Shown: in pieces, positions 1-22,181 of the stretch
Position numbering within the stretch: the stretch's first letter is position 1
Layout: every line of letters starts with the position of its first letter
Source of the DNA: a virus
DNA: 22,181 bases
Strand: one strand, 5' to 3'
IMG/VR virus record: IMGVR_UViG_3300032240_000831
Location: 1-22,181 of that record
Program-made: the position numbers and the translations under genes
The notes under the pieces: generated by a model
The model's database searches: none
What the model was told of the DNA's origin: nothing
The model's input: the letters and a program-made list of their open reading frames with translations, nothing else

Positions 1-3000
1 GCCAGTGATTTCATAGTTAACTGTACCAAAATACTGACCAACTAGGGTTTGATTAACTGTTACTGTAATTGGACTACCATATGTAATGTAGTCACTAGCC
101 GTTACACTCCAGGTAGACGCTGTTGGTCGAATAACCAAACTCTGTCCAGGATTGGCTGTAGCTGGTTGTAATGATAGGGTTTCAGCGGTTTCACTTATGA
201 CACTGCCTTTTGGTAATGTGATGTTACCTGAATTATTGAAACTCCAAATATTTGTTTGTGTGGTATTAGCGTTGGTTTGAATAGTTATGCCATCGCTATC
301 AACATATAACCAATTGGTTAACGATGAAGTATTATTTGGGTCAGTTTCGGCGGCGCCTTCGGGAGTGGTCCATTGTAGTTGGCTAAAATTACTGCTAACA
401 ATGTTTACCTGATGAGTGCTATCAGATCCTCTGATCACTCCATATGCAGGCAGTTTTAGAGAACCATCTGCGGCAAATGTCCACTCGTTCCTAGCACCAG
501 AAAAAGCAGTAGTTAATACAATGTCTGCTGGTCCCACATCAAACTGTGTGGTCTTATGATTAGTTGCAACATCACGGTTTTGTACGCTAAATGTAACTCC
601 GCCAGGTGTGCCTTCAACTGTGGGATTATATACAACAAGATTTAAGTCGTTGCCTTCTCGAGCGTAAATACTACCCGGTAATGTTAGTGTACTACCTGCA
701 TCAAGTGTCCACCCGCTAGTTCCTGGTACTAGAAAATTAATGTTTTGAGCAGTTACAGTATAAGGAACATAACCATCTTCTGTGTGGTTAAGAGCGTCGT
801 TGGCAATGCCATATGTGGCATTCCCTGTGCCTATACCAAACTTGCTACCAGCACCTCCACCATTGGCAATCTTTAGGGTATAGTTAACACCAGTGTTAGT
901 ATTTGATATAGTCTGCCCGTCAAATGCAGAGTTGTTAGGGAATGTCAACTTGCTATCTAATCCAAACTGCCAGGTGTTGAATACTGTTCCAGAATTGTTC
1001 ACACTGGTTTGTACAAAGGCACCGTCGTCTTGAGCAAAGAATTGTTGGTAACCTGTACCGCCGTTGGTAATGCCGGCTCCTTGTCCTGGAGCACCAGAGA
1101 TAAATCCACCAGCTACGCTAGAACCATCTGGTAATGTTAATGTACCATCTGTACCAAAGGTCCAATTGAAATCATCTCCTGGATTGTTGCCAATTCCATC
1201 AACATTTTGAGTCGTAGTAATGTAGAGACCGCCTCCTATATCATAACCTAGTTCAAGTCGTTGATTGTTTAGATCGTTTCGTCCATCCGACCATACTCTA
1301 AGCATTGCACTTGATGGGTTCATGTTTACCCAACGAATACTCGAAGCACCGGACAGGTCGTCGTCAATGTAGATATGTCCATCGTTATTGCCAACAACAA
1401 TATCTTTTGCTACAGTTAGCGCACCATCTGTACCAAAAATCCATTCGTTTTGAGTTTGAGTTTGCGTATTGTAACTTCTAATGTATACCTGTTCAGTGGC
1501 ATGGTCAGCTTGTACATTAGTACCTTCGCCACCAATAATATCAAGTCCATAAATAGATCCACCTGCGGGTAATGTCAAATTACCATCTGTGTCAAATGTC
1601 CATTGGTTGGTTACTCCAGTAGCAATACTCACCGTGCCTGTATTATTGACAGCAGATATAGTAGTATCTTCAACGGTCAATCCTCCCAAGTATGTGCTCG
1701 GAGGTGGAATAACTGTAGGACTTGCGTCAACCCATAGATCTGTGTATCTAATATACATACGACCTTCAACACTGTTGTACCACAAGCGTCCATTAGGAGC
1801 ACGGGTTGGAGGAGTTTCACCTGCTACTGTATAGATAATACTATTGCCATCCATATCAACAATGTCGCCAACATCAGTACTGGTTGAAAGTTCATGTATG
1901 ATTGATGTTACCAAATTACCATTACTGTCAACACTCCAGGTACTGAGATTAATATCAGTGCCGCTGCTATTGACTGCAAGATTGACCAAGTAGGGACCGT
2001 TACTATCAACACCCACAAACGCATCAAATACTTCATTTGCTACATTCTGGAAGTTATCGTTGATATATTCTAATTCAGAAATTATTGTTGATTTAATGGC
2101 TATGGTACTAGTACCGGCGTCCAATGTATTGTTAGGGAATGTTGTTGTACCATCTGCGCCAAATTCCCAAACGTTCTCTGGTGCTGGATCAGCAACTAAT
2201 CCTGTTGCTATTTGTACAGTACCACTAGTTGATGCTGTTGGACTATTGACGACCACCGCCGCAACTGATGTTGCATCTTCGGGATTGTCTACCCATTCTA
2301 AGGCAACATATCCGCTTGTGCCTTGACCGAGAACACCCACCGCGGTACCAGTGCTGCCTATGATGACATCAAGACCGTTAATATTTCCAATACGAGTATT
2401 ACCGCTAGGCAATGTTAGTACGCCATCTTTACTAAAACTCCAAAGATTTGTTGCATCTGTACCAATCTGTACGCCCACGTTTGTTAACGTTGAATCATAG
2501 GGTAACTTAACATAGTTGAGGTCATCACCAAAGAATAGATCTACAGTAGTAGGGTCATCACGCATTATGTGGAAATGACTTGCTTGAGTAGGAACGCATT
2601 GTTCAGGACTATTACCAAACAATACCGTGCCACGGTCTGTGACCAATGCTATACCATTACCACCCGAAGTGTCGCCGGTTATATAGGTCTCGTTAACATA
2701 ACTACCAATATCCCAAGATCCATCGTCTCTAAAGAATAAATGATTTTTTGGTACTTGTACATCAAATGTAGTTGTAGTTAATGTAACATCAATTGGACAA
2801 CCATTACCCTGCGATGTTAGATCCCAACTTGTGCCATTTGTAAATGCTGTAGTCTGTACAGTTTGATCTGGGAATGTTAATGTACCGTCTGTGCCAAATA
2901 CTAATTCATAACCATTGTTTTTAAGTTTGTTTAACTCAATATTAAAGTTAGTTAGATCTGCCCAAGTTAATACACCACTGCCGTTGTTGTATAAGAATCC

Positions 3001-4713
3001 GTCACTGTTAGCAGGGAGAGGACTAGGGCCACTTGGTCCCATTTCTCCTTGAGGACCACTTGGGCCAGGACTGCCTGTATATCCGCGTGGGCCGCTTGGG
3101 CCACCTGGACCGGTTGGACCTGCTTGTCCTGTATCTCCAACATCGCCTTGTGGTCCTACAATAGGACCAACATCATTCCATTGTTCGTCAACAAGATTCC
3201 AGAACCATAAACTGCCGGGCAAGTGTGTACGTGCTGTAATGGTAATGGTACCCATCATCATCGCATGATATTGACAGATATAATAGTAAGTACCAGGAGC
3301 AACACCAGTAGTATCCCATACTACAGTTGCTGATTGCGATCCGTTGTTAGTTACTCCTGCTACAGCATTTCCTGTTCCAGTAGTAGGCGATGTTTTAATC
3401 CAGAAAGGATGCCCGCTGGCGCTGACATTAAATGTTAGTACAGAACCAGCAACCGCAGTAATAGATAAATCCGAGCCTGCTCCGCCACCACTGAATATAT
3501 AATCACTAGATCCGCTGTTGGTTACGTTATATGATTGACTTTCTAAAGGTGTACCTTCAGTGACAATCCACCCATCTCCGGGTTGTCCAGTAGCTGGTAG
3601 ATCAGCAATAGTATCTTTGGTACCTTGTAGAATTACACTTACACCTTGGTCACCAGTGCGACCACGTGCCCCTACTGGTCCACTAGGACCTACTGGACCT
3701 AATTCTCCAAGACCGGCTACGTTAGATTCTACCCAGTATCCATCATAGAATACATAATTCTTACCACCGACAGCATCAAACCATTGATCGCCTACTACAG
3801 CATCGTATGGAGGATTAGATTCAACAATGCTCTGAATGCTGGTTAGTGTGCCTTCGGCAGTAATGGTCAAGTTATGTCCAACACTGACATATCCAGTTTG
3901 TGTTGTTGTAGCTATTCTGGTTACAGGTAATCCATTAACCAATAAGTTACTGCCTGTGGTTGTTAATGCTACACCATTGATATATAAGCTATCCTTGGTG
4001 TAAATATTTTTCCATTGTTTGGCAATACTACCTAGGTTATATAAGTTATTAGTTGCTGGTAGTATGTTATGGAAACTAGCATTACCAGTTACTGTTAAAT
4101 CTGTAGTTGTGAATATTTGTGCAAATACTGTTCCAGTTGCTAGAACATTATTAAGCGTAGCAGTGTTACTTACAACCAAATTAGGAATAGTAGGAGTACG
4201 AGTGTAGGTAATGCTATCAACAGTTAAATTGTTAACAGTACCTGTGGTAATTGTAGCAGTTGATGCCAATAAATTTGTAACTGATGCTGTAGTAATATCA
4301 GCACGTACCACAGTTGCCAAAGGAATAACAGCATGAGCAAGTGTAGCTGTATTTGTCACTGTTAAATTAACAGCAGTTAAATTAATAATAGTTGCTTTGG
4401 AAATGCTAGCAGTAGTGACCAACAATAAATTAACTGTAGCGGTATCGCTAACTGTTAATACTCTAGTGTCTACCGTACCTGTTGTAGCAAAGTTATCAAC
4501 AGTGGCAGTTCCATTGATATCAATACCAGCAAAGTGAGGAATATCGTAAGTGTTCAATCCCTGGTTATAACTACTACCAGTATTTGTGCCTGTAGAAAAT
4601 GCGCCAGAACTTAACTGCGAGAAGTTATAGTTAATTTTATTGAATGCTGTGCGTAGCGTATCACCGTTACCAGCATTTGGTCCTGTACCGGTGTTAATAT
4701 ATAAAATAGTCAT
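1..4713 (-). CDS. Giant tail-fibre-like structural protein with collagen repeats and a cupredoxin-like module (C-terminus outside window)
   Basis: The minus strand is open from the ATG at 4713 to base 1, giving 1571 codons without a stop, so the gene runs off the window. The N-terminus (MTILYINTGTGPNAGNGDTL) is followed by about 300 residues rich in Thr, Ala and Asn. Gly-X-Y collagen-like stretches lie at about residues 333-353 and 518-565. Between them, at about 405-492, is a cupredoxin-like module with GHPFWIKT and YYYICQYHAMMMG, giving plausible His, Cys, His and Met metal ligands. The rest contains about eleven copies of a motif like W-F-G-x-D-G-x-L-T-L-P, roughly every 70-90 residues. 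Collagen triple helices and short beta repeats are typical of phage fibres that contact the host, so a tail or whisker fibre role is inferred. An SD-like AGGAA precedes the start. The exact structural role is unknown. Confidence 0.85.
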   Translation of the reverse strand, partial: MTILYINTGTGPNAGNGDTLRTAFNKINYNFSQLSSGAFSTGTNTGSSYNQGLNTYDIPHFAGIDINGTATVDNFATTGTVDTRVLTVSDTATVNLLLVTTASISKATIINLTAVNLTVTNTATLAHAVIPLATVVRADITTASVTNLLASTATITTGTVNNLTVDSITYTRTPTIPNLVVSNTATLNNVLATGTVFAQIFTTTDLTVTGNASFHNILPATNNLYNLGSIAKQWKNIYTKDSLYINGVALTTTGSNLLVNGLPVTRIATTTQTGYVSVGHNLTITAEGTLTSIQSIVESNPPYDAVVGDQWFDAVGGKNYVFYDGYWVESNVAGLGELGPVGPSGPVGARGRTGDQGVSVILQGTKDTIADLPATGQPGDGWIVTEGTPLESQSYNVTNSGSSDYIFSGGGAGSDLSITAVAGSVLTFNVSASGHPFWIKTSPTTGTGNAVAGVTNNGSQSATVVWDTTGVAPGTYYYICQYHAMMMGTITITARTHLPGSLWFWNLVDEQWNDVGPIVGPQGDVGDTGQAGPTGPGGPSGPRGYTGSPGPSGPQGEMGPSGPSPLPANSDGFLYNNGSGVLTWADLTNFNIELNKLKNNGYELVFGTDGTLTFPDQTVQTTAFTNGTSWDLTSQGNGCPIDVTLTTTTFDVQVPKNHLFFRDDGSWDIGSYVNETYITGDTSGGNGIALVTDRGTVLFGNSPEQCVPTQASHFHIMRDDPTTVDLFFGDDLNYVKLPYDSTLTNVGVQIGTDATNLWSFSKDGVLTLPSGNTRIGNINGLDVIIGSTGTAVGVLGQGTSGYVALEWVDNPEDATSVAAVVVNSPTASTSGTVQIATGLVADPAPENVWEFGADGTTTFPNNTLDAGTSTIAIKSTIISELEYINDNFQNVANEVFDAFVGVDSNGPYLVNLAVNSSGTDINLSTWSVDSNGNLVTSIIHELSTSTDVGDIVDMDGNSIIYTVAGETPPTRAPNGRLWYNSVEGRMYIRYTDLWVDASPTVIPPPSTYLGGLTVEDTTISAVNNTGTVSIATGVTNQWTFDTDGNLTLPAGGSIYGLDIIGGEGTNVQADHATEQVYIRSYNTQTQTQNEWIFGTDGALTVAKDIVVGNNDGHIYIDDDLSGASSIRWVNMNPSSAMLRVWSDGRNDLNNQRLELGYDIGGGLYITTTQNVDGIGNNPGDDFNWTFGTDGTLTLPDGSSVAGGFISGAPGQGAGITNGGTGYQQFFAQDDGAFVQTSVNNSGTVFNTWQFGLDSKLTFPNNSAFDGQTISNTNTGVNYTLKIANGGGAGSKFGIGTGNATYGIANDALNHTEDGYVPYTVTAQNINFLVPGTSGWTLDAGSTLTLPGSIYAREGNDLNLVVYNPTVEGTPGGVTFSVQNRDVATNHKTTQFDVGPADIVLTTAFSGARNEWTFAADGSLKLPAYGVIRGSDSTHQVNIVSSNFSQLQWTTPEGAAETDPNNTSSLTNWLYVDSDGITIQTNANTTQTNIWSFNNSGNITLPKGSVISETAETLSLQPATANPGQSLVIRPTASTWSVTASDYITYGSPITVTVNQTLVGQYFGTVNYEITG

Positions 4714-4780
4714 TGGTTAAATTCCTGCTAATTTTCTAATAGACTTTGTCTGTGAAATCTTGTTGTAGTCGTTCATATCC

Positions 4781-4788
4781 ATATTTAG
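4781..4788 (-). promoter_or_regulatory. Candidate T4-type late promoter for the tail-fibre gene
   Basis: The minus strand reads CTAAATAT about 68 bases upstream of the ATG at 4713. It resembles the T4 late box TATAAATA, and the same octamer sits upstream of the other large virion gene (12876-12883). Short AT-rich matches arise easily by chance, so support is modest. Confidence 0.3.
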
Positions 4789-4798
4789 TTTGGTTTTT

Positions 4799-4804
4799 TA
4801 TAAT
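4799..4804 (+). promoter_or_regulatory. Possible -10 box upstream of the Cys4 protein gene
   Basis: TATAAT preceded by TTTGGTTTTT, which recalls the operator-bearing promoters further right. No convincing -35 lies at 16-18 bases. If used, the leader would be only about 11 bases, with no Shine-Dalgarno before the ATG at 4822. Confidence 0.3.
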
Positions 4805-4821
4805 CCGAATGTAAATACACT

Positions 4822-5109
4822 ATGTTCCTGGAAACAAAAAATGTTACATCGCGGTACACTAGGGCCAGCAAGTCGGGCATTGAACATGCCTACTTACGGA
4901 CCAAAACAGTTGCCGTGTTTAGTTGCGATAGTTGCAGTATCGTGTTTGAAAGAGAGATCGGAAACATGGACCACAAGCGTCTTAGCAACAATTATTCACA
5001 CGTATGTTCAAATTGTAATCCAAAACAGTTTGCTCAACGCAAGGGTGTTGAGAGTCGTCGCTTTTGGAATATGCCCATAGATCAAGACATAGAAATTTCT
5101 AAGTTTTGA
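4822..5109 (+). CDS. Small Cys4 zinc-binding protein, function unknown
   Basis: A 95-residue basic protein with two CxxC pairs (C35/C38 and C62/C65), the spacing expected of a four-cysteine zinc site. The C-terminal half is rich in Arg and Lys and ends in a conserved-looking FWNMPIDQDI stretch. No HNH or other nuclease residues are visible, so a DNA- or RNA-binding or adaptor role is only a guess. The stop at 5107-5109 abuts the -35 box of the HNH gene promoter, so the two genes are probably transcribed separately. An overlapping 96-codon frame (4790-5080) lacks any domain signature and was discarded. No clear ribosome site precedes the chosen ATG, so the start is the weakest part of the call. 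Confidence 0.7.
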   Translation: MFLETKNVTSRYTRASKSGIEHAYLRTKTVAVFSCDSCSIVFEREIGNMDHKRLSNNYSHVCSNCNPKQFAQRKGVESRRFWNMPIDQDIEISKF

Positions 5110-5139
5110 TTGACATTTTACCAGTTTTTGTGCTATAAT
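5110..5139 (+). promoter_or_regulatory. Sigma70 promoter of the HNH endonuclease gene with a dyad over the -10
   Basis: TTGACA (5110-5115), 18-base spacer, TATAAT (5134-5139). The spacer contains TTTTACCAG, a half-match to the operator found in the right-arm promoters. CCAGTT (5121-5126) and AACTGG (5141-5146) form an inverted repeat flanking the -10 box, so repressor binding there is plausible. Confidence 0.8.
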
Positions 5140-5169
5140 AAACTGGTGATTTAACCATTAAATACAATT

Positions 5170-5679
5170 ATGAACTGCTTACTACTAAATGCTGATGCTA
5201 GCCCAGTTTCGATGTTGCCATTGAGCACAATCGGCTGGCAAGATGCCATCAAATACATTGTGTCCGATAAGGCACATGTATTAGAGTGGCACGAAGACTG
5301 GATTGTTCGTAGCGAACGTTGGAGCACACCTGTGCCCGCTGTGCTTATTCTTAAAGAATATCAAAAGAAAAAGACCGGAGTTCGCTTTAGCAAGAGTAAT
5401 ATATTCTTGCGCGACGGCTACACCTGTCAATACTGTGATGAAGAAGTGACACGTAAGACTGCTACTTTGGATCACGTATTGCCAACCAGCCACGGTGGTA
5501 AGACAACATGGGAAAACTGTACCACAGCCTGTGCTGACTGTAATGCTCGCAAGGGCAACAACAAGAAGATTACGCCAAAAAACAAGCCATGGAAACCAAA
5601 CTACTTCCAGCTAGTTGAAAGGCGTAAGAAGCTAAAGTGGGATATTCCACACGCATCTTGGGCTAACTACCTAGAATGA
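5170..5679 (+). CDS. HNH endonuclease
   Basis: A 169-residue protein with a complete C-terminal HNH core. The zinc-binding cysteines are CQYC (C86, C89) and CADC (C121, C124). The catalytic signature is LDHV (D101, H102), followed by H108 and N116 in WENC, with N125 and R127 after the last Cys pair. HNH nucleases of this CxxC-DH-N-CxxCN type make divalent-metal-dependent cuts in DNA. In phages they act as free-standing homing nucleases, packaging-associated nickases or restriction-like enzymes, and this sequence does not decide between them. The N-terminal 75 residues are a non-catalytic region common in bacterial members of the family. It has its own sigma70 promoter and a strong terminator starting in its stop codon, so it is a monocistronic unit inserted between minus-strand operons, as expected of a mobile gene. 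Confidence 0.92.
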   Translation: MNCLLLNADASPVSMLPLSTIGWQDAIKYIVSDKAHVLEWHEDWIVRSERWSTPVPAVLILKEYQKKKTGVRFSKSNIFLRDGYTCQYCDEEVTRKTATLDHVLPTSHGGKTTWENCTTACADCNARKGNNKKITPKNKPWKPNYFQLVERRKKLKWDIPHASWANYLE

Positions 5680-5704
5680 GAAAAGCGCCGAACGGCGCTT
5701 TTCT
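5679..5704. terminator. Bidirectional intrinsic terminator
   Basis: A perfect 12-bp stem (5679-5690 with 5693-5704) with a 2-base AA loop. It starts with AGAAAA and ends with TTTTCT, so both strands have a GC-rich stem followed by a T-run. It closes the HNH gene on the plus strand and the IF-1 operon on the minus strand. Confidence 0.92.
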
Positions 5705-5716
5705 ATTGGCTAGACA

Positions 5717-5935
5717 TTATTTTGATCGGTAAACAATACGACACTTGGTTAGGTCGTACGGGCTCATTTCTACTTTTACTTTATCCCCTTGCAGGATTGT
5801 AATTCTATTCTGACGCATCTTGCCCGAGATGTGTCCTAGCACGGTATGCCCTTGCTCTAACGCTACCCTAAACATTGCGTTGGGTAGTACTTCTTCAACC
5901 TTACCTTCAAGGCTGATCATATCTTCTTTAGCCAC
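5717..5935 (-). CDS. infA: Translation initiation factor IF-1
   Basis: A 72-residue protein, exactly the usual bacterial IF-1 length and collinear with it throughout: MAKED at the N-terminus, [29 protein letters not shown] and RIVYRSK. IF-1 is a single OB-fold protein that occupies the 30S A site during initiation and works with IF-2 and IF-3; the basic RNA-contacting residues in KMRQNRI and YRSK are present. The usual Gly of the late KGRI motif is Cys here. Translation starts at GTG (5935-5933) directly after the TAA of the upstream gene. Its ribosome site AAGGAGAG lies inside the end of that gene, indicating coupled translation in the ligase operon. It is divergent enough from recalled bacterial versions to be a long-resident phage gene, but closest relatives were not searched. 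Confidence 0.95.
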
Positions 5936-6178
5936 TTAAACTGTCTCTCCTTTTAGACCATTAATTACGAGCTCCTTAGCTCGTTTGGTTAGATTAGCCT
6001 CTTCGGCTTCCATGAGTTTCCACCCTATAATATTCATATATTCGTGGAGTGCCACTTTGCCTTCATCTGTCCAATGACTATAGCTCTGACCTACAGAGCT
6101 ATGGTAATAGTATTTACGGTTTTGCATTAATTCGTGGATGCCTCCGAACATTAGATCTTTGATTGCTTGTTTATCCAT
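5936..6178 (-). CDS. Conserved-looking phage protein, 80 aa, function unknown
   Basis: An open frame extends to 6451, but that upstream part is antiparallel noise inside the ligase gene. The ATG at 6178, one base after the ligase stop, gives a compact 80-residue protein beginning MDKQAIKDLM. It has a Tyr-rich segment (RKYYYHSSVG) and a predicted helical C-terminal half ending in KRAKELVINGLKGETV. A weak GGTGA sits about 12 bases upstream, within the ligase end. The tight packing (ligase, 1 base, this gene, 0 bases, IF-1) indicates one transcript and translational coupling. No catalytic motif or membrane segment is visible and no function is proposed. Confidence 0.8.
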   Translation of the reverse strand: MDKQAIKDLMFGGIHELMQNRKYYYHSSVGQSYSHWTDEGKVALHEYMNIIGWKLMEAEEANLTKRAKELVINGLKGETV

Positions 6179-6179
6179 A

Positions 6180-7487
6180 CTAGATTTTTTCACCTGCTGT
6201 AAAACCGCGGAATCGGAGGAATCTAGGAAAACGGAGCGAAAAGATATCCTCGCTATCTTGATTCCGAGTAGCCGCATCTGCTCGGATTTCAACGATCTGT
6301 CCCAGGACCGCGTCTTGATCGGACCAAATTTCATCGCGAAGTTCGTCAGTGAGTCCGGAACCAACGTTAACACGAATTTTCTTACCATCATCTTCGCCTT
6401 CACAAATAAGGGCGCCCAGGCGACCTTGGTTTTTACCTGTACCTTCTTCAAGGGCTGTAACTTTCAAACTAACTTCAATGAAAGGCTTTTGCTTGAGCCA
6501 GCTTACACTACGCTTACATTCGTAGAGTGCTTCTAGCTCCTTGATCATAATGCCTTCAAATCCGTTTTCAATGGCATCTTTATTGTATTGCTTGAATTGC
6601 ATTTCGCCAACACCAGAATCTAAGTCAACTTCGAGTTGGGGAATAATATCAATTACACCTGTCTTGTCAAAGAATGGCTTCATGCTACGCAGTAGATTAC
6701 TACGGCGCTTTTGACCCATTACACTTTTACCCTTTTGGAATTCACGCAACGGAACAATATCAAACAACATAAGGCGAGCATCTTCACTTTGGACATCGCT
6801 CTTGCGATGTACTTGTTTCATCAGAGCTTGGAAACTAGAGCTAACCATTTCTCCATCTAAAACCATGCTACGCTCAAAGTCATCAATATTAGCTTCTAAT
6901 GCGGCAGTGATATGTCCGAAGTTTTCTAGTAATTTACCGTTACGGCTGTACTGACTTACAGTACGGTTTTCCATGTTGATAATTGTAATGACACGAACGC
7001 CATCTAACTTAGGCTCAAGAAGTTTCTTGCCAATGATTTTCTTTTCGTGATTGGCACCGTCATGTGCCAACATACACTCAAACACAGGCACAGCATTCTT
7101 TTTAATTTTGTTAACAGTTTTTTCGCTGATGCCACATCGCAGATCTTTGATAAGGATACGACGATACCAATCATTCCACTGTCTTTGTGTGCTGGCGCTT
7201 AATGCCAGTTCAATAGCATCGCGAGCATCGTGTCCAGTAAGTTGTCGGGTGTACAACAGATGAGCCAATTCTTTAAATGCCACCCAGGGCAATCCTTGTC
7301 CATCTGGACCTCCATGTGTTGGTACTTTCTTTACACCAAAGGTATAAAGATTATCTAATGCCATACACATACCTTCAAACAATTCAGTGTTATCGAGTTG
7401 TGCTTCTAAGATGGCTTCTTTGTTAAGACGGCTAGGATGTTCTTCCAAACTACGGATAACGCTATCGCAAGGATCGTGTGTGTTCAT
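6180..7487 (-). CDS. ATP-dependent DNA ligase
   Basis: A 435-residue nucleotidyltransferase of the T4 gp30 type that seals nicks during phage replication and repair. All adenylation motifs are visible: motif I EPKLDGVR with the nucleophile K160, YSRNGK (about 180-185), VLDGEM (209-214), LMLFDIVP (239-246), FEGIMIK (310-316), and motif V WLKQKP with K332/K334. About 150 N-terminal residues form the helical domain of viral and eukaryotic-type ligases. The last 95 residues fit an OB-fold domain ending in RFPRFLRFRG. The length suits a complete enzyme. It is first in a three-gene operon behind a promoter at 7548-7520 and is translationally linked to the 80-aa gene and infA. Confidence 0.96.
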   Translation of the reverse strand: MNTHDPCDSVIRSLEEHPSRLNKEAILEAQLDNTELFEGMCMALDNLYTFGVKKVPTHGGPDGQGLPWVAFKELAHLLYTRQLTGHDARDAIELALSASTQRQWNDWYRRILIKDLRCGISEKTVNKIKKNAVPVFECMLAHDGANHEKKIIGKKLLEPKLDGVRVITIINMENRTVSQYSRNGKLLENFGHITAALEANIDDFERSMVLDGEMVSSSFQALMKQVHRKSDVQSEDARLMLFDIVPLREFQKGKSVMGQKRRSNLLRSMKPFFDKTGVIDIIPQLEVDLDSGVGEMQFKQYNKDAIENGFEGIMIKELEALYECKRSVSWLKQKPFIEVSLKVTALEEGTGKNQGRLGALICEGEDDGKKIRVNVGSGLTDELRDEIWSDQDAVLGQIVEIRADAATRNQDSEDIFSLRFPRFLRFRGFTAGEKI

Positions 7488-7519
7488 AATGTGTCTAAAA
7501 TATAGTGGAAATATAACTT

Positions 7520-7548
7520 ATTGTACAACAGTTATAGCCAAATGTCAA
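7520..7548 (-). promoter_or_regulatory. Sigma70 promoter of the ligase-infA operon
   Basis: On the minus strand TTGACA (7548-7543), 17 bases, TACAAT (7525-7520), about 33 bases before the ligase ATG. A near-operator TGGTAAAAAC (7563-7554) lies just upstream of the -35, resembling the TGGT-N3-ACCA dyad of the right-arm promoters. Confidence 0.8.
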
Positions 7549-7565
7549 GCAGTGTTTTTACCATA

Positions 7566-7889
7566 TTAGACCGAAAAACTTGATCCGCAACCGCAGGTAC
7601 TAGAAGCATTTGGATTTTGGATAACAAATTGGCTTCCCATAAGTTCTTCTTTGTATTCTATTGTAGCACCTTGCATATATTGAGCACTCATAGAGTCTAC
7701 TAAAATTTCCAATTCATCTCTGTTGACAACAAAATCGTCTTCGTTTATTTCTTCGTCTAATGTAAATCCATAACTAAATCCAGAACAACCGCCGCCTTGT
7801 ACAAACACCCTTAATTTAATTTTAGGATTGTTTTCTTCGGCAAGTATGTCCCGTATCTTTTCGATTGCGGTGTCAGTAATTGTAAGCAT
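7566..7889 (-). CDS. erpA: ErpA/IscA-type A-type iron-sulfur carrier
   Basis: A 107-residue HesB-family protein carrying all three cluster-ligand cysteines: C35 in GGGCSGF and C99/C101 in the terminal TCGCGSSF. It follows ErpA rather than IscA in detail ([34 protein letters not shown]), although the N-terminus is a few residues shorter than E. coli ErpA. Such proteins bind an Fe-S cluster as dimers and hand it to target apoproteins. In a phage it could mature a phage enzyme or support host Fe-S metabolism during infection. It is divergent from the 2OG-Fe(II) oxygenase gene 46 bases away, so the two iron-dependent functions share an intergenic control region. Lytic phages encoding such carriers are uncommon but not unprecedented. 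Confidence 0.93.
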
Positions 7890-7910
7890 GGTATATTTAC
7901 CCTATAAATA
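7880..7910 (+). promoter_or_regulatory. Candidate promoter of the oxygenase fusion gene, overlapping a T4-late-like box
   Basis: TTGTAA (7880-7885), 17 bases, TATAAA (7903-7908). TATAAATA at 7903-7910 exactly matches the T4 late-promoter octamer. A dyad GGTATATTTACC (7890-7901) fills the spacer and lies directly upstream of the erpA start on the other strand, so one protein bound here could affect both genes. Confidence 0.5.
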
Positions 7911-7935
7911 TCTTCCAGCCTATATTTTTATTTCA

Positions 7936-8976
7936 ATGACCTCATTTACCAAAAAAACTATCCCTTATACTAAAAAAATAGAAATCATTGACGGGATTCT
8001 CGACGAATCGGATATAAAATACTTATATAGTCCAAAAAGGCAAATGAGTTACGGATGGCCATCTAATAACCAAAAGAAATACGATCATGGACATTGGAAT
8101 TATTTTGTAGCAGGATCAAACAAAGAAGAAGATGAAAAACTAAACATAGATTGTCAATACAGTCCACAGTTTCTAAATTCAAATATTAATGCTATATGGA
8201 ATAGATTAAAAAAAATCATAGGTGAAAGAAAAGTAATACGTTGTTACTTTAACGGATATACCTATGGTACAGAAGGATATGTTCATCGTGATAGCCGAGC
8301 AGAAATACCTGGCTATAGACAAGAAACTGTGTTAATATATTGTACAGATGAATGGAAAGCAGATTGGGCAGGCGAGACACAGTTTCTCTGCGAAGATCAA
8401 AAAGAAATTGTCTACAGTACAATGCCTTTGCCAAATAGGATTGTATGTTTTGATTCAAGTATTCCCCATGTGGCCAGATCTGTTAGTAGATCTTACCCAG
8501 GACTTAGAACAATATTAGCACTTAAAACATCTGTGTTTAACATAGATGAACAACAGTGTATAGATTATATAAAAGAAAGAACAGAAGGCATTCCGCATAG
8601 TAGATCAACATTCTTTGAACATCTATACGGAACCTATGAAATTTTAAAAGGGTTAGGGTTATCTCAGGATGTATGTATGGCAGGACTATTTCATGCCATA
8701 TACGGAACCACATACTTCAAACATGATCTAACAGTTGATAGAGACGAAGTAAAACGATTAATTGGAGACTATGCCGAACATCTAGCCTACGAATTTTGTT
8801 CAATGCCAAACAGAACTCCTACCATTATTTCTAACAACAAAAAAGGAAATGTTGCTAAATCATTTCATCTTGCATGTATTGAATACGCAAATTTACTAGA
8901 GCAAGCGCCTAGATTTGAGGGCAAAAAAATAAGAGAAACAATAGATGAATTATATTCTATTGTTAGGGGAGATTAA
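7936..8976 (+). CDS. 2OG-Fe(II) dioxygenase fused to an HD-like (DUF6817-type) domain
   Basis: The frame is open from 7828, but the first 36 codons overlap erpA on the other strand. The ATG at 7936 gives 346 residues and fits the promoter. Residues about 90-200 are a prolyl-4-hydroxylase-like double-stranded beta-helix: HRD (H117, D119) and H178 would bind iron, with R185 or R191 as the 2-oxoglutarate ligand. Residues about 217-345 form a helical domain starting HSRSTFFEHLYGTYEILK and continuing CMAGLFHAIYGT, with H221, H229 and H253 as likely metal ligands. This resembles the DUF6817 HD-like family. The substrate is unknown; protein hydroxylation or modification of a nucleotide or small molecule are possible. 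No Shine-Dalgarno is visible, so initiation may rely on a short leader. It ends convergently, overlapping by 4 bases the gene at 8973. Confidence 0.85.
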   Translation: MTSFTKKTIPYTKKIEIIDGILDESDIKYLYSPKRQMSYGWPSNNQKKYDHGHWNYFVAGSNKEEDEKLNIDCQYSPQFLNSNINAIWNRLKKIIGERKVIRCYFNGYTYGTEGYVHRDSRAEIPGYRQETVLIYCTDEWKADWAGETQFLCEDQKEIVYSTMPLPNRIVCFDSSIPHVARSVSRSYPGLRTILALKTSVFNIDEQQCIDYIKERTEGIPHSRSTFFEHLYGTYEILKGLGLSQDVCMAGLFHAIYGTTYFKHDLTVDRDEVKRLIGDYAEHLAYEFCSMPNRTPTIISNNKKGNVAKSFHLACIEYANLLEQAPRFEGKKIRETIDELYSIVRGD

Positions 8977-9224
8977 CTGTGATCACCACCGTAGTTCTTA
9001 ACAGGGCCGCCGTATTTCTCACTCTTGGCTTTGCGACCTTTTAATTTTTGTCCGCTGCCTTTAACACCTTGCTGTCCTGTACCATCTGTGTGACTGCTGT
9101 CGTGTGCTCGCATACCTAAAGATACACATTGACTGTAACGTACATTACTCAAACGTTTAACCGCGCACTGACTAGCAGTAGGCGCGGCTAATTTCTTTTC
9201 ACTGATAAATTCTATGGCTCGCAT
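8973..9224 (-). CDS. Small basic protein with a capsid-targeting-like N-terminus, candidate internal head protein
   Basis: An 83-residue protein starting MRAIEFISEKK. This resembles the capsid-targeting peptide of T4 internal proteins (MKTYQEFIAEA), which the prohead protease cuts after (L/I)-x-E. Here I-S-E at residues 7-9 would be the site. The remainder is Gly-rich and strongly basic (14 Lys/Arg against 4 Asp/Glu), fitting a protein packaged with DNA, and no fold is recognised. It is third in the minus-strand unit after the endolysin and holin-like genes, 15 bases downstream, with no obvious SD. Its last bases overlap the end of the convergent oxygenase gene. An alternative is an uncharacterised small phage protein with a chance N-terminal match. 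Confidence 0.65.
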   Translation of the reverse strand: MRAIEFISEKKLAAPTASQCAVKRLSNVRYSQCVSLGMRAHDSSHTDGTGQQGVKGSGQKLKGRKAKSEKYGGPVKNYGGDHS

Positions 9225-9239
9225 AGAATTATTTAGCTA

Positions 9240-9566
9240 TTACTTAAACAAGATCAAGCTCATAATCACTGTTTGAGCACAGAAGCCCATACAGATAGTA
9301 GCAACATATAAGAAGTTGCGTTCAATTAGGCTTTTGAAGAACATAGTAATCAATGCGGCCCAGATAAAGATCATAAGATCTACTGGGGGCAATCTATCAC
9401 TTTGTCCAAGTAGTACTGCCAACAATGTTGGAATAGCCGCAAAATGACAAAGGATGATACTAATCCAACCAAGTGTATGAGCACTTAGATGGCCAAGGTG
9501 GTTAGTTACAAAATGATACACTAACGATGTAGAATCTTTGATCCAGCTAATAGGTGACAATTTCAT
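9240..9566 (-). CDS. Three-segment membrane protein, holin candidate
   Basis: A 108-residue hydrophobic protein with three likely transmembrane helices at about residues 31-53, 62-80 and 86-106. The N-terminal segment is amphipathic (SLVYHFVTNHLGHLSAH), and a PPVDL motif precedes the second helix. Size, three helices and position directly downstream of the SleB-type endolysin (12-base gap) match class I holins, which make membrane lesions that start lysis. The family does not carry a diagnostic holin motif, so the role rests mainly on context. The ribosome site AAAGGA lies eight bases before the ATG. It is cotranscribed with the endolysin and the small basic protein. Confidence 0.7.
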   Translation of the reverse strand: MKLSPISWIKDSTSLVYHFVTNHLGHLSAHTLGWISIILCHFAAIPTLLAVLLGQSDRLPPVDLMIFIWAALITMFFKSLIERNFLYVATICMGFCAQTVIMSLILFK

Positions 9567-9578
9567 TTTAATGTCCTT

Positions 9579-10160
9579 TTACTTGTAAAAAATGTGATGG
9601 CCAATTTTGGTAATTTTTTCTCTATTCCATTTTGGATTGATGTAATCCGCATGATAGTACAATGCTTCTTTAAGAGCAGGTAGTCTAAAATCTTCTAGCA
9701 AAACTTTCTTTGCTACTTCCATGCTTTCTCGATAGTTGGCATTATTAATAACTTTAATAGCAGTGATATCTCTATCACAAGCCCAGCTGAACTGGCAAAT
9801 AACCTTTTCATAGATTATGTTCTTTTGATAGATTGTTTGGCAGACATCTCCTGGAAACTTGCCGCTTTCGGTTCTGTTGAGTGTAACTTGAGCCACAGCA
9901 ACTTTGCCTTCAAATGGTTCGCTACCAGCTTCATGGTAGATATTTTTAGCCAAACAGGCTAACTGGCGCTCACGCACCGCTAGAGTAATTTGAGAACTTT
10001 CTGCTACCTCGGAGCTTGCTAGTCGATTGCCGACTGCCCAATTAAGTAGCGATATAGATCCTGCTAGCAATGTGGCCATTAGCAGTACAGTTATTCCAAG
10101 GATCAAAGATCGCGGAAAACTAATCTCTATCTGTTCCCTATCCAGAGATAAATCAGTCAT
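9579..10160 (-). CDS. SleB-type cell wall hydrolase (membrane-anchored endolysin)
   Basis: A 193-residue protein. Residues 18-42 form a hydrophobic segment preceded by acidic and basic residues, suitable as a signal anchor or signal-arrest-release sequence. Residues about 66-193 are a Hydrolase_2 (SleB) domain: CLAKNIYHEAGSEPFEGKVA with the presumed catalytic E77, VTLNRTESGKFPGDVC, CQFSWACD, ALYYHADYINPKW and the terminal GHHIFYK. SleB-like enzymes cleave peptidoglycan glycan strands, often as lytic transglycosylases. The anchor plus the adjacent holin-like gene point to a lysis cassette, with export to the inner membrane before activation. The ribosome site is a perfect AAGGAGG (10175-10169). 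Confidence 0.92.
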   Translation of the reverse strand: MTDLSLDREQIEISFPRSLILGITVLLMATLLAGSISLLNWAVGNRLASSEVAESSQITLAVRERQLACLAKNIYHEAGSEPFEGKVAVAQVTLNRTESGKFPGDVCQTIYQKNIIYEKVICQFSWACDRDITAIKVINNANYRESMEVAKKVLLEDFRLPALKEALYYHADYINPKWNREKITKIGHHIFYK

Positions 10161-10194
10161 TTTAGTGACCTCCTTTTAAGATAGTGGTAAAATA

Positions 10195-10225
10195 GTTATA
10201 ACAAGAACTACTATAGTACGGTCAA
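10195..10225 (-). promoter_or_regulatory. Likely promoter of the lysis cassette
   Basis: Minus-strand TTGACC (10225-10220) and TATAAC (10200-10195), spacing 19, or TTATAA with spacing 18. A TGGTAAAA half-operator lies on the plus strand at 10185-10192, immediately downstream of the -10. Spacing is suboptimal, so it is weaker than the right-arm promoters. Confidence 0.5.
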
Positions 10226-10260
10226 AAGAGGAAAAAAGCAACCTTTTTGGTAAAAATTAG

Positions 10261-12849
10261 TTACTCAGCGGCGCTATCTTGGCCGTCATAGCCGCCGCCG
10301 CAGTCTCCGCAGTTAGCACAGTCTGTGGCAAAACTAAAGTATCCTGGATAGTCTACAACAGATGTGGTTACTGTACCATCTTGTTTAAATCCTGTAAACA
10401 AATGAGTCTTGCTTACGTTAAATGGTTGTTCCAATTGTGTATATCGTTGACCTACTGTGGTGTAATAGTACAATGCTCTACTTAGGTTTTGTAGTGTAAT
10501 TGTTGTGCCTGTATCACCGGATCCCTCTCTTAGTAGATTCATTGCTATGGATAAGTTTCCATAACCATCATCTGTGACAGTGAACATACTCCTTGCGGCA
10601 AGATCGTTGCCAAAGTATTCACTCCATCCATTTCCAAACACTGGACCAATATTTTTAACACCGTAGTTAAAAGAATAATAGGTATGTGGACTACCATCAG
10701 ATGCTAGAGGAATTCTATATACTTCTGACCAATATAGGTAAGGATTTACGTTTCCTCTAATTGGAGTTTTAGTTGACCATAATATATTATTAGTGGTCTG
10801 CTCAGTTAATGTGATTGCGATAGCACCGGGCCCGCCTGTGTTATTAACATAGAAATCTAATTTATGATCGCCTGCTGTTAAAAATATTAACCCTTGTTGC
10901 GGAGTAACATAGCCGGCTGTGGTAAATTGGAAGTCTCCTACCAATCCGCCGTCGATATCAAAGTATCCAGTGTTATCAACAGCAAATTTCCAATTATAGT
11001 AACCAGCTGTAGGAACTGTGATTGTAAACGAGCGTTGGATAAGTGTATTATAAGGACCACTGTATAAAGGATTGACCCATGCTCCGTAGGTAGTTAAGAA
11101 AGCATTCCAAGCTGACCCGCCGTAGGCAATAGGAATATACAATGATGGCCCATCAAGGTATCCAGGATCGGATTGATAATTTAAGTTATCTACGTTGACA
11201 AAAGGAATGCCTCCGTTGTTAAGATCACTGACACCATCGGAGCCCATGCCTATACCAATTGTTAGATATCGCTTACCACCAATGAAGTCATAGCTCATGC
11301 CTACCACAGCATCGTAATAACCTAGAGCACTGACCCAACTTCCTAAATTCCTAGAAGATTCAGCAGTAAAGCGTACAGTGGCAGTTGAACTATGTGTTAC
11401 TGTTCTTGTAGGTGTTCCATCAATGGTCACTGCCACTGTGGCTGTATATGTTCCGGATGTAACATAAGTAGGATCAAATTCAAGTACAGGGCCGTCAACG
11501 GCTGTGTTATCTAATGTAAAGTACGGGCTATTGTCTGTGGCAGAATAAGTTGTATAGCTACCATACAGTGTATTAATATAGAACTTCTGTCTATACTTGT
11601 TCAATGTGTTTAATGTTGTAGATGTTGTAGCAGGAGTAAGTGTATAATCAAACACTCTGGCAACTACATTATTAGTAACAGGTATTGAAATGTTACCACG
11701 GTCGTTGTTACTGATAATAGTGATACTGTTGTTAAATGATCCAATAACATCACCGTAGTAGGATACATCAAACTTGCTATCCTCAGCAGGCGACAATGAA
11801 ATTGGTAATAGCACACTGGCTGTACTACTTGGAGTTACACCGTTAGCAGTAAACTCAATACCTGTAACAGTGATCAAAGTATTAGATGAATTAAACAATG
11901 TAACAGTTTGCTTGTTAGATTGTAATCCTTCAACTTCATTAAACGTTAAACTAGTTGGAGATACTGTTAATTTTCTATTGGCAAACGGACTGCTGGCAGG
12001 GTAGCCGCCGTCAAAGTCTTCTGTGCCTTGTATGTCTGGCATAGGAGCCGCAATACCCGCTGGCACAGCATCACCTCTACTGTAGTACAAGGTAAACGTA
12101 CTAACAACATTTATACCTGTGGGGTCGGTAGTAGACAAAGACATGTCAGCGTTAATTTGATGCTCGGATCCTAAGGGTAAAATGCTATAGGTTAAACTAA
12201 TACTTCTACCAGCACCATCGCTGTAGCTATAAACTTTCGGAGTGCCTGATGCTAGGTGACTCAGTAAATCACTTCTATAAAATGTACCACCTGCGGCTAC
12301 ACCAGCTTCCCAGGCTGTAATCGCATTGATCCAAGCAAGGTCGTTAGCACTACCGTCACTGCTGTTATATTCCAAATGTGGCTTGATACCTCCGCCTAGG
12401 TTAAAGAACCAGCGCATATGATTCTGGTCTTCCCAGGCATAGGACATTTTATGGTTAATTGTAGCTCCACTGTTCCAAACTTCTGTTCTAGTACTAACTT
12501 GATTAACCTGTGTAGAAGCTCGTTGGTTTGGGTGTATAGTTCCAGTATTGAGCACAGCAATAGTAGCAGATGTGTCAAGGAAGTTAAACAAAGAAGCTTC
12601 AATAAGTGTACCAGTGGTAAGAACGGTACTGGTAGTTGCTGTGGTATTAAACTCGTGAGCCAGAACCTTATTAAGGTCAACAAGTAAATTCTTTAAATGT
12701 TCGGCCTTGATAATTGTACTGTTGTTTACGCCAGCAGATTGACTAGTAACACCATATCCTCCAGGACCTAGGTTTAGGACACCACTAACTTTATCTTGAA
12801 TGGTGTTGTAATTAACTGCCTCGATGATGGTGCCAATTGCGGTGGTCAT
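10261..12849 (-). CDS. Large virion protein with Ig-like and PA14-like domains
   Basis: An 862-residue Ser/Thr/Gly-rich beta protein. The first 110 residues include a helical stretch (IIKAEHLKNLLVDLNKVLAHEF) and the repeats TTGTLIEASLFN and LNTGTIHPNQR. Residues about 293-392 look Ig-like (LTVSPTSLTFNEVEG to ISNNDRGNISIPV). Residues about 604-685 resemble a PA14-type carbohydrate-binding sandwich (FTITVPTAGYYNWKFAVDNTGYFDIDG to AGDHKLDFYVNNTG). The extreme C-terminus has a CANCGDCGGG cluster. Size, composition and a late-type promoter support a baseplate, whisker or receptor-binding structural role. No enzymatic motif is visible. It is monocistronic on the minus strand, with AAGGAT as ribosome site, and diverges from the glycosyltransferase gene at 12931. 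Confidence 0.85.
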   Translation of the reverse strand: MTTAIGTIIEAVNYNTIQDKVSGVLNLGPGGYGVTSQSAGVNNSTIIKAEHLKNLLVDLNKVLAHEFNTTATTSTVLTTGTLIEASLFNFLDTSATIAVLNTGTIHPNQRASTQVNQVSTRTEVWNSGATINHKMSYAWEDQNHMRWFFNLGGGIKPHLEYNSSDGSANDLAWINAITAWEAGVAAGGTFYRSDLLSHLASGTPKVYSYSDGAGRSISLTYSILPLGSEHQINADMSLSTTDPTGINVVSTFTLYYSRGDAVPAGIAAPMPDIQGTEDFDGGYPASSPFANRKLTVSPTSLTFNEVEGLQSNKQTVTLFNSSNTLITVTGIEFTANGVTPSSTASVLLPISLSPAEDSKFDVSYYGDVIGSFNNSITIISNNDRGNISIPVTNNVVARVFDYTLTPATTSTTLNTLNKYRQKFYINTLYGSYTTYSATDNSPYFTLDNTAVDGPVLEFDPTYVTSGTYTATVAVTIDGTPTRTVTHSSTATVRFTAESSRNLGSWVSALGYYDAVVGMSYDFIGGKRYLTIGIGMGSDGVSDLNNGGIPFVNVDNLNYQSDPGYLDGPSLYIPIAYGGSAWNAFLTTYGAWVNPLYSGPYNTLIQRSFTITVPTAGYYNWKFAVDNTGYFDIDGGLVGDFQFTTAGYVTPQQGLIFLTAGDHKLDFYVNNTGGPGAIAITLTEQTTNNILWSTKTPIRGNVNPYLYWSEVYRIPLASDGSPHTYYSFNYGVKNIGPVFGNGWSEYFGNDLAARSMFTVTDDGYGNLSIAMNLLREGSGDTGTTITLQNLSRALYYYTTVGQRYTQLEQPFNVSKTHLFTGFKQDGTVTTSVVDYPGYFSFATDCANCGDCGGGYDGQDSAAE

Positions 12850-12862
12850 GTTTAAAATATCC

Positions 12863-12892
12863 TTGACTTATTTGGATATTTAGCCATATAAT
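12863..12892 (+). promoter_or_regulatory. Sigma70 promoter of the first glycosyltransferase-like gene
   Basis: TTGACT (12863-12868), 18 bases, TATAAT (12887-12892). The spacer holds a loose TTTGG...AGCCA dyad. The leader to the ATG at 12931 is about 32 bases and lacks a clear Shine-Dalgarno. Confidence 0.65.
12876..12883 (-). promoter_or_regulatory. Candidate T4-type late promoter for the 862-aa virion gene
   Basis: Minus-strand CTAAATAT about 27 bases before the ATG, the same octamer as upstream of the tail-fibre gene. It lies inside the spacer of the divergent sigma70 promoter at 12863-12892, so early and late transcription from the two strands would compete. Confidence 0.4.
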
Positions 12893-12930
12893 TACTTAGG
12901 CCCATCAAGGCTTGTTTAAATACATACATA

Positions 12931-13707
12931 ATGAAAACATTCAAACACTCGGGTGCGGCCGGAGACCTATTATACAGTCTGGCACTAGTTAAAAAATTCG
13001 GAGGTGGGGACTTTTACCTACACCTTAACCAAATCAATTGGATCGGGCAATACTACTACAAAGTAGAGCGTCCAGATCCTTATCACGAGAACAAAATGAA
13101 CGACAAGGACTACGAGTTCTTCAAAGACTTCATGGAAGCTCAAACATACATTAACAGCTTTAATATCCTAGACCCAAAGACAGATGCTATCACGCATAAC
13201 CTAGACCGTTTTAGGCCTATCTTTGTTAATCACCCTACCAACTATGTCAACATCTACTGCCAAGCATTTGGCATCATGGATCAGGGTACCCAGGATATAA
13301 TCAGTGGGGATACATGGTTTAGTGTTGCTAACCCTAGACCCATCGCCGGAAAGCCCATGATCATTAATCGTACCCAGAGAGGGTACAGCCCTGTGGAAGT
13401 TAACCCACGCTGGCATGCTTGGAGAGAAAGCGGTGGTCCAGAGCAGAGTGTGTTTGTAGGCCTACCCAATGAGCATGAGTATTTCCAACAGTGGGTGGGC
13501 TGTAAACTTGACTACTGTCCTACCCCCACTCTGTTAGACCTAGCCGAAGTTATTGCCGGGGGGCAAGAGTTTGTGGGCAACCAAAGTTTGGCTCTGGCTC
13601 TGGCCCAGGGTCTGGGTGTACCCTATACATTCGAACGTAGACGCGATCTACCCTTGGAACGTAACGAAAGCTATTTTCCAAATCACCCCCAGGGTAATGT
13701 GTTCTAA
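12931..13707 (+). CDS. GT9-like glycosyltransferase family protein
   Basis: A 258-residue protein beginning MKTFKHSGAAGDLLYSLALVKKFGG, the Gly-rich acceptor-side loop of GT-B enzymes related to family 9 (ADP-heptose transferases). Near the C-terminus, LLDLAEVIAGGQEFVGNQSLALALAQGLGVP matches the donor-side helix of that fold, where a Ser follows the loop. At about 260 residues it is shorter than the 320-350 usual for GT9, so the fold is compact or partly degenerate. It may glycosylate host LPS or phage structures, but this is not shown. Codons are noticeably richer in CTA and CCC than in the neighbouring tail gene. The gene at 14260 looks like a distant paralogue. Confidence 0.65.
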   Translation: MKTFKHSGAAGDLLYSLALVKKFGGGDFYLHLNQINWIGQYYYKVERPDPYHENKMNDKDYEFFKDFMEAQTYINSFNILDPKTDAITHNLDRFRPIFVNHPTNYVNIYCQAFGIMDQGTQDIISGDTWFSVANPRPIAGKPMIINRTQRGYSPVEVNPRWHAWRESGGPEQSVFVGLPNEHEYFQQWVGCKLDYCPTPTLLDLAEVIAGGQEFVGNQSLALALAQGLGVPYTFERRRDLPLERNESYFPNHPQGNVF

Positions 13708-13719
13708 ATACAACACAGG

Positions 13720-13748
13720 TTGACAACATGGTAAAACCAGTGTATAAT
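13720..13748 (+). promoter_or_regulatory. Sigma70 promoter with spacer operator (class A)
   Basis: TTGACA (13720-13725), 17 bases, TATAAT (13743-13748). The dyad TGGTAAAACCA (13729-13739) begins at spacer base 4, as in the promoters at 17393, 17980 and 19442. AGGAG (13773-13777) serves the ATG at 13783. It drives the 48-aa gene and the two genes after it. Confidence 0.92.
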
Positions 13749-13782
13749 TAACACATAGACAGCAACACATACAGGAGCTAAA

Positions 13783-13929
13783 ATGTACACTTATCAAGTT
13801 TGGGTTCGCCTTAATCAGCTTCAAACAGCTCATGTTCGCGTCAATGCCAACAATGACTGGGAAGCTAAAATGATTGCCGAAGCACAGTATGGATCGGGTA
13901 ATGTACTCAACTATACCCGGATAGAGTAA
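13783..13929 (+). CDS. Small phage protein, 48 aa, unknown
   Basis: An ATG at 13783, ten bases after the start of AGGAG and 35 bases after a perfect -10 box, opens a 49-codon frame ending in TAA at 13929. The product begins MYTYQVWVRLNQLQTAHVRV and ends VLNYTRIE. The alternating hydrophobic pattern with DWEAKMIAEAQYG suggests a small beta-beta-alpha protein. No catalytic motif is seen. The next gene starts one base after the stop, so they form an operon. Promoter, ribosome site and tight coupling are stronger evidence than length. Confidence 0.75.
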   Translation: MYTYQVWVRLNQLQTAHVRVNANNDWEAKMIAEAQYGSGNVLNYTRIE

Positions 13930-13930
13930 C

Positions 13931-14263
13931 ATGACACTCAAAGGTGTAACATTAGCAGAGAAACTTAGACTGGCCCATGAAGCCGGTGTAACTCTGCCAC
14001 ACTATACAAACACTGAAAATCCTGTGGATTTTCCTAAATCAAAGAATAAAATGAACGAACGAATTAAAGAACTTGCTGAACAGGCTGGTGGCGGACCATC
14101 TAAATGGTATACAGATCCTGATGTGCTGGAAAATTTCGCCGAGTTGATTGTGCAGGAATGTTGTCAAATTGTTTTAGATTGTAGTATTCCTGGAAGCAAT
14201 AATGAAAGAGATTTTGTGGTTACTGCGAGAGAAATAAAACAACATTTTGGAGTTGAACTATGA
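13931..14263 (+). CDS. Conserved-type phage protein, 110 aa, unknown
   Basis: A 110-residue protein. An N-terminal 40-residue extension (MTLKGVTLAEKLRLAHEAGV) is followed by a module starting MNERIKELAEQAGGG and continuing LENFAELIVQECCQIVLD to a terminal IKQHFGVEL. The internal ATG at 14051 could be an alternative start giving only that module. The helical module recurs, as far as I recall, in many environmental phage genomes without known function. It starts one base after the previous stop and overlaps the next ATG by four bases (ATGA), so it is translationally coupled within the operon from the promoter at 13720. Confidence 0.8.
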   Translation: MTLKGVTLAEKLRLAHEAGVTLPHYTNTENPVDFPKSKNKMNERIKELAEQAGGGPSKWYTDPDVLENFAELIVQECCQIVLDCSIPGSNNERDFVVTAREIKQHFGVEL

Positions 14264-14973
14264 CAAAAAAGCTAGGAATTATACAAAGCAGGGGGCTAGG
14301 CGATCTAGTCATAGCCCTGCCCATAGCCCGTTACTATCATGAGCGGGGCTACGAAATCATATGGCCCATTTGCCAGGAGTTCTTATCCAGCATGGAGCCC
14401 GTGGCACCTTGGGTCAAATGGGTACCTATACCCACAGACCCTCAGGGTCGCTTCTTTTATGACGTACCCATGGAACGTCTAAAGAACTTCAAGTGCGATG
14501 AAATACTTTGCCTATACCAAGCCCTAACCGGGCATAAGTTCCACGAGGAAAAGTACTTTCAATACACCAGTTTTGACCAGTACAAATACATACAAGCCGG
14601 CGTACCCTTTCTAGCTAAGTGGAATCTAGCCAGTTGTATCACTCGACAGCCAGAGCGTGAGCAGGCTCTCTACGATCGGGTGGTCTCTAACCCTAACTAT
14701 GTGGTCATACACCTAGAGGGCAGTGATCACAGGGCTGACTTTGATCGCACGATCATACCCGCAGACTGGCAACAGATTGAAATTACCAATCAAACGGCCT
14801 GTCTTTGGGATTGGCTACAAGTTCTAGAGGGTGCCCAGAGTTTGATCATGGTGGACTCAGTGTTTGCCAACATAGTAGATCAGCTGGGCATTGGCGAAGA
14901 TCGTTATTTTATACAGCGTAGCCACATAGGCCTAACACCCGTACAAGGGCAACATTGGACCTGGTTGGGTTAA
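14260..14973 (+). CDS. GT9-like glycosyltransferase family protein
   Basis: A 237-residue protein with the N-terminal GT-B signature GIIQSRGLGDLVIALPIARYYHERGYEI (RGLGD at 11-15), typical of heptosyltransferase-like family 9 proteins. The C-terminal donor region reads WDWLQVLEGAQSLIMVDSVFANIVDQLG, where S and D would contact the sugar nucleotide. It is about 100 residues shorter than bacterial heptosyltransferases. It ends the operon driven from 13720 and overlaps by 4 bases the end of the opposing gene at 14970. With the gene at 12931 it suggests that the phage alters surface glycans, but substrate and acceptor are unknown. Confidence 0.75.
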   Translation: MTKKLGIIQSRGLGDLVIALPIARYYHERGYEIIWPICQEFLSSMEPVAPWVKWVPIPTDPQGRFFYDVPMERLKNFKCDEILCLYQALTGHKFHEEKYFQYTSFDQYKYIQAGVPFLAKWNLASCITRQPEREQALYDRVVSNPNYVVIHLEGSDHRADFDRTIIPADWQQIEITNQTACLWDWLQVLEGAQSLIMVDSVFANIVDQLGIGEDRYFIQRSHIGLTPVQGQHWTWLG

Positions 14974-15248
14974 CAGTCAGCATCGGATATCCACTGTTGA
15001 ACCTCATTTTCTCGGGGATATCTCAAACACAGCATCATGTACACGGGTTCTGGTATGGCCCATAGGGTGCTGTAGCTAGTACCCGCACGTCTCTCCCCAC
15101 CCTGACTCTGTATCCACTCAGCTACTTCCACACTGCCCGTGTCTATGAGGTAGAACTGCTGACTCTGTTCAAAATTGTATTCGCGTTGCCAAACATACCA
15201 ATCATTCATAGCTGACAAGATCCCTAACTGAGTAAACTTCTGGCTCAC
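14970..15248 (-). CDS. Small phage protein related to the ORF at 15474, 92 aa
   Basis: A 92-residue acidic protein. The stretch SVEVAEWIQSQGGERR, then TLWAIPEPVYMMLCLRY, parallels DLEVSAWLDQHAHRG, then EWTVSEDQYVMFLLRW, in the ORF at 15474-15779, so the two look like diverged copies of one module. The start shown overlaps the upstream ORF by 47 bases; an internal Met at codon 14 (15209) would reduce that to about 8. It may be a short fibre- or attachment-associated protein because of its relative's tail-fibre signature, but no function is assigned. Confidence 0.6.
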   Translation of the reverse strand: MSQKFTQLGILSAMNDWYVWQREYNFEQSQQFYLIDTGSVEVAEWIQSQGGERRAGTSYSTLWAIPEPVYMMLCLRYPRENEVQQWISDADC

Positions 15249-15489
15249 ATTCCAGAATAAAAGCCGCCATCAAAGCCCGAGATGACACCATGCTGTGGTC
15301 GGCAAAGGCCAGGGCAATGACTGTGCGCTCGTCTGTGTCGCCGGCAACCACACCAGCGTACCACCAAGTCCAGTCCCAGCGTTCAATGCCAACTCTGGAA
15401 TCTAACCAAGGTCTCCAATCACAGATGGGATCTTCGGGATCTTCGGTGGTCCAAAATACCTGTATTTTAGTGTTCAATCTGTGCCCCAA
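15202..15489 (-). CDS. Small Trp-rich phage protein, 95 aa, unknown
   Basis: A 95-residue protein rich in Trp and acidic residues (DWRPWLDSRVGIERWDWTWWYAGVV), followed by a hydrophobic segment AVIALAFADHSMVSSRALMAAF-like in character. It overlaps the upstream ORF by 16 bases and the downstream one by up to 47, a compact head-to-tail arrangement on the minus strand. No family is recognised. Frame and neighbours favour a real gene, though the exact start is uncertain. Confidence 0.55.
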   Translation of the reverse strand: MGHRLNTKIQVFWTTEDPEDPICDWRPWLDSRVGIERWDWTWWYAGVVAGDTDERTVIALAFADHSMVSSRALMAAFILECEPEVYSVRDLVSYE

Positions 15490-15779
15490 CGTAGTAAAAA
15501 CATGACATACTGATCCTCACTAACAGTCCACTCAGGCCAACCCACAGGATGACAGCCTCTGTGAGCATGTTGATCCAACCAAGCTGAGACCTCCAAGTCC
15601 GCGGTCATTATCCGCCACGAGTTCATAACTCCAGGTTCACTGCTCCAAATTCTGCCCGTGACACGATAAACACTGCCAGGACTGGGACTACCAAGTCCAT
15701 AGCCAATGCCCACGTTACCTGAGCTGTCTATTCTCATAACCTCGCCTATGCCCTGCTGATTAAATGTCATTACCTGCAT
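15474..15779 (-). CDS. Short protein with tail-fibre signature, 101 aa
   Basis: A 101-residue protein whose N-terminus MQVMTFNQQGIGEVMRIDSS continues into GNVGIG, a beta-strand motif common near the ends of phage tail fibres just before chaperone or tip domains. It then reads YRVTGRIW and a C-terminal module DLEVSAWLDQHAHRG and YVMFLLRWGTD, shared in pattern with the ORF at 14970. Detached from any large fibre gene, it may be a small fibre-tip adaptor or the remnant of a larger fibre. It is the first of three overlapping minus-strand genes. Confidence 0.6.
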   Translation of the reverse strand: MQVMTFNQQGIGEVMRIDSSGNVGIGYGLGSPSPGSVYRVTGRIWSSEPGVMNSWRIMTADLEVSAWLDQHAHRGCHPVGWPEWTVSEDQYVMFLLRWGTD

Positions 15780-15792
15780 ATTATACTAGTAA

Positions 15793-16194
15793 TTACCTGG
15801 CAGGTTCAACCTCACGATCCAAGTCCGAGTGATAAGCTGACCAAGCCACAGCAAAGCCTAGTAGAGCACTGACAAATATCGTGGGTGCCCAAATGATCTG
15901 TACAACATTATTGACCGCGGCACCAGTGAGCGCACTGCTGAAATACCTGTCAGTATATTCTCTTTGCTGATCAGTGTAGTCAGGTCTAAGCCCATATAGA
16001 TAGTAGAGTTTGGCCGCTGTAGTGCCCCAAAAGCCCAAGGGATTGAGTTCTCGTCCGCCCGATGATAAACTTATATAAGTGGTAGCAACATCTGCCACAG
16101 CTGCAGTTTCTACCGTGGGACGACTAATGCCCAGGCTAGTACAACCAAGTAAGCTAATAGCGACTACAACAACAGCAATGAGTTTAAGGATCAT
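15793..16194 (-). CDS. Putative lipoprotein with a C-terminal membrane segment
   Basis: A 133-residue protein. Residues 1-17 are a signal sequence ending in a lipobox LLGC, so Cys18 would be lipidated after signal peptidase II cleavage. The mid region ADVATTYISLSSGGRELNPLGFWGTTAAKLYYLYG has the D-x-x-TT...G-x-E-x-NP pattern of DUF5658-like membrane proteins. A second hydrophobic stretch lies at about 97-120. The combination could serve as an outer-membrane spanin or a superinfection or surface protein, but neither is demonstrated. No ribosome site is obvious. It is the first gene left of the noncoding region and diverges from the tRNA/ncRNA unit. Confidence 0.65.
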   Translation of the reverse strand: MILKLIAVVVVAISLLGCTSLGISRPTVETAAVADVATTYISLSSGGRELNPLGFWGTTAAKLYYLYGLRPDYTDQQREYTDRYFSSALTGAAVNNVVQIIWAPTIFVSALLGFAVAWSAYHSDLDREVEPAR

Positions 16195-16281
16195 AATATA
16201 TGTGTATAGTTATCCAAAATCACTGCTGGGAAAATTACACTGCTATTACATACACATAGACATATAAGCACATTAGGTAAA

Positions 16282-16421
16282 ACCCCGCTGTAGCCATTAC
16301 GCTATTATAGGCTATTGCGCGATAGCGCACAGCGCAGAGAAGCGCGGACAATACCCCGCTGTAGCCATTTTAGAAATAGTGAAAACTTCGCTGCATGCAA
16401 GCGCCGAATACCCCGCTGTAG
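16282..16421 (+). repeat. Three direct repeats ACCCCGCTGTAG
   Basis: ACCCCGCTGTAGCCATT occurs at 16282-16298 and 16353-16369; the first 12 bases recur at 16410-16421. Start-to-start distances are 71 and 57. The intervals hold short self-complementary GCGC tracts, so each unit could form a hairpin. Confidence 0.85.
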
Positions 16422-16427
16422 GGGTCT

Positions 16428-16494
16428 GGGAGAATGGTGGATTCGGGTGTGAGAGAATGGTGAGAGAATGGTGAGAGAAAGATGAGAGAAAGAT
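16428..16494 (+). repeat. Five 11-bp iteron-like units
   Basis: Four contiguous units: GAGAGAATGGT at 16451-16461 and 16462-16472, then GAGAGAAAGAT at 16473-16483 and 16484-16494. A degenerate unit GGGAGAATGGT at 16428-16438 is set off by 12 bases. One helical turn per unit is typical of cooperative protein binding, as in origin iterons. Confidence 0.9.
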
Positions 16495-16500
16495 GATTTA

Positions 16501-16511
16501 TGGTTAGACCA
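16501..16511. promoter_or_regulatory. Stand-alone TGGT-N3-ACCA operator
   Basis: TGGTTAGACCA is an exact dyad match to the operators in the right-arm promoters. Here it follows the iteron array directly and has no promoter around it, suggesting a second site for the same regulator. Confidence 0.55.
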
Positions 16512-16720
16512 TTTTACTATAGCCTCTCATCCCCACGGTGGTCTCTACAATTTTTACTGTAGAATTCACTGTTTTCCCACAGTTTTGGCCCAGTTTTTGG
16601 TAGAATTCTGCCACTTTTGAAGGGATTTTTCACCGTTTTTTCATGGCTTTTAGACCACGTATTCACGGTCAACCACAGTGAAAATGCCCTGCCGCAGTGT
16701 AAGTGTATAGTGGATCACAG

Positions 16721-16749
16721 TTGACCAAACTTGGAATGTGTGTTATACT
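16721..16749 (+). promoter_or_regulatory. Sigma70 promoter of the tRNA and structured RNA
   Basis: TTGACC (16721-16726), 17 bases, TATACT (16744-16749), ending 36 bases before the tRNA. The spacer holds a CCAA-AC-TTGG dyad. An 8-bp stem (16756-16763 with 16776-16783) lies between promoter and tRNA and may guide 5' processing. Confidence 0.8.
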
Positions 16750-16785
16750 ATGTGCATACACTAAGTAATTATAGGTAGTGTATAC

Positions 16786-16863
16786 GGGCCCTTAGCTCAT
16801 GTTGGTTAGAGCAGTGGACTCATAATCCATTGGTGCTGTGTTCGACTCACAGAGGGCCCACCA
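16786..16863 (+). tRNA. tRNA with anticodon CAT (Ile2 or elongator Met), CCA encoded
   Basis: A 78-nt cloverleaf. The 7-bp acceptor pairs GGGCCCT with AGGGCCC, then A and encoded CCA. The D stem is GCTC/GAGC, the anticodon stem GTGGA/TCCAT with loop CTCATAA (anticodon 16821-16823), and the T stem CTGTG/CACAG with TTCGACT. G1-C72 excludes initiator tRNA. The acceptor and D arm resemble bacterial tRNA-Ile2 (AUA decoding after lysidine modification) more than elongator Met, but this call is tentative. It is transcribed from 16721, and the structured RNA starts 18 bases downstream. Confidence 0.95.
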
Positions 16864-16881
16864 AGTTGTTTATAAACCCGA

Positions 16882-17125
16882 GGATGTGCGATATATACTG
16901 CAGGACAAGATCAGGAGCTAGAAGTCTGGGAGATCTTCGAGCGCAGTTGAGGTAACGACCTAGTCCGACCGTAAGCACGCCGAATCAGCGACCAAGTACT
17001 TCTAGTGGTCAAGGCTCGTCATCGAGAGATGGCAGGAACATGCTGGCGGGGACAGTGACAGGATACTTGCCTAGTCACTGAACTGAGAATGGGGCTTCGG
17101 CCCCTGTCTCTTATATACGCTGTCC
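16882..17125 (+). ncRNA. Unassigned structured RNA, about 245 nt, closed by a long-range helix
   Basis: No ORF is plausible, yet pairing is extensive. Ends: GCG-A-TATATA (16888-16897) pairs with TATATACGC (17112-17120) with one bulged A, extended by GGA (16882-16884) with TCC (17123-17125). Inside: CTAGAAGT (16918-16925) with ACTTCTAG (16998-17005); hairpin AGGT-AACG-ACCT (16950-16961); GTCATC-GAGA-GATGGC (17018-17033) with a GNRA loop; a 10-bp stem with one bulge (17053-17062 with 17070-17080); and GGGGC-TTCG-GCCCC (17091-17104) extended by GAGA/TCTC. The last helix has no real T-run, so it looks structural rather than terminating. It is probably cotranscribed with the tRNA. RNase P, tmRNA and group I core motifs were sought and not found. 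Confidence 0.65.
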
Positions 17126-17392
17126 GTATACATTAGTTTTACCGCAGTGCTTTAAGCTACCACGCGGCTTCACTGTAATACTACGGCGCGGCATGCGTGG
17201 CTTACATACAACAACTTGCACAGTGCCCTCACTGTAAGTGTAAAGTATGTCCTTTTGTTTAACTGTAGTGTGTAACATTTTGGCTCCTTTTTTGCAGTGT
17301 ATAGTGTATTATACGACATTTTGGATAACCCGTCAACCTCTCGGGACATTTGGCAGTGCCGGCGGTGTTGTGAAAATACAACAAAAAAAGTG
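17126..17392. other. Noncoding stretch with CAGTG-rich repeats
   Basis: No credible gene on either strand; the 101-codon minus frame at 17170-17475 runs across a strong plus promoter. It contains CACTGTAAGTGTAAAGT (17230-17246) and GCAGTGTATAGTGTAT (17294-17309), related to GCAGTGTAAGTGTATAGTG at 16694-16712 on the other side of the tRNA. A near-operator GTTTTACCG lies at 17136-17144. A TGTTGT/ACAACA inverted repeat followed by seven A residues precedes the promoter at 17393. Confidence 0.5.
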
Positions 17393-17421
17393 TTGACAAG
17401 TTGGTAAAACCACGTTATAAT
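17393..17421 (+). promoter_or_regulatory. Sigma70 promoter with spacer operator (class A), leaderless output
   Basis: TTGACA (17393-17398), 17 bases, TATAAT (17416-17421), with TGGTAAAACCA at 17402-17412. The predicted transcription start coincides with the ATG at 17428. Confidence 0.93.
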
Positions 17422-17427
17422 ACATAC

Positions 17428-17766
17428 ATGACACAGACAAACACCCCCCGTAAAAAGCGTGTAGATCGCAATCACATCATCTATGAGCTTCGCGTCAACG
17501 GGCTTAACTACATAGGGGTGACTGCTAAGACTGAAAGCACTGTACAGAAGTCAGTGCGTGTTCGTGCCAACAAGCACTTCTATCGTGCTAAGACTGAAGA
17601 CAAGAACTGGCTCTTGTGTGCTGAACTTCGCAAGCTCGCGAGCAAAGACGACATAGAGATCTTAGTGCACGAAGTAGTGCGTGGCAAGGCCGAAGCACAT
17701 CGTAGGGAAGTAGAGATCCGCCGGGCTGTAAAGCCCATGTTAAACACAGACACTAGAGGAGATTGA
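17428..17766 (+). CDS. GIY-YIG nuclease-like protein, probably leaderless
   Basis: The frame is open from 17401, but the first nine codons lie within the promoter. ATG 17428 gives 112 residues. GIY-YIG landmarks follow in order: HIIYEL (Y19) and LNYIGVT (Y28-I29-G30), basic helix QKSVRVRANKHFYRA (R44, R46, with H50), conserved Glu in HRREVEIRR (E94), and terminal Asn in PMLNTD (N106). The family cuts DNA using one metal ion and occurs as homing, repair or restriction enzymes. The ATG lies seven bases after the -10 box, so the mRNA would have almost no leader and no ribosome site. The next gene is one base away, so it is first in a two-gene unit. Confidence 0.8.
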   Translation: MTQTNTPRKKRVDRNHIIYELRVNGLNYIGVTAKTESTVQKSVRVRANKHFYRAKTEDKNWLLCAELRKLASKDDIEILVHEVVRGKAEAHRREVEIRRAVKPMLNTDTRGD

Positions 17767-17767
17767 T

Positions 17768-17983
17768 ATGAAGACAGCCAAAGTTGAGGGACAGACTGTT
17801 ACCATCGGAGACTGGGTCGGCTTTAAAGCCGACATTGAACAAAGCGGACAGATCGTAGAGATCAAGTCTAGTTATATGGGACAGGCCTTGGTGCTAGAGA
17901 ACAAGGGCGGGTTCCACGGGGACTACATTGGTGGGGAAACAATAACCACACAAGAAGCCAGGGATTGTTGGCTCGAAGGTTGA
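17768..17983 (+). CDS. Small beta-rich phage protein, 71 aa, unknown
   Basis: A 71-residue protein starting MKTAKVEGQTVTIGDWVGFK with short alternating strands (QSGQIVEIKSS, QALVLENKGG), suggesting an SH3-like or KOW-like barrel. It ends with a helix TQEARDCWLEG. AGAGGAGA lies within the end of the GIY-YIG gene, and the start is one base after its stop, so translation is coupled. The stop at 17981-17983 overlaps the -35 of the next promoter. No function is assigned. Confidence 0.8.
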   Translation: MKTAKVEGQTVTIGDWVGFKADIEQSGQIVEIKSSYMGQALVLENKGGFHGDYIGGETITTQEARDCWLEG

Positions 17984-18008
17984 CACGTTGGTAAAACCAT
18001 GCTACAAT
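17980..18008 (+). promoter_or_regulatory. Sigma70 promoter with spacer operator (class A)
   Basis: TTGACA (17980-17985), 17 bases, TACAAT (18003-18008), with TGGTAAAACCA at 17989-17999. The -35 overlaps the stop codon of the upstream gene. AAAGGAG (18023-18029) serves the ATG at 18035. Confidence 0.92.
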
Positions 18009-18034
18009 AGTGGCACACTAACAAAGGAGCAGGT

Positions 18035-18298
18035 ATGTATACAGTTGAACTCTACAAAGCAGATCGTCGTGTCAAAGGCGGCGAGCGCCTGGATCGCAAG
18101 GTAGATCACAGTACCGCAGACCGTGCGGCCATTGCTGAGGTCTACAGTGCCAAATACCCGGCCGCCAAAGGTTGGCGCTACGAGATCCACGAGACCTATG
18201 TGACCCGCACTAACTTGATGGGCGGCCGGGAGTATCAGGAACGCTACGACACTCCACGTTATTGCTCGCCCAGCTCAGAAGCCTACTGGAGCATGTAA
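18035..18298 (+). CDS. Small basic phage protein, 87 aa, unknown
   Basis: An 87-residue protein beginning MYTVELYKADRRVKGGERLD, with a helix ADRAAIAEVYSAKYPAAKG and an aromatic Arg-rich C-terminal half (REYQERYDTPRYCSPSSEAYW). Its N-terminus resembles the 48-aa protein at 13783 in pattern only. It is monocistronic behind a class A promoter, and its TAA begins the 45-base repeat that forms the next promoter. No catalytic or membrane features are visible. Confidence 0.8.
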   Translation: MYTVELYKADRRVKGGERLDRKVDHSTADRAAIAEVYSAKYPAAKGWRYEIHETYVTRTNLMGGREYQERYDTPRYCSPSSEAYWSM

Positions 18299-18340
18299 TA
18301 ACCTTAGAGGTTGACAGGGCTTTGGTTTTACCATATAATA
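18296..18340 (+). repeat. 45-bp promoter repeat, copy 1
   Basis: Matches 19926-19970 at 41 of 45 bases by eye, including AACC-TTAGA-GGTT before the -35, GACAGGGC after it, TTGGTTTTACC and TATAAT. Copies this similar behind unrelated genes indicate duplication of a promoter cassette. Confidence 0.88.
18311..18339 (+). promoter_or_regulatory. Sigma70 promoter with spacer operator (class B)
   Basis: TTGACA (18311-18316), 17 bases, TATAAT (18334-18339). The operator TGGTTTTACCA (18323-18333) begins at spacer base 7 and touches the -10, unlike class A. AAAGGAG serves the ATG at 18367. Confidence 0.93.
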
Positions 18341-18366
18341 CATACATAGACAACAAAGGAGCTGAT

Positions 18367-18579
18367 ATGACACGCGAGTACACTACCAAACTGTTGGAAA
18401 TGATGGACGAGGGCCTGATCAGCGCAGAAGCTGTGGCAGAGATGGCCCTGGCTTACATGAGCGAGGACGATGTTGCGGACATGATGCGGGCTAACGATAT
18501 CCTGCTCGAAGAAGATGAGGACTACGACGGTCAGCCCGACGAAGCGCAAGAGTGGGAAAGCTTCGACCCAGATTGCTGA
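18367..18579 (+). CDS. Small acidic phage protein, 70 aa, unknown
   Basis: The frame is open from 18262, but promoter and ribosome site (AAAGGAGC, ending 6 bases before) place the start at ATG 18367, giving 70 residues. The N-terminal 45 residues are helical (LLEMMDEGLISAEAVAEMAL, then MSEDDVADMMRAN). The tail is strongly acidic (LLEEDEDYDGQPDEAQEWES). Such tails are seen in phage host-takeover and DNA-mimic proteins, but nothing here identifies a target. It is monocistronic. Confidence 0.8.
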   Translation: MTREYTTKLLEMMDEGLISAEAVAEMALAYMSEDDVADMMRANDILLEEDEDYDGQPDEAQEWESFDPDC

Positions 18580-18632
18580 AGTGCCAATCCCTGCCACTAG
18601 GCCCCGCAACTCGCCCGGGTACTTCGCAGGGG

Positions 18633-18661
18633 TTGACACCGAAGCAGAATCGTGTTATAAT
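18633..18661 (+). promoter_or_regulatory. Sigma70 promoter without the spacer operator
   Basis: TTGACA (18633-18638), 17 bases, TATAAT (18656-18661). The spacer lacks TGGT-N3-ACCA, making it a natural constitutive comparator in the array. CCCTGC (about 18589-18594) and GCAGGG just before the -35 can pair as a hairpin over the upstream gene end. Confidence 0.92.
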
Positions 18662-18685
18662 ACATGTACACACTAAGGAGCAACT

Positions 18686-18832
18686 ATGAAAGCATGGGAT
18701 GTTATACGCAACGGTCGTGTCATTGACACTGTATTCTATGACGCAGACTGTGAGCTGTGGTATGTACGCAAGGGCTTGATTGAGCACGATGGCTACCCCT
18801 GCGACATCATTGTTAAACCCGCAACACGATAA
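18686..18832 (+). CDS. Small phage protein, 48 aa, unknown
   Basis: ATG 18686 follows AAGGAG (18675-18680) and a perfect promoter. The frame has 49 codons and ends in TAA at 18832. The product reads MKAWDVIRNGRVIDTVFYDA, then DCELWYVRKGLIEHDGYPCD and a short basic end. It is a compact alpha/beta sequence with a KGLIEHDGYP turn that I associate with small phage proteins of unknown role. The next ribosome site AAGGA starts at its stop codon, so it is in an operon with the genes at 18841 and 19218. Confidence 0.8.
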   Translation: MKAWDVIRNGRVIDTVFYDADCELWYVRKGLIEHDGYPCDIIVKPATR

Positions 18833-18840
18833 GGACTGAC

Positions 18841-19221
18841 ATGCAACGCTATTACGACACAATCGCTGAATTCGAACGCGACGGCTTTGACATTATTGTA
18901 GACAAATCCTATGAAGACTTACACCCGCGCGATTGCTTTGACGACTCAGTCACTGATATCAAACAACTCTGTGAGGACATCGATAGCGGCAAATACGACT
19001 GGTTCATGCTTAGGGTACGTGTACTCGTCGAAGGGCTCGAACTGGGCAGTGCCTACCTCGGCGGATGCTTATACAGTGACGCCCGCGAAGTCCTTACTGA
19101 CGGGACTGCCGAAGACCTCATTGATGAGGCTTTGAAAGAAGCCAAACGTGATGTCTATCGTTTGAGCAAGAAGTTTCAAGAATTGAGCTTTAATATTGAT
19201 GCAGAAGGCATTAATGTATGA
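18841..19221 (+). CDS. Acidic phage protein, 126 aa, unknown
   Basis: A 126-residue acidic protein starting MQRYYDTIAEFERDGFDIIV. It contains a strand-rich middle (DWFMLRVRVLVEGLELGSAYLGGCLYSDAREVL) and a long C-terminal helix (TAEDLIDEALKEAKRDVYRLSKKFQEL). AAGGACTGAC precedes the ATG by a normal distance. It begins eight bases after the previous stop and overlaps the next gene by four bases (ATGA), making it the middle gene of a three-gene operon. An in-frame-looking 74-codon alternative at 18911 is a shadow. No family is recognised. Confidence 0.85.
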   Translation: MQRYYDTIAEFERDGFDIIVDKSYEDLHPRDCFDDSVTDIKQLCEDIDSGKYDWFMLRVRVLVEGLELGSAYLGGCLYSDAREVLTDGTAEDLIDEALKEAKRDVYRLSKKFQELSFNIDAEGINV

Positions 19222-19445
19222 AGTTAGATGAAGTACTACAGTGGGCAGGTACTGCCTGCTTCATGGTCATGTACACTACCATGAGCTTCTTCAAAGAACA
19301 GCATGTTCTACAGTTGACCGCAGGGTGCCTAGGTGGTGCACTGTTTTTGATCTGGAGTCTACGTGCGGCTAACCGACAGCAGACCATTGTCAACGTTGTC
19401 GGAGTAACCATTACGCTTATAGGGTTATATAACGCTATAGGTTGA
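19218..19445 (+). CDS. Small multi-pass membrane protein, 75 aa
   Basis: A 75-residue hydrophobic protein with three likely membrane segments at about 8-24, 32-48 and 56-73, joined by short charged loops (FFKEQH, LRAANRQQ). Topology suggests an inner-membrane protein. Candidates include a superinfection-exclusion factor, an accessory holin or a transport-like protein, with nothing to choose between them. The ATGA overlap with the previous gene shows translational coupling. Its TGA overlaps the -35 box of the promoter at 19442. Confidence 0.8.
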   Translation: MKLDEVLQWAGTACFMVMYTTMSFFKEQHVLQLTAGCLGGALFLIWSLRAANRQQTIVNVVGVTITLIGLYNAIG

Positions 19446-19470
19446 CAAGTTGGTAAAACCTTGCTATAAT
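19442..19470 (+). promoter_or_regulatory. Sigma70 promoter with spacer operator (class A)
   Basis: TTGACA (19442-19447), 17 bases, TATAAT (19465-19470), with TGGTAAAACCT (19451-19461), one base off the perfect dyad. TAAGGAGC precedes the ATG at 19496. Confidence 0.93.
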
Positions 19471-19495
19471 TAACGCTTACACACACTAAGGAGCT

Positions 19496-19792
19496 ATGAT
19501 GTCTATTCAAACTGTTAACGCAGAGATTCTCGCAGGCAACTTCACTAATGATCAGCTGTCAAGCATCATTGACGCTGTCAAGTTTGCTAGGGCACGCCTG
19601 GGAGATCAAGCCAAGCGAGCACTACGCATTGGAGCCAACGTCAGCTTCAATAGCACCAAACTAGGACGCAATGTCACTGGTGTTGTCACAAAGATCGCTA
19701 TCAAGTACGTCACAGTATCAACATCGTCAGGCCTGTGGCGGGTGCCTGCCAGTATGCTGACAGTGACAGCCTCTGAAAGAGAGTTTGCGTGA
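19496..19792 (+). CDS. Small phage protein, 98 aa, unknown
   Basis: A 98-residue protein (or 97 from the second ATG at 19499). The N-terminal half is helical (TVNAEILAGNFTNDQLSSII, then DAVKFARARLGDQAKR). The C-terminal half looks like a small beta barrel (IGANVSFNSTKLGRNVTGVV, then IKYVTVSTSSGLWRVPASML), reminiscent of KOW/SH3-type nucleic-acid-binding folds. The consecutive ATGATG leaves the exact start open. A GTG overlapping its stop begins a possible downstream gene. No function is assigned. Confidence 0.82.
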   Translation: MMSIQTVNAEILAGNFTNDQLSSIIDAVKFARARLGDQAKRALRIGANVSFNSTKLGRNVTGVVTKIAIKYVTVSTSSGLWRVPASMLTVTASEREFA

Positions 19793-19944
19793 CTTTCCGG
19801 CATTGGTGCCACTACAAGTGGTTAGAGCATCAGGAAGAGCTGTCTAGCTATAGTCAGCCTCTTCCATACACATCCACAGAGTACTTCAACCGGTACAAGT
19901 GGTGGCTCAAACGGGAGTTCCGAGCTAATAACCCTAGAGGTTGA
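19789..19944 (+). CDS. Possible small gene with GTG start, 51 aa
   Basis: GTGA joins the stop of the previous gene to a GTG-initiated frame of 51 codons ending in TGA at 19944, inside the -35 of the next promoter. The product, MTFRHWCHYKWLEHQEELSS then EYFNRYKWWLKREFR, is aromatic and basic with amphipathic helices. The coupled start, the lack of stops across the whole gap and the end position all resemble genuine neighbours. No ribosome site is evident, so it is moderately supported. Confidence 0.5.
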   Translation: MTFRHWCHYKWLEHQEELSSYSQPLPYTSTEYFNRYKWWLKREFRANNPRG

Positions 19945-19970
19945 CAGGGCATTGGTTTTACCGTATAATT
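19926..19970 (+). repeat. 45-bp promoter repeat, copy 2
   Basis: Partner of 18296-18340, with 4 differences in 45 by eye. A third, more diverged copy lies at about 21089-21133, with AACCC-TA-GGGGTT before TTGACG. Confidence 0.88.
19941..19969 (+). promoter_or_regulatory. Sigma70 promoter with spacer operator (class B)
   Basis: TTGACA (19941-19946), 17 bases, TATAAT (19964-19969), with TGGTTTTACCG (19953-19963) starting at spacer base 7. TAAGGAGC serves the ATG at 19998. Confidence 0.93.
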
Positions 19971-19997
19971 AAGGCTTACACACACTAAGGAGCAGAG

Positions 19998-20264
19998 ATG
20001 AAAGCACTTCAAGCATACATTGATCAGAAGAACCGTTGGAACGCGATTTTCAAAGGCGAGCAGTTTGAGATCCAGACAGCAAAAGGTCGTCAGCGCATTG
20101 CCAACGCACTGGACGCAGACCTGAGCCCAGAGAACTTGACCTGCGATGGCGAACTGCCCCGCGCAGAGGTTGCTCGTCGCTACAAGGCTCTGCGTGATGC
20201 GGCTGTGCAGTTGACAGCATTGGATCCACAGGTTAAGATGTACGAATTCTACACAGGAGAGTGA
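19998..20264 (+). CDS. Small phage protein, 88 aa, unknown
   Basis: An 88-residue, mostly helical protein (MKALQAYIDQKNRWNAIFKG to RAEVARRYKALRDAAVQL) ending MYEFYTGE. The charged pattern and RRYKALRDAA helix would suit a small nucleic-acid- or protein-binding factor, without a recognised family. It is first in a three-gene operon: the next ATG follows its stop by two bases, and that gene overlaps the DUF1281-like gene. Confidence 0.8.
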   Translation: MKALQAYIDQKNRWNAIFKGEQFEIQTAKGRQRIANALDADLSPENLTCDGELPRAEVARRYKALRDAAVQLTALDPQVKMYEFYTGE

Positions 20265-20266
20265 AC

Positions 20267-20479
20267 ATGAAGGCTTATGTCAACACAATGATCTCGCAAG
20301 AGATTGAAGTGCCGGAGGGCACTACCAAGCAAGACATTCTCAACTTCCTTGCTGAGCATCAAAGTTTCAATGATGCCTTTGCGGGTGTCAGCGATCCTGA
20401 GCAGACTATGCGTATCACTGGCATTACAGTGATTGACGAATCCATTGACTCAATTGGTGAGGAGAGCTACGATGCCTAA
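20267..20479 (+). CDS. Small acidic phage protein, 70 aa, unknown
   Basis: A GTG at 20261 would add two residues, but ATG 20267, six bases after AGGAGA, is the better start and gives 70 residues. The sequence (MKAYVNTMISQEIEVPEGTT, later DILNFLAEHQSFNDAFAGV, MRITGITVIDESIDSIGEE) reads as a small alpha/beta protein similar in style to phage proteins with an IEVPEG-TKQDILNFL segment. The last 8 bases overlap the next gene, whose GGAGAG ribosome site lies inside this one. Confidence 0.8.
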   Translation: MKAYVNTMISQEIEVPEGTTKQDILNFLAEHQSFNDAFAGVSDPEQTMRITGITVIDESIDSIGEESYDA

Positions 20480-21029
20480 TTGGTGCAACAACACACTAGA
20501 GCTGGTTCACGAAGACCCAGCAATGATCGCCCGTGCCAAAGCCGCCTTCAAGCGTGGCGAACTGTTGAATGAATTCATTCCAGTGCCTAAAGAGTTGAGT
20601 GAGGCTGCTGCCGATGGGTCGGTCAAAGAAGACTTAGTGGCCAAGTATGGTTACAGCGACTGGTATGGCTTCTGTGTGGCCAACTGGGGTACCAAGTGGG
20701 ATGTAGGTGGCGGTGACGCTACTGATCACACCATGGAAGACGATGGCGGTCACCGACTGTCAGTGAGTTTTGAAAGTGCCTGGGCTCCACCTTGTGCTGC
20801 CTATGAGAAGCTGGTAGAGTTGGGCTTTGAAGTCCGGGCGTTCTACTACGAGCCTGGCATGGCGTTTGCTGGTATTTGGGACAACGGTAGCGATGACTAT
20901 TACGAGTACGGTGGCTTGGACAGTAAGGGCATTGAAGAGACCCTGCCAGTAGAGCTTGACGAGATGTTCTGTATCTCTGAAGATGTGGCACAGTGGGAAG
21001 AAGAGAACGCAGAGGAAGAGGAAGAATAA
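20472..21029 (+). CDS. DUF1281/YubB-like ferredoxin-fold protein
   Basis: The frame is open from 20433. The ATG at 20472, after GGAGAG, gives the family's characteristic MPNWCNNTLEL start and 185 residues. Further signatures are LLNEFIPVPKEL (about 31-42), NWGTKWDVGG (71-80), LSVSFESAWAPP (96-107) and YYEPGMAFAGIWDNG (125-139). These define the Api92/YubB-type domain found in phages and plasmids, whose molecular function is not established. The C-terminus is a run of Glu residues. It closes the operon starting at 19998. The hairpin at 21039-21081 follows. Confidence 0.88.
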   Translation: MPNWCNNTLELVHEDPAMIARAKAAFKRGELLNEFIPVPKELSEAAADGSVKEDLVAKYGYSDWYGFCVANWGTKWDVGGGDATDHTMEDDGGHRLSVSFESAWAPPCAAYEKLVELGFEVRAFYYEPGMAFAGIWDNGSDDYYEYGGLDSKGIEETLPVELDEMFCISEDVAQWEEENAEEEEE

Positions 21030-21038
21030 GTTTGCTCC

Positions 21039-21081
21039 GGGAGGGGTGCGGGGGTAGTGTCCCGTAGTAGCAACCCCTCCC
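21039..21081 (+). terminator. Strong hairpin after the DUF1281-like gene
   Basis: GGGAGGGGT (21039-21047) pairs perfectly with ACCCCTCCC (21073-21081), and the loop contains further G-rich/C-rich pairing. No T-run follows, so it may attenuate, protect the mRNA 3' end or act with a factor rather than as a classical terminator. Confidence 0.55.
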
Positions 21082-21102
21082 ATCCTTGAATAACCCTAGG
21101 GG

Positions 21103-21131
21103 TTGACGGGTCTTTGTTTTAGTGTTATAAT
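21103..21131 (+). promoter_or_regulatory. Sigma70 promoter with degenerate operator
   Basis: TTGACG (21103-21108), 17 bases, TATAAT (21126-21131). TTTGTTTTAG replaces TTGGTTTTACC, so the regulator may bind weakly or not at all. The preceding AACCC-TA-GGGGTT dyad is retained. AAAGGAGC serves the ATG at 21159. Confidence 0.9.
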
Positions 21132-21158
21132 ACACACATACACTAAAAAGGAGCTCGT

Positions 21159-21428
21159 ATGCAAAGCACTATTAAAAACGCAAACATCGCGTATGTCAAA
21201 GTTCAAGTAAACAAAAAGCTACAAACTGTTCGTGTGTTAGCTACTTTTGACAGTACTAAAAGAGACAAAGACGGTAATATTATCGTTAACATTACAAACG
21301 CTGTTTTTAAAAGCGGAGACGTAGCAACTTTAGACACACAAACTGCAGAACAGCGCTCTGTGTCAATTGCTAATACTATCGCACTAGCCAAAAAAGTGTT
21401 GCGTACAGACAACATCTTGTTAGTATAA
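21159..21428 (+). CDS. Small phage protein, 89 aa, unknown
   Basis: An 89-residue protein rich in Asn, Thr and Val. Alternating strands (IAYVKVQVNKKLQTVRVLATF, then GNIIVNITNAVFKSGDVATL) are followed by a helix SIANTIALAKKVLR. Codons are more A/T-rich than in the genes at 18035-21029, hinting at separate origin or lower expression optimisation. It is monocistronic, followed immediately by the hairpin at 21435-21467 that also carries the next -35. No function is recognised. Confidence 0.8.
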   Translation: MQSTIKNANIAYVKVQVNKKLQTVRVLATFDSTKRDKDGNIIVNITNAVFKSGDVATLDTQTAEQRSVSIANTIALAKKVLRTDNILLV

Positions 21429-21434
21429 CCCTAC

Positions 21435-21467
21435 AGCGCATAGTGTTATTATTTGACACTATGCGCT
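21435..21467 (+). terminator. Terminator-like hairpin overlapping the next promoter
   Basis: A perfect 11-bp stem, AGCGCATAGTG (21435-21445) with CACTATGCGCT (21457-21467), followed by TTCC. The -35 TTGACA (21453-21458) spans the loop and the first bases of the 3' arm. Confidence 0.8.
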
Positions 21468-21481
21468 TTCCATGTTATAAT
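21453..21481 (+). promoter_or_regulatory. Sigma70 promoter fused to an upstream hairpin (class C)
   Basis: TTGACA (21453-21458), 17 bases, TATAAT (21476-21481). The spacer is the 3' arm of the hairpin plus TTCCATG, with no TGGT-N3-ACCA. Confidence 0.93.
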
Positions 21482-21507
21482 ACACACATACACTAAAAGG
21501 AGCAACT

Positions 21508-21651
21508 ATGACAGACCTACAACACGAACTCGCTGTAGCAATGCTACGCATACAAGACCTGCTAGAGGAAGCGGAACTTGACGAGCATGAGGCAATACAA
21601 AATGCTTACAATGCGCTTGCATGTGCTATTGACGAAGAACTTGTCAAATAA
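21508..21651 (+). CDS. Small acidic helical protein, 47 aa, unknown
   Basis: ATG 21508 follows AAAAGGAGC and the promoter at 21453. The 48-codon frame ends in TAA at 21651. The product (MTDLQHELAVAMLRIQDLLE, EAELDEHEAIQNAYNALACA, IDEELVK) is acidic and almost entirely helical, probably a short helical hairpin. Promoter, ribosome site and the following hairpin frame it exactly as a monocistronic unit. No target or function can be given. Confidence 0.78.
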   Translation: MTDLQHELAVAMLRIQDLLEEAELDEHEAIQNAYNALACAIDEELVK

Positions 21652-21657
21652 CACTAC

Positions 21658-21690
21658 AGCGCACAGGGTCTTTAGTTGACGCTGTGCGCT
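21658..21690 (+). terminator. Terminator-like hairpin overlapping the next promoter
   Basis: A 9-bp stem AGCGCACAG (21658-21666) with CTGTGCGCT (21682-21690), followed by TTCC. The -35 TTGACG (21676-21681) lies in the loop, immediately before the 3' arm. Confidence 0.78.
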
Positions 21691-21704
21691 TTCCATGTTA
21701 TAAT
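21676..21704 (+). promoter_or_regulatory. Sigma70 promoter fused to an upstream hairpin (class C)
   Basis: TTGACG (21676-21681), 17 bases, TATAAT (21699-21704). The GCGCTTTCCATGT sequence of the spacer is shared with the promoter at 21453. Confidence 0.92.
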
Positions 21705-21734
21705 ACACTTACACTAAACAAAACGGAGTTGAAC

Positions 21735-22121
21735 ATGCAGACATTTACTACACTTAACACAAACGGACGCGGCCACTGGAGCAACACTGCTAAAGCAGTA
21801 GACATTGTGAAGCTGGACTTGCAGTACATTAACAACGAGAGAGACTTCGGCGAGCTGTGCGTGTACTTTAACACAGACACTTGGGACGTTAACGCATTAG
21901 GACTCATTTACACAGACAAACAGTTTATGCAGGAACTGCGTACATACTTGCAAACGCTGGGCTTTGCTGAAGCTGAAGCAAACGATGTAAGCTACAGCGA
22001 GCAGGGGATGCAAAGCGATGTGTATGTTAGCTGTGACGTAGGGGCCGCATTTATCGCAGGGCTTGCACGCTTGGACCCTGCACATGTGCAAAACGTTTGG
22101 GAAGAGTGCGCGGACATCTAA
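21735..22121 (+). CDS. Phage protein, 128 aa, unknown
   Basis: The frame is open from 21684, but that part is promoter. ATG 21735, with CGGAG (21724-21728), gives 128 residues starting MQTFTTLNTNGRGHWSNTAK. Alternating strands and helices follow: DFGELCVYFNTDTWDVNALG, FMQELRTYLQTLGFAEAEAN, QSDVYVSCDVGAAFIAGL. The acidic alpha/beta make-up suggests a soluble globular protein. It is monocistronic, ending 16 bases before the next hairpin-promoter. No family is recognised. Confidence 0.83.
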   Translation: MQTFTTLNTNGRGHWSNTAKAVDIVKLDLQYINNERDFGELCVYFNTDTWDVNALGLIYTDKQFMQELRTYLQTLGFAEAEANDVSYSEQGMQSDVYVSCDVGAAFIAGLARLDPAHVQNVWEECADI

Positions 22122-22137
22122 TAGTGTACTAAAGTGG

Positions 22138-22165
22138 AAGGGCTTTGGTTGACACTAGAGCCCTT
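22138..22165 (+). terminator. Terminator whose loop contains the next -35
   Basis: A 7-bp stem AAGGGCT (22138-22144) with AGCCCTT (22159-22165), continuing into TT. The entire TTGACA (22149-22154) lies in the 14-base loop. This is the clearest of the three hairpin-promoter fusions. Confidence 0.82.
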
Positions 22166-22177
22166 TTGCGTTATAAT
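22149..22177 (+). promoter_or_regulatory. Sigma70 promoter at the right edge (class C)
   Basis: TTGACA (22149-22154), 17 bases, TATAAT (22172-22177). Its gene lies beyond the window. Confidence 0.92.
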
Positions 22178-22181
22178 ACAC

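Follow-up and report, generated by a model that had tools for sequence, protein, structure and literature searches.

Does the DNA without a gene behind a phage tRNA encode a structured RNA of its own, and if so, of which kind? The question is raised by a 22-kb virus fragment (IMG/VR record IMGVR_UViG_3300032240_000831; its 22,181 nucleotides, analysed as a whole, are called the window here), which carries phage genes including those for a DNA ligase, an endolysin and a tail fibre. A first-pass annotation of the window had proposed an RNA of a new or unassigned phage family at 16882-17125, in a gene-free stretch behind a tRNA and a sigma70 promoter. These surroundings were recovered as described: no gene lies within 16874-17113, and tRNA and promoter precede the conserved part of the RNA in the following arrangement.

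16721-16749, plus strand: sigma70-like promoter with an extended -10 (TTGACC-17-TATACT with TG), predicted to serve the tRNA plus the RNA
16786-16863, plus strand: phage tRNA with anticodon CAU; Met according to ARAGORN, could be Ile2
16874-17089, plus strand: conserved RNA core of 216 nt; covariance model score 227 bits, E ~1e-72, the window being among the model's own sequences

Homologues and comparison with described RNA classes

Using the protein encoded downstream of the RNA (17428-17766) as query, we retrieved 80 viral loci, and blastn of 16864-17140 against these loci revealed a homologous RNA in 12 of them, at the same place and with 63-76% identity. The family was extended by a degenerate-pattern scan and then a profile search. 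When scored with covariance model R1, which is based on 14 sequences, members ranged from 236 down to 64 bits and the next score was about 10 bits; the one exception, at 39 bits, is a copy cut by a contig end (L132). A second model (R2) and a third pattern scan added L141/L145. Summed over these successive homologue searches, the RNA occurs in 43 viral records of one phage clade, with 26 distinct sequences and identities down to 42-47%. The conserved core measures 207-228 nt in 25 members, and a single copy per record was found in all 10 records searched whole. In dozens of records the RNA is flanked by tRNA-CAU on one side and by a member of one small protein family on the other.

When 50,697 phage records were searched directly with the RNA by blastn, only short chance or terminator matches were returned, and a concatenate of eight distant members gave no match in the phage collection. 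The RNA was found neither in the plasmid collection nor, using the model, in T4, PA5oct, Paride, phiHQ, Phosso or PhT2. An exact 25-base pattern taken from the window had no match in viral contigs, and one pattern scan of bacterial genomes yielded three chance matches and no member.

When the RNA region of the window alone was searched against Rfam with E up to 10, no relevant match was obtained, the two matches listed at E<=10 being far under their gathering scores and on the opposite strand. Likewise, cmscan of seven members' loci, distant ones included, gave no Rfam match at E up to 2, and none of the 4227 families of Rfam 15 gives a significant covariance-model match to the RNA. Because no described family matches, the RNA is a new family, one that is absent from Rfam 15 and new with respect to the literature covered, which consisted of open-licence PMC papers.

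Covariation and architecture of the RNA

For the analysis of base pairing we used alignment A4, which contains 25 distinct sequences (L141, the 26th, lies outside it). A4 was fitted to a nested structure, which favours nested helices, and the pseudoknots are outside that model; helices were read from the alignment and then counted. With pseudoknots allowed, 94.2% of 1300 cells in A4 are standard pairs, and 49 of the 53 base pairs change on both sides. Sliding the partners by one to three columns left only 33.6-40.0% of cells paired, none of 500 shuffles reached the observed pairing, and the covariation score was 0.786 as compared with 0.07-0.13 for slid partners and 0.228 for shuffles. In an earlier MAFFT alignment to which no structure had been fitted (A2), 95.8% of cells were paired and 40 of 50 pairs were compensatory. 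Both pseudoknots are free of alignment-fitting bias, since they are absent from the model. In addition, we applied a tree-aware G-test, in which the observed substitution number is redistributed on a FastTree tree in 40 simulated alignments; the test is a simplified form of the R-scape idea and not R-scape itself. Seventeen pairs, of which 15 are nested and one lies in each pseudoknot (columns 58-150 for K and 161-236 for T), exceeded practically all null scores, and most helices are supported by this test. The elements of the resulting fold are as follows.

16877-16880 / 17047-17050, plus strand: helix P1, which closes the domain holding P2 to P7
16897-16901 / 16943-16947, plus strand: helix P2a; two-sided changes in 5/5 pairs, four with a tree-aware E of 0 to 0.025
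16908-16912 / 16932-16936, plus strand: helix P2b; 98.4% of cells paired, 5/5 pairs compensatory
16918-16925 (loop L2) / 16998-17005 (loop L6), plus strand: pseudoknot K, an 8-bp kissing loop; 8/8 pairs compensatory
16957-16965 (stem 16957-16959/16963-16965), plus strand: small hairpin P3, GAC-CUA-GUC; 3 pairs, 100% paired, all compensatory
16970-16979, plus strand: hairpin P4, 2 bp and weak; kept with 63% of cells paired, weakly supported
16985-16989 / 17042-17046, plus strand: helix P5; 100% of cells paired, 5/5 pairs compensatory
16991-17009 (stem 16991-16994/17006-17009), plus strand: hairpin P6; 98% of cells paired, its loop L6 holds a kissing strand
17011-17013 (junction J6/7) / 17066-17068 (loop L8), plus strand: pseudoknot T, 3 bp; pair 17012-17067 above all null scores and paired in 25/25
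17018-17033, plus strand: hairpin P7; its loop is a GNRA tetraloop (GAGA) in the window but variable across the family; 6/6 pairs compensatory, 93% paired
17053-17080 (stem 17053-17059/17074-17080, inner pair 17061-17071), plus strand: hairpin P8; 8/8 pairs compensatory, 96% paired
17085-17118 (stem 17085-17110, T-rich tail), plus strand: intrinsic terminator P9, with the UUCG hairpin 17091-17104 in its stem

In P1, the pair 16879/17048 changes from C-G to G-C to U-A, is paired in 25 of 25 sequences and reaches E=0 in the tree-aware test, as does the P3 pair 16958-16964. P5 holds the highest-scoring pair of the RNA; it abuts P1 and bears hairpins P6 and P7. P2a and P2b form an arm whose loop L2 carries the first strand of K. 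The K pair 16922-17001 scores above every null value, and in distant members the whole helix is rebuilt (CUUACCA/UGGUAAG, CUUGCCG/CGGCAAG, CUUGAAG/CUUCAAG), one distant form having even swapped the strands (CUUCUAG/CUAGAAG). Pseudoknot T emerged from the tree-aware test with no prior assumption; it involves the loop of P8, the hairpin that follows P1, and this loop is conserved as GNNACYUGC. In L068, an unusual L8 loop is matched by a changed junction (CGG/CCG). A terminator follows every copy: in 28 of 29 copies, a hairpin followed by a T-rich tail begins at a common point, give or take a few bases, and the remaining one (L087) has an equivalent GGGGC-UUUG-GCCCC hairpin there with a lower script score. 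Junction J1/2 (window 16883-16898, GGAUGNNNGAUAUAURC) is strongly conserved and unpaired in the family, and no partner for it was found by covariation.

The minimum-energy fold is modest (z = -1.6, with 10 of 200 shuffles equally good), so that a single sequence would not settle the case; the homologues do. No ORF is conserved across the region in the 25 members, where every forward frame is interrupted in 25/25 and, apart from a single reverse frame in L011, no frame is open. Judged from these comparisons, the sequence that follows the tRNA does encode a structured noncoding RNA, conserved as RNA structure and not as protein. Given the lack of an Rfam match, the abundance of compensatory changes and the lack of a conserved ORF, the proposal of a new or unassigned phage RNA family holds.

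Several of the elements that had been read from the window alone find their place in this fold. The GNRA-capped hairpin corresponds to P7 and the bulged stem to P8, both with compensatory pairs, and the UUCG-capped hairpin turned out to be part of the terminator stem. The 8-bp long-range helix CUAGAAGU/ACUUCUAG (16918-16925/16998-17005) is real, but it forms the kissing pseudoknot K and not a nested helix; the second pseudoknot, T, had been missed. In contrast, the AACG hairpin is not conserved, and its bases are used by the strongly covarying P3. The annotation had further described complementary ends 220 bases apart, which would make this a 244-nt RNA whose ends, at 16882 and 17125, are joined by a long terminal helix. 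The window and its minimum-energy fold do contain such a helix, but relatives show no equivalent, and in nearly all of the 29 copies compared, the best pairing between the 5' strand of the RNA and the sequence following the RNA does not rise above the level of shuffles. The helix also involves bases that belong to or adjoin the covarying P2a and lies partly past the terminator, and covariation favours P1 as the closing helix; we therefore consider an RNA closed in this way extremely improbable. Because the terminal helix is without counterpart and the AACG hairpin is incompatible with P3, the borders shift from 16882-17125 to 16874-~17118, within what is otherwise the same stretch.

Neighbouring genes and carrier phages

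A tRNA-CAU lies upstream of the RNA in most members too, and a promoter-like site is present 5' of the RNA in nearly all members, beating shuffles in about half. Processing of the RNA together with the tRNA, as had been suggested, is plausible where a tRNA is present; it is optional, however, as no tRNA could be detected alongside the RNA in L042, L052-type members and L005. In L042 and L052, a promoter -10 box ends 16-18 nt 5' of the RNA. Since some lineages carry the RNA without the tRNA, it is not a tRNA-processing relic. We propose that a host-type RNA polymerase would transcribe tRNA and RNA from one sigma70-type promoter, and that the 5' end of the RNA would be freed by 3' processing of the tRNA or, where there is no tRNA, set by the close upstream promoter, while the terminator would set the 3' end. 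In the conserved structure, L2 kisses L6 and the P8 loop pairs with J6/7, and the resulting fold would be compact and self-docked.

The surroundings of the RNA show further sequence features. In the window, an 11-base repeat (GTGAGAGAATG) occurs four times at 16449-16496, 5' of the tRNA promoter, and comparable GAGAG-rich stretches are found ahead of the locus in L042 and L052. In L003, L089, L010, L068 and others, variable TATATAC/CACTATA-type repeats make up the spacer that separates the tRNA from the RNA. In many RNA-less clade members (L007, L008, L009, L014, L018, L020-L023, L029-L031, L033 and L035), tRNA-Arg(TCT) and tRNA-Leu(TAA) follow tRNA-CAU and sit at the place of the RNA, as if the site took up either the RNA or additional tRNAs as cargo; in L011, tRNA-Leu and the RNA occur together. 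Elsewhere in the window (7828-8976, plus strand), a 382-aa protein has an endonuclease V PHROG match and a C-terminal DUF6817; 2OG-Fe(II) oxygenase Pfam models overlap the endonuclease V match, and the PHROG name may mislead.

A compact conserved domain directly followed by an intrinsic terminator is also what would be expected of a riboswitch or leader that regulates, in cis, whether transcription ends before the downstream gene, and the downstream protein family is constant wherever the contig reaches, an argument that is partly circular because many loci were fetched through that protein. However, the distance between the RNA and this gene varies from 121 to 1263 nt, and in the window the gene has its own perfect consensus promoter (TTGACA-17-TATAAT at 17393-17421), both of which speak against control in cis, where a constant position and no independent gene promoter would be expected. 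Moreover, the downstream gene is kept in many relatives without the RNA, and terminator and core showed no conserved alternative pairing with each other. The RNA is thus probably not a leader, and we regard a riboswitch of this kind as very unlikely. The downstream protein itself (window 17428-17766) has 112 aa, is basic and occurs in more than 200 viral stretches; it has no match in Pfam, PHROG or PADLOC and no tblastn match in the 50,697 phage records, and visual inspection suggests a resemblance to a small GIY-YIG domain. What the locus encodes is very probably a structured, stand-alone, terminated and trans-acting RNA of ~215 nt plus terminator.

The terminase of L141, a record with the RNA, is 53% identical to those of PA5oct and Paride, which are Pseudomonas jumbo phages (Arenbergviridae); on protein comparison, the carriers form a clade of large phages whose relationship to the PA5oct group of Pseudomonas jumbo phages is distant. 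Many clade members are without the RNA, with scores near 10 bits as opposed to 64-236 bits, so that the group can evidently do without it. No diverged copy was found in RNA-less clade members with model R2, and 15 RNA-less loci contained no Rfam RNAs other than tRNA. On the protein tree, presence of the RNA requires about nine changes, of which well-supported branches force only two. Divergence of the RNA is loosely tied to that of the neighbouring genes (r = 0.32): the RNAs of L042 and L052 are 87% alike with 55% third-position identity in neighbouring genes, and those of L042 and L051 are 43% alike with 64%. This weak tie suggests exchange or fast turnover of the RNA module, in addition to losses. 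One RNA-less clade member, L059, encodes a beta-type permuted tmRNA (3684-4088, minus strand; RF04321 119 bits, RF01850 108.9 bits; tag ANDEVYALAA) at a distance of about 2 kb from the conserved neighbour gene. This tmRNA is unusual for a phage and suggests betaproteobacterial hosts. A tmRNA is, like the window RNA, a structured RNA that phages can carry, but the window RNA matches neither ARAGORN nor the Rfam tmRNA models.

Possible roles and relation to other phage RNAs

RNAs without an assigned function have been described next to phage tRNAs before, and we do not claim a categorically new system. ROOL RNAs have a length of ~600 nt and are thus much longer than the window RNA, which does not match the Rfam model of that family. 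They share with it that they are phage-borne, near tRNA islands and pseudoknotted, with a loop-junction contact, L8-J6/8 (PMC12286853). GOLLD RNAs are similar in being found in phages or prophages near tRNAs, with an elaborate fold and a conserved loop-junction contact, and GOLLD env-38 lies downstream of a Met-tRNA (PMC12286853). Many of them exceed 800 nt, however, whereas our RNA has ~215 nt plus terminator, a core of 207-228 nt and no match to the GOLLD model in Rfam. T4 RNAC and RNAD (species 1 and 2 RNAs) are small stable RNAs directly behind phage tRNAs, but they are shorter (139 and 119 nt) and without detectable similarity to the model, scoring 1.5 and 0.6 bits with filters off. In placement, the window RNA parallels T4 RNAC/RNAD, GOLLD and ROOL, and it is a member of none of them.

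With regard to function, our tentative guess is that the RNA acts during infection as a stable scaffold that may bind a protein or the host translation machinery, and not by antisense pairing, because its fold is compact and most of its loops are used internally. No conserved free hairpin loop is left as an antisense seed, though the junction GAUAUAU is conserved. Genes for TROVE (Y RNA), reverse transcriptase (retron) or TnpB/Cas12f (guide RNA) partners gave no match in 10 RNA-bearing records, which are possibly incomplete. A possible, if doubtful, alternative is a small homo-oligomer of the ROOL or GOLLD type, in which the L2-L6 contact, the L8-J6/7 contact or both would form between molecules. 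ROOL and GOLLD are likewise phage or prophage RNAs near tRNA islands, and their covarying contacts, L8-J6/8 and L20-J13/15, respectively, proved intermolecular (PMC12286853); a similar loop-junction contact covaries in the family described here, and K or T could therefore join molecules too. Nevertheless, the RNA has about a quarter of the length of GOLLD and no model match to either family, and both pseudoknots are also compatible with one chain, their covariation fitting contacts within one molecule as well as between molecules.

The patchy presence in the clade, with about nine changes on the protein tree though only two forced by well-supported branches, and the poor tie between RNA and neighbouring-gene divergence would also agree with a decoy or inhibitor directed against a host defence or host RNA-binding factor and kept only where the host makes it worthwhile. 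In line with this, the one SNP shared by host-adapted lines of a T4-like phage fell in the rnaC/rnaD region during adaptation to a new host strain (PMC12685909). Yet there is no known target and no defence-related gene beside the RNA, and patchiness also fits simple loss; we consider a decoy unlikely. Clearly unlikely in our view is that the RNA is the counterpart of T4 RNAC and RNAD, which occupy the same place just 3' of phage tRNAs in the T4 record and are expressed but still without a known role (PMC3014915, PMC9697503); besides the differences in length and the negligible bit scores, the whole T4 genome is without an R2 match, which excludes detectable homology and not a shared role. Returning to the compact fold on which the scaffold reading is based, it is conceivable, though doubtful, that the RNA represents a new self-docking class unrelated to described families, acting as a kissing-loop homo-oligomer or in a dedicated RNP, with the module being exchanged within the clade.

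Phages of very different kinds keep structured RNAs by their tRNA genes, as GOLLD, ROOL and T4 RNAC/RNAD illustrate, and the roles of these RNAs are not known. With ~215 nt and two pseudoknots, the RNA described here is short enough to be transcribed in vitro, probed and taken to structure determination, and a covariance model is now available for annotating uncultured phages. This RNA class makes the role of tRNA-linked phage RNAs easier to test.

Follow-up and report, generated by a model that had tools for sequence, protein, structure and literature searches.

Genomic context

The window, the whole stretch of DNA analysed here, is a virus record of 22,181 bases that encodes a DNA ligase, a tail fibre and an endolysin in its left part. 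From ~17 kb rightwards, it contains many small ORFs lacking convincing family matches, most of which lie behind near-perfect sigma-70 promoters. Three of these ORFs, all on the plus strand, frame the region described below: an early gene of 89 aa (21159–21428), an ORF of 47 aa (21508–21651) and a gene of 128 aa (21735–22121), the last of which served as an anchor for finding relatives. Neither the 89-aa nor the 128-aa protein belongs convincingly to a known family; the former has a homologue of 98% identity in the related contig L009 and only a weak PHROG match. The related contigs span 151–383 kb, and the T4 major capsid family Gp23 scored above cut-off in four of eight of them, which places the window, itself devoid of a capsid gene, in a large T4-like phage group. 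No close relative of the group was found in the isolate-phage collection, and a Megablast search with the right half of the window matched one tRNA only. Xanthomonas phage X1 provided a single distant homologue and has no early promoters of the kind described here.

Other elements lie near the tRNA-Met gene (16786–16863). Just downstream of it (16880–17100) is a candidate new structured ncRNA of ~200 bases, for which no match was found in Rfam. Homologues are present in L082, L074, L123, L026, L079, L049, L107, L090, L093 and L009, and in the window, as in eight of the eight related loci checked, the element follows a phage tRNA-Met. Among 11 sequences, 95% of cells are paired and 33 of 58 pairs show compensatory double changes, with a covariation of 0.41 compared to 0.18 for shuffled and at most 0.09 for slid alignments. 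Upstream of the tRNA-Met gene, ACCCCGCTGTAG repeats (window 16283–16420; L009 364–530) are possible iterons or regulatory repeats.

Three hairpins built into promoters

Three units, each on the plus strand, combine a stem-loop with a predicted sigma-70 promoter, and the two are physically joined in every case. Each hairpin begins 6–12 bases after a stop codon, and its 3′ arm lies within the 17-base spacer that precedes TATAAT. The promoters match the consensus at 12/12, 11/12 and 12/12 positions in units 1, 2 and 3, respectively. This shared design of a hairpin at the −35 box, a 17-base spacer and TATAAT is the one described in the original prediction.

The hairpin of unit 1 (21435–21467), AGCGCATAGTGTTA-TTATT-TGACACTATGCGCT, has 14 pairs closing a UUAUU loop in the RNA, with a minimum free energy (MFE) of −22.3 kcal/mol (z −7.7). 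Its −35 box, TTGACA (21453–21458), contributes one base to the loop and five to the 3′ arm, and the −10 box, TATAAT (21476–21481), is preceded by TGT (extended −10). Unit 2 (21658–21690) folds as AGCGCACAG...CTGTGCGCT with nine pairs and three more in an inner GUC/GAC helix (MFE −22.8 kcal/mol, z −4.7), and homologues of it are present in A3. The TTGACG box (21676–21681) occupies the outer loop, with its GAC forming part of the small inner helix, and TATAAT follows at 21699–21704. In unit 3 (22134–22169), GTGGAAGGGCTTTGGT-TGAC-ACTAGAGCCCTTTTGC forms 16 RNA pairs including G.U (MFE −22.2 kcal/mol, z −4.6), and its homologues show paired changes. Here the first T and the final A of TTGACA (22149–22154) close the helix around a TGAC tetraloop (UGAC in RNA), and TATAAT lies at 22172–22177. 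None of 200 shuffles per unit folded as well as the native sequence, for all three units.

The stem lengths of 11, 9 and 7 bp originally given are correct as Watson–Crick pairs, but become 14, 9 + 3 and 16 once G.U pairs are counted. The placing of the −35 box in or beside the loop is refined by the positions given above, with five of the six bases in the 3′ arm in unit 1. A further remark, that only one stem runs into a longer T-run, holds, since TTTT follows the stem in unit 3 alone. Units 1 and 2 are homologous, sharing CTACAGCGCAyAG...CTrTGCGCTTTCCATGTTATAATACAC with one U-A/C-G paired change, and therefore the three units are not three independent examples. The claim that layout rather than sequence is conserved is supported well beyond chance (see below).

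Eleven consensus promoters of the window were scored, each against its own shuffles, and a −35-spanning hairpin exceeded expectation at units 1–3 only (p = 0.0005, 0.002 and 0.001), and p was above 0.2 at the remaining eight. A fourth promoter of the cluster (21093–21131, plus strand) has a small hairpin, AACCCTAGGGGTT, at its −35 box (TTGACG at 21103), and no −35-spanning hairpin above chance was found there. Small palindromes of the form AACCytAGrGGTT occur at 18299–18313, 19929–19943 and 21093–21105, their final bases being the TT of the −35 box; they may be remnants or shortened versions of the class with an upstream hairpin, described below.

Excess of −35-spanning hairpins in related phages

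Related contigs were collected through the spacer motif GGTAAAACC, which belongs to another promoter class, and through homologues of the 89-aa and 128-aa proteins, without consulting hairpins. They yielded 874 promoters, defined by TATAAT and at least four of six −35 bases. Stems spanning the −35 box with a score of at least 20 were found at 57 of the 874, compared to 7.2 expected when upstream arms were swapped among promoters; at a score of at least 24, the counts were 35 and 1.2. After redundancy reduction, 48–50 of 677 promoters retained such stems (score at least 20). Loop centres within −10 to +10 of the −35 box numbered 52, against 3.6 in shuffles, at a threshold of 20. The exact 23-base pattern from units 1 and 2 had zero matches in viral contigs, and no convincing match to the 73-base consensus unit was found among isolate phages.

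The excess of hairpins occurs at three places: upstream of the −35 box (class I), across it (class II, the type of units 1–3) and in the spacer (class III). Class II has ~45 non-redundant members at 33 loci. Some of these are textbook cases, for example AAAACCGGCTC-TTGACA-GAGTCGGTTTTTT and AAAGGGCC-TTGACG-GGCCCTTTCTTTTT, in which the −35 box is a flush hexaloop. Class I (CCCTA...TAGGGTCTTTGG-TTGACA; 40 at a score of at least 20) resembles class II in sequence context and junctions, but its hairpin stops before the −35 box. The two classes also differ in the frequency of the spacer motif GGTAAAACC, found in 17 of 40 class I promoters compared to two of 45 in class II, from which it is nearly absent (177 of 631 other promoters; p = 1.6e-4).

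A second class of early promoters, comprising 179 of the 676 non-redundant ones, has the palindrome GGTAAAACC in the middle of its 17-base spacer. The motif lies at 13720, 17393, 17980 and 19442 of the window, inverted at 18311 and 19941, and also occurs in L009 and in viral contigs, where at least 119 stretches carry it. It resembles the operator of a phage regulator.

Conservation of the stem as RNA

Compensatory stem changes, which the original prediction had proposed seeking in relatives, are present in two families and in an ortholog of unit 1. In the family with the fixed loop TTGACAACAG (one member TTGACACTAG), 40 of 40 cells are paired and both bases have changed in five of the eight pairs, with a covariation score of 0.75 compared to 0.21 after shuffling. 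The family that includes units 1 and 2 is 94% paired, with a covariation of 0.329 against 0.091. Both alignments were built in part from sequences first noticed by their pairing, and therefore the arm-swap test, the loop-centre shuffles and the ortholog comparison of unit 1 weigh more. Among stems with a single mismatch, G.U outnumbers A.C by 15 to 3 (p = 0.0075), as expected for a plus-strand RNA hairpin and not for a DNA dyad.

The unit 1 comparison is anchored by orthologous flanking genes in the window, L129 and L009. The stems are AGCGCATAG/CTATGCGCT in the window, ACAGCGTAG/CTACGCTGT in L129, with three paired changes, and AGCGCATAG/CTATGCGCT in L009. The −35 box is TTGACA in the window, TTGCTC in L129 and TTGCCC in L009. 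As all three phages retain the stem while the −35 box decays in two of them, the hairpin is selected in its own right. TTGCCC serves as the −35 box in four of 45 class II promoters and in three of 631 others (p = 5e-4).

Turnover at orthologous junctions

Loss of stem pairing from a retained promoter had been named in advance as evidence against the design, and the relatives show both outcomes: L129 and L009 retain the unit 1 stem as the −35 box decays, but in the L136–L139 lineage the stem of unit 2 (junction 2) is gone and the promoter persists; the 3′ arm there has lost its partner, and a small hairpin lies immediately upstream. In other relatives, junction 2 carries hairpins of class I. 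At junction 3, L129 carries a cassette of the unit 2 type instead of the GTGGAAGGGC type. In L009, neither promoter nor hairpin separates the genes resembling those for the 47-aa and 128-aa proteins, and insulation is therefore dispensable there. Cassettes have thus been swapped or lost at orthologous junctions, one is a chimera, and stems diverge between copies. We conclude from these junctions that a hairpin near the promoter is usually kept, while its exact placement turns over.

Two regions of L009 (2460–2530 and 5270–5320) contain a CCCTA / TAGGG / CCCTA arrangement that permits two alternative hairpins, each excluding the other, of which one lies upstream of the −35 box and one spans it. 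An attenuator-like switch was considered for unit 1 of L009 and set aside, as the upstream pairing is not kept in units 1 and 2 of the window.

Terminator character

The units resemble ordinary intrinsic (Rho-independent) terminators in that the stop codon precedes a GC-rich stem, which leads into T-rich bases. Within the class II spacer, the T frequencies at positions 10–13 are.64,.82,.60 and.47, compared to.22,.28,.30 and.21, and at least four T in five bases occur in 22 of 45 members against 66 of 454 (p = 4e-7). The median d-score is −18 for class II and −56 for hairpins away from promoters, with positive values in 29% and 4.5%, respectively. In the window, unit 3 (+0.8) alone passes the classic threshold, ahead of unit 1 (−3.8) and unit 2 (−26), although the score is a simple one that imposes one simple helix and underrates unit 2 in particular. 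Units 1 and 2 fall short because their stems run into TTTCCATG; U-tracts are good in unit 3, as they are in many relatives, and weak (TTT only) in units 1 and 2. The differences from ordinary terminators are that a −35 box of functional appearance occupies the loop and inner arm, that the T-tract is bounded by the 17-base spacer and that d-scores are often below threshold. Since most class II scores are of this kind, termination may be partial or assisted by a factor.

Comparison with PeSL cassettes

Cassettes termed PeSL (promoter early stem-loop) have reportedly been described in T4-type phages by Arbiol et al. 2010 and by Comeau et al. Their combination of a strong sigma-70-like promoter with a stem-loop between small variable genes of T4-like phages, and their turnover between relatives, are features shared by the elements described here, which also sit between small ORFs in a T4-type phage group. 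We scanned the whole genome of the prototype RB49, in which PeSLs were reportedly described. Its 65 promoters include ten of class I, several with long T-tails, and 11 of class III, in which the hairpin fills the spacer, but none of class II. Units 1–3 thus differ from the RB49 elements in that the −35 box is within the hairpin, the stem sequences differ and the U-tract is located in the spacer. The layout is best regarded as a variant of the described PeSL element type and not as a new design principle. Terminators with the −35 box in the loop were not found in a search of a limited literature collection, and this is weak evidence of novelty.

An RB49 spacer hairpin is exemplified by TTGACA-GGGGATC-GGT-GATCCCC-TATACT. 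At ~11 promoters of RB49 (NC_005066), the spacer is such a hairpin, GGGGATC-n-GATCCCC, abutting the −10 box without a U-tract (for example 115005–115033, 121708–121736 and 158941–158969, minus strand).

Proposed function and alternatives

We propose that the units are composite terminator-promoters, representing a variant of T4-type PeSL cassettes in compact form; from the sequence features above, we consider this reading probable. Once transcribed together with the upstream gene, the stretch would fold into a hairpin that, with the U-rich bases in the spacer of the next promoter, would stop transcription fully or partly, roughly 15–20 bases short of the following start site. In its double-stranded DNA form, it would serve as a strong promoter of the host sigma-70 type from which the next gene is transcribed. 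By lying in the loop or the inner arm, the −35 hexamer would constrain the stem least. The predicted benefit is the insulation of small early genes within about 80 bases, and we infer that insulation of adjacent transcripts, as originally suggested, is the best reading of a hairpin, a T-tract and a promoter in succession.

Some of the same observations could be read differently. Chance overlap of stems and promoters would account for about seven of the 57 stems at a score of at least 20, and single weak cases may be of this origin; for the whole set, it is already refuted by the excesses of 57 against 7 and 35 against 1.2, by covariation and by the absence of such stems from the equivalent scan of RB49 (0/65), and its probability is practically negligible. 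The overlap with the −35 box, a classic repressor position, might instead suggest that the dyad works as DNA, either as the operator of a dimeric regulator or as a cruciform gating the promoter. We reject this highly improbable reading: the arms differ between units and phages, leaving no shared operator, the 15:3 bias towards G.U is that of an RNA, and the operator-like GGTAAAACC is nearly excluded from class II.

A role as RNA could also be a different one, in which the hairpin is mainly a stabilizer or processing signal of the mRNA 3′ end, blocking 3′–5′ exonucleases or being cut by a double-strand RNase, and termination occurs elsewhere or by Rho. Such a role would explain RNA-level conservation of the stem together with the weakness of the U-tracts in units 1 and 2; it is nonetheless unlikely, as it leaves unexplained both the T-enrichment just after the stem and d-scores above those of other hairpins in the same contigs. 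The swapping, loss and chimerism of cassettes at orthologous junctions, and the long identical stretches common to units 1 and 2, bring to mind the idea, raised for PeSLs, that gene shuffling by recombination at the cassettes is the main reason they are kept, with secondary effects on transcription. Recombination would favour identity, yet the stems diverge with compensation, and as the main role it is distinctly unlikely. It is, however, compatible with a composite terminator-promoter rather than exclusive of it.

Sliding and re-initiation of RNA polymerase after termination have been described in vitro. In addition to compact insulation, a polymerase ending its RNA at the hairpin might stay on the DNA, within about 20 bp of the next start site, and re-initiate there. 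We regard this hand-off as improbable; if it were true, neighbouring early genes would recycle polymerase along the cluster.

The fusion of hairpin and promoter is real, conserved and mechanistically sensible, and its function is most likely insulating. Selection can thus act on one stretch of ~45 bases at two levels, the hairpin in the RNA and the promoter in the DNA, with the −35 box as the hairpin loop, and the hairpin can persist at the cost of the −35 consensus. Predictors that score promoter or terminator signals singly will mis-annotate such junctions. The ~45 non-redundant composite elements of these phages, with their differing stems, are a natural set for tests of terminator-promoter interference and for compact insulators.
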